A stretch of DNA of 64,000 nt from Clostridium sp. HBUAS56010 (GTDB lineage Bacteria > Bacillota > Clostridia > Lachnospirales > Lachnospiraceae), in NCBI RefSeq assembly GCF_007115105.1, contig NZ_SULJ01000009.1, forward strand, positions 1 through 64,000. The letters run 5' to 3'. Below are positions 1 to 64,000 of the stretch, piece after piece; the stretch's first letter is position 1; every line of letters begins with the position of its first letter. The position numbers and the translations under genes were made by a program. Under the pieces are notes generated by a model, which saw nothing but the letters and a program-made list of their open reading frames with translations, did no database searches and was not told where the DNA came from.

Positions 1-6
1 CATTCA

Positions 7-33
7 CAGTCATCAAACATGACTGATTTTTTA
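7..33 (+). terminator. Rho-independent terminator reading rightward
   Basis: A 7-bp stem (CAGTCAT / ATGACTG) with a 5-base loop is followed by ATTTTTT on the plus strand. It would end a plus-strand transcript entering from left of the window. On the minus strand it lacks a T tract, so it does not clearly end the tRNA transcript. Confidence 0.6.
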
Positions 34-120
34 GAATTTTCAGGGTTTTACATACTGTTCAATCTTCTGTTTTCAAAGTGCTTTGCATCTGAGTAAAAGC
101 TTGTCTTAATCAAATACTGA

Positions 121-209
121 CGCAGAAGGAGGGATTTGAACCCTCGCGCCGCTACTAACGGCCTACTCCCTTTCCAGGGGAGCCCCTTCAGCCACTTGGG
201 TACTTCTGC
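121..209 (-). tRNA. tRNA-Ser (anticodon GGA)
   Basis: Reading the minus strand, a GCAGAAG acceptor pairs with CTTCTGC, followed by discriminator G. The anticodon stem CTCCC/GGGAG encloses loop CTGGAAA, giving anticodon GGA for UCC/UCU. The long variable arm and the T-loop GGTTCAAATCC fit a class II tRNA-Ser. The 3' CCA is not encoded. It lies 42 bases downstream of a second tRNA-Ser and probably shares its transcript. Confidence 0.95.
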
Positions 210-251
210 AGTTAGCTGATTCTTTATTATATAGCGGCTAAAACCTGCCAA

Positions 252-337
252 CGGAGAGGGTGGGATTCGAACCCACGCGCCCTTGCGGACAAACGGTTTT
301 CAAGACCGCCTCGTTATGACCACTTCGATACCTCTCC
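252..337 (-). tRNA. tRNA-Ser (anticodon TGA)
   Basis: Minus-strand acceptor GGAGAGG pairs with CCTCTCC, discriminator G. Anticodon stem GCGGT/ACCGT with loop CTTGAAA gives anticodon TGA for UCA. A long variable arm and a standard GGTTCGAATCC T-loop are present. CCA is not encoded. It is the first gene behind the promoter at 352-380. Confidence 0.95.
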
Positions 338-351
338 AAATGCGCTTTTAC

Positions 352-380
352 ATTTTAATAGAAGTTTGTACTTTTGTCAA
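352..380 (-). promoter_or_regulatory. Sigma-A promoter of the tRNA-Ser pair
   Basis: On the minus strand TTGACA (380-375) is followed after exactly 17 bases by TAAAAT (357-352). The predicted start falls only a few bases upstream of the tRNA-Ser(TGA) gene at 337, as expected for a stable RNA promoter. Confidence 0.8.
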
Positions 381-514
381 GCACTTTTTTCTATTATTTC
401 CAAATCTCTTGGAGAACTTTATTATCAGTTCATTGGAGCTTTGTATTTGTTGTTGCCGTCATCAGAAGCAACTTGGATAGTTTATCATTGTTTATTGGTT
501 CTGTCAACATATAT

Positions 515-811
515 TTACAATTTTTTCAAATTAATTTTTTTACCCTTAATATAACGTAGAATCTGTTGTTTTGCTTCCTCTGATGAGTAAAATGCTTCAT
601 CATTTCCTGTTATATAATAAAATGCGTCTCTCCATATTTTAACAGGGTACTCCCCTGCCTGAATCTGATTAATTGATGACAGGAATTCTTCTGTAAATAC
701 ATATTTCCTTAAATCAGACAGGTACATACAACCAGATTCTGCTGCAATTCGTTCTAAAAGTCCGGTCTCACAGGTCTGACCATCCTTTTCCTTCTTTTCT
801 CCCATATTCAT
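515..811 (-). CDS. Hypothetical protein, 98 aa, divergent from an XRE regulator
   Basis: I do not recognise a family. The ATG at 811 is chosen because AAGG lies 8 bases upstream; longer upstream readings would run through the promoter at 930-958 and into the regulator gene. The product is soluble, charged at the N-terminus (MNMGEKKEKDG) and ends in a lysine-rich tail. It contains two cysteines and several Tyr/Trp/Phe positions and no membrane segment. Its divergent arrangement with a small helix-turn-helix protein, and a dyad sitting inside its promoter spacer, suggest it is that regulator's target. Function is unknown. Confidence 0.6.
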   Translation of the reverse strand: MNMGEKKEKDGQTCETGLLERIAAESGCMYLSDLRKYVFTEEFLSSINQIQAGEYPVKIWRDAFYYITGNDEAFYSSEEAKQQILRYIKGKKINLKKL

Positions 812-929
812 CTGACGTACCTTCTTCCTTTCTCTTCCTGTAATAATGCAGTGAATGATAGAGAATAACCACGGAATCCCCTGGAATGGTTTTATTGCCT
901 GGTTATACATTAAATACTTTATATAACTA

Positions 930-958
930 ATAATATTGTAACGTATGCAACATGTCAA
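930..958 (-). promoter_or_regulatory. Promoter with dyad operator in the spacer
   Basis: On the minus strand TTGACA (958-953) is separated by 17 bases from TATTAT (935-930). The spacer (937-952) holds an imperfect dyad of form TGTnnCnTAnGnnACA, well placed for repression of the 98-aa gene by the divergent XRE protein. The promoter is seen directly; its use as an operator is an inference. Confidence 0.6.
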
Positions 959-1028
959 GAGATGGATTGCATTATTTGCTACACATATTTCATTTAATGC
1001 AATACTATGGAAACAGAAGGAGCTGCCT

Positions 1029-1355
1029 ATGTATATTGATTTCAATTTTTCCAAACGGCTTTCGGAGCTAAGAACTGAAAAAGGTGTGTCCGCCCGGGAT
1101 ATGAGTTTGTCCCTGGGACAGAACCCCACCTATATCCACAAAATAGAAAATGGAATCGCTCTTCCATCTATGATGGGCTTTTTCTATATATGCGAATACC
1201 TGGATATTGAGCCTGCTGATTTTTTCTCCCGTAATATAAACAGCCCTGTTAAATTAAAAGAACTGACAGAAGATGCCCAGCACTTAAACCGGGAACAACT
1301 TGAGCACATCCATCTGATTGTCAAAGACCTTTTAAAATCAACGGGCAAAAAATAA
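1029..1355 (+). CDS. XRE-family helix-turn-helix transcriptional regulator, 108 aa
   Basis: A single-domain Cro/CI-type regulator. The HTH occupies roughly residues 7-62: RLSELRTEKGVSARDMS, then LGQNPTYIHKIENG as turn and recognition helix, then a hydrophobic third/fourth helix region ending EPADFF. The remaining 45 residues form a helical tail that probably dimerises. The ATG at 1029 has AAGGAG 7 bases upstream; an upstream in-frame ATG at 945 lies in the divergent promoter region and is rejected. A shared terminator follows. The likely target is its own divergent promoter region. Confidence 0.85.
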   Translation: MYIDFNFSKRLSELRTEKGVSARDMSLSLGQNPTYIHKIENGIALPSMMGFFYICEYLDIEPADFFSRNINSPVKLKELTEDAQHLNREQLEHIHLIVKDLLKSTGKK

Positions 1356-1385
1356 AAAGGAAGCTGTGGTTACAGCATTCCTTTT
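1355..1385. terminator. Bidirectional terminator between the XRE gene and ispD
   Basis: AAAAGGAAGCTGT, a 4-base loop, then ACAGCATTCCTTTT form a stem flanked by A and T runs, so it can end both the rightward regulator transcript and the leftward gene. It overlaps the ispD stop codon. Confidence 0.7.
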
Positions 1386-2094
1386 ATTTCATTCCGTAGA
1401 TTCTCTTTAATAGTACCTCTGCAATATCCAGGTCTTCCGGAGTGGTAACCTTTATATTACTGTAATCTCCTGGAATCAGCTTTACCTTTTCTCTGGTCAT
1501 GGCTTCCACAACCATAGCATCATCTGTTACTCCCTTTCGATGACTCTCAGTCGAAAGGAGACTCTCATACGCTTGAAATACCAGGCTGTATTCAAAAGCC
1601 TGGGGAGTCTGAACCAGCCAGAGATAATTCCTGTCTGGAGTGTGGGATGCAAATCCCTCTTCATCTGACACTTTAATGGTATCCTTTGCCGGCATTCCGG
1701 TGACACAGGCCTTGTATTTTTCTGCACCTTCCAACGCTCTTTGTATTATTTCACTGGTAATACAGGGTCTGGCCCCGTCATGAATTAACACATAATCACA
1801 GTCAGAGACCATCTTTAGTCCTTCATATACGGAATGATAACGCTCTATTCCGCCCTCTGTCACAGCCTTTACCTTAGTAAAACCGTATCTTTTCACAATT
1901 TCCTTCTGACAATAGGGAATCTCACCGCAGCCTGTAACGAGAACGATCTCATCAACTGAACTGGTTTCAAATGCCTTCAGCGCATAGTAAAGCATAGGTT
2001 TATCCAGGAGTTCCATGTATTGCTTGTGAATGGAACTTCCCATTCGGGTGCCTTTTCCTGCTGCCAGTATGACAGCGGCTGTTCTACCAGTCAT
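1384..2094 (-). CDS. ispD: 2-C-methyl-D-erythritol 4-phosphate cytidylyltransferase
   Basis: IspD transfers CMP from CTP to MEP, giving CDP-methylerythritol in the non-mevalonate isoprenoid pathway, in the cytosol. The 236-aa length is normal. The nucleotide-binding LAAGKGTRMG loop is at about residues 11-20, HDGARP at about 105-110, and the late DDAMVVEA segment matches the family. It is last in the tsaD-containing minus-strand run, 4 bases after tsaD, and likely co-transcribed. Nothing unusual is visible. Confidence 0.95.
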   Translation of the reverse strand: MTGRTAAVILAAGKGTRMGSSIHKQYMELLDKPMLYYALKAFETSSVDEIVLVTGCGEIPYCQKEIVKRYGFTKVKAVTEGGIERYHSVYEGLKMVSDCDYVLIHDGARPCITSEIIQRALEGAEKYKACVTGMPAKDTIKVSDEEGFASHTPDRNYLWLVQTPQAFEYSLVFQAYESLLSTESHRKGVTDDAMVVEAMTREKVKLIPGDYSNIKVTTPEDLDIAEVLLKRIYGMK

Positions 2095-2098
2095 TGCC

Positions 2099-3136
2099 TT
2101 ACCTTTCTCCCAGTTTCAAATTAGGAACTGCATTTAAGTCCCAGCCAGCTCTTGAACCTTTTTTATATTCATAATAAGCGGCTGTTCCTATCATGGCTGC
2201 ATTATCAGTACAGTATATGGGGGATGGATAATAGAAGGAGATACCTTCTTTTTCACAGGCATTTTTCATTCCCTGTCTGAGTGCAGAATTTGACGCAACA
2301 CCTCCAGCGATTGCAACCTTTTTAAAACCATATTCTCTGGCAGCCTGTATCGTATGGCTTACCAGAACATCCACAACCGCATTCTGGAAAGAAGCTGCCA
2401 AATCTGGTACATGGATTTCCATTCCCATCATGTGAGCATGATTGATATGGTTTAATACTGCTGACTTTAAACCGCTGAAACTGAAATCGTAAACATTGCC
2501 TTCTACCTTTGCCCTTGGAAACTTTATTGCATCAGGATTCCCTTCTTTTGCCGCTTTATCAATCTTTGGACCGCCAGGATAGCCAAGACCTACCGCCCTT
2601 GCAACCTTATCAAAGGCTTCTCCGGCGGCATCATCTCTGGTACGTCCTAAAATCTCAAACTCACCATAATCCTTTACAATGACCAGATGGGTATGACCGC
2701 CTGATACGATCAGGCAAAGAAAAGGAGGTTCCAGATCCGGATGTTCAATAAAATTGGCAGATACATGTCCTTCAATATGATGAACACCTACTAAAGGCTT
2801 CTTTGCTGCATAAGCAATGGCTTTTGCTTCTGCCACTCCAACAAGAAGTGCTCCTACAAGCCCTGGTCCGTAAGTGACTCCGATGGCATCCATCTCAGAA
2901 AGCGGCTTACCGGATTCCAAAAGAGCTGCTTCGATTACCTGATTGATCTTTTCTATATGTTTTCTTGATGCAATCTCCGGAACTACACCTCCATATAATG
3001 TGTGAAGGGCAATCTGGGAGGATATTACATTAGAAAGTATCTCCCGCCCATTCTTCACGACAGAAGCTGCCGTCTCATCGCAGGAACTTTCAATTGCCAG
3101 TATATATACATCTTCCTCTGTATCATTCTTTTTCAT
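2099..3136 (-). CDS. tsaD: tRNA N6-threonylcarbamoyltransferase TsaD
   Basis: TsaD is the catalytic ATPase-like subunit that transfers the threonylcarbamoyl group to A37 of ANN-decoding tRNAs, with TsaB and TsaE, both encoded nearby. The N-terminal [10 protein letters not shown] motif, the metal-binding HIEGH histidines, SGGHTHLV and the late [11 protein letters not shown] segment are all present. Start: ATG at 3136 has GAGGG 7 bases upstream; ATG at 3142 with GAGG 9 bases upstream is nearly as good (345 or 347 aa). Longer starts overlap rnz and lack a ribosome site. The gene begins just past the rnz stop. Confidence 0.95.
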
Positions 3137-3146
3137 TGCCATTCCC

Positions 3147-4058
3147 TCATTCCTCATCAAATTCCAGCTCTGCTGTCCAGGCATCTTTTGCCGCTTTTGC
3201 CCGCGGGAAAATGTCTCTGACTTTATCCATGAATTCTTCTGGTCTGGTAAGGGAGGGGCTGTAATGAGTCAGCCACATCTGTTTTGGCTGTGCTTCTTTT
3301 GCCAGTCTGGCAGCTTCATAGAATGTCATATGTCTGTATTCTCTGGCTTTTGCTTCTTTTCCTTCTTCCCCATACATTCCTTCACAGATAAAAAGGTCTG
3401 CATCTTTTGCATATTCTGCAATCACAGGAACTGGTCTTGTATCCGTACAGTAAGTCACTTTAATTCCCCGTCTTGCCGGTCCTAATACCATATCAGGAGT
3501 TAATGTTCTCTCTCCGTCAGCAATGGTCTCTCCTTTTTGAAGGCGGTTCCAGAACTTTTGCGGAATTTGGGACTCTTTTGCACGGTCAACATCAAAACGG
3601 CCTGTCCTTGGAATGGAAATAGAATAACCATAGCAAACCACATTATGGTTCACACGATACGCATCAATCACATAAGGTCCGATCTTTAACTGTTCCCGGT
3701 TCTCAGACAGTTCTATAAATTTTAATTCAAATGGAAGCTCCGGTGCTATGACCCTTAGCGCTCCAACGACCCGTTCCAATCCTTTTGGTCCAATGAGCGT
3801 AAGGGGTTCCGTCCGTTCGGCATTGCCCATGGTTAATAAAAGTCCCGGCAATCCGCTGATATGATCCGCATGATAATGAGTAAAGCAGATGACATCAATG
3901 GGCTTCGGGCTCCAGCCTTTTTCCTTTAACGCAATCTGGGTCCCTTCGCCGCAGTCAATGAGAAGACTGCTGCCGTCACACCTTGCCATCATGGCTGTCA
4001 GCCAGCGATATGGTAAGGGCATCATTCCTCCGGTTCCCAGCAAACATATATCCAACAT
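3147..4058 (-). CDS. rnz: Ribonuclease Z
   Basis: A metallo-beta-lactamase-fold endonuclease that trims the 3' trailer of tRNA precursors, relevant because the nearby tRNA genes do not encode CCA. Residues [14 protein letters not shown] hold the zinc-binding HxHxDH motif; further ligands are the C-terminal THYSPS and upstream Asp/His segments. Length 303 aa matches the short bacterial form. ATG at 4058 has GAGG 7 bases upstream. Its stop overlaps the ribosome site region of tsaD, so the two are probably translated from one message. Confidence 0.93.
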
Positions 4059-4146
4059 AAAATTTCCTCGCTTTTGCTTCAATCAATGAATGGCGGTCAA
4101 AAAACCGCCTCATAAAATCATATCACAAAGCAGAGGCAATTAGCAA

Positions 4147-4389
4147 CTATAAATATTCCAGTTGTTCTTCTACTTCTACTGGTATTTTAAATTCCATAAT
4201 CAAGGCGTCATAACAATCTTCACACAAGTCAAAGTGATGGATCTCCCCATCTTTTTCTGAAAAGAAATCCCAGCTATGATTGATGCTGATCACTCCTTCT
4301 CTGGCAATGCCTTCCGATACAATAATTTTTTTGCCGCAGCAATTGCAAACAACTGTTTCAAGCTGACCGCCGTTTTTGTACTTTCTCAT
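4147..4389 (-). CDS. Small zinc-binding protein, 80 aa, unknown function
   Basis: Two cysteine pairs (CNCC near residue 15 and CEDC near residue 58) are placed like a treble-clef or zinc-ribbon knuckle. The rest is acidic with a C-terminal hydrophobic end. GGTGAG lies 6 bases upstream of the ATG. Its start overlaps the stop of an upstream reading frame by 4 bases (ATGA), suggesting translational coupling. Such small CxxC proteins are common in clostridial genomes; no function is assignable from sequence. Confidence 0.75.
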   Translation of the reverse strand: MRKYKNGGQLETVVCNCCGKKIIVSEGIAREGVISINHSWDFFSEKDGEIHHFDLCEDCYDALIMEFKIPVEVEEQLEYL

Positions 4390-4592
4390 CTTACTCTCAC
4401 CTTTCCTTTTTCCCGCCCGCTGTTTTCATACCGGGCATATTGGTATGCCTTTTTGGCTTCCCTTTTTCGCACGTCCCAGATCCGCCCATTTTCTGCACCG
4501 CTAGAACGGAGGATAGAAAAAAGGGCATCCCAACTGGATACCCCTACATTATAAACGGTGTTATGACTTATTTTTAGTGGTAAATGTTTCAA
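4386..4592 (-). CDS. Possible small coupled ORF, 68 aa (doubtful)
   Basis: A TTG-initiated frame fills the gap between rimI and the zinc protein. Its start overlaps the rimI stop (TTGA) and its stop overlaps the next start (ATGA), which is the geometry of translational coupling. Against it: no clear ribosome site of its own, no recognised family, and a composition (basic C-terminal tail rich in Arg/Lys) that could be chance. If not coding, this 200-base stretch is an untranslated spacer. Confidence 0.3.
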   Translation of the reverse strand: MKHLPLKISHNTVYNVGVSSWDALFSILRSSGAENGRIWDVRKREAKKAYQYARYENSGREKGKVRVR

Positions 4593-5023
4593 ATCACGGC
4601 GTACTGCATGACGAGGGCATTTTCACTCGGATTATGGTAATAATCTTTTCGAATTCCAGCTTCGGTGAAACCATAGGATCTATATAGGTTTCTGGCACTT
4701 TTATTGCTTTCACGCACCTCTAAAAACAAGGACTGTGCGGACTTTTCTCTGGAATAATCCACCACCCGGTCCATAAGTTTCTTTGATAGTCCGAGCCCCC
4801 TAAACTGGGGAAGAAGTGCAATCCTTAAAAGTTCTCCTTCCCCTGCAATGATCCGCAGCACACAGTACCCCTTCAAAATACCATCCCCGGTAAGCACAAA
4901 CCAGGTATCCAGCTCACTGGTAAGTCCTTCTTTTATGGTATGAAAAGACCAGGGATCGCTGAAACAGACCTGTTCTGCATGGGAAATAAAAGAAACATGA
5001 TTCTCTTCCATCTTACAGACCAT
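4589..5023 (-). CDS. rimI: Ribosomal-protein alanine N-acetyltransferase RimI
   Basis: A GNAT-fold acetyltransferase of 144 aa. The acetyl-CoA-binding segment LLPQFRGLGLSKKLMDR carries the RGxGxS/K-type motif; the C-terminal NLYRSYGFTEAGIRKDYY block is typical of RimI, which acetylates N-terminal residues of ribosomal protein S18 in E. coli. It overlaps the end of tsaB by 11 bases, the usual tsaB-rimI arrangement in Firmicutes. The start at 5023 has AGGGG upstream; an in-frame ATG four codons later is possible. Confidence 0.9.
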   Translation of the reverse strand: MVCKMEENHVSFISHAEQVCFSDPWSFHTIKEGLTSELDTWFVLTGDGILKGYCVLRIIAGEGELLRIALLPQFRGLGLSKKLMDRVVDYSREKSAQSLFLEVRESNKSARNLYRSYGFTEAGIRKDYYHNPSENALVMQYAVI

Positions 5024-5732
5024 TCGTTTCCCCTTTTAAAGCCTGCTCTTCCCGCTCACGCTCTGCCTGCGGTTTTCTCAGATAATCAGGTCCGTGGTCG
5101 GCTGCACTTACCGTTTTTCCTTCTTCATAATACAGACTTCCAAGAGCTGCAACAGAAGATGCTTTCTGTCTGTTTAAATGGGCAGGTGCAAAGGAATATG
5201 GAACAGCCATCTCCTTCTTTATCTGCTCTTTGTATACAGGAACTCCATCTCCCAAAAAGATTATCTTCTCTCCTGTTTCATTTAATTCTCTGATCAGATC
5301 GGAAATATCCATGGCACAGGATTCTTTTTCCACGGAAAATCCGCTTTTATTGTTATAGATTCCTGTATATACCTGATTTCTTCTGGCATCCATAATGGGA
5401 CATACCAGACCGGAATATCCGTATAAATTATATGCCATTGCGTCTGTGGTAGGTACCGAAACCAACGGCTTATGAAGTGCAAGTCCAAGCCCTTTTCCCG
5501 TGGCAGAACCAATCCTCAGACCGGTAAAAGAGCCAGGACCTGCGGATACTGCAATGGCATCAACCGTTTCCAAATCAAATTCTACCATGGAAACAATCTC
5601 ATCAAGCATGGGAAGAAGTGTCTGGGAATGGGTCTTTTTAAAATTGACTGTATATTCAGCGATGAGCATCTGATCTGTTATAAGGGCAACAGAGGCTACC
5701 AGCGATGAGCTTTCGATTCCAAGTATATTCAT
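5013..5732 (-). CDS. tsaB: tRNA threonylcarbamoyladenosine biosynthesis protein TsaB
   Basis: TsaB is an inactive ASKHA-fold paralogue of TsaD and the scaffold that dimerises with it for t6A synthesis. The N-terminal MNILGIESSS and the SAGPGSFTGLRIG loop are diagnostic; the C-terminal PDYLRKPQAERE matches the family end. 239 aa is normal. It abuts tsaE (stop at 5733) and overlaps rimI, so tsaE-tsaB-rimI form one operon. Confidence 0.95.
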   Translation of the reverse strand: MNILGIESSSLVASVALITDQMLIAEYTVNFKKTHSQTLLPMLDEIVSMVEFDLETVDAIAVSAGPGSFTGLRIGSATGKGLGLALHKPLVSVPTTDAMAYNLYGYSGLVCPIMDARRNQVYTGIYNNKSGFSVEKESCAMDISDLIRELNETGEKIIFLGDGVPVYKEQIKKEMAVPYSFAPAHLNRQKASSVAALGSLYYEEGKTVSAADHGPDYLRKPQAEREREEQALKGETNGL

Positions 5733-6158
5733 TTACATTCCCTCCACGGTTATTTTTCTGTAATCAAACCCTTTTTCCATATCTTTTTCAATGGTCACCG
5801 TAATCACATGATCAGGAAGAATCTCCCGGATCAGCTCAGACCATTCAATTAATGTTACCCCTTCTCCATAAAAACAGTCTTCATATCCAATCTCATCCAT
5901 TTCGCTTACATCGCCGATCCGGTAGACATCAAAATGATAAAACGGCAAACGCCCGTCATCATACTGCTGGACGATTGTAAACGTAGGGCTGTTTACAGGT
6001 TCTGTAATTCCAAGCCCTGCTGCAAATCCCTGTGTAAAAACCGTTTTTCCAACCCCAAGATCCCCGTTTAAACAATAAACCGAGGATTGATCTGCCGCCT
6101 CTCCCAGTTTCTTCCCCAGTTCAAACGTCTCTTCTGGTTTCCAGCTATCTATTACCAT
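5733..6158 (-). CDS. tsaE: tRNA threonylcarbamoyladenosine biosynthesis ATPase TsaE
   Basis: A small P-loop ATPase needed for turnover of the TsaBD complex. Walker A is GDLGVGKT at about residues 33-40; the SPTFTIVQQY and FYHFDVYRI segments and LIEWSE follow as in the family. ATG at 6158 is preferred (AGAGGA about 7 bases upstream), giving the usual 141 aa; a longer frame to 6227 adds 23 residues with no family support. An 84-base spacer separates it from tex. Confidence 0.93.
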   Translation of the reverse strand: MVIDSWKPEETFELGKKLGEAADQSSVYCLNGDLGVGKTVFTQGFAAGLGITEPVNSPTFTIVQQYDDGRLPFYHFDVYRIGDVSEMDEIGYEDCFYGEGVTLIEWSELIREILPDHVITVTIEKDMEKGFDYRKITVEGM

Positions 6159-6242
6159 AATTATATCCTCTTTCGCCTCCAAAGAGGCAGCTTCTTTAAT
6201 TATTAGTGAAATTAATGCCTGTTTCAAATATCCGGTAAAAGA

Positions 6243-8384
6243 TCAGAATTTCATTGTCAGCGCAATCCGTTTCTTGGGAAGATCTACGCTTATGACTTTC
6301 ACCTCAACAATATCTCCTACACTTACTGCTTCCAATGGGTGCTTGATGAATTTGTCTGATATCTGGGAAATGTGGACAAGGCCGTCCTGATGGACACCGA
6401 TATCTACGAATGCACCAAAATCAATGACATTCCTTACCGTTCCTTTCAGTACCATACCTGGTTTTAAATCTTTCATATCCATAACATCAGTCCGGAGAAT
6501 GGGTTTTGGCATCTCATCACGGGGATCTCTCGCAGGCTTTTCCAACTCTTTTGCAATATCCCGAAGGGTGATCTCACCGATCTCCAGTTCAGAAGCAAGC
6601 TTTTTATAATCAGGAATCTTCTTACCTAATCCACTTAGACCGCCACGTGTAAGTTCCGATGGCTCATAGCCCAGTTTCTTTAGAAGCTTTTTTGCCGCTT
6701 CATAAGATTCCGGATGAACACTGGTCTGATCCAGAGGATTCTTTCCTCCCTGAATTCTCATGAATCCGGCACACTGTTCATATGCTTTGGGACCCAGTTT
6801 GGAAACTTTCAATAGCTGGCTTCTGCTTAAAAAAGCACCATTCGCCTCCCGGTATAAGACAATGTTCTTTGCAATCGGCTTTGAGATGCCGGATATATAT
6901 TCCAAAAGGGAAGCGGAGGCAGTGTTTAAATCCACTCCGACTTTATTTACACAATCCTCAACTACAGCCTGGAGTGCCTCACTTAAACGCTTCTGGTTCA
7001 TATCATGCTGGTATTGACCTACACCGATGGACTTTGGATCAATCTTGACCAGTTCTGCAAGAGGGTCCTGAAGTCTTCGGGCAATGGAAGCTGCACTCCG
7101 CTGACCAACGTCAAAATTAGGAAATTCCTCTGTAGCCAGCTTACTGGCGGAATAGACAGAAGCCCCTGCTTCATTCACAATAATATACTGAACCTGCTCC
7201 GGAATTTCTTTTAATAATTCCACGATTACCGCCTCTGATTCTCTGGAGGCTGTTCCATTTCCTACAGAAATCAAGGAAATGTGATACTTTTTAATAAGCT
7301 TTTTGACCGTTTCTTTTGCTTCTTCCACTTTATTCTGCGGAGCAGTGGGATAAATGACCACGGTATCAAGAACTTTTCCTGTCTCATCCACGACTGCCAG
7401 CTTACAGCCTGTCCGAAATGCAGGGTCCCAGCCAAGAACTACACGTCCGACTATAGGAGGCTGCATCAAAAGCTGCTCCAGGTTCTTTCCAAAGACTTTA
7501 ATGGCACTCTCTTCTGCCTTTTCCGTCAGTTCACTTCTCACTTCCCGCTCGATTGCAGGAGCAATGAGACGCCCGTAACTGTCTTCAACTACCTCTTGAA
7601 GTACAGGTGTTGTGTAGGGATTGTCCCTTACAATAACCTGTTTTTCCAGATATCGGATAATCTGTTCTATGGGAGCTGTAATCTTTACGGTAAGAAGCTT
7701 TTCTTTTTCCCCGCGGTTTATGGCAAGAATTCTGTGTCCTGCTGTCTTTTTTAATGTCTCTTCATAATTGTAATACATCTCATAAACAGATTCTGTCTTC
7801 TCATCCTTTGCCTGAGACTGGAGAAGCCCCTGACTCAATGTGGCATTGCGGATATAGGTACGGAAATCTGCCTGGTCAGAAAGCCGCTCTGCCAGAATAT
7901 CCTTTGCACCATCAATGGCTTCTTCTGGAGAATTCACTCCCTTTTCTTCTGAGACATACCGGCCAGCTTCTTTTATTAAAGGGGAATCTGCCATTTGAAG
8001 AAGAATATAATCTGCAAATGGTTCCAGACCTTTTTCCTTTGCTATGGTGGCACGGGTCCTTCTCTTTTGCTTATACGGACGGTATAAATCCTCTACGGCT
8101 ACCAGAGTCGGGGCTTCGTTGATCCTTACCTCCAGCTCTTTCGTCAATTTTTCCTGGTCCCGGATGGAGGAGATCACCTGCTGCTTCCTCTCCTCAAGAT
8201 TCCTGAGATAACGAAGACGCTCATCCAGATCCCGAAGTACCTCATCATTTAAAGAACCGGTAACTTCCTTCCTGTATCTGGCAATAAAGGGAATGGTATT
8301 CCCCTCATCAATCAGCTTAACCGTGGCTTCTACCTGGTTCCTTCCAATGGAAAGTTCTTCCTGCAATACTTTTATGATATCCAT
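6243..8384 (-). CDS. tex: Tex-family S1 RNA-binding protein (transcription accessory protein)
   Basis: A 713-aa Tex homologue: N-terminal helical region, a YqgF-like RNase H fold domain (near GRVVLGWDPAFRTGCKLAVVD, about residue 315), tandem helix-hairpin-helix elements (near SASLLEYISGI and SKLGPKAYEQCAGF), and a C-terminal S1 domain (VLKGTVRNVIDFGAFVDIG to the end). Tex binds nucleic acids and transcription complexes; its exact role here is unknown. AAGGGG stands 6 bases before the ATG. It heads the tsaE-tsaB run and may share its transcript. Confidence 0.93.
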   Translation of the reverse strand: MDIIKVLQEELSIGRNQVEATVKLIDEGNTIPFIARYRKEVTGSLNDEVLRDLDERLRYLRNLEERKQQVISSIRDQEKLTKELEVRINEAPTLVAVEDLYRPYKQKRRTRATIAKEKGLEPFADYILLQMADSPLIKEAGRYVSEEKGVNSPEEAIDGAKDILAERLSDQADFRTYIRNATLSQGLLQSQAKDEKTESVYEMYYNYEETLKKTAGHRILAINRGEKEKLLTVKITAPIEQIIRYLEKQVIVRDNPYTTPVLQEVVEDSYGRLIAPAIEREVRSELTEKAEESAIKVFGKNLEQLLMQPPIVGRVVLGWDPAFRTGCKLAVVDETGKVLDTVVIYPTAPQNKVEEAKETVKKLIKKYHISLISVGNGTASRESEAVIVELLKEIPEQVQYIIVNEAGASVYSASKLATEEFPNFDVGQRSAASIARRLQDPLAELVKIDPKSIGVGQYQHDMNQKRLSEALQAVVEDCVNKVGVDLNTASASLLEYISGISKPIAKNIVLYREANGAFLSRSQLLKVSKLGPKAYEQCAGFMRIQGGKNPLDQTSVHPESYEAAKKLLKKLGYEPSELTRGGLSGLGKKIPDYKKLASELEIGEITLRDIAKELEKPARDPRDEMPKPILRTDVMDMKDLKPGMVLKGTVRNVIDFGAFVDIGVHQDGLVHISQISDKFIKHPLEAVSVGDIVEVKVISVDLPKKRIALTMKF

Positions 8385-8461
8385 GCTATTCCCCTTGCTT
8401 TTTAATAGTTCATTTAATTTTATTATTATAATTCATCAGTCTTTGGTTTGCAAGACCTGTC

Positions 8462-8490
8462 TGGACATGCAGTCGGTTTCGTGCTACAAT
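8462..8490 (+). promoter_or_regulatory. Sigma-A promoter of the 131-aa membrane protein gene
   Basis: TGGACA (8462-8467), a 17-base spacer and TACAAT (8485-8490) lie about 60 bases upstream of the plus-strand gene in the 168-base gap divergent from tex. Confidence 0.6.
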
Positions 8491-8552
8491 CATACAATGC
8501 AAGAGAATGCGCTCTTTGCTTTTGAAAATACGCAAACGAGGTATAAATACAA

Positions 8553-8948
8553 ATGGAAGATCATAACAAAAGCAATAACGGGATGCTGCCTCAATTACCG
8601 CCGGCAGGTTCCTTTCTGGCCTATTGGTCTGTTTTCCTGGGTGGTCTTGGACTGGTGAGCGGCTGCCTTCCTTTATTTAGTATCTGGAATCTTCCAGCAG
8701 GACTTTTTTTCGGTCTTGGAGGAATTATATGTGCAGTACTGTCCAAACGAGGGAAACCTTTTACTCAGCAGGCACAGCTTGGTCTGATCCTTTCTGTCAT
8801 CGCTTTTGTCTGCGGAATACTCATGGCATTATTTGTTATCTTTGTTTACGACACCATGGATTCAAACTCTCCGCTGGGGCAGTATTTCAGAGATACCATT
8901 GAAACTGCCACTCAGGCACTTATGCCTCCTAAAGCTCCTGGCGAATAA
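8553..8948 (+). CDS. Small membrane protein, DUF4190-like, 131 aa
   Basis: Three hydrophobic segments (about residues 22-45, 48-66 and 78-100) follow a polar N-terminus. The second segment's GLGGIICAVLSKRGK turn and the following LGLILSVIAF pattern resemble DUF4190-type small membrane proteins. Function is unknown. GAGG lies 11 bases upstream of the ATG. It stands alone behind its own promoter and converges on the next gene with only 2 bases between stops. Confidence 0.75.
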   Translation: MEDHNKSNNGMLPQLPPAGSFLAYWSVFLGGLGLVSGCLPLFSIWNLPAGLFFGLGGIICAVLSKRGKPFTQQAQLGLILSVIAFVCGILMALFVIFVYDTMDSNSPLGQYFRDTIETATQALMPPKAPGE

Positions 8949-8950
8949 GA

Positions 8951-9298
8951 TTATTTTAAAACAGGAAGCAGATCCACGCCTTTTACTACCAACATATAGT
9001 TTTTAAAAATCCAGTTCACTACTACAATGGCAGCCCCTGCCAGAATAAAAAAACGAACTCTTTTGTTGTGGTCCATGGGACGTGAAAATTTCTTTGATAT
9101 AAAGCGAAGGACGATTTCACATAGGAACACACAAACAGTATAAAGGACCAGTGGATGATACTGAAAACTCATCCACAGGTCCCCTCTTAAAAGGGAACGG
9201 ACAGCCCGTGTTCCGCCGCAGCCAGGACAGTATAGTCCGGTTAAGCGGTTGAACACGCATGGCTTTCCAATTCCCAGTATTTCTTTTAACCAATTCAT
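8951..9298 (-). CDS. DUF2752-family membrane protein, 115 aa
   Basis: The N-terminal YCPGCGGTRA signature (about residues 24-33) marks DUF2752, a family of small membrane proteins with a CxxC near the first membrane segment. Two or three further hydrophobic segments follow. The start ATG at 9298 has AGGTG 6 bases upstream. It lies 13 bases after the aspartokinase gene and may be read through from it; no functional link to amino acid synthesis is known. Confidence 0.85.
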   Translation of the reverse strand: MNWLKEILGIGKPCVFNRLTGLYCPGCGGTRAVRSLLRGDLWMSFQYHPLVLYTVCVFLCEIVLRFISKKFSRPMDHNKRVRFFILAGAAIVVVNWIFKNYMLVVKGVDLLPVLK

Positions 9299-9311
9299 AA
9301 CATTCACCTGT

Positions 9312-10520
9312 CTAATCTGCCAGATCAAAGGCATCATGAACCGTTCTCATAGAACGTTCCACATCTGCTTCATCAATCAAAACCGTTATCCGAATCTCAG
9401 AAGTTGCAATCATCTTAATATTCACATTCGCATTGGAAAGAGCTTCAAACATCTTGGCTGCTACTCCCGGATTGCTGGACATACCTGCACCGATGATGGA
9501 AATCTTCGCCACTCCCTCTTCACTGGTTACATCCTGGGCAGAGAACACTTCTTTTTGATCTCTTAACAGTTCTAATGCTTCCTGCAAATCTGTCTTGGCA
9601 ACGGTAAAGGAAATGTCTTTTCTTTCCTCCCGTCCAATTGACTGTATGATAATATCCACGTTTATGTTATGCTTTGCCAGCAGATTAAAGATCTTAAATG
9701 CAACTCCAGGCATGTTGTTTACACCAATAACAGATATACGGGCTACATTCTTATCTGCTGCCACACCGCTGACCAGCATTCTCTCCATCTTTGCTTCCTC
9801 CTTGACCACAGTACCTTCCTCTCTTGTCAGACTTGACCGGACTACTAATTGTACACCATATCGTTTTGCCATTTCCACAGAACGGTTATGGAGGACTTTG
9901 GCTCCTAAAGAGGCAAATTCCAGCATCTCATCATAGGAAACTTCCGGAAGTTTCCTTGCATCTGGCACCACTCTGGGATCTGCTGTGTATACACCATCCA
10001 CGTCCGTATAGATCTCGCATGCGTCTGCATGAAGCGCGGCTGCAAGTGCAACTGCGGTTGTATCGGATCCACCCCTGCCAAGGGTAGTTAAGTCATCGTA
10101 CTTGTTGACTCCCTGAAATCCGGTGATAACTACAATCTTTCTGGAATCCAGTTCATGCCGGATACGTTCTGTGTCAATCCGTTTTAATTTGGCAGTGCCA
10201 TATGCGGAGGTTGTGTGCATGGCTACCTGTGCCGCATTCAAAGAAACCGCCGGTACTCCCAAAGAATGGAATGCCATGGACATAAGTGCCACACTAACCT
10301 GCTCTCCGGTTGCCAGAAGCATATCCAGTTCTCTCTTTGGGGGATTGGGATTCATCTCATAGGCCTTGGCGATCAGACCGTCTGTCGTCTTACCCATCGC
10401 AGACAGGACCACAATTACCTGATTGCCTTTTTCATACTCCTCTATACATCGCTTTGCCACGTTGAATATCTTTTCTTTGTCTGCGACGGAGCTGCCGCCA
10501 AATTTCTTTACTACTAACAT
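9312..10520 (-). CDS. lysC: Aspartate kinase
   Basis: Phosphorylates aspartate, the first step to Lys, Met and Thr. The kinase domain begins with VKKFGGSSVA; GRGGSDTTAVALAAAL (about residue 150) and YTDVDGVYTADPR follow. Two C-terminal ACT repeats (near residues 265 and 345: VARISVIGVNNMPGVA and VAKISIIGAGMSSNPGVA) indicate feedback control by an end product, which sequence alone cannot name. 402 aa is normal for a monofunctional single-polypeptide form. It is third in a pheB-hom-lysC operon; GGAGG sits just before the ATG. The symbol could equally be dapG or ask. Confidence 0.93.
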   Translation of the reverse strand: MLVVKKFGGSSVADKEKIFNVAKRCIEEYEKGNQVIVVLSAMGKTTDGLIAKAYEMNPNPPKRELDMLLATGEQVSVALMSMAFHSLGVPAVSLNAAQVAMHTTSAYGTAKLKRIDTERIRHELDSRKIVVITGFQGVNKYDDLTTLGRGGSDTTAVALAAALHADACEIYTDVDGVYTADPRVVPDARKLPEVSYDEMLEFASLGAKVLHNRSVEMAKRYGVQLVVRSSLTREEGTVVKEEAKMERMLVSGVAADKNVARISVIGVNNMPGVAFKIFNLLAKHNINVDIIIQSIGREERKDISFTVAKTDLQEALELLRDQKEVFSAQDVTSEEGVAKISIIGAGMSSNPGVAAKMFEALSNANVNIKMIATSEIRITVLIDEADVERSMRTVHDAFDLAD

Positions 10521-10539
10521 TGCTGCCTCCTGGCGAAAA

Positions 10540-11754
10540 TTAGAATTCTGCGCGGATGCACTGTCTGATGCCTGACAGTTCGTTCGCTTTTCTTTTATAT
10601 TCCTGTTCTGACATCGCTTCTGTTAAGAATGCAAACTCATCCATGTGATCCAGCTCAATGCCTTCCACTTCGCCAAATACAGACTCTACTTCTTTCAGCC
10701 GTTTTGCTGCAATTCCCTTAACCCGTACAAAATAGCGGAAAACCATAGTATCCATAGGAGCAATGGCAAGACTTTCTTTATCCCAGCCAAGTTCTACATG
10801 AGTAGTTTCATTCTTAAGGGCTTCCACAATATCTGCAATCACTGCACTGGCAGTAGGAAGCTTTCCTGCTCCGCTGCCATAAAACATGGAAGTTCCTAAC
10901 ATATTACCTTTTACCAAAATGCCATTATAGACATCATTGACGGAATAAAGCGGATGATCCTTCCCGATCATAACCGGTGCAACAAAGGCATGTGCAATAC
11001 CATCTTTAATCCGGCTTGAACCCAGAAGTTTAATGGAGGTTCCAAGGCTTTCTGCATAGGAAAAATCCACATCCGTTATTTTTGTTATCCCTTCTGTATA
11101 AATATGCTCGTAGTTCACCTGGTGTCCCGCTGCCATGGCTGTAAGAATGGCAATTTTCCTACAGGTATCATGTCCTTCTACGTCTGCTTCGGGATTTCGT
11201 TCCGCATATCCTAAATCCTGAGCTTCTTTTAAAGCATTCTCAAACGTATCTCCCTGTTTATCCATCTTTGTCAATATGTAGTTGGTCGTTCCATTGAGGA
11301 TTCCTGTAATCTCCTCAATCACTTCTCCTGCAAGAGATGTGTACAGAGGACGAATAACCGGAATTCCTCCGCCTACGCTGGCTTCAAAAAGGAAATTCAC
11401 ATGATGCTCTTTTGCAATCTTTAACAATTCTGTTCCGTATGCAGCTACCAGCGCTTTGTTTGATGTAGCAACATGCTTGCCCGCCTCCAGACTCGCCTTT
11501 ACAAATGCGTAAGCAGGTTTTAAACCTCCCATTGTCTCGATTACCATCGTAACTTCAGGATCATTCTCAATTACGGAAAAATCGTGGACAATCTTATCTT
11601 CCACAGACGTGCCTGGAAATTCTCTTAAATCCAGGACGTATTTTACAAAAACCGTATCACCCGTCGCTTTTGCAATCATATCTTTATTTCTCTCTAATAT
11701 TTCTACAACACCAGAACCGATAGTCCCATAGCCCATAACTGCAACATTTTTCAT
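10540..11754 (-). CDS. hom: Homoserine dehydrogenase
   Basis: Reduces aspartate semialdehyde to homoserine with NAD(P)H. Rossmann motif GYGTIGSGVVEIL is at the N-terminus; the GILNGTTNYIL and DVEGHDTCRKIAILT motifs carry the substrate and catalytic residues. The C-terminal about 80 residues form an ACT-like domain that appears slightly shortened. 404 aa. It follows pheB by 4 bases and precedes aspartokinase by 19, so one transcript drives the threonine/methionine branch. Confidence 0.95.
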   Translation of the reverse strand: MKNVAVMGYGTIGSGVVEILERNKDMIAKATGDTVFVKYVLDLREFPGTSVEDKIVHDFSVIENDPEVTMVIETMGGLKPAYAFVKASLEAGKHVATSNKALVAAYGTELLKIAKEHHVNFLFEASVGGGIPVIRPLYTSLAGEVIEEITGILNGTTNYILTKMDKQGDTFENALKEAQDLGYAERNPEADVEGHDTCRKIAILTAMAAGHQVNYEHIYTEGITKITDVDFSYAESLGTSIKLLGSSRIKDGIAHAFVAPVMIGKDHPLYSVNDVYNGILVKGNMLGTSMFYGSGAGKLPTASAVIADIVEALKNETTHVELGWDKESLAIAPMDTMVFRYFVRVKGIAAKRLKEVESVFGEVEGIELDHMDEFAFLTEAMSEQEYKRKANELSGIRQCIRAEF

Positions 11755-11758
11755 CTCT

Positions 11759-12202
11759 CTACTCCCTGGCTAAAATTTTAACGTAATGAACTCCATGCTT
11801 CTCTTCTAAATCTTCTACCATCTTTGACACATTCCCAGTCGTATCCAAAACTTCCACGCTCAGGGTTAAAGTGGCAACTCCATTCACCGGTATGCTCTGG
11901 TGAATCGTAAGAATATTAGCACGGTATACCGCAACCACATGAAGAAGATCGGACAGCAAACCAGGTTCGTCATCCATCTGCATCACAAGGGTTATGGTTT
12001 TCCCCTTCGTATTATCATAAAATGGAAAGATATCATCCTTGTATTTATAAAAAGAGCTGCGGCTGATCCCAACTCGGTCAGTCGCCTCCTGGACGGTGAT
12101 AACACGTTCTGAATCCAACAGTTTTTTTGCTTCAACAACCTTTAGTAATACTTCAGGTACCGCTTTCTGCTTTACCACAAAATATTTACTCTTTTCTTCC
12201 AT
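11759..12202 (-). CDS. pheB: ACT-domain protein, PheB / UPF0735 family
   Basis: 147 aa, the usual family size. An N-terminal helix-turn-helix-like segment (TVQEATDRVGISRSSFYKYK) is followed by a C-terminal ACT domain (TLVMQMDDEPGLLSDLLHVVAVY onward). The layout suggests an amino-acid-responsive regulator; the family is often found beside hom in Firmicutes. The start at 12202 is fixed by a strong promoter at 12261-12289, which lies inside any longer reading. GGGAAG precedes it by about 10 bases. Confidence 0.88.
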   Translation of the reverse strand: MEEKSKYFVVKQKAVPEVLLKVVEAKKLLDSERVITVQEATDRVGISRSSFYKYKDDIFPFYDNTKGKTITLVMQMDDEPGLLSDLLHVVAVYRANILTIHQSIPVNGVATLTLSVEVLDTTGNVSKMVEDLEEKHGVHYVKILARE

Positions 12203-12260
12203 AAAAAAATATCTTCCCTTCTGTGTCCGCAGCAGAAAAACATCTGTGCTCATAGGGAAG

Positions 12261-12289
12261 ATATTATCATATTTATGATTGGTATGCAA
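12261..12289 (-). promoter_or_regulatory. Promoter of the pheB-hom-aspartokinase operon
   Basis: On the minus strand TTGCAT (12289-12284), a 17-base spacer and TAATAT (12266-12261). The predicted leader is only about 50 bases, which leaves no room for a lysine riboswitch or T-box. Confidence 0.7.
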
Positions 12290-12338
12290 CCATTTTGTAT
12301 TTATTTTCTTGGATTTTTACAAATAATTAGCTAAAAAT

Positions 12339-13473
12339 CTAGTCAGGTGTATTCTCACTGGCTTTTGCTCCAGTGCTTAACCACCTCAGATATGCGTACA
12401 TAAATTGATCCAGAGATCCATCTAGTACGTTGTTGACATTGCCTGTCTCCGCATTGGTTCTGTGATCTTTCACCATGGTATATGGCTGAAGGACATAAGA
12501 ACGGATCTGGTTACCCCAGCCGATCTCAGTTACATCTCCGCGGATTCCAGATAACTTCTCCGCATTCTCCTGCTGTTTCAGCATATATAGCTTTGCCTTT
12601 AACATCTGCATTGCCTTGTCCTTGTTCTGGAACTGAGATCTCTCATTCTGACACTGTACCACGATTCCAGTCGGAAGATGGGTAATACGGATTGCAGAGG
12701 AAGTCTTATTAATGTGCTGTCCGCCTGCTCCACTGGATCTGTAGGTATCAATTCTTAACTCTTCTTCATTGATCTCCACATCCAGATCTTCTTCAATGTC
12801 CGGCATTACATCGCAGGAAACAAAAGAGGTCTGACGCTTGCCCGCTGCATTAAAAGGAGAAATACGAACCAGACGATGAACGCCTTTTTCTGATTTCAAA
12901 TATCCATAAGCATTGATTCCATTAATCTGTATGGTTACCGATTTAATGCCGGCTTCATCTCCATCAAGATAATCTAACACTTCGGTCTGAAATCCCCTTT
13001 TCTCCGCCCAGCGGCAGAACATACGGTAAAGCATCCCGCACCAGTCACAGGATTCTGTTCCTCCTGCACCTGCATTGAGTTTTAAAATTGCATTATGGCT
13101 GTCATATTCTCCGGATAAGAGTGTGCTGATTCGCATAGCTTCCAGCTTATCCTTGAATTCCGTCATCATCTGTTCAACTTCCGGAACCAGAGACAGGTCA
13201 TTTTCTTCATTACCCATCTCAATCATTACACCAATATCTTCATATTGCTGTTCCAGATCTTTGTATCCCTGAACCGTATCTTTTAAGTTCTTTGCAAGCT
13301 GGACAATCTTGGTGGACTTCTCCGGATCTTCCCAGAAGCCCGGTTCCTCCATAGACTTATCAAGCTCATCAATTCGCTTCAACTTATTATCTAAGTCAAA
13401 GTGAATCCCTCACTTCCACTAATGGTTTTTGAAACGTCGATAATTCATATTTGTACTGATCTAATTCTACCAC
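12339..13473 (-). CDS. prfB: Peptide chain release factor 2, expressed by programmed +1 frameshift
   Basis: RF2 releases peptides at UGA and UAA. The first 25 codons run from a GTG at 13473 (V-V-E-L-D-Q-Y) to CTT, then an in-frame TGA at 13398-13396; skipping one T continues in +1 frame (D-L-D-N-K-L) from 13397 to the stop, giving 377 aa in total. The GGQ loop is seen in SSGAGGQHINKTSS; the codon-recognition SPF appears as RISPFNAAGK. A hairpin terminator lies upstream between it and secA. Annotators that do not model the shift would start wrongly at TTG 13382. Confidence 0.95.
13395..13410 (-). promoter_or_regulatory. prfB programmed frameshift site
   Basis: On the minus strand AGG (an internal Shine-Dalgarno-like element), then GAT TCA, then the slippery CTT TGA C. 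AGG sits at the same distance from CTT as in the classical RF2 site. Low RF2 slows reading of TGA and allows the +1 slip, so RF2 controls its own synthesis. Confidence 0.92.
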
Positions 13474-13509
13474 TGTGTCACCCACTTTCATTTTATTATT
13501 TATAAATAC

Positions 13510-13550
13510 AAAATTGGGGTCCGCCCTTTTCAGATGCGAACTCCAATTTT
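13510..13550 (-). terminator. Terminator between secA and prfB
   Basis: AAAATTGG pairs with CCAATTTT across an inner stem (GCGGA / TTCGC), with T-rich sequence after it on both strands. On the minus strand it follows the secA stop by 10 bases, limiting read-through into prfB. Confidence 0.75.
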
Positions 13551-13559
13551 ATAAAAATA

Positions 13560-16130
13560 CTATACTAATTTGCGCCCGCAGCACTGTTTATACTTTTTAC
13601 CAGAACCGCAAGGACATGGATCATTGGGATATACCTTTGCCTCAATCTTTTTGACTGGTGCTTTTGGTCCGCTTTCATCCTTGTTGGTTCCTGTCTCCTT
13701 GGCAGCAGCTTCCCGCTCTACCTTCTGCTCCACTCTGATGTGGAATAAAACTCTTACCGTTTCTTCCCGGATGGCTGCTGTCATCTCTTCAAACATCTGA
13801 TATCCGCTCATCTTATATTCTACCAGCGGATCTCTCTGACCATAAGCCTGAAGACCGATACCTTGACGAAGCTGATCCATATCATCAATATGAGACATCC
13901 ATTTATTATCAATCACTTTTAATAAAATTACACGCTCAATCTCACGAATCTGCTCTGCCTCAGGGAATTCTGCTTCTTTGGACTCATAAAGCTTAATGGC
14001 TTCTTCTTTTAATCTATGCTTTAATTCATTCTTCTTAATCTTCTTATCTTCCGGAAGAGTAACCGGTTCTAAAGGAATAACAGGAAGCAGCAAAGTATTT
14101 AACTCATTTAAATCCCATTCTTCCGGTGCCTGATCCTCACTGACGCAAAGATCTACTACATTCTCCACAATATCTGTGACCATCTTTAAAATTACGTCAC
14201 GCATATTGTCTCCGTCTAATACTTTTCTTCTCTCTGCGTAAATAACCTCTCTCTGGTCATTCATGACTTCATCATATTTCAGAAGATTTTCACGGATTCC
14301 GTAGTTATTGGTCTCGATCTTCATCTGTGCCTTTTCAATGGCATTAGACAGCATCTTATGCTCGATCTCTTCGCCTTCCGGCACACCTAAGGCATTGAAC
14401 ATGGTTACAAGACGCTCAGAACCAAACAGACGCATCAAATCATCTTCCAGGGAAATATAAAATCTGGATTCACCCGGATCTCCCTGACGGCCGGCACGAC
14501 CACGGAGCTGGTTATCAATACGGCGGGATTCATGACGTTCTGTACCGATAATCTTCAAACCTCCGGCTGCTTTTGATTCATCATCAAGCTTAATATCCGT
14601 ACCACGCCCAGCCATGTTGGTTGCGATGGTGACTGCTTTATGAATACCAGCATCGGCTACAATCTCTGCCTCAAGCTCATGGTACTTGGCATTAAGGACT
14701 TTATGAGGAATGCCGCGGCGTTTTAACATTCCACTTAACATCTCTGAAGTTTCAATGGTAATCGTACCAACCAGAACTGGCTGCCCCTTCTTGTGAGCTG
14801 CTTCCACCTCATTGCAGACCGCTTCAAACTTCTCTTTCTTAGTCTTATATACAGCGTCTTCCCGGTCAATACGGGCAATTACACGGTTAGTCGGAATAGA
14901 AATGGCATCCATGCCATAAGTATTACGGAATTCTTTCTCTTCTGTAAGAGCAGTACCGGTCATACCTGATTTCTTACCATACTTATTAAAGAAGTTCTGG
15001 AATGTAATGGTTGCCAGAGTCTTGCTTTCTCTGCGGACATTTACATGTTCCTTTGCTTCAATTGCCTGATGGAGTCCATCCGAATAACGTCTTCCCGGCA
15101 TAATACGTCCGGTAAATTCATCAACAATCAGCACTTCATCATCTTTTACCACATAATCCTTGTCCCTAAACATGAGATTATTGGCTCTGAGGGCAAGAAT
15201 AATATTATGCTGGATCTCTAAGTTCTCCGGGTCAGACAGGTTCTCAATATGGAAGAACTGCTCAACCTTTTCCACACCCTGCTCTGTTAAGTTTACGACT
15301 TTATCCTTTTCATCTACAATAAAATCACCGGTCTCAACAATCTCTTCTCCCATGATGGCTGCCATCTTGGAAAATTCTCCGGAAGCTTCTCCGCGCTCCA
15401 GCTGGCGTGCAAGTATATCACAGACCTCATAAAGCTTGGTTGACTTTCCACTCTGTCCAGAAATAATAAGAGGTGTTCTGGCTTCATCAATCAGCACAGA
15501 GTCAACCTCATCAATAATACAGAAATCTAAATTTCTCAAAACCATCTGTTCCTTATAGATGGCCATATTATCTCTTAAATAATCAAATCCCAGCTCGTTA
15601 TTGGTTACATAGGTAATATCACAGTTATAAGCGTCCCGTCTCTCATCTGAATTCATGTTGTTTAACACGACACCGACTGTAAGACCCAAGAACTCATGAA
15701 CTCTGCCCATCCACTCCGCATCACGCTTTGCCAAATAGTCATTGACCGTTACAATCTGGACACCATTCCCAGCCAGAGCATTCAAATAGGCAGGACAGGT
15801 GGAAACAAGCGTTTTACCTTCACCAGTCTTCATCTCCGCAATACGTCCCTGATGAAGAACGACACCTCCGATGAGCTGTACACGGAAATGTTCCATATTA
15901 AGGACTCTTCGTGCTGCTTCTCTGACCGTAGCAAAAGCTTCAGGTAAAACATCATCAAGAGTTTCGCCTGCTGCCAGCCGTTCCTTGAAAAGCTTTGTAT
16001 TATTCCTCAGTTCTTCGTCCGTAAGAGCAACCATTGCCGGACGCAGAGCCTCTATCTTATCCACAATGGGATTAATCAGTTTTAATTCTCTTTCACTATG
16101 AGTTCCAAATATTTTCTGAACGAGGTTCAT
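13560..16130 (-). CDS. secA: Preprotein translocase ATPase SecA
   Basis: The motor that drives unfolded preproteins through SecYEG. Walker [11 protein letters not shown] at about residues 101-110; DEAD-type [17 protein letters not shown] at about 207-223; second nucleotide-binding fold with [13 protein letters not shown] and [17 protein letters not shown]. The C-terminus carries the zinc-binding SEC-C tail [17 protein letters not shown]. 856 aa is typical. AGGAG lies 8 bases before the ATG. It is separated from hpf by a 614-base region that holds a DnaA-box cluster. Confidence 0.97.
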
Positions 16131-16180
16131 GTTTCATTCTCCTACTCTTCTTATCTCTTATACACGATACAATCTAATAT

Positions 16181-16209
16181 ATTGTAGCACTAAGTGCCTG
16201 TTAATTCAA
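16181..16209 (-). promoter_or_regulatory. secA promoter
   Basis: On the minus strand TTGAAT (16209-16204), a 17-base spacer and TACAAT (16186-16181), about 50 bases upstream of the secA start. Confidence 0.7.
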
Positions 16210-16354
16210 CGAATTCATAAAAAATTAACATTCTGGTAATAATCTGACCAGATCCTTCCAAAAGCACCCTTTCTTTCCACAGCAAAGAACAGCAAAACAG
16301 ATTATTTTTATGGTAACCTGACATATTGCACAAAAAACATGTTCGATTTTTTGT

Positions 16355-16481
16355 TTTTCCACATTATCCACATCCGCCTGTACATCTTTCCCCCATTTTT
16401 ATCCCCAGATTTTCCTTCCAAAAATCGGGAAAAAACAGTTATACACCGAGTTATCCACATTATCCACATTATTTCTCCACA
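16355..16481 (+). promoter_or_regulatory. Cluster of DnaA-box 9-mers
   Basis: Three exact TTATCCACA boxes (16364-16372, 16451-16459, 16460-16468) and four single-mismatch copies (TTTTCCACA 16355-16363, TTATCCCCA 16399-16407, TTATACACC 16439-16447, TTCTCCACA 16473-16481) lie in one orientation within 127 bases. Two pairs abut with no gap. An AT-rich stretch (about 16556-16700) follows. No dnaA or dnaN is near, and genes on the right mostly point toward the cluster, so oriC is unlikely; a DnaA-titrating or DnaA-regulated site is more probable. Confidence 0.75.
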
Positions 16482-16682
16482 TATTCCCATAATCCCTTAT
16501 CGAATGCAACAACGTGGTTTTTTTGTATAGATGTCATAAAATTTCCTTTTTCGACGGAAAATTCCATATTTCCCTTGACTTTTTTTTATGTGTATCTATA
16601 GTTTTTCAATAAATTGATAAAATATAAGAAGAAACATTTCACATAAAATTCACATAAATTATCTTAATATTTTACTAACTTA

Positions 16683-16711
16683 TTGAATTATTCTCATAAA
16701 TATGCTATACT
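16683..16711 (+). promoter_or_regulatory. Promoter of hpf, extended -10
   Basis: TTGAAT (16683-16688), 17 bases, TATACT (16706-16711) preceded by TG one base upstream (extended -10). It lies about 30 bases before the hpf ribosome site and about 200 bases right of the DnaA-box cluster. Confidence 0.75.
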
Positions 16712-16744
16712 ATAACCATCTCAAGAAAAAGGAGCTGATGACTT

Positions 16745-17272
16745 ATGCGTTTTACAATTACGGGAAAGAATATTGAGGTTACATCAGGATTACGGGAAGC
16801 GGTTGAAGACAAGCTCGGAAAGTTAGATCGTTTCTTCGCTCCTGCTACGGAAGCTACCGTAAGACTCAGCGTGCAGAAAGAATTGCAGAAAATTGAAGTC
16901 ACAATCCCAGTGAAAGGACATATTATCCGGGCCGAAGAGTCCAGCACAGACATGTATGTTTCCATTGATCTTGTGGAGGAGATTCTGGAACGGCAGTTAA
17001 AAAAATATAAAAATAAGCTCATTGATAAGAAACAGAATGCTCCATCCTTCTCTAAAGCATTTATAGAAGAAGATTTTGTAAGTGATGATCACTTTGATAT
17101 TGTTAAGACAAAGAAATTTGCAGTGAAACCCATGGATTCCGAAGAAGCATGTGTGCAGATGGAACTCCTTGGACATAACTTTTATGTATTCTTAAATGCA
17201 GATACAGAAGAAGTCAACGTGGTTTATAAAAGAAAAGGCGGTTCTTACGGACTGATCGAGCCGGAATTCTAA
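16745..17272 (+). CDS. hpf: Long-form ribosome hibernation promoting factor
   Basis: Dimerises 70S ribosomes into inactive 100S particles in slow growth. The N-terminal S30AE domain (residues 1 to about 100: MRFTITGKNIEVTSGLREAVEDKL) is followed by a linker and the C-terminal dimerisation domain (from about 118: KTKKFAVKPMDSEEACVQMELLGH). 175 aa marks the long form of Gram-positives. ATG at 16745 has AAGGAG upstream; an earlier ATG at 16738 is out of frame. The hpf-secA-prfB neighbourhood is classic, but here hpf is divergent from secA. Confidence 0.96.
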   Translation: MRFTITGKNIEVTSGLREAVEDKLGKLDRFFAPATEATVRLSVQKELQKIEVTIPVKGHIIRAEESSTDMYVSIDLVEEILERQLKKYKNKLIDKKQNAPSFSKAFIEEDFVSDDHFDIVKTKKFAVKPMDSEEACVQMELLGHNFYVFLNADTEEVNVVYKRKGGSYGLIEPEF

Positions 17273-17297
17273 ATAAAAAAAGCCCATAAAAAGAATA

Positions 17298-17349
17298 ATC
17301 CCCAATCAGATTGGATGCCAGTGCAGACAATCTGACTGGGGATTTTTTT
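17298..17349 (+). terminator. hpf terminator
   Basis: A long stem between ATCCCCAATCAGATTG and CAATCTGACTGGGGAT with a short loop, followed by seven T residues. Confidence 0.9.
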
Positions 17350-17363
17350 GATTCTTCCATAAA

Positions 17364-17393
17364 TTGACAGGATTCAATATGACATGATACAAT
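17364..17393 (+). promoter_or_regulatory. Promoter of the 243-aa membrane protein gene
   Basis: TTGACA (17364-17369), 18-base spacer, TACAAT (17388-17393); a GGGAGG ribosome site follows before the ATG at 17450. Confidence 0.75.
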
Positions 17394-17449
17394 TCTATTG
17401 ATTGTTTCGGAATTCAAAGTTCCTGCAATAAAATCGGGAGGTCTATATT

Positions 17450-18181
17450 ATGGAAAAAGCACTAAAGAAAAGGCGGCATGGTCTTCAAATCGCTTACGTC
17501 ACTATGGCAACTCTTTATATCCCATTTAATTTTTTGTTATTACTAGGTCTATCCTCTTATCCCAGTCCAGGTATAAACGAGGACACCGCGGAAGCGTTAT
17601 TTACAGCTCCTATTATAATGTATTTCATCATTTCTTTTATTTATGTTGTAACATTCATTGTTCTGGCTATTTTAAATATTATTCAGTCTTTTAAAGCCTT
17701 CAATCAAAGGGACACGCTATTTTGCATTAATGGTATGTTGATTTTAAAATATGGCATGGTTATTTTTTTTGCAAGTAATTTTCTTTATATTACACTTACG
17801 CTTTTAGGGCTAGGTATTTTCGGAATGCTTATCAGTCATGGAACACTTATTTTTACTGCACCAATCTTACTTCCTTTTTTGATAGCTATCATTCTTTTTT
17901 TGCTTTTTATTGCCTGGCTGATCATGCTACCCGGCTCTATTTTCTCCATTCAGGTCATACGTCTCAGCCGCTTAGAGAAAAAAATCGGATCAGCATCTGC
18001 CTTTTTCCACGGTCTGCTTCAATTTCTGTTTCTGACTGATGTTCTGGATACCATGTATTTAGCCCTTGTAAAATGGAGAAGAGGGAAAAAGAGTTCCATT
18101 GTTATCAGCTTCTTCTACCTTTTTTGCATCGTAGAGAGTATATGGACCTGTATAAAAATATGGAATGTGCTTAACAGTTAA
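17450..18181 (+). CDS. Multi-pass membrane protein, 243 aa, unknown function
   Basis: A basic N-terminus (KKRRHG) is followed by about six hydrophobic segments (near residues 14-35, 52-77, 96-120, 128-165 with a break, and 215-238), suggesting an integral membrane protein with short loops. No catalytic motif or transporter signature is seen. It stands alone between a promoter and a bidirectional terminator. I do not recognise the family. Confidence 0.8.
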   Translation: MEKALKKRRHGLQIAYVTMATLYIPFNFLLLLGLSSYPSPGINEDTAEALFTAPIIMYFIISFIYVVTFIVLAILNIIQSFKAFNQRDTLFCINGMLILKYGMVIFFASNFLYITLTLLGLGIFGMLISHGTLIFTAPILLPFLIAIILFLLFIAWLIMLPGSIFSIQVIRLSRLEKKIGSASAFFHGLLQFLFLTDVLDTMYLALVKWRRGKKSSIVISFFYLFCIVESIWTCIKIWNVLNS

Positions 18182-18184
18182 GAA

Positions 18185-18225
18185 AAAAGCCGTAGGATTG
18201 ATATCATTTCCATCCTGCGGCTTTT
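18185..18225. terminator. Bidirectional terminator
   Basis: AAAAGCCGTAGGAT and ATCCTGCGGCTTTT form a stem around a 13-base loop with A/T runs on both sides, serving the rightward membrane protein gene and the leftward trxB. Confidence 0.85.
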
Positions 18226-18256
18226 CTGATATAAAAATATAAAATTACAGAACCTG

Positions 18257-19183
18257 TTAATTCGCCTGAATACTTGTCAGATACCGTTCTACACTGGTAA
18301 TGGCATTGGCACCATCGGATACGGCTGTTGATATCTGTCTAAGCTGCTTGGTACGCACATCTCCTACTGCAAATACTCCTGGAATATTGGTTTCACAGTC
18401 TTCACCTGCTTTAATATAACCGTGATCCATCTCAACAAGGTTGTTAAACGCCTCACTCTGCGGATTGATTCCTACAGCAATGAACACACCATCTACAGCC
18501 AGTTTTCTGGTCTCTTCTGTATTGGAATTTCTCAGTGTTAAAGATTCTACCTGATCTCCGCCTTCGATTCCTTCTACCACTGTATCCCAGATAATCTCTA
18601 CATTGTCCTGGTTAAATAACTGCGTCTGCAGGGTCTTTGCACCTCTCAACTGGTTTCTCCTGTGAATTAAGTATACTTTTTTACACATTCTGGCTAAGAA
18701 GATGGCATCCTCAATGGCTACATCTCCGCCTCCAACCACTGCTGCTACTTTGTTGCGGAAAAACGCACCATCACAGGTAGCACAATAAGAAACACCCATT
18801 CCAGTAAGCTCTTCTTCCCCGATGACACTTAATTTACGATGCTGTGCTCCGGTTGCAATAATTACGGATTTTGTCACATAGGCTCTCTCTTCGCCGACTA
18901 CCGTAAACTCTCCATCAGCCGCTTCAATTCTTAAAACTTCGTCATTGGCAAATTCAGCTCCAAGCTTTTCTGCATGTTCACGGAACTTCATACCAAGATC
19001 GTATCCGTTAATCCCTGGAAGTCCCGGATAATTATCCACTTCATAAGTGGTAAGGACCTGACCTCCGCTCGCCATCTCTTTTTCAATCACTACCATCTTC
19101 AGTTCGGCTCTCTTTGCATAAACCGCGGCAGTAAGCCCTGCCGGACCGGAACCAATGATTACTACATCATAAATTTCATTCAT
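18257..19183 (-). CDS. trxB: Thioredoxin reductase
   Basis: A 308-aa flavoprotein passing electrons from NAD(P)H to thioredoxin. FAD-binding GSGPAGLTAAVYAKRA near the N-terminus, redox centre CATC at about residues 132-135, nucleotide-binding GGGDVAIEDAIFLARM, and the C-terminal FAVGDVRTKQLRQISTAVSDGANA are all present. It has its own promoter and terminator and is monocistronic. Confidence 0.95.
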   Translation of the reverse strand: MNEIYDVVIIGSGPAGLTAAVYAKRAELKMVVIEKEMASGGQVLTTYEVDNYPGLPGINGYDLGMKFREHAEKLGAEFANDEVLRIEAADGEFTVVGEERAYVTKSVIIATGAQHRKLSVIGEEELTGMGVSYCATCDGAFFRNKVAAVVGGGDVAIEDAIFLARMCKKVYLIHRRNQLRGAKTLQTQLFNQDNVEIIWDTVVEGIEGGDQVESLTLRNSNTEETRKLAVDGVFIAVGINPQSEAFNNLVEMDHGYIKAGEDCETNIPGVFAVGDVRTKQLRQISTAVSDGANAITSVERYLTSIQAN

Positions 19184-19235
19184 ATTTATCTACCTGCTTT
19201 CTTAATTTCGATCTGTTTTTCATCGCTCTGTATTC

Positions 19236-19265
19236 ATTATATCTTACGAATCGTGAAGTATGCAA
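19236..19265 (-). promoter_or_regulatory. trxB promoter
   Basis: On the minus strand TTGCAT (19265-19260), 18-base spacer, TATAAT (19241-19236), about 55 bases upstream of the trxB start. Confidence 0.75.
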
Positions 19266-19291
19266 TGCCTGACCGGACGGAAAGGACTTTC

Positions 19292-19320
19292 TTGCATTGT
19301 GCCTGTCAATTTGATAAAAT
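19292..19320 (+). promoter_or_regulatory. Promoter of the SDR gene
   Basis: TTGCAT (19292-19297), 17-base spacer, TAAAAT (19315-19320), 35 bases before the start codon. It lies back to back with the trxB promoter. Confidence 0.6.
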
Positions 19321-19355
19321 AATGGGATAAAACATTGACAGAAAGGGGAACGTAT

Positions 19356-20087
19356 ATGTCCAGAAAAACGGTACTCATCACCGGTGCTTCCCGGGGAATC
19401 GGCAAAGCAATCGCTGTAAAATTTGCCAAAAAGGGATATCAGGTGGTTATCAACTGTCTGCACAGCGAAGACCGCCTGCTTCAAACCAAAAAAGAACTGG
19501 AATCGTATCAGATCTCCTGCCTTGCCCACGTTGGAGATGTGGGAGTCATGGAGGAATGCCAGGTTCTTTTTGAAAAAATCAGGAAACAATTCGGTACACC
19601 TGACGTTCTTATCAACAATGCCGGAATCTCCTATATCGGACTTTTGCAGGATATGAACCCAGAAGACTGGGACCGGATCATCCGAACTAATCTGACTTCT
19701 GTATTCAATTGCTGCAGGCTTGCCGTTCCTGGCATGGTGGAGAAAAAGTCTGGTAAAATCATCAATATCTCTTCCGTCTGGGGCGTAACAGGCGCTTCCT
19801 GTGAAGTGGCTTACTCTGCTACAAAAGGCGGAGTAAATGCTTTTACCATGGCATTAGCCAAGGAACTTGCTCCCAGCAACATTCAGGTCAATGCCATTGC
19901 CTGCGGCGCCATTGATACGGAGATGAATCAATTCCTCTGCGAAGATGATCGAATCGCCCTGACAGAAGAGATTCCAACCGGCAGACTTGGGAAGGCTGAG
20001 GAAGTAGCTGATCTCGCCTATCACCTGGCTTATAAAAACGCCTACTTAACCGGCCAGATCGTCAAACTGGATGGCGGTTGGATATAA
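19356..20087 (+). CDS. Short-chain dehydrogenase/reductase, FabG-like
   Basis: A 243-aa classical SDR. Cofactor loop ITGASRGIGKAIA (TGxxxGxG), NNAG at about residues 85-88, catalytic Ser in INISSVWGVTG and YSATKGG (YxxxK). It resembles 3-oxoacyl-ACP reductase, but it is a single gene away from any fatty acid cluster, so the substrate is open. Start 19356 has AGGGG 7 bases upstream; an upstream in-frame ATG lacks a ribosome site. Confidence 0.88.
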   Translation: MSRKTVLITGASRGIGKAIAVKFAKKGYQVVINCLHSEDRLLQTKKELESYQISCLAHVGDVGVMEECQVLFEKIRKQFGTPDVLINNAGISYIGLLQDMNPEDWDRIIRTNLTSVFNCCRLAVPGMVEKKSGKIINISSVWGVTGASCEVAYSATKGGVNAFTMALAKELAPSNIQVNAIACGAIDTEMNQFLCEDDRIALTEEIPTGRLGKAEEVADLAYHLAYKNAYLTGQIVKLDGGWI

Positions 20088-20234
20088 GCTTTCGCTCATG
20101 GGTTGTCTATCCCCTTACTAAATCATATGTTGAAATTAACAGGGTGGATACGAAACGGAAACAAACCGCAATGCAATTTGGTTTTGTTAAATTAAATTAT
20201 AAACAATTTATATGGTTTTGTCAAGCAGGGATTG

Positions 20235-20270
20235 AAAAAAGGCGTCCGGAAGAAATCTTTTCCGAACGCC
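20235..20270 (-). terminator. yajC terminator
   Basis: On the minus strand GGCGTTCGGAA and TTCCGGACGCC form a stem followed by TTTTTTC, 6 bases after the yajC stop. Confidence 0.9.
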
Positions 20271-20275
20271 CTGTT

Positions 20276-20572
20276 TTATGCTTCAGGCTTTTCTACTTCT
20301 ACAACCGCTGACTTCTGCATTGGAATTCTACAGTTCTTGTTATTGCCGAATTCAACAATAACCGTATCATCTGTCATATCAATAATAACTCCATAAAAAC
20401 CGCTTGTAGTCAGAATACTATCACCAATCGCAATGTTGGAAAGCAGATCCTGCTGCCTTTTCTTTTCTTTTTTCTGTGGTCTGATTGCAATAAAATACAT
20501 AAAACCAAAGATTACTACAATGTAGAGAACCCAAAACCCCATTCCCATTGTACCGCCTGTTGCTAATAACAT
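20276..20572 (-). CDS. yajC: Preprotein translocase subunit YajC
   Basis: A 98-aa single-pass protein associated with SecDF-YajC. One hydrophobic segment (about residues 8-29) leads into the family hallmark IRPQKKEKKRQQ, then a small beta-rich cytoplasmic domain (GDSILTTSGFYGVI). ATG at 20572 is chosen since GGAGG lies 8 bases upstream; the ATG two codons earlier is too close. It follows tgt in the same direction. Confidence 0.94.
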   Translation of the reverse strand: MLLATGGTMGMGFWVLYIVVIFGFMYFIAIRPQKKEKKRQQDLLSNIAIGDSILTTSGFYGVIIDMTDDTVIVEFGNNKNCRIPMQKSAVVEVEKPEA

Positions 20573-20620
20573 AACCATTTCCTCCTTATATAGACCCGCT
20601 GGTTCCTGCGGTATCTCGTC

Positions 20621-21763
20621 CTACTTTTCGGATTGAGCTTCTATCATTCCTGCAAGCTTCCTCTCCTTATATTCCCCATAACGCTGATGATCAATTGCGT
20701 CACGAATCTCTTCCATCATTGTATTATAAAAATACAAATTATGCAATACACATAATCTCATGCCAAGCATTTCTTTTGCTTTCAGTAAATGCCTGATATA
20801 AGCTCTGCTGTAAGAGCGGCATGCCGGACACTGGCAGCCTTCCTCAATGGGCTTGTGATCCAGTTCATATCTGCTGTTGAACAGATTACGTTTTCCCTGA
20901 TTGGTATAGACATGACCATGCCGTCCATTTCTCGATGGATATACGCAGTCAAAGAAATCCACCCCTCGTTCTACGGATTCCAGGATGTTGGCAGGAGTTC
21001 CAACTCCCATTAAATAAGTTGGCTTATTCTCCGGAAGATAAGGTACGGTTTCGTCCAGAATCCGGTACATCTCCGAATGGCTTTCCCCTACGGCAAGTCC
21101 GCCCAGAGCATAACCGTCTAAATCCATGGCAGAGATGGTTTTTGCGTGGGCAATACGGATATCTTCAAATGTTCCGCCCTGGTTGATTCCAAACAAAAGC
21201 TGTTCCCGGTTAATGGTGTCGGGAAGAGAATTAAGTCTTGCCATCTCCTTCTGGCAGCGTTCCAGCCATCTTGTTGTGCGGTCTACGCTGTTTTGCATAT
21301 ATTCCCTGGTTGCAGGATGAGGAGGACACTCATCAAATGCCATGGCAATGGTGGATGCAAGATTGGACTGGATCTGCATACTTTCTTCCGGGCCCATAAA
21401 GATCTTATGACCATCAATATGAGACTGGAAATAAACGCCTTCCTCTTTGATTTTTCTTAATCCAGACAGGGAAAACACCTGAAAACCGCCTGAATCCGTA
21501 AGAATTGGACGGTCCCAATTCATAAACTGATGAATGCCTCCAAACTGACGAATCACCTTATCGCCAGTACGGACATGCAGATGGTAGGTATTGGATAATT
21601 CTACCTGAGTTTTGATTTCCCGCAGATCATCAGTTGAAACTGCACCTTTGATCGCCGCCACAGTTCCCACATTCATGAACACTGGTGTCTGAATCGTTCC
21701 ATGGACAGTTGTTACCTCTGCCCGCTTGGCGCGTCCATCCTTTTTTATAATCTTATAGTTCAT
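20621..21763 (-). CDS. tgt: Queuine/preQ1 tRNA-guanine transglycosylase
   Basis: Exchanges G34 of GUN-anticodon tRNAs for preQ1 on the way to queuosine. TDSGGFQVFSLSG holds the active-site Asp; GGLAVGE and DCVYPSRNGRHGH contain substrate pocket and nucleophile Asp; the zinc site is CQCPACRSYS...H near residues 305-340. 380 aa is normal. It is between scfB and yajC, a typical clostridial order. Confidence 0.96.
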   Translation of the reverse strand: MNYKIIKKDGRAKRAEVTTVHGTIQTPVFMNVGTVAAIKGAVSTDDLREIKTQVELSNTYHLHVRTGDKVIRQFGGIHQFMNWDRPILTDSGGFQVFSLSGLRKIKEEGVYFQSHIDGHKIFMGPEESMQIQSNLASTIAMAFDECPPHPATREYMQNSVDRTTRWLERCQKEMARLNSLPDTINREQLLFGINQGGTFEDIRIAHAKTISAMDLDGYALGGLAVGESHSEMYRILDETVPYLPENKPTYLMGVGTPANILESVERGVDFFDCVYPSRNGRHGHVYTNQGKRNLFNSRYELDHKPIEEGCQCPACRSYSRAYIRHLLKAKEMLGMRLCVLHNLYFYNTMMEEIRDAIDHQRYGEYKERKLAGMIEAQSEK

Positions 21764-21823
21764 AGACTGTTCCTTACTTTGGTTTTTGAGTTATCGGTTT
21801 CTTCACATGAACAGCGGCTCTTA

Positions 21824-23215
21824 TTATTCTGCCAGAGCAGCCTTTATCATAATTGCACATTCAATCCGCTTCTTCTGCATCTCACAGCCAATATCATAAG
21901 CATCGGTTATACAGCCATGGAAATTATAGGAATTGGCTGCACAGCCACCGCTGCAGTAAAATCTTGCAAAACAGTCACGGCATTTATCCTTCGCATATAC
22001 ATTGCAAAGCTTGAATTCATCACGAACTGCTGTGTTGGTAAGACCTGTATCCACATTACCGAGGAGGAATTCTTCCTGTCCCACAAACTGATGACAAGGG
22101 TAGAAGTCTCCCCATGGCGTCACTGCCAGGTACTCTGTTCCTGAACCACAGCCGGAAAGACGTTTCGCAACACATGGTCCCTGCTGTAAATCAATATTAA
22201 AATGGAAGAAATTAAATCCCTTTCCTTCTCTGGAACGATTAATATATTCCACAGCAAGCTTATCATACTCCTCTAAAATCTGAGGAAGATCTTCCTCTTT
22301 GATGGCATAGTATTCTTCTGGCTGGGCAACTACCGGCTCAATGGACATGCTTTCAAATCCAAGATCTGCAAATTCAAGAACATCTTTTGCAAAATCCATA
22401 TTACCTCTTGTAAAGGTGCCTCTGATATAATAATCTTTGGTTCCCCGGAGCTTGGCAAACTTCTGGAACTTGGGAACGATTAAATCATAACTTCCTTTTC
22501 CGTTGCGGAACGGACGCATCTTGTCGTTGACTTCCTTACGTCCGTCAAGACTTAATACCACATTGCTCATTTCCTTATTACAGAATTCCATGATCTCATC
22601 ATTTAATAAAACACCGTTGGTTGTCATGGTGAAGCGGAAGTTCTTATTATATTCTTTCTCTTTTGAACGTCCATATTCCACAAGCTGTTTTACCACATTA
22701 AAATTCATCAGTGGCTCACCGCCAAAAAAGTCTACCTCCAGGTTCCTCCGGTTGCCGGAATTGGCAATCAGGAAATCCAGGGCTTTCTTTCCCACTTCAA
22801 ACGACATGAGTGCACGCCGTCCATGATACTCACCTTCTTCTGCAAAACAGTACTGGCATGCAAGGTTACAATCATGTGCAATATGTAAACAAAGAGCTTT
22901 TACCACAGTTTTTCTCTTTTTAAAATCCACTACATAATCATGGTATACATCTTTGGTAAACAACTCTCCTGCATCTACCAGATACTGAATCTCTTCCAGT
23001 GCTTCTGCTACTTCAGACTCGCCATAGGTCTTCTCAAGGCGGTCTAACACTTCTTTCTTTACATGGTCTGAAATCTTCTCAGGCTTTTCCATATCCGGAA
23101 TCAGTCCCTGGGCAATTAAAACCGCATCATACATTACTGGGTCTACAGAATGGACGGAACCGCTGTTGACATCCATAATAATATAGAAACCATTATTCAT
23201 ATATTGATGAATCAC
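21824..23215 (-). CDS. scfB: SCIFF peptide thioether maturase (radical SAM/SPASM)
   Basis: A radical SAM enzyme that forms a Cys-to-alpha-carbon thioether in the SCIFF peptide. The CNLACQYC motif (CxxxCxxC) at about residue 105 binds the SAM cluster; FFGGEPLMNF follows. The C-terminal SPASM region has the cysteines in CGSGTEYLAV, CHQFVG, and CNVYAKDKCRDCFARFYCSGGC. The N-terminal 90 residues form the peptide-binding region. 463 aa. GTG start at 23215 has GGAG 7 bases upstream. The peptide gene lies 127 bases upstream. Confidence 0.95.
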   Translation of the reverse strand: MIHQYMNNGFYIIMDVNSGSVHSVDPVMYDAVLIAQGLIPDMEKPEKISDHVKKEVLDRLEKTYGESEVAEALEEIQYLVDAGELFTKDVYHDYVVDFKKRKTVVKALCLHIAHDCNLACQYCFAEEGEYHGRRALMSFEVGKKALDFLIANSGNRRNLEVDFFGGEPLMNFNVVKQLVEYGRSKEKEYNKNFRFTMTTNGVLLNDEIMEFCNKEMSNVVLSLDGRKEVNDKMRPFRNGKGSYDLIVPKFQKFAKLRGTKDYYIRGTFTRGNMDFAKDVLEFADLGFESMSIEPVVAQPEEYYAIKEEDLPQILEEYDKLAVEYINRSREGKGFNFFHFNIDLQQGPCVAKRLSGCGSGTEYLAVTPWGDFYPCHQFVGQEEFLLGNVDTGLTNTAVRDEFKLCNVYAKDKCRDCFARFYCSGGCAANSYNFHGCITDAYDIGCEMQKKRIECAIMIKAALAE

Positions 23216-23275
23216 TTGTATTCTCCTTAATCAAAGGGACTATCCCCTTATTGTTTATGCTGACAAGCGAAGGAA

Positions 23276-23301
23276 CCCCTACTGTCTAATGACCGTAGGG
23301 G
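23276..23301 (-). other. Stem-loop between scfA and scfB
   Basis: CCCCTAC and GTAGGGG pair with a further GTC/GAC stem and a TAAT loop. No T tract follows on the minus strand, so it is more likely a partial attenuator or an RNA processing/stability element that lets peptide be made in excess of enzyme. Confidence 0.55.
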
Positions 23302-23342
23302 CATCTGCTTCTCTGCCTTTTGGCTGTTCTATACAGTTAAAA

Positions 23343-23489
23343 CTAACGGTTGCTGTTCTCACAGCTCTGATTTCCTACTGTACAGGATGTCTTGCAGGCT
23401 GACTGGCAGGAAGTCTGGCATTCGCCGCATCCGCCTTTTTTCATAGATTCTTTTAATGTACTGGAACTTAATGTCTTCACGTGCTTCAT
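23343..23489 (-). CDS. scfA: SCIFF ribosomally made peptide precursor, 48 aa
   Basis: Six cysteines in the C-terminal half (GGCGECQTSC, QSAC, KTSC, QSC) after a leader MKHVKTLSSSTLKESMKKGG: the six-Cys-in-forty-five pattern found throughout Clostridia. It is the substrate of the adjacent maturase; the biological role of the product is not known to me. ATG at 23489 has AGGAGG upstream. A strong promoter lies at 23526-23554. Confidence 0.95.
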   Translation of the reverse strand: MKHVKTLSSSTLKESMKKGGCGECQTSCQSACKTSCTVGNQSCENSNR

Positions 23490-23525
23490 AAACTTACACC
23501 TCCTGTATTTACATAATTCCATGCG

Positions 23526-23554
23526 ATTATACCACATGTCTTTTCTCAGTGCAA
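23526..23554 (-). promoter_or_regulatory. scfA promoter
   Basis: On the minus strand TTGCAC (23554-23549), 17-base spacer, TATAAT (23531-23526) with a TG near the -10. The leader is about 35 bases. It should drive scfA strongly and scfB by read-through past the stem-loop. Confidence 0.8.
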
Positions 23555-23682
23555 GAATAATTGGGACACCAATCCAGCCACCAATCCACTATAATCATAG
23601 AACTTCGCTGTTTTTTTTTATATAATGAGAAACTACTATATATGAAAGTTATAAAATTTTCTTTAAATATACCATAGTAAAA

Positions 23683-24435
23683 TTATTTCTTCCCCCGGGA
23701 CATCATCTGGTATTTAATCGCATCCAAAACTTCCTCACTAATATCCAGAGTGTGTAAATAATCCACCACGCTTCCATAGGTGTTCTTTAAATATGCCAAA
23801 GTATACTGCATCTCACCTGCCTCAGATTTAAATAAATACTCCGGCAGTATTACTCCCTCCTGCTGCATCCTCACTCTCATTTTTCGAAATACCGGTTCCA
23901 TATTTCTTCCGCTCACTTCATAATCAATGACAATCACTTCTTCTTCCACATCCGCAAGGCTTAAAATCAACATGGCAATCAGCCCGGTTCTATCTTTGCC
24001 GGCAGTACAATGAAATAACGTACAGCCTTTTCCGTTCTCACCGATAATATTCAGGATGCGGCTGATCTGTTGCCTGCTGTTCTCCAGCCAGTTTATATAA
24101 AGTTCGTGAAGGCTGTCTGGAAAACCGCCCTGCAGATCATTGGAGTGTATCTGATCATATAAAGAAACCGAATAGTATGCAACCTCATTACAGGCCGCAA
24201 ACCAACTGGGGGCACGTTCATATTCTTCCGGGCTCCTAAGATCAATTACACACGTCACGCCATAATCAAGCAGCTTTTTAATATCTTCCTCATTTAATTC
24301 GTGTAGGCTGTCCGCCCTTAACAGCCTGCCCATATTTAGTTTTTTATTATCTTTATTACGGTATGTCCCTAAATCTCTTACATTATAGGCGCGCTCCAGA
24401 GAAATAGGCATTGCCGCTTTCTGTATGATATCCAT
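23683..24435 (-). CDS. Tyrosine-protein phosphatase-like (CX5R) protein, 250 aa
   Basis: The signature HCTAGKDRTG (about residues 141-150) is the CX5R phosphate-binding loop of the dual-specificity/DUF-type tyrosine phosphatases; the N-terminal NVRDLGTYRNKD and RADSLHELNEED and the mid DLRSPEEYE match the same family. No signal peptide, so it acts in the cytosol. It is the last gene of the ABC/PHP cassette, 45 bases after the permease gene, which suggests it dephosphorylates an imported compound rather than a protein. That substrate is an inference. Confidence 0.85.
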   Translation of the reverse strand: MDIIQKAAMPISLERAYNVRDLGTYRNKDNKKLNMGRLLRADSLHELNEEDIKKLLDYGVTCVIDLRSPEEYERAPSWFAACNEVAYYSVSLYDQIHSNDLQGGFPDSLHELYINWLENSRQQISRILNIIGENGKGCTLFHCTAGKDRTGLIAMLILSLADVEEEVIVIDYEVSGRNMEPVFRKMRVRMQQEGVILPEYLFKSEAGEMQYTLAYLKNTYGSVVDYLHTLDISEEVLDAIKYQMMSRGKK

Positions 24436-24480
24436 GATTTCCTTACCCCCATAAAAAAATTACGCAGAACTTAAAATTCA

Positions 24481-25329
24481 CTATTTCCCACTTTCCCATG
24501 CTTCATCTTTCATATTGCTTTTTATATAGACTGCCGCACCTCCGAGGCAGATCAAAAACATCAACACAGACAGAGCTGCTGCCCTTTGATAATCCAGGTA
24601 AGTATTTACCTGCTGATATAAGAGAATTCCCAGCATCTTCGGGTTATTGGGTCCAGTCAAATATGGTATGGTAAAGGCCCCCACCTGACCCATGAGGATA
24701 AACGTTGCTGCCACCACCAGATCTTTATATGTCATGGGCAGTACAATATGTCTGAATATGCCCCACCAGGAACTGCCTGCATCCCTTGCACTTTCCACAT
24801 AGGAGTCATTAACTGCTGATAAAGCTGCCGATAAAAGCATTGCAGAAAAAGGGATGTTAAACCATAAATTGCATATAATAATTCCTTTCATATCATAAAG
24901 AAGTCCAGGTTTGTAGATAATTCCAAACAATTGCAAAAATCTGTTGATAAAGCCGGCATCCTTAATCACATTCATCACCGCATAAACAGCTGCAATTCCC
25001 GGAATAAACCGGGGGAGGAGATAAAGCCTCCCCAGAATTTTACTGATTCTGCTTTTGGAAAATCTTAAATAAAGAGCTAAAAGGAAGCTGAAAAAGATTC
25101 CCAAAGCCATGGTACATAATGCTTCTGTCATAGTAAAAATCAGACTTTCCAAAGCATCCATGCTGGTAAAAAAATACTGATAATTTCCCAGCGTAAAACT
25201 GCCCGAAGCCGTTTTAAATGATTGTACCACCGTATTGCAGATAGGAAATATGACAACCAGAACCATAACTGCAAATGCCGGAAAAACCATCAGATATGGA
25301 AGCCAGATTTGATTCTTTTTATTTTTCAT
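24481..25329 (-). CDS. ABC importer permease (first type)
   Basis: A 282-aa integral membrane subunit with about six membrane segments. The EAA loop ESARDAGSSWWGIFRHIVLPM (about residue 185) contacts the ATPase. The N-terminus (KKNQIWLPYLMVFPAFAVMVL) is typical of the sugar/phosphate-ester type-I importer family. It pairs with the second permease at 27559. GAGG lies 8 bases before the ATG. Confidence 0.9.
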   Translation of the reverse strand: MKNKKNQIWLPYLMVFPAFAVMVLVVIFPICNTVVQSFKTASGSFTLGNYQYFFTSMDALESLIFTMTEALCTMALGIFFSFLLALYLRFSKSRISKILGRLYLLPRFIPGIAAVYAVMNVIKDAGFINRFLQLFGIIYKPGLLYDMKGIIICNLWFNIPFSAMLLSAALSAVNDSYVESARDAGSSWWGIFRHIVLPMTYKDLVVAATFILMGQVGAFTIPYLTGPNNPKMLGILLYQQVNTYLDYQRAAALSVLMFLICLGGAAVYIKSNMKDEAWESGK

Positions 25330-25341
25330 TTGAAAACCTCT

Positions 25342-26541
25342 TTATTTTGCAAGACTTCCTATTTCCTCTGTCCAGCGCTCTCTTATGTTCTTCTGTAAAT
25401 TTCCTATGGAAAAATAACGGATTGTATCAAAATTTGTTTCTGACAGCCAATCTGCATGCTGCAGATTTTCCAGTTTTCCAGAATCTACTACCGGTGAAGC
25501 AAACATAGTATTCCAGTCCTTTGCCTGAGCTTCATAGCTTAAATAATAATCAACAACTGATAAAGCAGCTTCCTTATCCTTTGCAATTTTAGGAATGGAG
25601 AACCCTGCCAGTCCACCTAAAAATGGCTCTTCCAACTGTACCAGTTTAATGGATTCTGGTAATGTCCCCTGGTTTTTCTGGCTCAGGACCATATTTGCAA
25701 ATGCCGGGCACATATCAATCTGCTTTGTAGCAAGCAACTCTAAGGTTCCTGCATTTTTCATAGGATACTGGACTTTGCCTGCCGTCTGATAAAGATATGG
25801 ATGGAGTTCTGCCAGCAGTGCAAAAGCATTATCCCATTCTTTTGAATGATCTGTCATCCACTTTTCATCAGAGGATGTGGCAGCTTCAGTGGGAAGCTGG
25901 TTATAGATCGTATTGGCCGTAAAGGAAAAACCCGAATTTCCGGTAGATGGATCATTATAGGAGAATCGTCCTGGATTGTCCTTAATCCACTGATATAATT
26001 CATCTGCTGTTTTCGGCGGTTCAGAAACTGTTTCCGAATTATAAGCCAGATAAACAGATGTTCCTCTGTACGGGATGAAAGTATTTCCTATAATATTATC
26101 TTTGAATATCAGGTTTTCATAGTTTGGAATTTCAGAGGTATCAATGAAATCAAAAAAATCTTCACTGGTCTGAGCTAAGATTCCTGCAATTGCGTTATCA
26201 TCAATAGCAATTAAGTCAAAATCCGTATCCGTTTCTCCAGCTTTATAAGCTGCCGCAAGCCGGTCCGGAAGACTCTGCTCACTTGTTCCCGACACGATGA
26301 ACTGAATTTCCACCTTTGCCTTCTGATTATAATCCGGTGATGCATTATAACTGTCAGCAATGGTCTGAAGTGCCTCTCTTACTTCCTGGCCTCCGCTTCC
26401 CCAGATCGTAACCACCGGAACATCATTATTACCGGAAGCCGCAGAAGTCTTTCCGCATCCGTTTAAAGACAGCAACATGGCTCCCGCCAAAAGAATACTC
26501 ATTCCTTTTTTCATTTTGTTTTTCCAATTCTGATTCATCAT
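25342..26541 (-). CDS. ABC importer substrate-binding lipoprotein
   Basis: A 399-aa family 1 extracellular solute-binding protein. The signal peptide ends in a lipobox (LLSLNGC, Cys at about residue 29), so the mature protein is lipid-anchored outside the membrane. The mature part starts with VVTIWGSGGQEVREAL and has the two-lobe binding-protein pattern. The ligand cannot be read from sequence; the linked hydrolases favour a phosphorylated or ester compound. It lies 18 bases after the ATPase gene. Confidence 0.9.
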   Translation of the reverse strand: MMNQNWKNKMKKGMSILLAGAMLLSLNGCGKTSAASGNNDVPVVTIWGSGGQEVREALQTIADSYNASPDYNQKAKVEIQFIVSGTSEQSLPDRLAAAYKAGETDTDFDLIAIDDNAIAGILAQTSEDFFDFIDTSEIPNYENLIFKDNIIGNTFIPYRGTSVYLAYNSETVSEPPKTADELYQWIKDNPGRFSYNDPSTGNSGFSFTANTIYNQLPTEAATSSDEKWMTDHSKEWDNAFALLAELHPYLYQTAGKVQYPMKNAGTLELLATKQIDMCPAFANMVLSQKNQGTLPESIKLVQLEEPFLGGLAGFSIPKIAKDKEAALSVVDYYLSYEAQAKDWNTMFASPVVDSGKLENLQHADWLSETNFDTIRYFSIGNLQKNIRERWTEEIGSLAK

Positions 26542-26559
26542 ACTAATCTCCTTTTTTTG

Positions 26560-27531
26560 TTATCTGGAAGGCTGCAGAATTTTTTTATTGATAAAACTAC
26601 ATAAAACTGGTTGATCTACTTTATAATTTCCAGAATCTGCTTTATTTACAAACACCTTTAAGGTCTGATCAAAAGGCTTCTGAACCAGCACCTGAACATA
26701 ATGGCCGAGAGGCATAACTTGGACAACACGGTATTCACTTTCTTCTTTCAGACAAGGCCTTATAAGCACATCCTCCGGCCTGACTACAGTAACCTTTCCA
26801 TCCTCCTCCAGAAAGTTCATCTCACCTATAAAACTGGCAACAAAACGGTTTTCAGGATTATTATATATCTCTGTAGGAGGTCCTATCTGTTCAATGAAGC
26901 CCCGGTTCATCACTGCAATCCTGTCTGAGACCGCCATGGCCTCCTCTTGATCGTGGGTAACAAACACTGCTGTAAGCCCGGCTTCTCTCTGTATTCTTTT
27001 TAGTTCCTCTCTCATTTGCCCTCTGATCTTTGCGTCCAGTGCGGAAAAAGGCTCATCCAAAAGCAAGAGGGACGGTTTTAGTACCAGCGCTCTGGCAATG
27101 GCAATTCGTTGCTGCTGTCCCCCGGAAAGCTGACCAGGATATTTTTTTTCGCTTCCAGCCATGTTTACCATATCCAGCATTTTCATAATTTCCTGCTGCA
27201 TCTCAACCCTGGCAACCTTTCTTAACTTCAGGCCAAAGGCCATATTTTCAAAAACGGTCATATGAGGCCATAAGTTATAGCTTTGGAACACCATGCCTGT
27301 AGGGCGTTTTTCCGGGGGAAGTTCCTGGATTTCTTTCCCGTCTAAAACGATGGTTCCGGAATCAATCTTATGGAATCCGCCTATTGCTCTTAAAATTGTG
27401 GTTTTCCCGCATCCGGAAGGCCCCAGCAGGGTCAGCAGTTCATTTTCATATACAGAAAGATTGATTTTTTCTACTCCCTCTGCAGCACTGAATTTCTTCG
27501 TAAGGTCATGTATGACCATTTTTTCTTTCAT
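26560..27531 (-). CDS. ABC importer ATP-binding subunit
   Basis: 323 aa. Walker A GPSGCGKTT, Q-loop in GMVFQSYNLWPH, signature LSGGQQQRIAIARAL, Walker B LLLLDEPFSALD and the H-loop FVTHDQEEAM are intact. A C-terminal beta-rich regulatory extension of about 90 residues (TOBE-like, from about residue 240) is typical of the MalK/PotA/FbpC class. ATG at 27531 is used; the upstream GTG lies within the ribosome-site region. Confidence 0.93.
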   Translation of the reverse strand: MKEKMVIHDLTKKFSAAEGVEKINLSVYENELLTLLGPSGCGKTTILRAIGGFHKIDSGTIVLDGKEIQELPPEKRPTGMVFQSYNLWPHMTVFENMAFGLKLRKVARVEMQQEIMKMLDMVNMAGSEKKYPGQLSGGQQQRIAIARALVLKPSLLLLDEPFSALDAKIRGQMREELKRIQREAGLTAVFVTHDQEEAMAVSDRIAVMNRGFIEQIGPPTEIYNNPENRFVASFIGEMNFLEEDGKVTVVRPEDVLIRPCLKEESEYRVVQVMPLGHYVQVLVQKPFDQTLKVFVNKADSGNYKVDQPVLCSFINKKILQPSR

Positions 27532-27558
27532 AATTCCGTCAGCCTCCACTTTCTTTCA

Positions 27559-28380
27559 TTACATTTTTAAACCGTCAGATAACGTTTCCGCACTTAAATA
27601 TTTACGGAATACAATCAGTAAAACAATGGAAGGAATTAACAAAATTACGGAAAATACCGCTCCTGCTGTCTCCGGGAATGACATAATAATTCCATAAAGT
27701 TCGCTGGGCATGGTATGAATATTAGGGAGTCCGATCAAAAGCGTACCCTGGGCTTCCTCCATAGACCCCAAAAATGTATACAGAGAAGCAACTACGATTC
27801 CAGGCCATGCCATAGGCATGGTGATCTGAAAAAATACACGAAGGGGAGAGGCGCCTGCATCTCTCGCACTTTCTTCCTGCTGGGCATGAACCGTCCGAAA
27901 AGAACCGCTTGGAATCCACACCATGAACATCATGGTATTTATAATATGTACCAGCACTACTCCAGGAAAGGTTCCTATAAGCTTAAGCTTATAAAATATT
28001 ACCGCCATAGCCGTATAAATTCCCATCTTGGGAAATGCATTGGTTAGAAGAAAACTCAACCGTACCAGACTTTTTCCTTTAAACTGAAATCTTGCAATGG
28101 CATACGCTGCCGGCAGACAGATGATAAGAGAACACAGCGTCACCGCAACTGCCAGAATCAGGGACATTCCAATTGACTCCACCATCTGCCCTTTTGTCAT
28201 GATATAATCCCACCATTTAAATCCAAAGGTTCTGGGTATTACATCCGGATATTCATATTTGCCTGCAAAGGACAAAGTCAGCATATGAAACATAGGACCA
28301 TAGAAAAAGAGAAGAAATACAGCAAACAATATATATTCCCAGAATCGAATCTTTCCAAGACCATAATACAAACCTTTCAT
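27559..28380 (-). CDS. ABC importer permease (second type)
   Basis: 273 aa with about six membrane segments and the EAA loop ESARDAGASPLRVFFQITMPM near residue 175. It starts 3 bases after the PHP hydrolase stop, indicating coupling, and precedes the ATPase by 27 bases. The two permeases flank the ATPase and binding-protein genes rather than lying adjacent. Confidence 0.9.
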   Translation of the reverse strand: MKGLYYGLGKIRFWEYILFAVFLLFFYGPMFHMLTLSFAGKYEYPDVIPRTFGFKWWDYIMTKGQMVESIGMSLILAVAVTLCSLIICLPAAYAIARFQFKGKSLVRLSFLLTNAFPKMGIYTAMAVIFYKLKLIGTFPGVVLVHIINTMMFMVWIPSGSFRTVHAQQEESARDAGASPLRVFFQITMPMAWPGIVVASLYTFLGSMEEAQGTLLIGLPNIHTMPSELYGIIMSFPETAGAVFSVILLIPSIVLLIVFRKYLSAETLSDGLKM

Positions 28381-28383
28381 ATA

Positions 28384-29346
28384 TTACCGCTCTCCTCTCC
28401 ACCTCACCGGTGCGCCAACTGCCAGGAGATGTTCCATATCACATACAGAATCATATAATTCGATAATAGCTGTACTGGCGCCATTTTTAACTGGTATTTT
28501 AAAATCCCGGTTCAAATCCACTTCCCACTCATTTACAGTCTTATCATTCCACTTTACCTGAAGGACAACCTTATATTCCTTATAATGCCTGTCCCATCCA
28601 AAATAAGATGAGGTATGATCAAAATGTACGATTAAATTTCTGCCTTCAAATACCGTATGAAAAAGAGGTCCTTTTGTTATCATGGTTCTTTGACGGAGAA
28701 TTGCTCCTATCACGCCATCTGCCAGGCTGTCCGGTTCCTTTTCAAACATTGCATAGGTAATAAATACCCGTTCATCCTTCGGCTTTCCATGAATATCCTT
28801 TCCTGTTACAGCTCCTATCTTATATCCCTGAAGCACAAGCTCTTCCCAAAGTTCTAAAGCCTGTTTATTGCCTGATATGCCGTCTCCCATGGTTTTAGTA
28901 CCACTGGAGGTATTAAATATTTCAATATAGTCTACTGAATTCCAGTTTTTAACATCCATCCCAAATCTGCAGCCAATCATCAGAGGTTCTCCAATACAAA
29001 AGGGATGGGCAATTCCCACTGCCGCTGCTCCTTCTGCTCTCAACTTCATAAAAAAGGCTTCGGGGTATTTCGGGTTCAATTCCGTAATATCTGTCATATG
29101 CTTCATTCCCAGAGCCAATATGTGTCCGTAAAAAGTAGTAATTTCCACGCCTTTTAAAATTGAAACATCATATTTATTCTTTCTCACTTCTTCATCAGCC
29201 TTATCATGTCCGGAGCAAGTATTGTGATCCGTCAAAGCCAGCACCTCAAACTTCTGCTCCTCTGCATACTTTACCAATTGGCCAATTGTCATAGTTCCAT
29301 CGGACTCTGTAGAGTGATTATGCAATTCCGCTCTCTTATAGATCAT
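28384..29346 (-). CDS. PHP-domain metallohydrolase, CehA/McbA-like
   Basis: 320 aa. The N-terminal ELHNHSTESDGTMT contains the HxH metal motif; LALTDHNTCSG, then VEITTFYGHILALG and IGIAHPFC-like segments (AVGIAHPFCIG) supply further metal ligands of the PHP fold; EIFNTSSG follows. A C-terminal beta-rich part starts near residue 220. PHP enzymes of this type cleave phosphoesters or other esters. ATG at 29346 has GGAG 6 bases upstream and overlaps the preceding gene by 11 bases. Confidence 0.85.
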   Translation of the reverse strand: MIYKRAELHNHSTESDGTMTIGQLVKYAEEQKFEVLALTDHNTCSGHDKADEEVRKNKYDVSILKGVEITTFYGHILALGMKHMTDITELNPKYPEAFFMKLRAEGAAAVGIAHPFCIGEPLMIGCRFGMDVKNWNSVDYIEIFNTSSGTKTMGDGISGNKQALELWEELVLQGYKIGAVTGKDIHGKPKDERVFITYAMFEKEPDSLADGVIGAILRQRTMITKGPLFHTVFEGRNLIVHFDHTSSYFGWDRHYKEYKVVLQVKWNDKTVNEWEVDLNRDFKIPVKNGASTAIIELYDSVCDMEHLLAVGAPVRWRGER

Positions 29347-29806
29347 CAACTTCTCCTTTCACAACCAGGCTGAAATTTGTATTATCATTCAGGACATTTA
29401 AAACATGGAGCACAATGCGCAGATTTCCCTCATCAGTTTTCCACTGTAAAAACCCTTCTGAGGAATATTCTGGTGAAATATGAATTTCCTTTAGCAAAAG
29501 ATTTCTATGAGCGGTGCCCAAGCAGGCTCCGTTGTGAAATACCGATACATTAATTTCGCTTTTCGGCATTTTAAGAAGCTGTTCTTTTACGCTTTGGGTT
29601 ACTTCCAAATCCGGTATATTTTGCAACAGCGCCTGAATTCCTTTTTTCTCTATTTCCTCCAAGTTCCCGGTTGGCTCTCTCTTATCAAACTCAAAGGTTA
29701 TATCCAGGGATTTCATGTTTTCCGGAATAAAAAACAAATAAGAAATATGTCCTTGATATCCTGCCGATAACTGCCCTGAAGTCTTGTACAATTCTTTTTC
29801 AACCAT
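29336..29806 (-). CDS. Unknown 156-aa protein heading the PHP/ABC operon
   Basis: I do not recognise a family. It has no signal peptide or membrane segment. The pattern is beta-rich (HISYLFFIPENM, LDITFEFDKRE, INVSVFHNGACLG, LRIVLHVLNVL, FSLVVKGEVDDL), resembling a small beta-sandwich such as an accessory or binding domain. AGGAA lies 6 bases before the ATG. It overlaps the PHP gene by 11 bases, implying co-expression and probably co-function with the hydrolase, perhaps as its partner subunit. Confidence 0.75.
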   Translation of the reverse strand: MVEKELYKTSGQLSAGYQGHISYLFFIPENMKSLDITFEFDKREPTGNLEEIEKKGIQALLQNIPDLEVTQSVKEQLLKMPKSEINVSVFHNGACLGTAHRNLLLKEIHISPEYSSEGFLQWKTDEGNLRIVLHVLNVLNDNTNFSLVVKGEVDDL

Positions 29807-30059
29807 TTGTATTTCCTTTCTTTAATCAAACTTTACTACAGACTCAGTTTAGTGAACCTATTCCTTTAAAACAATCTATTTGGAGTTAAATATATGTAAA
29901 ATAAAAGTTATATTACCCAAATTTATACACTTCTTTTAACTTTTACATTATTTTTACTTAAATTACACTTTTTATAAGCTGTTTTATTTTAAAATAGAGT
30001 ATACCAACAAGTTCTTAGATAGGTTGTAAACAATTTCAGCAATCAATTCAGGAGGAGCT
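29807..30059. promoter_or_regulatory. Divergent control region between the PHP/ABC operon and the TetR gene
   Basis: A 253-base AT-rich gap. It contains an interrupted inverted repeat, TGTAAAATAAAAGTTA (29895-29910) against TAACTTTTACA (29937-29947), and a TATTTTAAAATA palindrome near 29985-30000. These are candidate operators for the divergent TetR protein; AT-richness makes chance matches likely. No riboswitch was recognised. Confidence 0.4.
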
Positions 30060-30725
30060 ATGATAAACAATAATTTAAATCCATCATACAAAGTAAAATA
30101 CCTCAAACATAATGAGCGCTTAAGTGACCTTATCTTAGACAGAGCAGAACAGCTTTTTATAAGTAACGGTATCAATAAAACCAGCTTTTCTTCCATTGCT
30201 TCTGTCTGCGGTGTCACTCGTTCCACTTTATACAAATATTACAAAAGTAAAGAAGATCTGCTCTGGAGCATCCATCATAAAAAAATGCAGTTTTTAAGCC
30301 AGCGTCTATATCGTAATTTTTCGAAATCCAGACATTCCACCTATGACCGCTTTTATTCCTATTATCGCTTCATCCGGGAAACTTACCAGGATGATCCCGA
30401 ATGGTTCCAATTTTTTAATGTTTTTTATGACAGTTGGCAATATGAAACTAGTAAACGTTCCTCAGATTACTATAAAAAAACTTTTCATAACGGTGACTTC
30501 GGATCAAAAGATATGGTTAGATTTCTTTGTAAAAACTTTCATGACGGTTCAGTCAAAAAAGATTTAGATCCTGAAATGACGGCTGTGGCGTTTACTTATG
30601 CAGGATTTCACATTGCATCAGGGCTGATGCAAACCGCTCAAACCTTGCCCGTCAAATACGGGCTTAACACGGTAGAAATACTGGATACAACATTCCAACT
30701 GCTCTTATCAGGATTAAAAGGATAA
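30060..30725 (+). CDS. TetR/AcrR-family transcriptional regulator, 221 aa
   Basis: An N-terminal TetR HTH at about residues 20-66 (ILDRAEQLFISNGINKTSFSSIASVCGVTRSTLYKYYKSKEDLL). The remaining helices form a ligand-binding/dimer domain without recognisable specificity. GGAGG lies directly upstream of the ATG. It is divergent from the PHP/ABC cassette and is the probable repressor of it. Confidence 0.9.
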   Translation: MINNNLNPSYKVKYLKHNERLSDLILDRAEQLFISNGINKTSFSSIASVCGVTRSTLYKYYKSKEDLLWSIHHKKMQFLSQRLYRNFSKSRHSTYDRFYSYYRFIRETYQDDPEWFQFFNVFYDSWQYETSKRSSDYYKKTFHNGDFGSKDMVRFLCKNFHDGSVKKDLDPEMTAVAFTYAGFHIASGLMQTAQTLPVKYGLNTVEILDTTFQLLLSGLKG

Positions 30726-30833
30726 AGTACGCACTTCACTCCAACATTCGCAATTCCGAAACAAACATATTAGAATATCCTGCATGCCATGGGAATATAT
30801 TGAACCATAAGACAAGATGTAAGGAGTATTCAT

Positions 30834-31193
30834 ATGGAAAAATCAAAGCTTCAGGTCACACTAAGAAACCTGCTCATCACCTACATACTGACCGGAATCC
30901 TGCTTGTTGTCCTGGCATTCGCACTTTATAGATTCCAGTTAAAAGAAGGCCAGATCCGACTGGGCGTGAATGGGGTTTACATTATCACCTGCTTAATCGG
31001 AGGGATTTTGATGGGAAAAAGCATAAGGCAGCGAAGGTTCTTTTGGGGACTTTTACTGGGTCTTATGTATTTTGTGGTTTTACTTGCAGTCTCATTTTTA
31101 CTGAATAAGGGCGTGAATGGGTCTATGAATCAGATTCTTACTACCATGGCAATCTGTGTTGCAAGCGGAACTGCAGGGGGAATGCTTAGTTAA
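30834..31193 (+). CDS. TIGR04086-type membrane protein, 119 aa
   Basis: Four hydrophobic segments (about residues 12-30, 45-60, 68-90 and 98-118) with a glycine-rich pattern (CLIGGILMGKSIRQRRFFWGLLLG). It matches my recollection of TIGR04086, a membrane family of Clostridia often found with yajC and SCIFF genes. Here it is on the other strand and 7 kb away from them, with the ABC/PHP cassette in between. Function unknown. Confidence 0.75.
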   Translation: MEKSKLQVTLRNLLITYILTGILLVVLAFALYRFQLKEGQIRLGVNGVYIITCLIGGILMGKSIRQRRFFWGLLLGLMYFVVLLAVSFLLNKGVNGSMNQILTTMAICVASGTAGGMLS

Positions 31194-31262
31194 AACCATT
31201 TTTCATTGCCATGTGCAATCTGCAGGGAGTTGTTATTATTTTACAGGGAGAAAATTTTCTAT

Positions 31263-31302
31263 AAAAAAACGGCTGTGTCAACATCACACAGCCGCTTTTT
31301 TA
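31263..31302. terminator. Bidirectional terminator
   Basis: AAAAAACGGCTGTGT and ACACAGCCGCTTTTTT form a long stem with a short loop and A/T runs on both sides, ending the TIGR04086 gene rightward and the lspA-like gene leftward. Confidence 0.92.
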
Positions 31303-31304
31303 TA

Positions 31305-31772
31305 TCAGCGTTCCCGAACCATCTTAATAAGCTCTGCAATCAGAATTATGGCTGCACCCAGGAAAATGAAAATATCGCCCAGGTTAAATACGACTTTTTT
31401 GAGTCTGCCTGCCTGAATGCTGAAATAATCAACCACATAACCGCGGAAGAGTCTGTCATATAAGTTACTGATGGCACCCCCAAGAGTAATGGATAATGCC
31501 AGCTTTTCTACAATTCTGCCCTTTTTCTGGGAAAGCCCTGCCAGGATTCCACCTATGAAAGCAGCAACTGCTAAGGGGATCATCTGGACCAATTCCAAAT
31601 GTTCCTTTAAATAACCGAAAGAAAAACCTGGATTGTGACTCTTATAGAGGACGATCTTGCCGCCGCTTCCTTCCAGCTCTTTTGGGAAACTGCTTTCTTC
31701 CTGGTTTTCAATGGAACTTTTTATAAAAAGATCCACGGCCGCCAATAATACGATGACACCGATAAATATCAT
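31305..31772 (-). CDS. lspA: Signal peptidase II family protein (divergent LspA)
   Basis: 155 aa with four membrane segments. The family blocks are present: HNPGFSFG near residue 46, GGAISNLYDRLFRGYVVDYFS and VVFNLGDIFIFLG. The two catalytic Asp are retained (in VVDYF and NLGDI), but the usual NxADS reads NLGDI. It may process prolipoproteins such as the binding protein encoded nearby, or be a second, specialised copy. ATG at 31772 has AAGGAG 8 bases upstream. Confidence 0.8.
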   Translation of the reverse strand: MIFIGVIVLLAAVDLFIKSSIENQEESSFPKELEGSGGKIVLYKSHNPGFSFGYLKEHLELVQMIPLAVAAFIGGILAGLSQKKGRIVEKLALSITLGGAISNLYDRLFRGYVVDYFSIQAGRLKKVVFNLGDIFIFLGAAIILIAELIKMVRER

Positions 31773-31856
31773 AACGTACACTCCTTCCGACCTTATTATC
31801 TCCATTCTACTGTACTTTTTATCCTTCGTCCAGCGAATCCGGTCTACGGCTTTTTA

Positions 31857-33260
31857 TTAACCTCTCATCTGAATAAAAGGTCCGCCCTTTTTGTCCAGAT
31901 ACGCACGGGTTATTACAACAGAACCAATGTTTGGATCTTTGGGGATTTCATACATGATATCCAGCATAAAATTCTCTATAATGGCACGTAAAGCTCTGGC
32001 ACCGGTCTTTTTCTTCAGCGCTTCTTCTGCAATCCACTCTAAAGAATCATCTTCAAATACCAGCTTTACTTCATCTAATTCCAAAAGTTTTTTATATTGC
32101 TTTAAAATAGCATTACGGGGTTCCTTTAACACCCGGATCAGTAAATCTTTATTAAGAGAATCCAAAGTAACACTGATGGGCAGACGTCCCAGGAACTCAG
32201 GAATCATTCCAAACTTTCTTAAATCTTCGTTTGTTACCTTTGTCAGGAGGTTGTTGTCTGTCTCGTACTGGTCTTTTAACTCTGCGGAAAAACCAATGGA
32301 AGACTTTTCCTTCAAACGCTCTTTGATGATGTCTTCCAGATCCGGGAACGCACCTCCGCAGATGAAGAGAATGTTCTCCGTTTTCACAGAAGTCATAGGC
32401 GTAAGAGCATTCTTCTGGTTGGAACCAACAGGAACCTCTACCGTACTTCCCTCTAACAATTTTAAAAGCTCCTGCTGCACCGATTCTCCGCTGACATCCC
32501 GGCTGCTGGTATTCTTTTTCTTGGCAATTTTATCAATCTCATCAATAAAAATAATTCCCCGCTCTGCCTTATCCACATCATTACCAGCCGCGGATAACAG
32601 CTTGGATACTACACTTTCAATGTCATCGCCTATGTATCCGGCTTCTGTTAAAGAAGTGGCATCGGCAATGGCTAACGGTACATCAAGAAGCTTTGCCAGT
32701 GTCTTAACCAGATAGGTCTTTCCGCTTCCTGTAGGGCCAATCATCAAAATGTTTGACTTCTCAATCTGGACCTGATCTTCTTCATTCTTTAATTCCTTTT
32801 CAACCAGATAAACTCTCTTATAATGGTTGTAAACGGCTACGGAAATCACTTTCTTTGCCTGATCCTGACCAATTACATAATCATCCAGCTTCTGGCGGAT
32901 CACATGAGGTGCAGGAATATCCTTTAAGTCAATTTCAGGTTTTTCACTTTTCACTGACCGTTTTTTTATTTTCTGTTTTTGTGGTATCTCAAGATCTTTG
33001 TCATTTAACTTTCCAAGATCGCTGAGATTCAGATTCATATATGGCATACCCGGAATCTTACTTAAGTCAAATCCGCTCTGGGTCACAGAATCAAATGCTT
33101 TCTGCATACAGTCATGACACAGATTCATAGAACCTGTCATGGAAACCATGGGACCTGTGATGCTCTCCGGCCTACGGCAGACATAGCAGACTTTTTCAAA
33201 TTCATCCTGTTCTTTTTTTTTCTCTTCTCCGTCAGAATCCTCAACCGTGGTATCTTCCAT
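31857..33260 (-). CDS. clpX: ATP-dependent Clp protease ATP-binding subunit ClpX-type
   Basis: A 467-aa AAA+ unfoldase. An acidic N-terminal extension precedes the four-Cys zinc domain (CYVCRRP and CHDC). Walker A GPTGSGKT, pore loop GYIGDD, Walker B IIFIDEIDKI, and ClpP-docking IGF within SSIGFSAEL are intact. No clpP is adjacent. The extra acidic lead and a charged linker before DIPAPHVIRQKLDDYVIGQ differ from standard ClpX, so it may be a second paralogue. Two starts are good: ATG 33260 (GGAGG) or TTG 33293 (AAGGAG). Confidence 0.88.
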   Translation of the reverse strand: MEDTTVEDSDGEEKKKEQDEFEKVCYVCRRPESITGPMVSMTGSMNLCHDCMQKAFDSVTQSGFDLSKIPGMPYMNLNLSDLGKLNDKDLEIPQKQKIKKRSVKSEKPEIDLKDIPAPHVIRQKLDDYVIGQDQAKKVISVAVYNHYKRVYLVEKELKNEEDQVQIEKSNILMIGPTGSGKTYLVKTLAKLLDVPLAIADATSLTEAGYIGDDIESVVSKLLSAAGNDVDKAERGIIFIDEIDKIAKKKNTSSRDVSGESVQQELLKLLEGSTVEVPVGSNQKNALTPMTSVKTENILFICGGAFPDLEDIIKERLKEKSSIGFSAELKDQYETDNNLLTKVTNEDLRKFGMIPEFLGRLPISVTLDSLNKDLLIRVLKEPRNAILKQYKKLLELDEVKLVFEDDSLEWIAEEALKKKTGARALRAIIENFMLDIMYEIPKDPNIGSVVITRAYLDKKGGPFIQMRG

Positions 33261-33398
33261 CTGCTCCTCCTCCAGTAATTCTTTATCGTTCAATCTATAT
33301 TCTCCTTCTGTCTGCAATTATATACTTCATACATTCACATTATAAAGCATTTAAAAGATCCTCACAAGTGTACAGGCACATTTTAGATTTTTTTAAGA

Positions 33399-33438
33399 AA
33401 AGACTCCCTCATCAGAATGATCTGACAGGGGAGTCTTA
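33399..33438 (-). terminator. Terminator after the HtrA gene
   Basis: On the minus strand AGACTCCCCTGTCAGA and TCTGATGAGGGAGTCT form a long stem followed by TTTTCTT and more A/T sequence, right after the htrA stop. Confidence 0.88.
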
Positions 33439-33444
33439 TTTTTG

Positions 33445-34803
33445 TCACTGCTGCGGCTCTGCCGGCCGCTTTCCAAGTGTGATGTTTACATTTCTTTCTA
33501 CATACTGTCCGTTCTCTATGGACTGTACGGTAACAGGAACGGTTGTTCCACCTTTATAGTACTTAAGCATATTGGTCAGGTCATCGTATGTCTTAATGCT
33601 CTGCCCATCAAATTTTGTAATAATATCTTTTTCTTTCAGATCGGACTGGCTGGCTGCGCCGCCTTCTACAATCTTATAGATGAATACCCCTTGAGGCATA
33701 CCAAGCTGCTGGCTTGTGGCAGCATCAATGTTCTTACACTGAATTCCCAGATATCCCTGTTCTCCATCAGCAACCTGACTTCTGGTTGTTCTGGTCATCA
33801 GAGTATCAATAATCGCCTGAGCTTTGGAAATGGGAATTGCATAGCCCATGCCTTCCACTTCCGTTGAGGAATATTTTGCAGAGTTAATACCAATGACTTC
33901 TCCCTGCATATTTAAGAGTGCGCCGCCGCTGTTGCCTGGATTAATCGCTGCATCGGTCTGCAGTAAATCTCTGTTGGTTCCGTCTTCTGTCTGAACAGAA
34001 CGGTCAAGGGCACTTACATAACCAACCGTAACGGACTGACCATACCCAAGGGCATTGCCGATGGCTACCACTCCCTGACCTACTTTTATGGTATCGGAAT
34101 TACCAAGAGAAGCAATGGCAATTCTGGAAAGAGTATCCGCCTCGATATTCTTAATCGGAACTGCAATCACTGCAAGATCGGTGTCTGCATCTGTTCCTTT
34201 AATCGCTGCATCAACTGCAACCTGATCAATAAAGGTTACTTTTAAAGCTTCGGCACCTTCTACTACATGATTGTTGGTTACAATCAGCAGCTCATCATCA
34301 TTCTTTCCTACAATAATTCCTGAACCGCTTCCCTCCCCTTCCCGCTGCATGGGACCAAACCAGGTCTGGCTTTCATATACCACCTTGCTGGTAATCGCAA
34401 CTACAGACGGCATGGCTTTATCTACAATACCGGATACATCGTTGGGCACCACCCCGGATACACTGGCTGGCACTACGGCTGCTGGAGAAACAGTCTCCGC
34501 TTTATTGATCTCAACGGTGTTCTTACTATGGTAAGCACCGGCTGCCCAGTTGATGGCAACCATGGTACTTCCTGCAATTACTCCAAACACCAGTGCTCCG
34601 CCAACAAGAGCCGCCGCCCTCTTTACAAACCCACGTTTTTTCTTCGGAGGAATCATATCTTTCTGGAAGACGGGACTCTCTTCCCTTTGAAACTGATGTT
34701 CCTGATAGTGAGGAAGGTTCTGTTTCTCTTCTGTCTTTTGGGGCTCCGGATCTCTCATTACAAAATTGGTAGTGATTGGTTCTTCTTTTTCTTTATCAAA
34801 CAT
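33445..34803 (-). CDS. htrA: Membrane-anchored HtrA/DegP-type serine protease
   Basis: 452 aa. A cytoplasmic acidic tail is followed by a membrane anchor (about residues 60-85), a linker, then a trypsin-like domain with His in TNNHVVEG, Asp in DTDLAVIAV and Ser in NPGNSGGALL. A C-terminal PDZ domain (GYLGIQCKNIDAATS...GQSIKTYDDL) completes the architecture. It should degrade misfolded proteins outside the membrane. A GATTATC/GATAATC inverted repeat lies in the leader near 34829-34846. AAAGGAG precedes the ATG by 9 bases. Confidence 0.94.
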   Translation of the reverse strand: MFDKEKEEPITTNFVMRDPEPQKTEEKQNLPHYQEHQFQREESPVFQKDMIPPKKKRGFVKRAAALVGGALVFGVIAGSTMVAINWAAGAYHSKNTVEINKAETVSPAAVVPASVSGVVPNDVSGIVDKAMPSVVAITSKVVYESQTWFGPMQREGEGSGSGIIVGKNDDELLIVTNNHVVEGAEALKVTFIDQVAVDAAIKGTDADTDLAVIAVPIKNIEADTLSRIAIASLGNSDTIKVGQGVVAIGNALGYGQSVTVGYVSALDRSVQTEDGTNRDLLQTDAAINPGNSGGALLNMQGEVIGINSAKYSSTEVEGMGYAIPISKAQAIIDTLMTRTTRSQVADGEQGYLGIQCKNIDAATSQQLGMPQGVFIYKIVEGGAASQSDLKEKDIITKFDGQSIKTYDDLTNMLKYYKGGTTVPVTVQSIENGQYVERNVNITLGKRPAEPQQ

Positions 34804-34922
34804 AGGATCTATCTCCTTTCATCTAACGGATTATCTTTTTGATAATCACAGTCTATCAATGAAATGTGACCATTCTGTGATAAAATTATATTCAATATGT
34901 GAAAAGAGATTGATACTTCCTT

Positions 34923-36740
34923 TTACTCCCCGGTAGGGGGTGCCGGAACAACAGGTGCCTCTGTCACACTTCCCGCAGGCTGGGTCTCTGGCTGCGGACT
35001 AACCGTCTCTCCCGGTCCATTATGCTTTGTCTCCCCCTGGGTTTCATGAGGAGTGGTTGGTTCATGGACCGTGGTGGTCTCATGAGGAGTTGTCTCATGT
35101 GCTGTGGTAGTCTCTTTCGTTCCTGGTTCATGGATAGCGGAAGTGGGCTCTGTACTGCCGCCTGAATGAGAAGGCTTTGTTTCTCCAGGACCACCCTTTC
35201 CTGGTTTCGTGCCTGCCTCTTCCTGGCTGGAGCTTTCCTGAGCCGAAGATTCCTCGCTTTGTGTTGTCTTTTCCGGTTTTGTTTCTTTTGTCTCTTTCTT
35301 TGGCTTATCTTTCTTTGACTTGGAAGAATCATCTGCATCCTGGCCATTTTTATACATGCCGGAATCTGCTGCAATCTTGGCACTGATCTTTTTTACCATT
35401 TCAGATGGCTGGTAATCCTGTTTATCAAAGAGAAATTTATGAAGTTCTGTTACATTGCTTGTAAGAGTCTGGGGGATTACGCAGTCTCCCTTTTTGCCCA
35501 TCTTCATGTCACCTTTACTAAACGGAAAACCTCCAGTCTCTCCAATGTGGTATTTGCCCATATCCAAAAGAAGTTCTGTAAAATCGCCGAATGTCAGGTT
35601 GGTTCCTACCTGTTCAACTTCCATAAGAAGAATCCGGTTTAAAAGACCCAGATCCGCTTTTTTTGCTTTATCAAATGATTTTTGAATTACCAGACGCTGA
35701 CGCTCTGTTCTCTGGTAATCCGTATCCATCTTTCTCAATCTGGCATAAGCAACCGCCTGGACACCGTCTAAATGATTCATGCCTGCTGATTTTAAGTGAA
35801 CCGATGGAACACCTGTCTTTTGTACTGTTTCTGTAATAAAAGAATTAATATAACGAAACTCTGCTTTTGTTATATCCACATCAACGCCGCCCAGCATATT
35901 AATGCCGTCAGCCACGGATTTCCAGTTAAATGTCACATATTCTGTAATATCCATATCCAGATTCTTATTCAGAGCCGCCAATGCCTGGGCAGCTCCTCCG
36001 TTTGCATATGCAGAGTTAATCTTATTATAAGTATTCTTTTCACTGACGTTTAGATATGTATCCCGGAATACGGATAACAGTTTGATCTCACCAGTATCCT
36101 GATTGATATTACATATCATAATAACGTCCGTGTTTGTTCCCTTATTCACATTGCCGTCCCGGCTGTCCACACCAAAGACCGCTATGTTGCGGTATCCGGT
36201 CATATGTTTCTTCTGTGCACTGGTCATCTCTTCATTACGGACCTGCTTCTCATCAAAATTCTGCGGTCTCTGGATAGATCCCATAATCCGTGCCACATAG
36301 GCGTAAGAAAATATGATTGCAAGAGTAAGAAGTTCTGCAATGGTAAGAAGAATGATGCGTCTGATCTTTCTTTTATTGCTGCTTTTGGCTTCACTCCGGC
36401 TGGAAGTGGAGGAACGTTCCTGGATGGGTCTCCTCGCCTGCTGCCTGGTGCCGCCGTCACCAATCACAATCTGCCCCCTGGTAGTTGACTGTCCTCTGCT
36501 CTGAGAGGTTCCTGATGCCTGCCTGGAGCGGGATGTATCCTGACCGGAAGATCTGGTGCCTGATGGTGACTGAGGTCTGCGTACAGGCTGACTCTTACTC
36601 CTGGAACTTTTGGCTGTATCATCTTCGTAGTCATCATCCAGATAGTAATCTCCATCGGACGGATCTGGTTTTGAATCGTAACCGCGCCTTCTGCTCTGTC
36701 TTTTTTCACGGTTTAACTCATCATCAAATTCATTTTTCAT
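34923..36740 (-). CDS. LytR-CpsA-Psr (LCP) family cell-wall glycopolymer ligase
   Basis: 605 aa. A long Ser/Arg/Gln-rich cytoplasmic N-terminus (to about residue 125), one membrane segment (KIRRIILLTIAELLTLAIIFSYAYV), then the LCP domain: AVFGVDSRDG, TDVIMICNINQ, LSVFRDTYL, NKINSAYANGG and YARLRKMDTDYQRTERQRLVI. It moves polyprenyl-linked glycans onto peptidoglycan. The C-terminal 120 residues are a Thr/Pro/Glu/His-rich tail of near repeats (ETTTxHEPTTPHET). It sits beside the glycan locus whose product it likely attaches. Confidence 0.93.
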   Translation of the reverse strand: MKNEFDDELNREKRQSRRRGYDSKPDPSDGDYYLDDDYEDDTAKSSRSKSQPVRRPQSPSGTRSSGQDTSRSRQASGTSQSRGQSTTRGQIVIGDGGTRQQARRPIQERSSTSSRSEAKSSNKRKIRRIILLTIAELLTLAIIFSYAYVARIMGSIQRPQNFDEKQVRNEEMTSAQKKHMTGYRNIAVFGVDSRDGNVNKGTNTDVIMICNINQDTGEIKLLSVFRDTYLNVSEKNTYNKINSAYANGGAAQALAALNKNLDMDITEYVTFNWKSVADGINMLGGVDVDITKAEFRYINSFITETVQKTGVPSVHLKSAGMNHLDGVQAVAYARLRKMDTDYQRTERQRLVIQKSFDKAKKADLGLLNRILLMEVEQVGTNLTFGDFTELLLDMGKYHIGETGGFPFSKGDMKMGKKGDCVIPQTLTSNVTELHKFLFDKQDYQPSEMVKKISAKIAADSGMYKNGQDADDSSKSKKDKPKKETKETKPEKTTQSEESSAQESSSQEEAGTKPGKGGPGETKPSHSGGSTEPTSAIHEPGTKETTTAHETTPHETTTVHEPTTPHETQGETKHNGPGETVSPQPETQPAGSVTEAPVVPAPPTGE

Positions 36741-36776
36741 TTATTTAACCTCATCCTAATCGTGTCGTATTCAATC

Positions 36777-38195
36777 TCAGTACGCATTTTTATTAACAAA
36801 CCCTTTAAAGATGGTCAAGAAGAGAATCTTAACATCTAATCCCAGGGTCCAGTTTTCGATGTAATAAAGATCATGCTCAATTCTTTTTGTAATGGAAGTA
36901 TCCCCTCTGAATCCATTGACCTGTGCCCAGCCCGTGATGCCGGGACGCACCTGGTGCTTGATCATATAGCGGGGAATCTCTTCTTTAAACTTCTCAACAA
37001 AGAGAGGTCTCTCCGGTCTTGGTCCTACCAGACTCATATCTCCCCGGAGTACATTAAAAAACTGAGGCATCTCATCAATGCTTGTCTTTCTGATAAATCT
37101 CCCAATAGGTGTGACTCTGGAGTCATGGGGAGTTGTCCACTTGTTTTTCTCTTCTGAGGGAGCCTGTACCACCATAGAGCGGAATTTATACATCTGGAAA
37201 GGTCTGTTGTGAAGACCTACCCTCTCCTGCTTATAAATCAGTGGTCCGGGTGCTGTCAGCTTAATTAATAAGACTGTCAGCAGCATAATCGGAGAAAATA
37301 AAACAAGGGCAACGGCTGCTCCCACTATATCCACCGCCCTTTTTACGATTGCATTGACCGGATCTGTTAACGGAACCCGGCGGATATTAACCACAGGCAA
37401 TCCCTGAAGGTCCTCAATGTAAGGTATGGTGGGAATTATATTGTTATAATCCGGAATAAATTTGGTATGAACACCTGATTTTTCACAGGAGGCAACAATC
37501 TTTTCTAAATTTGCATATTCATTAATGCTTAAGGTAATGGCAATCTCATCTAAGGAATTCAAGGCAAGAATCTCATCTAAATCCTTGATCTTCCCAATTA
37601 CATTGACGTCTTTATAACCGCTTCCCCATTCCTTTTGATTATCCAAAATTCCTTTGATCTGATAACCCCACTCCGGATTCTGGCGGACCCGTTCAATAAA
37701 ACTTTCTGCCGCACGGCTGTAGCCAATAAGCAGAATATGCTTCTGGTTATAGCCTTTGGAACGCATGGAGTGTAAAATACTGCGGATTAAATTCCGTTCC
37801 ACTGTTTCCAGTATCGTGTTAACAGCAAAGAAATAAAAAACCATTCTGGTAGAGAATTCACTAAAAAATGGATTCTTCTTCACCAGGAACAGTCCCAGGG
37901 CAAACAAAAGTACTCCCAGCAGATTTGCTTTTACAATATTAGCGAATTCATAGCGCTTCTCCTGAACTCTTTTCGGCGCATATAGCCGGAAAACACCATA
38001 AAGAAGCAGGTAGATTGGCAATATTGCAAGCAGTGCCCCAAAATAATATTGCGGAGCCAGGACTCCCTTATAAGGACTGAACGCATGGTTGCTAAGAAGC
38101 AACAGCAGCCAGGCAATAAAATAGGACAGGATAATAACCATTCCATCCAGCACTACATGAAATCCATTAAATTTTTTCTGATTATCCTTTATCAT
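36777..38195 (-). CDS. Undecaprenyl-phosphate glycosylphosphotransferase (WbaP/CpsE type)
   Basis: 472 aa. Four or five N-terminal membrane segments, a central CoA-binding-like fold (HILLIGYSRAAESFIERV), another membrane segment, then the catalytic sugar transferase domain: RAVDIVGA, YKFRSM, KTSIDEMPQFFNVLRGDMSLVGPRPE, and RPGITGWAQVNGFRG. It starts a glycan by putting sugar-1-phosphate on undecaprenyl phosphate; glucose or galactose is typical, not provable here. The ATG at 38195 is preferred to an upstream TTG. Confidence 0.93.
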   Translation of the reverse strand: MIKDNQKKFNGFHVVLDGMVIILSYFIAWLLLLLSNHAFSPYKGVLAPQYYFGALLAILPIYLLLYGVFRLYAPKRVQEKRYEFANIVKANLLGVLLFALGLFLVKKNPFFSEFSTRMVFYFFAVNTILETVERNLIRSILHSMRSKGYNQKHILLIGYSRAAESFIERVRQNPEWGYQIKGILDNQKEWGSGYKDVNVIGKIKDLDEILALNSLDEIAITLSINEYANLEKIVASCEKSGVHTKFIPDYNNIIPTIPYIEDLQGLPVVNIRRVPLTDPVNAIVKRAVDIVGAAVALVLFSPIMLLTVLLIKLTAPGPLIYKQERVGLHNRPFQMYKFRSMVVQAPSEEKNKWTTPHDSRVTPIGRFIRKTSIDEMPQFFNVLRGDMSLVGPRPERPLFVEKFKEEIPRYMIKHQVRPGITGWAQVNGFRGDTSITKRIEHDLYYIENWTLGLDVKILFLTIFKGFVNKNAY

Positions 38196-38293
38196 AGCTG
38201 CAAAACCTTCCAATCGTGCATCGCACCATATTTCTCCATGATAATTCCCGTTTATTATACATGATATGTTGTGATAGTTCTATAAAATTTTTC

Positions 38294-39283
38294 TTAATAT
38301 GACCTGTCAATTTTTAGTTTTCTTCTTAAAAATTCCCATACATAGAGAAGAGTTCCAAAAATCAGATCTCCTTCAATCTTTAAATAGTTTACAAACCTGG
38401 ATTTGCGGAAGGGAACTTTTTTAGTCCTTCTAACAGTTCTCACTCCTTCTTTTAATCCTTCTATATAATCAGAGGCAAATCCGATCTTTCTGAAAAACAG
38501 ATACTTTACAAAAATCCCCAGCAAAATGGGAATTGAATTGAAAAGAAGCTGAAATGCAGGCATGTTTTTGTAGTTTAGGTATATGTTATTTCTGGCGGCA
38601 AGTTTTACTTTAAATGAATTATACTTGGAACCGCTGGTTCCGCTTCCTACATGGTAAACTACAGCAGCTGGACAATACACATTCTCATAGCCGTGGATTC
38701 TTGCCCGGTAACCAACATCAATGTCTTCCAGATATGCAAAATGAGCTTCATCAAATCCACCGATTTCATCAAATACCTTTCTCCGGTAAATGGCTGCTCC
38801 CGCACAAGCGGCAAAAACAGTTCTGGGTTTGTCATATTTTTTAATACTCTGCCCCACACCTCTTTGATAAGCCCAGCCAAGCACACTGTACATATCCCCC
38901 GCATCATCCATCAGTTCTCTTTGATGAAGCTGGATCATCTTGCTGCTTGCAGAAAATATACGGGGAGACTGGTCCATTACACGAACCAGTTCCTTCACAT
39001 AATCCGGTTCTGGTTCCGTATCATTGTTAAGCAAAATTACATAAGGTGTTCTGGCATGACGGATTCCCACATTCACTGCACCGGAAAATCCTGTATTTTC
39101 TTCTAAATATATGGTCGGAATTTCATGCTCTTTTAGCCAGTCCACACTGCCGTCTGTGGAACCATTGTCCACCACAAGAAGCTCAAAGTTTTTATCACTT
39201 TGAGTCTCCAGGGCTTTCATACAGGGCTCCATAAACTTTAATCCATTATAGTTTGGAATGATGATGGTAACTTTTTTCTCCAT
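38294..39283 (-). CDS. Family 2 glycosyltransferase (rhamnosyltransferase-like)
   Basis: 329 aa, GT-A fold. VTIIIPNYNG at the start, LLVVDNGSTDGS, LLNNDTEPEPDYV (DxD-like) and GGFDEAHFAYLEDIDVGYRAR are the hallmarks. The C-terminal part has a hydrophobic segment (LLFNSIPILLGIFVKYLFF) that may associate with the membrane. GGAGGTG precedes the ATG, one base after the stop of the larger glycosyltransferase, so the two are coupled. Confidence 0.9.
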   Translation of the reverse strand: MEKKVTIIIPNYNGLKFMEPCMKALETQSDKNFELLVVDNGSTDGSVDWLKEHEIPTIYLEENTGFSGAVNVGIRHARTPYVILLNNDTEPEPDYVKELVRVMDQSPRIFSASSKMIQLHQRELMDDAGDMYSVLGWAYQRGVGQSIKKYDKPRTVFAACAGAAIYRRKVFDEIGGFDEAHFAYLEDIDVGYRARIHGYENVYCPAAVVYHVGSGTSGSKYNSFKVKLAARNNIYLNYKNMPAFQLLFNSIPILLGIFVKYLFFRKIGFASDYIEGLKEGVRTVRRTKKVPFRKSRFVNYLKIEGDLIFGTLLYVWEFLRRKLKIDRSY

Positions 39284-39284
39284 C

Positions 39285-41477
39285 TTACACCTCCAGTTTA
39301 TAGGGTTCTCCAATTTTCTCTTTTCGAAGGTCACGAAGGGCAAAATTGGATTTGCGCAAGGTTAAGTTAGGATTATAATAAGGATCTCCATCTCTTAAAA
39401 TGTCAGGCCATTTTTCTGAGAATTTTTTGATCTCCCGGTTAAAACGTGCTACCTTCTCCGGTGTATCCTCCAGCCCCCTTGATTTGGACTCATAATGATA
39501 AAATAAGGCGTAAGGAGCATAGACCACCAGTTTATTGAGAGAGCGTATTTTCATGCAATAGTCAATGTCATTAAATGCAACTGCCAGGTCTTCTGAAAAT
39601 CCTCCCGCCTGGTCAAACAATGATCGTTTGCTCATCATGCAGGCAGCAGTCACTGCACTGTAGTTTCTTGCACACATCGCCTGATTAAAGTAGCTGCTTT
39701 CGGATTTATGAAGACCAATAAAGGTATGCCCCGCTATTCCGCCAAATCCAACCACAACCCCGGCATGCTGAATGGTATCATCGGAATACAAAAGTCTGGC
39801 TCCTACAATTCCAACATCCTGTCTCTGGCAGAAGCCCAGCATCTCTTTAATACCATCAGGATTAATCATCTCTGTATCGTTATTTAAAAAGAGAAGGTAT
39901 TCTCCTTTTGAAAAAGTAACTCCAAAATTATTGATGGCAGAGTAATTAAACTCTTTTTCCCATTTCACCACATGAACGGAAGTAAATTCTTTCTGAATCT
40001 TTTCGTAGTAGTCAAAGGTTTCCGGGGCTGTACTGTTGTTTTCCACCACAATGAATTCCAGATTCTTATAGCTGGACTTATGAAGAATGGAACGGATGCA
40101 CAAATCTAAATCCGCTGTATGATCTTTGTTGGGAATAATCACGGAGACCAGTGGAGAATCATTGATTCCAAAGGTAGTATGATAGATGCCGTAATCAATT
40201 CCTTTTTCTACGGAAATAGCATTCACACCGATTCGTTTAAAATGGGCCTTTACGGCTTTTGCACCTGCTTCAAAAGCATATAACTTGCTTTCCGGATTGC
40301 TGGCTGTGGAATTCTGATGGCAGCGCCAGTGGTAGAGTGCTTTTGGTACATGGCAGATCTTTCTGGCTTTCTCTGTACAGCGCAGAATAAAATCATAATC
40401 CTGTGCTCCATCGTATTCTTCTCTAAAACCACCTACTTCCAGAAGAAGTTCATGGCTCACTACAAACAAATGGCAGATATAGTTGACGCTGTTTAGCAGA
40501 TCCGGATTAAAATCAGGCTTAAAGTGAGGTTCAAATAATTCTCCACCGTCAATATCCAGTTTATCCTCATCGGTATAAACCACATCAATCTCTGCATCGG
40601 ATTGAATGGCTTTCACACACTCAAACAAGGCATCCGGCGCCATGGTGTCATCATGATCCGCCAATACAATAAAATCACCTGTTGCCATCTCAATGGCTGC
40701 ATTGGTGTTGCCGGAAATCCCTTTATTCTCTCCCAGAATCACGTAGCGGACTCTCTCATCTTTCAGAGCATAGCGCTTTAATACCCGCTCTACGCTTTCT
40801 CCTTTGGGACTGCCATCTGCGATACAGACCTCCCAGTTGCCATAGGTTTGAGCCAGCAGAGAATCAAGCATGGCGGATAGAAACCGTTCGGGCGTCTTAT
40901 AGGCAGGTATGACCACTGACATTTTAGGCATATAATCAAATACTGTTTTTCTCTGACTGTTCAGTTCCTCTTCCGTTGGTTTCGTTAATTCGTACCACTC
41001 CGGATAATCATAGTCGCTGTCAATTCCCTGAAGCTTGTGTCTGGATTTCAGCAGGAATGCTTTCAGACCATTTTCCTTTAAAAAATCTGCAGCAGACTGA
41101 AGCGTCTGTAAATTCATCATATTCTTAAGCTTTACAGACTTTTTATGGGCGGAGCTGTTCTGCTTTTCAATTATGGCTGTATTCAGTTTGACTTTCTCCG
41201 TCTTTCCATCACAGGATATAACGAGAAAGCGGTCTTCGTTCTTCTCTCTGATATAAGGGATTCTGATATCAAACCCAAGGTCTTTTTCCGTTCCCTGTTT
41301 AAAATAGATCTGACTTACATCATCTCTTCGTACCGGAACATGTTTAAATTCCACCTCATGCCCCTGACCATCTAAAACCTGGAACTTCACTTGTGAACGA
41401 AGGGTCTTGCCAATGACCCAGCCATTTAATACAATGGAATTCTCCCGGATTCTTGCTACATCTATCTTATATTTCAT
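39285..41477 (-). CDS. Two-domain glycosyltransferase, 730 aa
   Basis: After an N-terminal beta-rich domain (about 110 residues) two GT-A modules follow: the first from SVVIPAYKTPERFLSAML with VLADHDDTMAPDAL and VVYTDEDKLD; the second from SVIIPNKDHTADLDLCI with LLFLNNDTEMINPDG and DIDYCMKIRSL. Such fused GT2 proteins extend surface polysaccharides, often adding two linkages. ATG at 41477 overlaps the end of the preceding gene by 11 bases; longer frames run into that gene. Confidence 0.9.
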   Translation of the reverse strand: MKYKIDVARIRENSIVLNGWVIGKTLRSQVKFQVLDGQGHEVEFKHVPVRRDDVSQIYFKQGTEKDLGFDIRIPYIREKNEDRFLVISCDGKTEKVKLNTAIIEKQNSSAHKKSVKLKNMMNLQTLQSAADFLKENGLKAFLLKSRHKLQGIDSDYDYPEWYELTKPTEEELNSQRKTVFDYMPKMSVVIPAYKTPERFLSAMLDSLLAQTYGNWEVCIADGSPKGESVERVLKRYALKDERVRYVILGENKGISGNTNAAIEMATGDFIVLADHDDTMAPDALFECVKAIQSDAEIDVVYTDEDKLDIDGGELFEPHFKPDFNPDLLNSVNYICHLFVVSHELLLEVGGFREEYDGAQDYDFILRCTEKARKICHVPKALYHWRCHQNSTASNPESKLYAFEAGAKAVKAHFKRIGVNAISVEKGIDYGIYHTTFGINDSPLVSVIIPNKDHTADLDLCIRSILHKSSYKNLEFIVVENNSTAPETFDYYEKIQKEFTSVHVVKWEKEFNYSAINNFGVTFSKGEYLLFLNNDTEMINPDGIKEMLGFCQRQDVGIVGARLLYSDDTIQHAGVVVGFGGIAGHTFIGLHKSESSYFNQAMCARNYSAVTAACMMSKRSLFDQAGGFSEDLAVAFNDIDYCMKIRSLNKLVVYAPYALFYHYESKSRGLEDTPEKVARFNREIKKFSEKWPDILRDGDPYYNPNLTLRKSNFALRDLRKEKIGEPYKLEV

Positions 41478-42480
41478 TTCTGTTCCCATCCTCCATAGAG
41501 GCTGCTGTAAGAAGCATATCCTCCTCCGGTTCGGCTTTCTCCCCGGATGTAAAATTAATTCTTTCTTCTTCAATTACCAATGGCCGCTTCATAATACGGG
41601 CATTGATGGAAAGCACATATTCTCCTACCAGACCGATAAAAAAGATCTGCACCGATCCAAGGAAACACATGCCAATCAAAAGGGGGGCCATACCTGCCGG
41701 AAAACGATCCCAGTACATGAGTTTCATAATCAGGTAAATCAGCGCTACCGCCATACTTGCGAAAGAACAGATACTTCCAAATATGGTGGCAATCCGCAGT
41801 CCCACCTTTGTATAGGAAGTAATGCTTAACATCGCAGCATCGTAAAGGCGGTAAAAATTGTTACTGGTTTTTCCTGCACGCCGCTTTGGCTGTTCATAGG
41901 GAACTTCCTTGCGCCGGAACCCAAGCTCTGCCACTATTCCGCGAAGAAATGGGGTAGGGTCATCCAGTTCTCTTAAAACCTTGATGAATTTTGAATCATA
42001 AAGCCCGAATCCGGTAAAATGCTCAATCTGCTCTACATCGGATAGTTTTTTGATACATTTATAATAGCAGCTTCTCAGCAGATACATCAGCTTGTTTTCC
42101 TTGCTGGATTTCTTAATTCCAATAACAATCTTATATCCCTGTTCCCACTCCCTGATATACTTTGGGATCATCTCCACAGGATCCTGAAAATCAGCCGCCA
42201 TTAAAATCGTGGCGTCGCCTGTGGATTGAAGCATGGCATAGTAAGGGGAATTGAACTGCCCGAAATTTTTAGCGTTAAAAATACCCTTTACCCCTGCGTC
42301 AAAGGAACAGAGCCGTCTTATAATCTCTCTGGTTCTGTCTTTGGAATCATTATCAATAAAGATGATCTCATATTGATAGCCTGGCAGATCCTTTTTAAAT
42401 ACATCTGATATTGCCTGATACAGTGCCTCTACATTTTCTTCCTCATTATAGCAGGGGACAGCAATGCTAATTGTCTTCAT
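41467..42480 (-). CDS. GtrB/ArnC-like polyprenyl-phosphate glycosyltransferase
   Basis: 337 aa. GT2 domain (SIAVPCYNEEENVEALY, IIFIDNDSKDRT, MAADFQDPVEMIP) followed by two C-terminal membrane segments (about residues 230-255 and 265-295). This architecture makes polyprenyl-phosphate sugars as donors used on the outer membrane face. The expected DxD is DFQD. It starts 4 bases after the dehydrogenase gene. Confidence 0.9.
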   Translation of the reverse strand: MKTISIAVPCYNEEENVEALYQAISDVFKKDLPGYQYEIIFIDNDSKDRTREIIRRLCSFDAGVKGIFNAKNFGQFNSPYYAMLQSTGDATILMAADFQDPVEMIPKYIREWEQGYKIVIGIKKSSKENKLMYLLRSCYYKCIKKLSDVEQIEHFTGFGLYDSKFIKVLRELDDPTPFLRGIVAELGFRRKEVPYEQPKRRAGKTSNNFYRLYDAAMLSITSYTKVGLRIATIFGSICSFASMAVALIYLIMKLMYWDRFPAGMAPLLIGMCFLGSVQIFFIGLVGEYVLSINARIMKRPLVIEEERINFTSGEKAEPEEDMLLTAASMEDGNRNEI

Positions 42481-42484
42481 ACGT

Positions 42485-43552
42485 TCACTTCCAATCTATC
42501 TGAACCATTACTTTAATTAAATCCTGTGGTTTTTCTCTCATCTTCTGAAGGGCAGTCTCAACGGCATCAAGCCCCAAAAGCCGGTGGGTAATCAGCTTTT
42601 CCGGGTGAATTCTTTTATACTTCACCATATTAAGCAGGCGTTCGATTCTCACCCTGCCTCCCTTTGCCAATTCTGTATGGATGGTCTTTCCAGCCATTCC
42701 TCTGCCCCCGGAAAATTTGGGGAAAGGAAGGTTCCCGGTTCCTCCATAATAATTTACATTGGACACGGTTCCAATTCCGTACCTCACCATATCCACTGCC
42801 TGGGAAAACACTTCGTCTCCCCCGCCGCAGATAATTACGCTGTCCGCCCCAAGTCCTCCGGTTCTTTCCATTACCTGATCTACCACATCCCCATCTTTGT
42901 AACTCAGAACTTCCGTTGCGCCGAATTCTCTGGCAAGGCTGACACAGACCGGACGGCTTCCCACTGCAAGAATCCGGGCAGCACCCAAATGTCTTGCACC
43001 TTCTACCGCCATAAGACCGATGGGACCGATTCCCATAACCACAACCGTATCTCCAAACTTGATATCTGCAAATTCCGCCCCTGTAAATCCGGTCGTCACC
43101 ACATCCACACACATGAGTGCCTGCTCTATGGTCACTCCCTGTGGAATCTTTGCCAGCGTTGTATCCGCATCCGGAATAAGGAATCTCTCCGCAAATACTC
43201 CAGGTGCCGAACGTCCAAGCTGATGACCGGAAAACGGAGCTGATGCGTGTTTATAGTTTCCCTCCTGAATGCCCAAAGCTCTCCAGTCCGGTGTAATAGC
43301 CGGAACTGCAACCAGTTCTCCCGGTTTAAAATCCTGTACCAGTTCTCCGGTTTCTAAAATCTCTGCCACACATTCATGTCCTAAAATCAGGTTAGGAGCT
43401 TTTCTGGAACCGCCGCCATACACCGTATGAACATCAGAGGAACAAGGTGCTACGGCAACGGGCCGGAGAATGGCTCCATAAGGGGTAATAGTTGGTTCCG
43501 GGGCATCATACCAGCCGACTTTTCCAGGTTCAATTAAAACAAAAGCTTTCAT
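42485..43552 (-). CDS. Zinc-dependent dehydrogenase of the CbADH secondary-alcohol type
   Basis: 355 aa. It closely follows the NADP-dependent secondary alcohol dehydrogenase of Clostridium beijerinckii: zinc ligands Cys37, His59, Glu60 and Asp150 occur at the same numbers, as do Ser39 and His42 of the proton relay and the NADPH-selecting Gly198-Ser199-Arg200 and Tyr218. Rossmann motif GIGPIGLMAVEGA is intact. Its place inside a glycan operon suggests the true substrate is a nucleotide sugar or polyol ketone, but sequence alone fits a simple secondary alcohol. Confidence 0.88.
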   Translation of the reverse strand: MKAFVLIEPGKVGWYDAPEPTITPYGAILRPVAVAPCSSDVHTVYGGGSRKAPNLILGHECVAEILETGELVQDFKPGELVAVPAITPDWRALGIQEGNYKHASAPFSGHQLGRSAPGVFAERFLIPDADTTLAKIPQGVTIEQALMCVDVVTTGFTGAEFADIKFGDTVVVMGIGPIGLMAVEGARHLGAARILAVGSRPVCVSLAREFGATEVLSYKDGDVVDQVMERTGGLGADSVIICGGGDEVFSQAVDMVRYGIGTVSNVNYYGGTGNLPFPKFSGGRGMAGKTIHTELAKGGRVRIERLLNMVKYKRIHPEKLITHRLLGLDAVETALQKMREKPQDLIKVMVQIDWK

Positions 43553-43561
43553 AGTTTTATC

Positions 43562-44755
43562 TTATATCCTTTCCAGATGATTGGATTTCAATGCCAGAAT
43601 TTCAATATTCTGTCCATATCTTTCTTTTATAATCGCCGCAATCTCCTCTGTGTATCCGGGAGCCACAATTAATACAGCATCGACCGGAGCATGGGAAAAA
43701 TGATCCGGAGACACAATTGGCAGATGAGAAGCCGGTGCATATCTGCCCTGTTTAAAGGGAGCAGAGTCAATCATATACCGGGCAAATTCACCGATCTTAG
43801 TTGTGGAAGCAAGAGTAAAACCCTGATGGCTTGCGCCCCAGACTGCCAGGCTTTTTCCCTGCTTTTCCAAATCCCCGACCAATTCATTCATCTCTGCGCC
43901 AATGGTATTCTGGCTTTCAATGAGACCAGACACATCCAGATTCTCTGCAGTTTTTTTAACAGACTTACTCGGTTTTAAACTATTTCTTTTTCTTACGATC
44001 ACAGACAGTGTGTCCCGGTTGACCATCTTCTCTTCCAGAACTTCGAAACCAGCAGTCTCCACAGTATATCGAAGAGTATCGAATGTATAATAAGCCAGAT
44101 GATCCCGAATCAGTTCATAATACCCATCATATTGAAGAATATACTCCAGGCTTGGGACCGTAATCAGCCCGACACCGTTCTCCGTCAGATTATCTGCAAT
44201 ACACCGAAGCATGGAAACAGGGTCAGGCTGATGTTCTAAATAATTAAAGGACAAAAAACCGTCATAGGGGCCTTTCACGCTTCCGTCCGGAGAAGCCAGT
44301 ACCTCTCCCTCCTGTGCAAACTGTCTCCATACGGAGAGTCCTTTTTCCTGTGCCATCTGCACAAGGTTTTCCCGGTGCTCAATGCCATGTGCTTCCACCG
44401 GAAACCGTGTGAGCACAGAAAGGAATTCTCCCTGTCCGCATCCTGCTTCTATCAGTTTCCTGCCTTCCAGATGGCAGAAATCAATAAAATGTTTATACTG
44501 ACGTGTCCTTAAGTTGACCATGGTGGTACTATATCCACCGGAACGGATCACATCCTTATAATATGACACCGGTTCACAGGAAAATTGTACCAGACCGCAG
44601 GTGCTGCACTGGTGAAGGGAAAGTGCAATTCCTTTTTCCTGTTCCAGTTCTGCTTTTCCCGGAATATCCTGAGCCGAAGCAGGCATATGGTTGAGAGTCA
44701 TCAAAGGATTCCCTTCAAGGGGACTTTTGCATACAATACAAATTTTCTCTCTCAT
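43562..44755 (-). CDS. Class I SAM methyltransferase, NDP-hexose C-methyltransferase type
   Basis: 397 aa in three parts: an N-terminal zinc-binding domain (CIVC near residue 6 and CSTCGLVQF near 54), a SAM-binding domain with LIEAGCGQGEFL and FNYLEHQPDP, and a C-terminal domain (LAVWGASHQGFTLAS onward) as in C-methyltransferases of deoxysugar pathways such as TylC3. It would add a methyl branch to a keto sugar nucleotide. It lies between the epimerase and the dehydrogenase with 1 and 9 bases of spacing. Confidence 0.87.
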   Translation of the reverse strand: MREKICIVCKSPLEGNPLMTLNHMPASAQDIPGKAELEQEKGIALSLHQCSTCGLVQFSCEPVSYYKDVIRSGGYSTTMVNLRTRQYKHFIDFCHLEGRKLIEAGCGQGEFLSVLTRFPVEAHGIEHRENLVQMAQEKGLSVWRQFAQEGEVLASPDGSVKGPYDGFLSFNYLEHQPDPVSMLRCIADNLTENGVGLITVPSLEYILQYDGYYELIRDHLAYYTFDTLRYTVETAGFEVLEEKMVNRDTLSVIVRKRNSLKPSKSVKKTAENLDVSGLIESQNTIGAEMNELVGDLEKQGKSLAVWGASHQGFTLASTTKIGEFARYMIDSAPFKQGRYAPASHLPIVSPDHFSHAPVDAVLIVAPGYTEEIAAIIKERYGQNIEILALKSNHLERI

Positions 44756-44756
44756 A

Positions 44757-45716
44757 TTAAATCAATCCCTTTCTGTCAATGGTTTCCGCCTCACAGGTTC
44801 TTCGTATCCCATGGGCAAATGATACTTCCGGTCTAAACCCAGTTGCTGCCTGCAGCTTTTTTATATCCGGAATCAGATTTGCCGGTCCTTCTGCATTCGG
44901 CTTTCTTCTTCCATAGCTATAACTTCCATGAAAGCCGATCCCTTCATATATAAGCCGGATATAATCTCTCAGCTTCCGATTCTCTTCTTCCGGTCCAGCT
45001 ACATTATAAATTCCGGAAACCGATTCTTTTTTTTGTTCCATCAAAAGTATCAGTGCCCGGATGCAATCATCTATATATAAAAAATTCCATGTCTGAGTAC
45101 ATTCTCCAAGGGAAATATATTCTCCATGAGAAAATGCCCGAATGCAGCTTTCCACCAAAGACCATGGATGATCAAAGGGACCATAAACACTGAAAATTCT
45201 TGCATGGATATACTCCATGTCACAGATTCCTTCCTGTCTCCATCTCTCCGTCTGCTCCATTGCCTGCCGATAAAATTCAAGCTTTGCGATTCCATATTCA
45301 GAAACCGGACTGCATACGGTCTCTTCTGTCATTGCTTCCCTGTGAATTCCGTATTCCGCCTGGGAACCGCTGAATAAAAAGCGTCTGCACTGGAGACGTC
45401 TTGCCGCTTCCAGTGCCTTTAATCCATCTATGGTGTTCTTTTGCTGAACATCTTTTTTCAAACGGTTTGCGCTTCCAGAGCCATCCCAGCCAAAATGATA
45501 AAATGCCTGGCAAGGCTCCTTGATGATGTCGGGAAGCCTGTGAAGGTCTTCCAGCTCACACTCAATCAGTGTCAGCCCCTGGCAGCCGGTATTAATCTTC
45601 TTTAAATTCTTTGAACCGGGACGGACCACAGCATACACCTGATTGCCATCCTTTTGTAATTGATCCACCAGTGCCTTTCCAAGAAAACTGGTGGCACCTG
45701 TCACAACTATATTCAA
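44757..45716 (-). CDS. NAD-dependent epimerase/dehydratase (extended SDR)
   Basis: 319 aa. Cofactor loop VVTGATSFLGKALV, a Ser in FLFSGSQAEYG and the catalytic tyrosine apparently in SEYGIAKLEFYRQ (YxxxK), RIFSVYGP following. It acts on a nucleotide sugar. The TTG at 45716 is taken as start (GGAGG 7 bases upstream); a longer frame lacks a ribosome site. It follows the ThDP gene by 34 bases and precedes the methyltransferase by 1. Confidence 0.87.
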   Translation of the reverse strand: MNIVVTGATSFLGKALVDQLQKDGNQVYAVVRPGSKNLKKINTGCQGLTLIECELEDLHRLPDIIKEPCQAFYHFGWDGSGSANRLKKDVQQKNTIDGLKALEAARRLQCRRFLFSGSQAEYGIHREAMTEETVCSPVSEYGIAKLEFYRQAMEQTERWRQEGICDMEYIHARIFSVYGPFDHPWSLVESCIRAFSHGEYISLGECTQTWNFLYIDDCIRALILLMEQKKESVSGIYNVAGPEEENRKLRDYIRLIYEGIGFHGSYSYGRRKPNAEGPANLIPDIKKLQAATGFRPEVSFAHGIRRTCEAETIDRKGLI

Positions 45717-45750
45717 CGTTCTTCCTCCAAACTTCCCATTACTCACGCTG

Positions 45751-47682
45751 CTATTTCAGCCTTGGAATGATCATGTTCCGTTCCATCTCTTCTTCTGGCA
45801 GGAATGGAGATAAATCTTCCAAAGGAGGGGATACCATCGTGCCGTCTGCAAGGCGTTTGGCTGAGGACTTTGGTTCAAAGTTCTGGTCACGGCTTACAAA
45901 TACCTCGCAGATCACTGGTCCTTCCTTTGCAAAGGCAGCTTCAATTCCATGATCTATCTCTCCGTTATGATGAATGGCGACATAAGGATATCCATAGGCT
46001 GCTGCCAGCTTCTCCATCTGTGGAAAGCTCAAATCCCTGCTGTCTTCTCCCACTCCCACCAAAGGTTCTCCAAAGAAATTCTTTTGTGTCTGCCGGATGG
46101 AATGATATCCTCCATTATTAATAAGAAAAATCTTAACCGGCATCTGGTGATGGACAATGGTCTGCAATTCCTGCAGATTCATCTGAATACTGCCATCGCC
46201 GGTTATAAGAATAATATCTTTAGAACAATCCGCCATAGCAATTCCGATTGCCGCCGGAAGATCATATCCCATGGAAGCAACTGCAGAATTGGTTATAAAC
46301 CTCTGTCCTCTCCTGATGGTATAAGCATGTCCGCCTACCACACAGGCGGAACCGTTTCCCACTACGGTAATCTGGTTTTCCTCTGCCTTACTGCTGAGTT
46401 CCTTTATAAACGCATAGATGTTGGTCTCTTCCTCTGCTCCATGCCTGTAATGCTTTTCTAACACCACCGGATACTCCTGTTTCCACATGCGGCAGGTCTC
46501 ATTCCAGTTTTTTCCCTCAATGCCTGTTCCGCCATGAAATAAAGGGTTCCCTTTTGATGCCTTATATTCCCCATCTAAAACCGCTTCCAGCGCCTCAAGG
46601 AGGTCCTTGACATGGGCATGAACCGGCATGTCTGCATGAACCGATGGTTTTTTTAATTCTTCGGGGTCAATGTCATTCACAATCACATATGCCTGTCTTG
46701 CCCACGTTTTATAATTATATCCTACCTGACGAATGCTCAGGCGGCTTCCAAGCGACAGAACCAGATCACTGTTTTGAACTGCAAAATTCCCGGCACGGTC
46801 TCCCATGCCACCTCCCCGTCCGGTATAAAGGGGATGGTCCTGCCATATACAGTCCTGACTGTTCCAGCCTGTGACAACGGGAATTCCAAGTTTCTCCACA
46901 ACCCGTAAAAAGACATCATGTGCCTGTCCGATTCGGATTCCATTCCCTGCATTGATTACCGGACGGGACGACTGCTTTATCTTTTCTAAAATAGCTCTGG
47001 CTGTCTCTGGAGTTACTGGCTTTGGAAGTCTCTGACGCTGTTCTCCACATCCAGCCTCATCTTCCTTTATTCTGGCCTTACTATCAGATTCCCAGCCATC
47101 TCCGCCCTTTTCATAATCTTCTGCTGAAAATCCAATTAAATCATTGGTCTCGATGAAAGCCCCCTGAACATTCAGCGGAATATCCAGCCATACGGGACCT
47201 GGACGGCCGGAAAGGGATAAATATATTGCCTTTTCCAGACAATACCGGATCCGCATAGGATCAATAATCATCTCACTGTACTTGGTCATACAGTCAACCG
47301 CTTTCACAATATCAAATTCCTGGTCTCCCATGGCTCGTATTCCCACACCAGACCACCTTGCCGTGGTGTCGTAGCGGACCTGTCCGGATAAGATTAGCAT
47401 GGGAATAGAATCCAACCAGCCTCCAAGCACACCGGTAATGGCATTGGTTCCCCCAGGACCTGTCGTGACACAGACGGCGGCAAGCCTGCCCTGAATTCTG
47501 GTATAAGCCTCTGCTGCTATGGCACATGCCTGTTCATGGTGATTATACAGGCAGTGCAGACCTGGCTCATGACCGAGTGCATCATTCAAGTGCATCGCCC
47601 CTCCCCCGGTCACCGTAAACACCTGGGTAATTCCAGACTGGGTAAGCGTTCTGGAGATATAGTTGGATACTTTCATTCTCAT
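45751..47682 (-). CDS. ThDP-dependent enzyme, acetolactate synthase-like, 643 aa
   Basis: Three domains of the acetolactate synthase family: PYR domain with catalytic Glu in YNHHEQACA (about residue 50), central domain, and PP domain with GDGSIQMN...NNGGY (about residues 500-530). An extra charged insert of about 40 residues (near 195-235) separates the first two. No small regulatory subunit or ilv gene is near. In a sugar operon it resembles YerE-type enzymes that attach a two-carbon unit from pyruvate to a keto sugar. AAGGAG lies 9 bases before the ATG. First gene of the operon. Confidence 0.88.
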   Translation of the reverse strand: MRMKVSNYISRTLTQSGITQVFTVTGGGAMHLNDALGHEPGLHCLYNHHEQACAIAAEAYTRIQGRLAAVCVTTGPGGTNAITGVLGGWLDSIPMLILSGQVRYDTTARWSGVGIRAMGDQEFDIVKAVDCMTKYSEMIIDPMRIRYCLEKAIYLSLSGRPGPVWLDIPLNVQGAFIETNDLIGFSAEDYEKGGDGWESDSKARIKEDEAGCGEQRQRLPKPVTPETARAILEKIKQSSRPVINAGNGIRIGQAHDVFLRVVEKLGIPVVTGWNSQDCIWQDHPLYTGRGGGMGDRAGNFAVQNSDLVLSLGSRLSIRQVGYNYKTWARQAYVIVNDIDPEELKKPSVHADMPVHAHVKDLLEALEAVLDGEYKASKGNPLFHGGTGIEGKNWNETCRMWKQEYPVVLEKHYRHGAEEETNIYAFIKELSSKAEENQITVVGNGSACVVGGHAYTIRRGQRFITNSAVASMGYDLPAAIGIAMADCSKDIILITGDGSIQMNLQELQTIVHHQMPVKIFLINNGGYHSIRQTQKNFFGEPLVGVGEDSRDLSFPQMEKLAAAYGYPYVAIHHNGEIDHGIEAAFAKEGPVICEVFVSRDQNFEPKSSAKRLADGTMVSPPLEDLSPFLPEEEMERNMIIPRLK

Positions 47683-47962
47683 GATTCATCGCTCCTTTTT
47701 AAGGAATGTTTTTTATCTGTTTGTGATTATACCACACCAACCTTTATTTTCCTATTAAAGTTTTCTTACTTTAAAAAACCTTAAATATTGGGGGAAACCC
47801 CTTGGGAATCTCAACTTTTTTCTTGTTATGTTATCTCCTTCCATATCTGCCATGAAAACTCACTATCTTTGAACCTTACCAATGGGTTATAATCGCAGAG
47901 TAATGCAACGATGGATTTTCGGCCATGACAAAACTTAGTGTAAAAAAGGAGAGAACATATTT
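47683..47962. promoter_or_regulatory. Divergent promoter region
   Basis: A 280-base gap between the glycan operon and the cell-wall-binding protein gene. A TATAAT at 47888-47893 on the plus strand is the likely -10 of the latter, but no good -35 is at the right distance. No clear minus-strand promoter was found; nothing else was recognised. Confidence 0.4.
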
Positions 47963-49327
47963 ATGAAAAAGCATTTTAAATTAGTGGCTGTATTATCCGC
48001 AGCAGGTATCATCGCTGCTGCAGCTCCGGAGTTCGGCCTCTTAACCACAACCGCTTATGCAAAAGCAACCGGCTGGGTAGAAGAAAACGACTCTTGGAAA
48101 TTCTATGAAGAGGGCGATTACTATGCGACCGATTCCTGGAAAAAATACGGTGAGGATTGGTATTATTTAAATGAAGACGGCGAAATCGCAAAGAGCCAGG
48201 AAATTGATGAATACTATGTAGATGAAAGCGGAAAGAGAATTACAAACCAGTGGATCTCTGTTAACAATGACAGCTACTGGGACTCCCCTGACGCTCCTGA
48301 AGTATTCTGGCATTATTATGGAAAAGACGGCAAGAGTGTTGTTTCCAAATGGCAGAAAATCAACGACCAGTGGTACTATTTTGATGAACAGGGTCAGATG
48401 CTGACTGGTAAGGTTGAAATCGAAGGTTCCACATACTATCTTGGTGATGAAAACGACGGCGCCCAGAAAACTGGCTGGTTCCAGCTTGACAGCGTAAGCG
48501 AAGATCTGGAGAATCCTCTCTCCTGGTACTATTTTGATAAGGACGGAATTATGGTAAAAGATCAGGTCGATAAAAAGATCAATGGTTCCTACTATACTTT
48601 CGTAAATGGAGAAATGCAGACTGGCTGGTACAAACTTCCAGTGAAGGCAACTGCATCAGAAGCGGCCGAAAATACAAATGATAATACAGCTTCCGCAGCA
48701 GGATATCAGTACTATGATCCTGATGACGGAGTAAGAGTGAGCGGCTGGAGACAGATCGAAGGTATCTCCGGCGTCAGTACAGAAGACGAAACTTACTGGT
48801 TCTTCTTTAAAGACGGTGCTCCATACCACTCAGATAAAGGAATTAAATTATTTACTGTAAATTCACAGAAATACGGATTCAATACAAAAGGTGAAATGCA
48901 GACTGGTCTTAAAGTCGTAACTTTAGCAGATGGAACGATTGCCAACTTCTATTTTACAACTGAAACCAGCGGCGGTACCATCGGCGTTATGAACACAGGA
49001 AAGCAGACCATCTTTAATGATGACTTAGACGAAAATGAGATCTGGTACTTCCATACCTCTGGTTCCAAAAAGGGACAGGGTTACACTGGAATCCTTGATA
49101 ACACAGTTTATGAATACGGTTTAAGAAAAGAAGCATCTTCTGATTTAAGACTGGCTCCTGTTTCTCTTAATGGAGTAAATTATCTTGTAAATACAAATGG
49201 AGTTGTTCAGACTGCATCTTCCACTTCCAAATCCACCGAAAAACCGGAACTGGGAGCAGGATACAAAGACTACAAAGATAACAACAACAAATTCTTTGTT
49301 GTTGATACTAACGGTATTATTCAGTAA
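47963..49327 (+). CDS. Secreted cell-wall-binding repeat protein, 454 aa
   Basis: A signal peptide (residues 1-33, cleavage after TTTAYA) is followed along the whole length by choline-binding-type repeats: units of about 20 residues of the form GW-x-x-x-x-x-x-WYYFDxxGxMxTG, many degenerate. No catalytic domain is evident. Such proteins attach non-covalently to wall polymers, fitting its place next to the glycan locus. AAGGAG precedes the ATG. Own terminator downstream. Confidence 0.88.
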   Translation: MKKHFKLVAVLSAAGIIAAAAPEFGLLTTTAYAKATGWVEENDSWKFYEEGDYYATDSWKKYGEDWYYLNEDGEIAKSQEIDEYYVDESGKRITNQWISVNNDSYWDSPDAPEVFWHYYGKDGKSVVSKWQKINDQWYYFDEQGQMLTGKVEIEGSTYYLGDENDGAQKTGWFQLDSVSEDLENPLSWYYFDKDGIMVKDQVDKKINGSYYTFVNGEMQTGWYKLPVKATASEAAENTNDNTASAAGYQYYDPDDGVRVSGWRQIEGISGVSTEDETYWFFFKDGAPYHSDKGIKLFTVNSQKYGFNTKGEMQTGLKVVTLADGTIANFYFTTETSGGTIGVMNTGKQTIFNDDLDENEIWYFHTSGSKKGQGYTGILDNTVYEYGLRKEASSDLRLAPVSLNGVNYLVNTNGVVQTASSTSKSTEKPELGAGYKDYKDNNNKFFVVDTNGIIQ

Positions 49328-49377
49328 GATAACGATTAATTATAAATTACAAAAGATTCATCCGTTCAGATAAAAGA

Positions 49378-49410
49378 GTCCGCATGTGCTTCTGCACTGC
49401 GGGCTTTTTT
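49378..49410 (+). terminator. Terminator of the cell-wall-binding protein gene
   Basis: CCGCA-T-GTGC and GCAC-TGCGG pair around TTCT, with one bulge, followed by TTTTTT. Confidence 0.9.
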
Positions 49411-49531
49411 GGCCTGATCTTTATAATTTTTTTTAATTCGATAATTTTTGCGTTATATTTTGCGATCGTTTCCGTTATATATGTTAGGAATAGACTGTTT
49501 TTATCATAATTTTAGAAAAAGGAGGAGACTA

Positions 49532-49939
49532 ATGAGAGAATTGTCCGTGTACTATTGTTCTAAGTGCGGTTACTATGGATATTATCAGCTTCAACGCAAT
49601 GCCGTTTGCCCCAAATGTAAAGTTGAAATGACTCCGCTTTCCATGAGTTATCAGGATTTTATGGATCTGTCCTGCCAGGCAAGGGATGAACTGCTTTCCA
49701 AGCATATTATTGAATCATCTTCTCCTTATGTCCAACGACTTCTTGCCCCACACAAAGTCAACAACAGCCGGGAGATTATCGCTCGTATGGGAGATCGCAT
49801 TACCGAATTAGAAATAGAAAATGAAAAGCTGAACCAAACCATTGAATGGATGCACCAGACAATATGGGAACTTGTACGCAAAAATAAGGGAATGGTTCCT
49901 GACGACAACACAGATCTGAAAAAGGGGATGGACCCCTGA
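49532..49939 (+). CDS. Zinc-ribbon and coiled-coil protein, 135 aa, unknown
   Basis: N-terminal zinc ribbon (CSKCGYYGYY near residue 9, CPKCKVEM near residue 25) followed by a helical region and a coiled coil near residues 88-118 (ITELEIENEKLNQTIEWMHQTIWELV). AAGGAGG precedes the ATG at 49532; a longer frame starts in the AT-rich leader. Its stop codon lies in the left arm of a symmetric hairpin, and a small coiled-coil gene on the other strand ends in the right arm. Function unknown. Confidence 0.75.
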   Translation: MRELSVYYCSKCGYYGYYQLQRNAVCPKCKVEMTPLSMSYQDFMDLSCQARDELLSKHIIESSSPYVQRLLAPHKVNNSREIIARMGDRITELEIENEKLNQTIEWMHQTIWELVRKNKGMVPDDNTDLKKGMDP

Positions 49940-49987
49940 CAGGGATACCCCCGGGAGTGCTGGGCACTCCCCCACTATCCCTGTCAG
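49936..49987. repeat. Symmetric inverted repeat holding two convergent stop codons
   Basis: A perfect 12-base inverted repeat CTGACAGGGATA (49936-49947) / TATCCCTGTCAG (49976-49987) surrounds an inner perfect stem GGGAGTGC / GCACTCCC. Each outer arm contains the TGA stop of the gene entering it at the same position. It probably acts as a shared bidirectional terminator or RNA end, although the T tract is weak. Confidence 0.85.
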
Positions 49988-50133
49988 GCAATCTTATCAA
50001 CGCTTATGTAACGACCAAGCAATCTGTTCAGCGTCTGGTTTAATCTCTCAATCACCCTATGGAGTTTCTTGTTTTCTTCCACTAACCTTTCGTTCTCCAT
50101 CTCTATAATCCGCAGCTTCTCAGCATCTGTCAT
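49984..50133 (-). CDS. Small coiled-coil protein, 49 aa
   Basis: ATG at 50133 with AAAGGAGGG at an ideal distance opens a 49-codon frame: MTDAEKLRIIEMENERLVEE, then N-K-K-L-H-R-V-I-E-R-L-N-Q-T-L and a short basic tail. It is almost one continuous amphipathic helix with leucine/isoleucine at heptad positions. The pattern resembles the coiled coil of the convergent 135-aa protein, so the two may interact. Too short for default gene callers at some settings. Confidence 0.75.
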   Translation of the reverse strand: MTDAEKLRIIEMENERLVEENKKLHRVIERLNQTLNRLLGRYISVDKIA

Positions 50134-50673
50134 ATAGAAAACCCTCCTTTTTTTCTGCTTTTCTAGTAACCACTATAAGCTGTTTTAAACTGTTTGAAAA
50201 GCAAAACCTATCGCAAAATTCGACATATTCTTTTGTCATTTGAAGGAATTTTATATATTTTTCGTAAAAAAGAATCAAAAATACTATATCTATTAACTAA
50301 ATTTTTCCACAGCACAAGATATGCTATTTACCTCATTCTATTATTGTCGATAAAATTTGTGTTAAAATTCTGTTTTTTCGAACTATATTCAACTATTTAT
50401 CCTTTATTATAAATCAAGTGCATTTTCTTCTTAATTGAGACATATCACTCAAAACGTGAAAAGCGCAAAAAAAGCTTCATGACATCGGGTTTTCTTAACT
50501 GATTTAACCGGCTCTGAGGATTCAACTTTTCAGTTCCTTATAAGAGAATCTTTCAATTATTACAAATACATTATCATAACAATGATTCGAACATATACGG
50601 CTTTCTATCTCAGACTTATTGTCGGAATGTTGGATTATGGGCAGGAACAAAAAATAAAAATGGGATAATCGTG
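50134..50673. other. AT-rich intergenic stretch without a supported gene
   Basis: 540 bases, strongly AT-rich. The only open frame over 60 codons starts with TTG, has no ribosome site and encodes Phe/Leu/Ile-rich low-complexity sequence, so I do not call it. No strong hairpin or tRNA was seen. The first bases probably hold the promoter of the 49-aa gene. Confidence 0.5.
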
Positions 50674-51720
50674 CTATTCTATGAGTTTAAATTGACGGTA
50701 AAGCATATCACGATAGGATTTATCCACAATTGCATGATTCAATTCTTTCAATTGACCTTTCTGCAGCAGCATCTGCGCCAAATCTGCAAATAATTTTTCT
50801 CCCTGGGCATAACCTTCTTCATGTCCTTCTTTATGCCCCTCTTTATGTCCTTCTTTGAGTCCTTCTTTGAGTCCTTCTTTGAGTCCTTCCTCGAGCCCTT
50901 CTTTTCGTCCTTTTTCTAAACCTTCTTTACGACCTTCTTCCAGTCCTTCTGCCAAAAATTCGTTATACCTTGTCATGAGAGTCATATAGATCAACCTCCA
51001 TTCTTTATTTCTACGACCTTTCCGGACTTCTGTTAACGCATAATTTATCAGAGCGTTATCCATTGTAAATAAATCATATTCCTGCGGCGCTCTCAGATAA
51101 TTAAAAAACTCTACTAATTCATTGCTTATATCCCCCTCTGTTCCACATACATTCACAAAAACTTTATGAGAGCCATCGCCCAGGGGAAGTCCCGGTACCT
51201 CTACACAACTGTTTCTGAAATGATATATGTAATGTCCATAACCGAATGGATCAAACATACAAATGAAAATGACATAGCTATCAGACAATTCTTTGTATTG
51301 CTGTCCTTTCTGAAGCATTGATGTATCAATCTGGCTCTGATAGTATCTGCTTCTCTGGGGTAAATCGGACTTTACTGCAGTCTGCATTTCAACATTAAAA
51401 ACCTTACCTGAACTTTTTATATACACATCAAGTCTTACTCCCTTTGCTTCCGGATAAGAATCAAGGGTTTCCTGACTGGATAGGAACTCCAGTCTTTCTA
51501 CCTGGATCTGTAAAATATGTTCCAATAAACATTTGCACAATGCTTCATTACTACGCATCACATAAGAAAACATAAAATCATCCGTAAATTCCAGTCTTTC
51601 GTATTGTTTTATTCTCAATTTTACCTGTGCTTTCCCTACTCTCCAGGGGGACCGCACTTCATTATTCAACTGGGAATAATGTGGTGTGATACACTTTTTA
51701 CTATTAATCATGAACTCCAT
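50674..51720 (-). CDS. Rpn-family recombination-promoting nuclease / PD-(D/E)XK transposase-like
   Basis: 348 aa. LEFTDDFMFSYVM at about residue 43 and the nuclease core GVRLDVYIKSSGKVFNVEMQ (D...ExQ of PD-(D/E)XK) identify the Rpn/PDDEXK-transposase family. These genes are numerous in Lachnospiraceae and act on DNA; a mobile or phase-varying role has been suggested. A hydrophilic EG(L/H/R)KEG repeat block lies near residues 257-303, then a short C-terminal helix. The start has a weak ribosome site, so the N-terminus is uncertain. Confidence 0.85.
   Translation of the reverse strand: MEFMINSKKCITPHYSQLNNEVRSPWRVGKAQVKLRIKQYERLEFTDDFMFSYVMRSNEALCKCLLEHILQIQVERLEFLSSQETLDSYPEAKGVRLDVYIKSSGKVFNVEMQTAVKSDLPQRSRYYQSQIDTSMLQKGQQYKELSDSYVIFICMFDPFGYGHYIYHFRNSCVEVPGLPLGDGSHKVFVNVCGTEGDISNELVEFFNYLRAPQEYDLFTMDNALINYALTEVRKGRRNKEWRLIYMTLMTRYNEFLAEGLEEGRKEGLEKGRKEGLEEGLKEGLKEGLKEGHKEGHKEGHEEGYAQGEKLFADLAQMLLQKGQLKELNHAIVDKSYRDMLYRQFKLIE
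50812..50950 (-). repeat. Tandem 12-base coding repeats in the Rpn gene
   Basis: About eleven units of roughly 12 bases (minus strand form GAAGGACTCAAA and variants) encode EGLK/EGRK/EGHK. The three central units are identical, so unit number may vary by slippage in steps that keep the frame. Confidence 0.8.
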
Positions 51721-51872
51721 CCATGGAATTCATGCCCCGCAAGGACCGCCTGTCTGTTTCAGCATTTTTCCGGAAATCAGCATCGCTTTTTAACACTTAA
51801 CAACATATAAACCGTCTGTTGAACAAGTTTTATGGTCTTTTTCTTTCTCCCTCCCAACATATCCAGAACCAG

Positions 51873-52043
51873 TTACCTGTCCACTCCCCCATCTGCTTCC
51901 ACAGCTTTCAACCCCCGGCGGATTAACTCCTTGATCATCTCATTCTGAGTGACCGTACCAAAGTACGCCTTTCTGACTGCCTTTAACTCAGCTTGCATTT
52001 CCGTTGTCAGAGAGATTGTAAGCCGCTTCAAGCCTGTTTCCAT
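51873..52043 (-). CDS. Ribbon-helix-helix regulator, 56 aa
   Basis: CopG/Arc-like: a beta strand KRLTISLTTEMQ followed by two helices (AELKAVRKAYFG and NEMIKELIRRGLKAVE). ATG at 52043 has AAGGAG 9 bases upstream; a longer frame adds seven residues. It lies divergent from a second RHH gene, and its TTGACA/TATAAT promoter has a repeat operator exactly in the spacer, so it is probably autoregulated. It may be an orphan antitoxin; no toxin gene is adjacent. Confidence 0.75.
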   Translation of the reverse strand: METGLKRLTISLTTEMQAELKAVRKAYFGTVTQNEMIKELIRRGLKAVEADGGVDR

Positions 52044-52067
52044 TGATTCCTTCTCCTTTCCCATGGT

Positions 52068-52170
52068 GGTTCACTGAACCCTGTAGTTTTATTATATTGG
52101 TTCACCGATGTACTGTCAATACCCATATTTTATATTTCATCTTTACTTCTCTGGTTCACTGATGTATAAT
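52068..52170. promoter_or_regulatory. Two divergent promoters with three repeat operators
   Basis: Three direct copies of GGTTCAC(T/C)GA: 52068-52080 (here extended to the 13-base palindrome GGTTCACTGAACC), 52099-52112 and 52153-52166. The second fills the 17-base spacer of the minus promoter (TTGACA 52119-52114, TATAAT 52096-52091). The third overlaps TATAAT 52165-52170 of the plus promoter. Binding by either RHH protein would shut both promoters. Confidence 0.75.
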
Positions 52171-52199
52171 TAAATTAATTTATAGATGAGGTGATATTT

Positions 52200-52370
52200 A
52201 TGGCTACAAACAAACCAAGGTATACGGTCTCTGTTGATGATGATTTGTTTAAGCAGATTGAAGATTTCCGTTTTGAAAACCGGTTTCAGACCAGATCAGA
52301 AGCAACTGTAGAACTGATCCGGCTGGGACTTCGGGCACTCCGAATGGAGAGAGAAGAAAAGCAAAAGTAA
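52200..52370 (+). CDS. Ribbon-helix-helix regulator, 56 aa
   Basis: ATG at 52200 with GAGGTG upstream encodes 56 residues: beta strand KPRYTVSVDDDLF, helix KQIEDFRFEN, turn FQTRSEATVE, helix LIRLGLRALRMEREE. The RFQTRSEAT-LIRLGL pattern is typical of MetJ/Arc-fold regulators and plasmid/TA antitoxins. It is divergent from the other RHH gene and followed by a long inverted-repeat element instead of a toxin gene. Confidence 0.8.
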   Translation: MATNKPRYTVSVDDDLFKQIEDFRFENRFQTRSEATVELIRLGLRALRMEREEKQK

Positions 52371-52372
52371 GA

Positions 52373-52480
52373 CTGGTTAAGAAACACCTGTAACAAAAAG
52401 CGAGTGAACAGACTATAAGTCTTCTAAAACGTTTTTCCTGATACAGGTGTTGTTTACCAGCCTCATTCTTTCTTAACCAG
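52373..52480. repeat. Nested inverted repeat, about 108 bases, with alternative pairings
   Basis: The left segment 52373-52392 (CTGGTTAAGAAACACCTGTA) can pair with 52442-52460 almost fully, while its first 12 bases can instead pair perfectly with TTTCTTAACCAG at 52469-52480. A small AGACT/AGTCT hairpin lies in the loop. Mutually exclusive stems suggest a structured RNA or a MITE-like element; it directly follows the plus-strand RHH gene. Class is not known. Confidence 0.7.
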
Positions 52481-52678
52481 AGACGATACCCCAGGGTATT
52501 CCTTTCATCAGAAAAAACCAGTCACGTGTTTTGGGGCTGGTATCGCCATATCATAGAACTTTTTAAATGTTCACATGTTTATCCATTCTCCCCCGCTATC
52601 AAGCGGCTTTAAATTTTTTCATATCTGGTATTATTCAGCAACACACTCTTCTTTGATTTCCACTAAGATATCATCATA
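52481..52678. other. Further hairpins in the RHH / GH59 intergenic region
   Basis: ATACCC-CA-GGGTAT (52486-52499) forms a tight hairpin, while CGATACC at 52485 can alternatively pair with GGTATCG ending at 52545. A CCGCT/AGCGG stem near 52593-52607 is followed by T-rich sequence and may terminate rightward transcription. No coding frame is supported. Confidence 0.5.
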
Positions 52679-52724
52679 ACGGTTTTTAGGAGAAGCAAAA
52701 ACCGCTTCCCCTAAAATCGTTAAG
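52679..52724 (-). other. Stem-loop after the GH59 gene
   Basis: AACGATTTTAGGGGAAGC and GCTTCTCCTAAAAACCGTT pair imperfectly around GGTTTTT on the minus strand. It lies 36 bases after the GH59 stop and is the likely 3' end, although a T tract is lacking. Confidence 0.55.
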
Positions 52725-52759
52725 AACAACACAATGGACAGTCCTTATGCCTTAATGTA

Positions 52760-55700
52760 TTATACCTTCTGAATCCAGGCACCATCAGGTCCTACCCTAT
52801 AACCATCAGGTGTGACAGTATCTCTATACACAGCTCCAAGGCTTTCCCCTGCTGTCTTATTAAAGTAATACCAGATTCCATTAATCTGCTGCCACCCCAT
52901 CAACATCCGTCCCATGGTTCCATCACTAACCGGATTTAAATAATACGTTTGATTCTTATACTCCAACCAGCCAGTAATCATATAACCTTTATCGTTAAAA
53001 TAATACCATTCCTCTGCATCTTTCTCCCGAACCAGCGCCCAACAACTTCGTGGATAGGTTCCGTCTGTTCCCGACAGCCACCAGCCAGTCTCATCCTGTT
53101 TCCATGTTCCATAATAATACGCATCTTTTTTTGACTGGCGTTTTGCAATAGAGACATCTCTATCATCAGAATCACTGGAATCGTTATAGTTATCCGGTAT
53201 CTTTTCCTCATTCATAACTTTCACTGTAAATGAGTCGATAAATTTCCGCTCCTCTCCCAACTTATCAAGGCCATAATATATAACTTTAACTTTTCGTGTT
53301 CCTGGAATTGAAAAATCATATTCTGTTTCATATTGATCTTGTGTCAGAACCTTCTTTCTCGCTGCATTGGATGGGCTTGCTTTTACAAATTCCGTCACCT
53401 CCATGCCTGACAGTTCTAACTCTTCCCCAAGTCTGTATCTGGTCTTATCTGGCTTCTTTGTGACTTTTATTTTTGTGGTGTAAAACTCTTCTTCCAGTGC
53501 TTCACAGACTGTTACGATAAATGAATCTGTAAAGTTATGCTCAACACCTTCTTCAGCCCATTCGCTATAGAGCACTGTAACTTTTCTTTTTCCAGGTTCA
53601 GAAAAATCATAAAGTACCTCATAATCCTCTTCTTCCAATACACTGACTCTTACCGCATTACTGGGACTGGCTTTTTCATACTTTCTTACCTCCATTCCCG
53701 TCTGATCCAGTACCTGCCCGATATCATACTGGCTCTTTTCTGGTTTCTGTGTAACTTTGATTCCAGTGGTATGGTAAATATTCTCCTTTGGCAGATCATC
53801 TTCTGTTTTTTCATTGACCGCAAGCCAACTGATAACCGGATCGTTCTCCCCTGTCTTTTTTACCAGGAATTCAACAATCTGATCCGAAGGTATCACCACA
53901 TCTGTCTTGGATCTCAGAATGGATTCTTCCGGCGCTGAGATGGTTATGGTTCCAAGCGAAACCGTCCTCTGCTCTCCACTCTTATCTTCATAGGCTACAT
54001 AAGCCTCCATCGGACGTGTTACAGACCACCATTCATAAAAACCACTGGTGAACTGATAAGTTCCTGCCTTCAGAGGAAGCCTATACACGATTTCTTTCCC
54101 TTTCTTTGCCCACCAGCCCGTTTTATAATGATTGTCACTTTCCTTTCCCATAGAGCCTCCAAGACTCGCCGGGTCTGCATATCCCCAAGTCTGGCTGTCC
54201 GCCTCTTTATCCGGAAGTTCATTCAACAGACCTCCCACTGCCTTATCTACCGCATTATAATAAGAGGAGTCCATCTGGTCCACCACTCCCGAATCAATGA
54301 AGTAACGCAGGTTTTTAGGGATGGTTTCTACTGTTACACTCACGGGAAGATTCAGTTCCGGTACTTTTCCTTTCACAAGAATTGAAGACCATGGCTTCTT
54401 AAAACTGGTTTCTCTTTCTGTGTTCCATGTAACCTCCATCTCCTTTCCAGATACCATAACAGTCTCAGGCAGGTCTGGAAGTGTTCCCTGTTCGGTAATT
54501 ATAACAGCGGGAAGGTCCGTTTCTGCCTGATCTGCTACCGCAAGCCAACTGATCAGATGAATCTTTGTACCAGCCTTTTTTATCCTGATTTCTACCACAC
54601 CATCCGTTGGAATCTCCGCTGTTTTGGAATAACAGATATCCGGATCAGAGGCGCTTACCGTTACAGTTCCAAGTTCTATGGTTTCCTCTTCCCCTTCGGC
54701 GGTTCTATAACGCAGTTCTACCGTTCCAGAATGAGTCTCATTCCAAAATGCCTGGACACCAATCATAAATCTATGCTTCCCTGCCTTCATTGGAAGCTTA
54801 TATACGATGTCTGTATCTTTGCTGTAATCCACATAAAGTCCTGATTCATAAATCCCCGTATGATAGGAAATGCTTCCGCTCCCCTTTACTGCAACATCTT
54901 CATGTTCCTCGTATCCCCAGGAGCCTTCGGTATACCTTTGATCCGCTTTTTCATTCTCCAGATTAACAGAATCTGCAATCAGATCATAGAGATCGGAATG
55001 TCCTGTCATCCCGTTGTCATCTGTAACATCTGCAGTTCCACTGTCAATAAACCAGGTTAATCCAAAAGGAATCACAACTACCCTGACGCTAAGCTTCATT
55101 TGCGTATCTTCTATCATACCTGTCACTTCAACCGTATTCCAAAGAGTACTAAAATCCAGATCATTAAAATTCCAGGTCACATCTTTTAAGCTTTCTTCTC
55201 CTACTGCATTTACAACAGTTACAGCCTCCGGCAATTCAGGAATCCCATTCTGAATTACGGTCTGTGGTCCGAACTCGTCTTTCACCTTTACAATGGTATC
55301 TGATGGAACCACCCTTATGAAAGCATTTCTAAGAGAATTTCTTGTTGTATCCACCATCTTCTGGTCAGGTGAACTTAAAAGAACCTCTTCTGCAGCTGCA
55401 AGCTCATGTTCTACCTGTTCTATTAACTTCTGAGGATATAAGTCGGAATGAAAGCTGTACCCTTTTACAAACTCCATCAGAGAAAGCAATTCGCCTGTAT
55501 AAACATTCTTATTCCCGACAGAAGCGCCCGACAGTAAATCAATTCCATCCACCTGACAGGTTCCCTGTAAGACTTCTAATTTTACCAGATGATCGCCTTC
55601 TGTCAGATTCTGTTTCCGCAAAATTGTTTCTCTGTCTCCTGCTGATGCTGTCGTGACCACTTCCTCCTGTCCATCTATGATGAGACGGACTTTCGCCGAG

Positions 55701-58700
55701 GCTGACTTTCCAAAAATGTTAAAGCCAGTTCCTGCAGGTATTGTAAACTCCATCGCAGTTTTCTGAGGCATGGCGGTATAAGTACGGTTATAAAAAGCAA
55801 ATCCCTGTCCGATATTGTGAGTTACCTCTCCTTTCCACCAGATTAAAGGAGAAGTATCATCCAGCTTTACCGATGCGAAAGGTGTTTTTCCTTCTATTGG
55901 AGTCACTGACAGATTATCAAAAGCTGTGTTCCAAAAACCGCTCATCAGAACCACACGCCCTGTCATTACGGGACTTGATTCATCAATAAATTGTCCTGTC
56001 TCCTTTCCATCAAGATACATTGTAATAACGTTTTCATCAACGTTTAGTTCAAGCCTGTGCCATAAATCTGGAATAAAACCTTCCAGCTTTCCAGACTTTT
56101 TAATCTTATTAAAACGTAAAAGTTCCCACCTTCCATTGTCATAGATTTTGGCTCTGTATGCAGCACCTGAGGAATGGACCACTTCTCTTGCTCCCAAAAC
56201 AGCAAAGTTTTCTCCATAGCCTGTGCCTCTGGTATCCAGTTTTATATCAATTCCAGCCCTATAATTCGCCCAGCGGTGGTCCCCAAGGACCGTCCATGGA
56301 GCATTGGTAGTCTGGCTGCTCTCATCGCTTCCTCCGCCCCATGGATTCCAGTTATAAGGTCTGTTCTCTCCATGAATCATCTGGGTCAGGACATATCCGG
56401 TATCCTCTGATTTGCAGACCTCAAAGGCTCCTTCCAAATCCGTGGTAAAGAACGGTGTTCCACCCCTTTCCTCTACAAAAGAATCCTTGTAATCAAAATT
56501 ATCCCGGTAGGGGAGAGAAAGCACCTCTCTGTCTTTGCCCGAATCATTTTGCCCAGGTATGTAACTGGTTCCCCGATCAGTTAAACTGGTAAGCGTTATG
56601 ATTGAATAAGGTTTTACTGTCAATTCAATTGCAGTGGTTCCATCGTCATTGCGGCTGGGTTTGCCCTCCTTTACAATATTCTGAAACCAGTTCGCATCAT
56701 ATTCCTGTCCATCACCTGGACCTCTTGTTTCCCAAATATTATAGGAAGCCTCTGCAGTCTTTAGATTCTTGAGTGTTAACCTATACGTTCTCTTCTTTGA
56801 GGTATTATTGGCGAATATGACTGAATAATCATCGGTATCCGGATCCTTAAGAGCAAGTCGGGTATCCGTCGATGTGTCTGCTACAATATCACCATCTCCG
56901 GTCTTTCCGTCAGAGAAACAGGCTTCCGGAAGATATCTCCAATCACCATCAGCAAACTTCATAAAATGTTCTGCCATCTGAATTCCCCCGTCAGCTTCAT
57001 AATAACCCGACCATGGATCAAATGCCCCAATCAACTGTTTGGGACTGTAAGCACTGCCTTCATAGAAAGCCCCAATTGCCGGCTGAAACAATAATTCTGT
57101 CATATGACTGGTATACCCCTGGGCATTCTTATAGGCATAGGCAGAAATCAGCCGTTCCGCCATGGCTGCAATTCCTCCCGAACCTCCAATTCCACCCCGA
57201 AGCGGATCCACATTCGCCCGGTAATTGGCATTGATCATAGGTGAAGTGGATTCTCCATACCAGATTTCTTTTCCATATTCCTGGTTTAAGCGGTCCAGCT
57301 CCCTGCTCCCCATCCATATCTGATAATGATCTGAAATAATATCCACCAGGTCCAGAAACTCCTGATCTTTCATCAGATAATCCACTGTAGTTCCCATACC
57401 ACGGTATAGATCTGCAGCAACAATCTTAATCTCTCCGTAATCAAATGCACCAATCCCATTGTGTGCATCTTCTTTAAACCTTTTTGCACAGTATTTGATC
57501 CATGCAAAATTATCGGGATAATCTTTTCTCCGCTCATTCTGTCCGGGACTCACCTCTGTAATCTTATAGTTATAAGTCTCGTAAACCGCATCAATGGTCT
57601 TCCGATACCATTGATATCTCGCCTCAAATCTGGGATTATCATACGCTTCATACCCCTTTCCCTCCTGAGTCCATCTGGGTTCTCCCCAACGGAGAATCTC
57701 CACCGTAATATCAGGATTAATGGACCTGGCATCTGCTGCAAACAGAAATCCCGCACCTCTTCGTACATTCGGCTCTTCATCCGGTGATCGCATGGTTGCC
57801 GGTTCTGTTCCAGAAGAAGAGTTGACATCAGCCCCCATCTCAATCTTTACATGATTTAACCCTGCCCCATTCTCCCTGTCAAACAGCAATCTCATCATTG
57901 TCCAGTATTGTTCCTCATGAAGAGCCTTATAATCCATAAGAAGTCTGGATGTATTATTACAGGTAACAGAACCAAAACCACCGAATGTATTGTATTCATC
58001 AATTACCTTTCCATCAACGGTAACAGGAATAACTTCCATATCCGGAAGTTCCTCTCTTACCTTTACAATGGTAAATCCTGAAAGAACTGCGGCTTCACTG
58101 CTCCCCTCCTTCCTCTGGAAATCAAGTAAAATCTCCTGTTTTGCATCAATGGTGAAACTGCCGAGAGCTGTATCCATACTCAGCCTGTCTCCCAAAAGAG
58201 CTGTGTCCAGGACCTTTGTAACCGTGCTTCCGCTGGTTTCAGCAAAGGTGACCTTCATATCAACTGCCCTGCTGTAGTTTCCCCACCACTCAGCAAATTC
58301 TGCAGCTACAACATAAGTTCCTGCTTCCAGAGGAAGTCTGTACGATATCTTCCCATCTCCATCGGTATAGTATCCGGTATAGCCTTTGGTGCCTTTTAAT
58401 TGAGCCACTTCTCCCTTTTTCTTTGCATCTCCCTCAATTCCCCAGGTCCCCTGAGAATAAACCTGGTCCGGAATGGAGTTTTTAAGGAAAGAAATATCCC
58501 CGCTTTCCTTAAAACGTTTAAAATCTGCAGACTCCAGAGGATCTGAACTATTGGAATCCACCAGGTAAATAACCTCTTGCGGAACCGCCAATACTGTGGC
58601 GGAAACCTTCTGTCCATTCTCTGTTATGGTCCCCCTTACTCTTACCTGGCTTCCTGCATTATAGAAAGATCCATTCCCTTCTATCTCCCAATTAATGTCC

Positions 58701-58912
58701 TTTGGAGTCTGTATGGAGGCCCCAGCCTCAACACAGTTTACTACAGAAGGCAACTCATCCAGAGCTGCTGCCATAGCCGGAATCTCCCCTTCCTGAATCT
58801 CATACTGAGCTGCCAGCCCATTCACTGGTCCTGCACCAGGCAGACCAGTGAGAACCAGCCCCACACTTAGCGCCAAACAAAGCGTCCTTTGAATTAACTT
58901 CCTGGTTTTCAA
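52760..58912 (-). CDS. Secreted multidomain GH59 beta-galactosidase (galactocerebrosidase-like), 2050 aa
   Basis: Signal peptide about residues 1-34. The GH59 core spans about 295-785: NHVKIEMGADVNSSSGTEP, acid/base Glu460 in SPGQNERR, nucleophile Glu554 in IWYGEST, and FDPWSGYYE, each aligning with human GALC blocks as I recall them. A GALC-like lectin domain follows (about 800-1005). Modules of Ig-like plus IDSG/WGY/LPLKAGTY/EWW sequence occur three times (N-terminal and about 1310-1720). Two Ig-like repeats and C-terminal wall-binding repeats (about 1925-2050) end it. It probably releases galactose from host or dietary galactolipids at the cell surface. TTG start with GGAGGG. Confidence 0.88.
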   Translation of the reverse strand: MKTRKLIQRTLCLALSVGLVLTGLPGAGPVNGLAAQYEIQEGEIPAMAAALDELPSVVNCVEAGASIQTPKDINWEIEGNGSFYNAGSQVRVRGTITENGQKVSATVLAVPQEVIYLVDSNSSDPLESADFKRFKESGDISFLKNSIPDQVYSQGTWGIEGDAKKKGEVAQLKGTKGYTGYYTDGDGKISYRLPLEAGTYVVAAEFAEWWGNYSRAVDMKVTFAETSGSTVTKVLDTALLGDRLSMDTALGSFTIDAKQEILLDFQRKEGSSEAAVLSGFTIVKVREELPDMEVIPVTVDGKVIDEYNTFGGFGSVTCNNTSRLLMDYKALHEEQYWTMMRLLFDRENGAGLNHVKIEMGADVNSSSGTEPATMRSPDEEPNVRRGAGFLFAADARSINPDITVEILRWGEPRWTQEGKGYEAYDNPRFEARYQWYRKTIDAVYETYNYKITEVSPGQNERRKDYPDNFAWIKYCAKRFKEDAHNGIGAFDYGEIKIVAADLYRGMGTTVDYLMKDQEFLDLVDIISDHYQIWMGSRELDRLNQEYGKEIWYGESTSPMINANYRANVDPLRGGIGGSGGIAAMAERLISAYAYKNAQGYTSHMTELLFQPAIGAFYEGSAYSPKQLIGAFDPWSGYYEADGGIQMAEHFMKFADGDWRYLPEACFSDGKTGDGDIVADTSTDTRLALKDPDTDDYSVIFANNTSKKRTYRLTLKNLKTAEASYNIWETRGPGDGQEYDANWFQNIVKEGKPSRNDDGTTAIELTVKPYSIITLTSLTDRGTSYIPGQNDSGKDREVLSLPYRDNFDYKDSFVEERGGTPFFTTDLEGAFEVCKSEDTGYVLTQMIHGENRPYNWNPWGGGSDESSQTTNAPWTVLGDHRWANYRAGIDIKLDTRGTGYGENFAVLGAREVVHSSGAAYRAKIYDNGRWELLRFNKIKKSGKLEGFIPDLWHRLELNVDENVITMYLDGKETGQFIDESSPVMTGRVVLMSGFWNTAFDNLSVTPIEGKTPFASVKLDDTSPLIWWKGEVTHNIGQGFAFYNRTYTAMPQKTAMEFTIPAGTGFNIFGKSASAKVRLIIDGQEEVVTTASAGDRETILRKQNLTEGDHLVKLEVLQGTCQVDGIDLLSGASVGNKNVYTGELLSLMEFVKGYSFHSDLYPQKLIEQVEHELAAAEEVLLSSPDQKMVDTTRNSLRNAFIRVVPSDTIVKVKDEFGPQTVIQNGIPELPEAVTVVNAVGEESLKDVTWNFNDLDFSTLWNTVEVTGMIEDTQMKLSVRVVVIPFGLTWFIDSGTADVTDDNGMTGHSDLYDLIADSVNLENEKADQRYTEGSWGYEEHEDVAVKGSGSISYHTGIYESGLYVDYSKDTDIVYKLPMKAGKHRFMIGVQAFWNETHSGTVELRYRTAEGEEETIELGTVTVSASDPDICYSKTAEIPTDGVVEIRIKKAGTKIHLISWLAVADQAETDLPAVIITEQGTLPDLPETVMVSGKEMEVTWNTERETSFKKPWSSILVKGKVPELNLPVSVTVETIPKNLRYFIDSGVVDQMDSSYYNAVDKAVGGLLNELPDKEADSQTWGYADPASLGGSMGKESDNHYKTGWWAKKGKEIVYRLPLKAGTYQFTSGFYEWWSVTRPMEAYVAYEDKSGEQRTVSLGTITISAPEESILRSKTDVVIPSDQIVEFLVKKTGENDPVISWLAVNEKTEDDLPKENIYHTTGIKVTQKPEKSQYDIGQVLDQTGMEVRKYEKASPSNAVRVSVLEEEDYEVLYDFSEPGKRKVTVLYSEWAEEGVEHNFTDSFIVTVCEALEEEFYTTKIKVTKKPDKTRYRLGEELELSGMEVTEFVKASPSNAARKKVLTQDQYETEYDFSIPGTRKVKVIYYGLDKLGEERKFIDSFTVKVMNEEKIPDNYNDSSDSDDRDVSIAKRQSKKDAYYYGTWKQDETGWWLSGTDGTYPRSCWALVREKDAEEWYYFNDKGYMITGWLEYKNQTYYLNPVSDGTMGRMLMGWQQINGIWYYFNKTAGESLGAVYRDTVTPDGYRVGPDGAWIQKV

Positions 58913-59073
58913 TTTTTATCCCTCCCCCAAATTATAACAACCATTCCTGCCTTTCTTTTTCCCCCATTTGCCTCCACAATTTTTAATTCTTTGCCAATTA
59001 ATTCTTTCATTAGTTTATTCTGAGATATCTTGTAAAAGTACAACTTTCTGACCATTTTTAACTCAGATTCCAT
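58909..59073 (-). pseudogene. Degenerate ribbon-helix-helix gene
   Basis: A 54-codon frame from ATG 59073 matches the RHH protein at 51873 over its last 40 residues: M-x-x-ELK-x-VRK-x-YF...QN...KELI...LK-x-VEA-x-GG. The strand that should precede it is interrupted by a TGA just before the ATG. It has no ribosome site, and its stop overlaps the GH59 start codon. It looks like a decayed copy now forming the GH59 leader, though a short functional peptide is not excluded. Confidence 0.65.
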
Positions 59074-59113
59074 TCATATTTTCTGTATCTTGATAGCAAA
59101 AATCCAGAATATC

Positions 59114-59136
59114 AAAAAAGTCAAGGCATATTGCCT
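59114..59136. terminator. Terminator after the Wadjet genes
   Basis: AGGCA-TAT-TGCCT hairpin (59124-59136) with T6 tracts on both sides; on the minus strand it lies about 30 bases after the jetD stop. Confidence 0.6.
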
Positions 59137-59166
59137 ACTTTTTTAACATTCTGGAAATAAGATCGT

Positions 59167-60456
59167 TCATATTATAAAGCAATCCATTACATTTTCCTGA
59201 TATCCAGGGTGCTTGAATTCCAAGAGCAGACCTGCAAGTAAGACCAGTCTTTCATCCGTAAGCTTTTCAAGCTGCCTTAGCCGTTTGGCGCTGATCACTT
59301 CGGAAGACATGGCTCTGTGATATATGTCCGGCTGAAAGCACCATAATTTAAGTCTGCTTTTATATCGGTAAACCAGCCTCTGTGCAATCAGCAGGCCTTC
59401 CGGATCAAAATCCCCGGAATAATAAATATCTGTACCGCCTTTTACAAGTAAATCCAAAAGAACGAGTACAGAAAGACGAAGCTGACCTCCAGAGCAGATA
59501 CATGCACATTCCTTTCCCTTCTTTTCCGTAATCCACGCAAATACAGAAGGATTTTCCACCACATAGACCTTCTTTTCCGCCGTATCAGCAGAATGCAGAA
59601 TGCTTAAGTTCTGCAGCGTAAGAACCTGCGCCTCCCCCCTCCTTAAGTATTCCTCCATACCATCGTGATGCTTCTCAAGAGAAACATATCCTCTGATACC
59701 ATAGCAAAGTACCCAATTGTAAAGATCTTCCTTCATAATACCCGCCTGATACAAAAGAACTGCCTTTGACTCCGCAGTATGATCTTCTGACTTTCCAGTT
59801 TTAAACAAAAACCGGATTCCATGAAGGAGATATTTCAGTGCTTTCCTTCCCTCATCAAAATAATGAGGATTTCCAGTGGCAGAAGCAGCAAATACCGGAA
59901 GACGGACGTATTCTCCTTTAAAAACCGGAAGCGTATTTAAGGCACCAAAAATCAGCGGCAGATTCTTTTCAAGCCATTCTTTTTCCGAATGATAATCCTT
60001 TCTTAACCATGCGGAGAAGTATCTGTCTTCTGACAACGAGCTTTGAAACCAGATACCAGCCTGCGTTCCTTCAAAGCCACAGGATATTTCATTGAAAAAA
60101 CATTCCCGATCCTGTTCTTTTTTTACTCTCTGTTCTTTATGAGATACCAATGGTCGTTCCGCCACCAAAGGCAGAATCTCCTCCAGCTCCCATTTACCGT
60201 AACGAGTGTTTTTCAGTGCCTTTCTCAGCTTTGGTACCGTTATGGTGATTTTCCCTTTTTCTGCAACCTGCACGGAAAGGAAACCCTCCAAAGCTTCCGC
60301 CTCTTCTTTGGTAAGATTATTGAGAGAAATACTGCCTCCCAATCGGGACAGTACTGCATAACGCTCCTGCAGCCCGGTAAACAAACGCTGAAATTCTGGT
60401 TTTTTAAAATACTCCGCTGCCTGCAAAAGTGTCTCATTCTCGTTCCATTTCTCCAT
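59167..60456 (-). CDS. jetD: Wadjet nuclease subunit JetD-like (TIGR02679 / DUF2399)
   Basis: 429 aa. The C-terminal DUF2399 domain has a TOPRIM-like segment (VVENPSVFAWI, then DIYYSGDFDPEGLLIAQRL with the DxD-type acidic pair). The N-terminal part matches the DUF3323-type region. JetD cleaves the closed-circular DNA that the SMC-like JetABC complex has extruded, blocking plasmids. It overlaps the jetC gene by 23 bases. The family assignment rests on motifs and neighbour identity. Confidence 0.85.
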   Translation of the reverse strand: MEKWNENETLLQAAEYFKKPEFQRLFTGLQERYAVLSRLGGSISLNNLTKEEAEALEGFLSVQVAEKGKITITVPKLRKALKNTRYGKWELEEILPLVAERPLVSHKEQRVKKEQDRECFFNEISCGFEGTQAGIWFQSSLSEDRYFSAWLRKDYHSEKEWLEKNLPLIFGALNTLPVFKGEYVRLPVFAASATGNPHYFDEGRKALKYLLHGIRFLFKTGKSEDHTAESKAVLLYQAGIMKEDLYNWVLCYGIRGYVSLEKHHDGMEEYLRRGEAQVLTLQNLSILHSADTAEKKVYVVENPSVFAWITEKKGKECACICSGGQLRLSVLVLLDLLVKGGTDIYYSGDFDPEGLLIAQRLVYRYKSRLKLWCFQPDIYHRAMSSEVISAKRLRQLEKLTDERLVLLAGLLLEFKHPGYQENVMDCFII

Positions 60457-63400
60457 TTTCTACAAGCCTTTTTACCTTTCCATTCCAAATGTATGGCAAT
60501 ACCGTCACAAACTTTGCATTTTCCTTTCTCAGAAGTTGATAAACAGCCAGTTCCGGCACAGTTTCACAGTCTCCCCATAAAATCTGGGAATTGATAATAA
60601 ACTCAAACTCCATATCTACCATCAAACGGAACATGTCGCTGATATTTTGTTCATCCACTCCTGCAAAAGCTTCATCAAGGGAAACCAGTCTTGGAGCATC
60701 CGGACGGGCTCCGTCATATTTTGCAACCACTGCGGAAAACAGAGGTACATACATGGACATTGCCTTCTCTCCGCCGCTGAAGGTGAAAAATGCATTATTG
60801 GTCAGCTCCCTGCGATTTTCTCCTGTTTTTTGATAAAAAAGCTGGAATTCAAACCACTTCCGATAATCAAGAACCTCTTTCATAACTCCATGAAAGCTTC
60901 TTAAACTTCCGGTATCTTCCATCATGCGCCTGGCCTCTTGCACCTTTGTCTGAAAATGAAGGGACAACTGCTCTAACTCTTCCTCCCGCATGAGACCTGC
61001 ATCTCTTTTCAGAAGTTCAACCAGCTCCTTTGTGTCAAGCTGCCCTTCCTCCTCAGCCCTTTTCTTTTTCCATACCAGATTTAATTTAAGTCCGCTGGAG
61101 GTGTTCATGCTACCCATTAGCCCGTTCATTTTTTCTACCCAGCCTTCACTTTTATAAATTTTATGCCGAATCTTCTTGCTGACGGTATTGGCAAGGACAT
61201 CCTCAAATAATGCACGGTCACTCTCTTTTACGAGATTTTTCTGAATTTCAACATCACCAGTAATCCCCTTCAGCAAAACATCATAGGACACTTCTTTTCC
61301 CTTATATTTTGCGTAAATAGCAAGCCTCTTGAAATCAGGCTCCACAGTACCTTTTTCAAAGCTGCTGTATTCTTCATTTCCAAATACCTGTCTGACTGTA
61401 AGATTAAAATCCACAAGTTCGCTTAAATTTTCATAAAACTTCTGCTGAAGGAGGCTGCTTAACTCATTGCTTCCTCTTGCATTTGCAGAAAGAAGCTGAC
61501 AGATCTTAGAAGCTGCGTCTGCTACGCTCTCCCAGGATACTTCCTTAACACATGCAGGTACTCCAAAATCTCTTTCATCCAAAAGACCTTTTTCCAAAAG
61601 AAGCAGATCCCTCTGACTGTTTTCTTTTTGCACCTGTATGGCAATCAGCTTCTCTTCCATATATTTGTAGTCCTTTTCATAGCCGCTTTGCTGGAGATAG
61701 CAGTTCTTTAACTCTTCTGGAATCTCACTCAGTCTCTGAATACAGGACTCCAGCTGTTCCCTGACAGCCTCATAATCTTTTGCTTTCAACTGCTCTTCAT
61801 AAGCAGAAACCGCACCTTTTAATTCTTCCGTCAGACGCTTCTGCCGATTCATATCATAACGGATTTCATCAAGGAGAGCTGTCAGTTCCTCCAGACGCTC
61901 CTCCAGAACACAGACATTTTCCAGTGCATGGAGATAAGACTGATGGAGAAGTTCCAAACTTCCTATTTCATCATAATAAGAGGAAGCCTCAGATTTGGCA
62001 TTCTTATAAATGGAAATATCACCTTTGAGATACAGTTTTTTGCTATTTTCAACAACAGCAATTCCTATCTCCTGCAATTCTTTTTGAAGTTTAGAAACGA
62101 GTGCTTTTTTCTCCTCACTCTCTTTTTGAAGTTTTTCTATTCTTTCTTCCGTCTCAGAAAGAACTTTTACCCATTCCATAACCTCCCCTTCTCTGGGATA
62201 ATTACTATATTCTTCATTGAGCTTTTGGATAGCTTTATTATTCTCTTCCAGCATTTTCTTTGTCTCAGCCAGTATGGAAGCATACTGGTTCACTTCCGCC
62301 TCCAGCTGGGCAACCTTGTCCAGACGATAATGTTCTCTGGTTCCTGCACCAATATATCTGGCCTTATAATCATAAGAAATGGTTCCCGTTAAAAGTCCAA
62401 GACCGAACCGCCCTTCTCCATCAATCCAGGTCTGTCCCTCTTCACCTGATGTTACAGCTTCCAGCACAGATGCCAGCTCCTGATGAAATATAATGTCATC
62501 AATCTCATCAGAAACTTCTAAAAGCTTTGATATACTTTTTTCTACTTTAGCTGCATCTCCAAATATATAAGTGTCCTTCATCCCATTTCGGGGCGAAAGA
62601 ACCTTCTCCTCATAATTCGTCGGAACAATCACTGCATCAAGGAGACCCATACAGTATAAGGCCTCTTCCAGACGGTTTCTTTTATCCGGCTCAAGATCCT
62701 GTGCAAATTCCACCATTTTATAAAACGGATAATAAGGAATGTGATTTTTCTCAAGCCACATACGGTTGGCAATAACACCTTCTTCTTTTTCCGGTTCCGG
62801 ATCTTTTCTGGTTTTCCACTCCTCCAGCTCACGCTCTTTTTTCTTATACTCTTCTTCCTGCAGCCTGCATCGATGATCCAGTTCAATACCTTTTCTCTGC
62901 AATATGGCAAGAACCATATCCTTCTGTTTGCGAAGCATTTCTCTGGTCTCTAAGGGATCAGTATTCTTATCATATGACCGGACACAGCTGGTATAATACT
63001 GCTCCTCCTCTTCTGAACAGCACAATACGGTATTGTTCCTGCTCCACCGGTAAAATGCCTCTTCCCACTCACTTTTGGCTTGACGGCATTGCTCCTCCTG
63101 ATTCTTTTTTATAAGCTCATATTTATCCTTTTCCTGATGGCATTTTTCGAGCTGGACCAAAAGTTCCTCCTGCTTGTCCTCAACCTTTTGCCTCTTTTCC
63201 AATATATCTATTCCAAGATCTATGTCACATCGAATCTTTCCCATCTGCTCCCTAAGAGTACGAAAGGAATAAGGTTCTCCCAGACCTTTTTCAAGTTCAT
63301 CTGCCATAAATCCATGCTCATCAAAGGATAATACCTCCAGTCCCTGTTCCATCTCTTCGAGCTTTTGTGAAATATCTGCTTTGTGCGTATCCAGACTTCC

Positions 63401-64000
63401 AGTCTGCTCTTTCAAGGCGTGATAAAGCTCTGTTTCTTTCTCCTTTTTCTCAGACAGGCTCTTTTCTTTTTCTTCATAATCCTTGCTCGCCACCGCAAGC
63501 CTCTGCTCTGCCTCCAGCTTCTGCTCCATAAGCCGGGAAATATCGCTTTTATCGAGCGTCTCCTTTTTCTGCTGCAAGATCTTCTCTTCAATCTTCAGTT
63601 TTTCTTCTTTGTCAATTTCTTCCTTGTGAAGGTTGTCACACTCCTCCAGTTCCTTTTGGGTACGAACATATTCATTCCCGTTTTCTTTATACTGGCGATG
63701 TGCTTTTTTGTAACGGTCCGCTTTCTCATACAGCAAGGCATTATTATACTGCTGATAGACCTCGTTGATTCTGTCCGCCGCTTTTTTACTGTTTTCAAGT
63801 TCTCCTAGCCTGGTCTTTAAATTGTCCATATTTTCTATTGCTTCCGACATGGGGCGGAGGTCTTCATCAGAAAGAGGGGGAAGGGCACTGCTTAAAATCT
63901 CATTTAATACAGTGGGTTTAAAGTCCTTGGACAACTTGGGCGTACGGAGCTGTATGAGTAAATCAACCAGTTCCTTATATTCCTCCACGTTTTCATAGCC
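60434..64000 (-). CDS. jetC: Wadjet SMC-like ATPase JetC (TIGR02680), 5' end outside the window
   Basis: At least 1188 codons remain; the frame is open to the right edge (GYENVEEYKELVDLLIQLRT), so the N-terminal Walker A part lies beyond 64000. Long coiled coils (about residues 60-330 and 560-790 of the visible part) flank a hinge-like region. The C-terminal head has FSGGEKAMSMYVPLFSAVVAKY as signature and LVSLDEAFAGVDEQN as Walker B/D-loop, as in MukB/SbcC-like proteins. The jetA and jetB genes (DUF2397, DUF2398) should lie upstream outside the window. Confidence 0.87.
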   Translation of the reverse strand, partial: GYENVEEYKELVDLLIQLRTPKLSKDFKPTVLNEILSSALPPLSDEDLRPMSEAIENMDNLKTRLGELENSKKAADRINEVYQQYNNALLYEKADRYKKAHRQYKENGNEYVRTQKELEECDNLHKEEIDKEEKLKIEEKILQQKKETLDKSDISRLMEQKLEAEQRLAVASKDYEEKEKSLSEKKEKETELYHALKEQTGSLDTHKADISQKLEEMEQGLEVLSFDEHGFMADELEKGLGEPYSFRTLREQMGKIRCDIDLGIDILEKRQKVEDKQEELLVQLEKCHQEKDKYELIKKNQEEQCRQAKSEWEEAFYRWSRNNTVLCCSEEEEQYYTSCVRSYDKNTDPLETREMLRKQKDMVLAILQRKGIELDHRCRLQEEEYKKKERELEEWKTRKDPEPEKEEGVIANRMWLEKNHIPYYPFYKMVEFAQDLEPDKRNRLEEALYCMGLLDAVIVPTNYEEKVLSPRNGMKDTYIFGDAAKVEKSISKLLEVSDEIDDIIFHQELASVLEAVTSGEEGQTWIDGEGRFGLGLLTGTISYDYKARYIGAGTREHYRLDKVAQLEAEVNQYASILAETKKMLEENNKAIQKLNEEYSNYPREGEVMEWVKVLSETEERIEKLQKESEEKKALVSKLQKELQEIGIAVVENSKKLYLKGDISIYKNAKSEASSYYDEIGSLELLHQSYLHALENVCVLEERLEELTALLDEIRYDMNRQKRLTEELKGAVSAYEEQLKAKDYEAVREQLESCIQRLSEIPEELKNCYLQQSGYEKDYKYMEEKLIAIQVQKENSQRDLLLLEKGLLDERDFGVPACVKEVSWESVADAASKICQLLSANARGSNELSSLLQQKFYENLSELVDFNLTVRQVFGNEEYSSFEKGTVEPDFKRLAIYAKYKGKEVSYDVLLKGITGDVEIQKNLVKESDRALFEDVLANTVSKKIRHKIYKSEGWVEKMNGLMGSMNTSSGLKLNLVWKKKRAEEEGQLDTKELVELLKRDAGLMREEELEQLSLHFQTKVQEARRMMEDTGSLRSFHGVMKEVLDYRKWFEFQLFYQKTGENRRELTNNAFFTFSGGEKAMSMYVPLFSAVVAKYDGARPDAPRLVSLDEAFAGVDEQNISDMFRLMVDMEFEFIINSQILWGDCETVPELAVYQLLRKENAKFVTVLPYIWNGKVKRLVENGEMERE

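Follow-up and report, generated by a model that had tools for sequence, protein, structure and literature searches.

A phased, same-strand array of putative DnaA boxes at the hpf locus of Lachnospiraceae and other Bacillota, a candidate non-origin DnaA-box cluster

Introduction

DnaA-box clusters outside oriC (DBCs) are a kind of element already known from Bacillus subtilis. Among them is the gcp(tsaD)-ydiF region, in which ydiF is presumably an ABC-F gene, and a further study of this region by Okumura et al. in 2012 reportedly exists. Annotated as "downstream of gcp; downstream of ydiF", it is one of eight high-affinity DnaA regions of B. subtilis, holds 10 sites, has a Kd of 0.15 uM for ATP-DnaA and gave 16-fold more DNA with ATP-DnaA than with ADP-DnaA (PMC4447404). 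Several of the non-origin DnaA regions of B. subtilis control a neighbouring gene (PMC4447404). Deletion of the six B. subtilis DBCs leads to early initiation, and one DBC re-placed at various sites partly relieves this effect, yet the same 2017 review states that, early-initiation phenotype notwithstanding, no B. subtilis DBC with a significant role in initiation has been identified (PMC5295017). A 2026 review describes it as unknown whether regulators in B. subtilis keep the ATP- and ADP-bound forms of DnaA in balance (PMC13220808).

In Escherichia coli, datA, DARS1 and DARS2 are conserved non-origin loci. Boxes I and II of the DARS cores point in opposite directions (PMC8682772), and datA and, like it, DARS2 work with IHF (PMC13220808, PMC5295017, PMC8682772); B. 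subtilis is described as lacking IHF, datA and DARS (PMC13220808). E. coli DnaA favours pairs of boxes 2-3 bp apart and needs both boxes (PMC11317965).

Here we describe an array of DnaA boxes that sits in the hpf locus of a Clostridium genome. Like the gcp(tsaD)-ydiF region it is a many-box array away from the origin, as are the B. subtilis arrays at sda-yqeG, ywlC, ywcI-vpr, trmE-jag and yydA-yyzF, from all of which it differs in locus. The main text of the B. subtilis DnaA-binding study, as distinct from its supplementary table of 269 regions, has no occurrence of hpf, yvyD or secA (PMC4447404), and term searches of PMC11019786 and PMC8203912 found none of hpf, yvyD or hibernation. Our literature searches, with most subscription papers outside their reach, retrieved no paper in which DnaA boxes are connected with hpf, with ribosome hibernation or with Lachnospiraceae. 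Within this literature, the hpf address, the fixed and phased architecture and the two-address pattern across a sample of the phylum are new.

A dense array of DnaA boxes between secA and hpf

In the window (the whole stretch of DNA that was analysed, 64 kb), secA (856 aa; 13560..16130, minus strand; identified with Pfam) and the gene for the ribosome hibernation-promoting factor, hpf (175 aa; 16745..17272, plus strand; TIGR00741, PF02482 and PF16321 in NCBIfam and Pfam), are transcribed divergently, away from an intergenic region that contains seven putative DnaA boxes at 16355..16481, all matching the consensus on the plus strand. A box scan recovered the three perfect and four near matches in 127 bases that the initial annotation had reported, as well as its two pairs of boxes with zero spacing (16355/16364 and 16451/16460). 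The array begins with a one-mismatch box, TTTTCCACA (16355..16363), that directly abuts a perfect box, TTATCCACA (16364..16372). These are followed by Box A, a one-mismatch TTATCCCCA (16399..16407), by the two-mismatch Box B, TTATACACC (16439..16447), and, after a 3-bp gap, by the perfect Box C (16451..16459), to which the equally perfect Box D (16460..16468) is directly joined. A trailing one-mismatch box, TTCTCCACA (16473..16481), is mostly confined to the genus. A possible weak box, TATTGCACA (16324..16332), may lie 31 bp upstream of position 16355; the adjoining GCACAAAAAACAT is conserved in the genus. An additional perfect box at 16057-16065 lies within secA and is not part of the cluster.

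DnaA boxes (TTATNCACA) are clustered here far above chance. Six boxes with at most one mismatch fall on one strand within 127 bp, the maximum for the window, whereas in 300 dinucleotide shuffles of the window the maximum per 127 bp was 1 in 207 and 2 in 93, and none of 2000 shuffled versions of the intergenic region had more than two one-mismatch boxes per 127 bp on one strand. Across the whole window, 33 one-mismatch sites compare with 19.7 expected. This excess is only modest, so that the signal is the clustering.

The stretch from the array to hpf (16482..16744) is an AT-rich flank, as had been noted (74.5% AT compared with 57.8% for the window). On the plus strand, it contains two candidate hpf promoters, TTGACT-16-TATAGT (16575..16602) and TTGAAT-17-TATACT (16683..16711), and two candidate secA promoters, TTAACA-17-TATATT (16204-16176) and TTGAAT-17-TACAAT (16209-16181), are found on the minus strand upstream of secA. 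All four are consensus matches only, and nine promoter-like consensus sites were found compared with 5.0 +- 2.3 in shuffles.

An open reading frame of 91 aa (16326-16601) spans the array, which could in principle be a coding feature, or a leader RNA, instead of a site bound by protein. The spacings between boxes, however, differ by 1 bp among members of the genus and by ~10 bp between families, which no reading frame would survive, and no Rfam family reaches its gathering score. Both the coding and the RNA leader interpretation were rejected on these grounds, and we consider it exceedingly improbable that either is correct.

The array lies far from the replication origin

Clustered boxes adjoining AT-rich DNA are also what might be expected of a second or former replication origin. 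GC skew, however, is negative in each 4-kb step of the 64-kb window, including both sides of the array, and so does not switch there. The dnaA gene of this genome (TIGR00362) is located with dnaN on a different contig (C5), is flanked by boxes on both sides, and coincides with a skew switch, from -0.25 immediately before dnaA to positive values from dnaA onward. In six of the seven single-contig genomes of the genus (G024 was left out), all Lacrimispora, the array is 0.61-0.94 Mb from dnaA, or 13.5-15.7% of the genome. The origin was therefore rejected as an identity for the array on the basis of GC skew and of dnaA being on another contig, and an origin of either sort is in our view very improbable here. 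The initial annotation had noted that neither dnaA nor dnaN is near, had argued against an origin and had proposed GC skew as a check; its view that this is not an origin is supported. The array is, like the B. subtilis clusters, outside oriC. It falls in the origin-proximal half of its replichore in 13 of 13 measured genomes (the six Lacrimispora among them), although this is not independent evidence, because hpf itself is origin-proximal.

Conservation and geometry of the core

A lack of conservation of the boxes between secA and hpf in close relatives had been named as grounds for refutation; this was examined, and the proposal withstood it. To judge from its named close relatives, the genus is Lacrimispora. 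Of 25 genus genomes sampled, 24 have hpf, the exception being G010 (67% complete), and the array is present at all 24 of these loci. Over 23 aligned loci the fraction of the majority base is 0.951 in the boxes, 0.842 between them and 0.880 at all intergenic positions outside the boxes. The perfect box at 16364..16372 and Box D are invariant, and in the box at 16355..16363 the three leading bases vary while the six final bases do not. Such conservation of the site supports a function, though it does not strictly define a DBC. A second hpf-like gene in G004 (L033, G004:C23:107924-108433), 41% identical, has no array upstream.

Beyond the genus, the arrays share a core of three same-strand boxes (B, C and D) that start at positions 0, 12 and 21, that is with a 3-bp gap and then none. 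The 3-bp gap between Boxes B and C is within the spacing preferred by E. coli DnaA. The core was called when at least 21 of 24 positions matched (at most three mismatches) within 600 bp upstream of hpf. By this definition it is found at 24/24 genus loci, at 57/64 other named loci of the family, in 5/7 genomes of the family in the order sample, in 18/55 from other families of the order and in 11/31 from other orders. It occurs on the opposite strand at 0 of these 181 loci, and in 0 of 3620 shuffled sequences. The named-family group was obtained from 80 loci by dropping 13 of the same genus and three with less than 300 bp upstream, and two of its seven misses (L074, L081) have sequence that ends within 350 bp upstream of hpf. 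For the order sample, upstream DNA came from 63 of the 72 hpf-bearing genomes besides G000 and G022 (one was dropped, with less than 300 bp), and for the class sample from 31 of 87 genomes of other orders with hpf, mostly those with the best hpf matches.

Box A played no part in the selection of arrays. Of 121 non-redundant arrays, 63 have a distal Box A at 40-42 bp upstream and 31 have one at 30-32 bp, so that 93 arrays have it at either preferred distance (one is counted in both), against a background rate of 0.0055 per position. Another distance is found in six arrays, and 22 have no Box A at 25-69 bp. The two preferred distances (about 31 and about 41 bp) are approximately one helical turn apart. 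The array of the window, with 40 bp from Box A to Box B (16399 to 16439), falls into the 40-42 bp class.

In the family, the array mostly stays in place with secA either divergent or downstream of hpf, and the gene on its other side may be secA, a short-chain dehydrogenase (by eye), a PilZ protein or others. Exceptions are L066 and L091, where a gene intervenes between array and hpf while the array remains near secA, and Brotaphodocola (L052), with no box in the region. As a partner gene secA was set aside, since in most cases the array remains with hpf where secA lies elsewhere; L066 and L091 are the exceptions. The suggested link to secA expression is weak, since the array is still beside hpf in most family loci that lack a divergent secA.

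Two chromosomal addresses in the phylum

The exact pattern TTATNCACNNNNTTATNCACATTATCCACA matched just 8 of 98 class genomes and was replaced by a pattern with at most three mismatches. Searched genome-wide and regardless of neighbouring genes, this core occurs in 42/98 class, 43/78 order and 77/149 phylum genomes, mostly with one or two matches per genome, and a reversed-pattern control gave 0 matches in every class, order and phylum genome. The genomes that have no core match at this threshold (56/98 class, 35/78 order and 72/149 phylum) are counted against the interpretation of the array as a DBC.

For the order and class samples, the 94 listed matches represent 90 distinct places, four being shared. 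In 39 of these listed matches (37 of 90 places) the array is co-oriented with hpf and at most 600 bp upstream of it. With the array of G075 (L298, C20), which is downstream of hpf, between hpf and secA, 38 places are directly at hpf. A further 21 places are in the neighbourhood of the hpf locus without adjoining hpf. In 19 of them the array is next to an amino-acid ABC transporter, a treble-clef protein or flagellar genes, and in the other two (G076 and G052) the transporter is 9.9 kb, and hpf 12.4 kb, downstream of the array. Four places are beside sigH only and five at murC-dnaD or dnaD. The remaining 22, four of which lack a retrieved locus, have no assigned address and are likewise counted against the DBC interpretation. 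Where the transporter adjoins the array, nine genomes (G102, G177, G133, G128, G042, G060, G061, G025, G077) have hpf 2.6-16 kb downstream. The distance is 2.9 kb, with hpf in the opposite orientation, in G115, about 75 kb in G043 and about 1 Mb in G185; in the others hpf is on a different contig or was not found. In G055 the array adjoins other genes while the 1500 bp upstream of hpf contain no box. Array-like triple boxes by genes outside the named addresses were also seen in the class sample (L303-L305, L310-L314, L316-L318, L336 and L337).

The phylum sample (149 genomes, 144 of them outside the class) gave 112 places, three of which are shared with the other samples. We read 67 of the other 109, namely 27 automatically selected loci and 40 places from genomes with at least two matches. 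Two addresses, the comFC/fliS-(ABC transporter)-hpf locus and the region of tsaD, account for 31 places each, or 62 of the 67, and five are elsewhere. The 27 automatically selected loci, none of which has a match to dnaA or dnaN, comprise 10 recognised by hpf, four by the ABC transporter, 11 by tsaD or an ABC-F gene and two only by a gene for 5-formyltetrahydrofolate cyclo-ligase, which adjoins tsaD in other genomes. The 40 further places divide into 17 at the hpf locus, 18 at tsaD and five elsewhere. Of the 30 multi-match genomes, 25 were examined (all but G217, G230, G302, G319 and G332; the second place of G297 and the third places of G243 and G275 were left out), and 20 of these have one array at each address. 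Of these 20, hpf itself is in view in 15, the hpf address being recognised by comFC, fliS, the treble-clef protein or the transporter alone in G222, G221, G228, G287 and G291; the tsaD-side assignment in G206 comes from the cyclo-ligase gene alone. The others have tsaD and another place (G196, G296), the hpf locus and another place (G199, G315) or, in G297, a single place read, which is elsewhere.

In Clostridia the array keeps one orientation towards hpf, often at 600 bp or less, which would fit a transcriptional role too; in at least one genome, G199 (L401), it is reversed relative to comFC and the transporter. At tsaD the arrays face the 3' end of the gene, and in L338 and L341 the array is flanked by the 3' ends of tsaD and of an ABC-F gene. 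According to the NCBIfam entry gcp_kae1, gcp is the older name of tsaD, and the tsaD address corresponds to the gcp-ydiF DnaA region of B. subtilis, as compared by gene address. The core pattern of the hpf array lands, in other classes, at ABC-F/tsaD or at the tsaD 3' end. The initial annotation had expected a role new for the family, but any such role would not be confined to it: the same architecture recurs in other classes of Bacillota, and does so also at a locus known in B. subtilis.

A probable role in retaining DnaA

Based on its boxes, geometry and conservation, we consider it reasonably probable that the array acts as a DBC outside the origin, holding DnaA and tuning initiation. DnaA binding at the array, a preference for the ATP form and an effect on initiation are all predictions from sequence. 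Boxes B and C, on the same strand with a 3-bp gap, would bind DnaA cooperatively, and Box D, which abuts this pair, would extend the complex. Box A, which faces the same side of the DNA some three or four helical turns further upstream, would stabilise it. Such a complex would retain a share of cellular DnaA, probably with preference for ATP-DnaA. When the locus is duplicated after initiation, free DnaA would be lowered and re-initiation delayed. The location beside hpf would be an old chromosomal address, not a strict promoter element, and an effect on transcription of hpf or secA is possible on top.

A different reading is that DnaA bound there controls hpf, positively or negatively, and perhaps the divergent secA as well, which would couple ribosome hibernation to the state of replication. 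In B. subtilis DnaA is known to act as a transcription factor (PMC4447404), and in 39 of the 94 listed matches the array is close to hpf and co-oriented with it while the gene on the other side changes. Fixed placement relative to the hpf promoter or start would be expected of a DnaA-regulated promoter; the array is close to hpf and co-oriented in many genomes, but Box D may be anywhere from about 150 to 480 bp from the start of hpf. Genes intervene in L066 and L091, 21 of 90 places do not adjoin hpf, and the hpf of G055 has no box upstream. The array of G075, being downstream of hpf, counts against a strict promoter role, the core at tsaD faces the 3' ends of genes, and the main text of the B. 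subtilis study names none of yvyD, hpf and secA (PMC4447404). A simple hpf promoter element was accordingly demoted to a rival, given the arrays with other genes between and those at tsaD. Regulation of hpf as the main function seems unlikely to us, although it keeps some weight because orientation and closeness to hpf are often kept in Clostridia. The position at gene 3' ends at tsaD, together with the deletion and re-placement of DBCs in B. subtilis, favours a location-tolerant sink or regulator of DnaA over a promoter element. Of the two roles first proposed, titration of DnaA is the better supported; a link to hpf expression is possible and not required.

The retention of DnaA might also be accompanied by a change of its nucleotide, by hydrolysis or exchange, at an element like datA or DARS. 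The fixed, helically phased geometry, the one or two matches in most genomes and the origin-proximal position in all 13 measured genomes would be in keeping with this, and the array resembles the E. coli loci as a conserved non-origin locus at which DnaA binding is predicted. Its seven boxes, however, are all on one strand, in contrast to the opposing boxes I and II of DARS, and DARS identity was rejected because of this orientation. Furthermore, datA requires IHF, which B. subtilis is said not to have (PMC13220808), and no such partner is known for the array. We regard a nucleotide-changing element as quite improbable.

More broadly, it is conceivable, and we propose it tentatively as something short of an even chance, that helically phased DnaA arrays at two addresses, tsaD and hpf, form an ancient system of Bacillota, with a part in initiation control like that of datA and DARS in E. 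coli. The hpf address, undescribed within our searches, would be the one kept in Lachnospiraceae. The array extends a single B. subtilis locus to a pattern across the phylum sample, and a phased array at the same one or two addresses in many families is a concrete and easily deleted candidate for a limit on initiation in Gram-positive bacteria.

Other DnaA-box clusters in the genome

The genome as a whole has 95 perfect boxes, compared with 21 matches of the reversed pattern. Clusters of four perfect boxes each are found at dnaA, in and beside the murC-dnaD gap (contig C3), and in the secA-hpf region, where one of the four falls inside secA. The tandem TTATCCACATTATCCACA occurs in this genome only at the murC-dnaD cluster and at the secA-hpf array. 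It is present in 24 of 25 genus genomes, and each of 29 loci viewed in context was, by eye, one of these two sites.

The murC-dnaD cluster (C3:60767-61267; L006 8768-9268) is a second non-origin cluster of DnaA boxes. It occupies, and extends beside, the gap that separates murC from a dnaD-like gene, which is followed by a dnaI-like gene. It shares the tandem with the array but lacks the 12/9 core in this genome (best match 18/24 in the 19-kb locus). Six genus genomes (G005, G006, G009, G011, G017 and G020) have two tandem pairs there, 164-165 bp apart, and the tandem pair after murC overlaps a terminator-like hairpin (by eye). A 12/9 core is found at murC-dnaD in one other family of the order (L299-L301). 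In G044, two contigs (C34 and C40; L299 and L300) have identical murC-array-dnaD-dnaI order and relative positions, reflecting either duplication or assembly redundancy.

Perfect boxes on contig C1 are polarised by strand, with 7 of 7 on the minus strand at 64-351 kb and 20 of 22 on the plus strand at 421-953 kb, which suggests that the replication terminus lies between these two zones.
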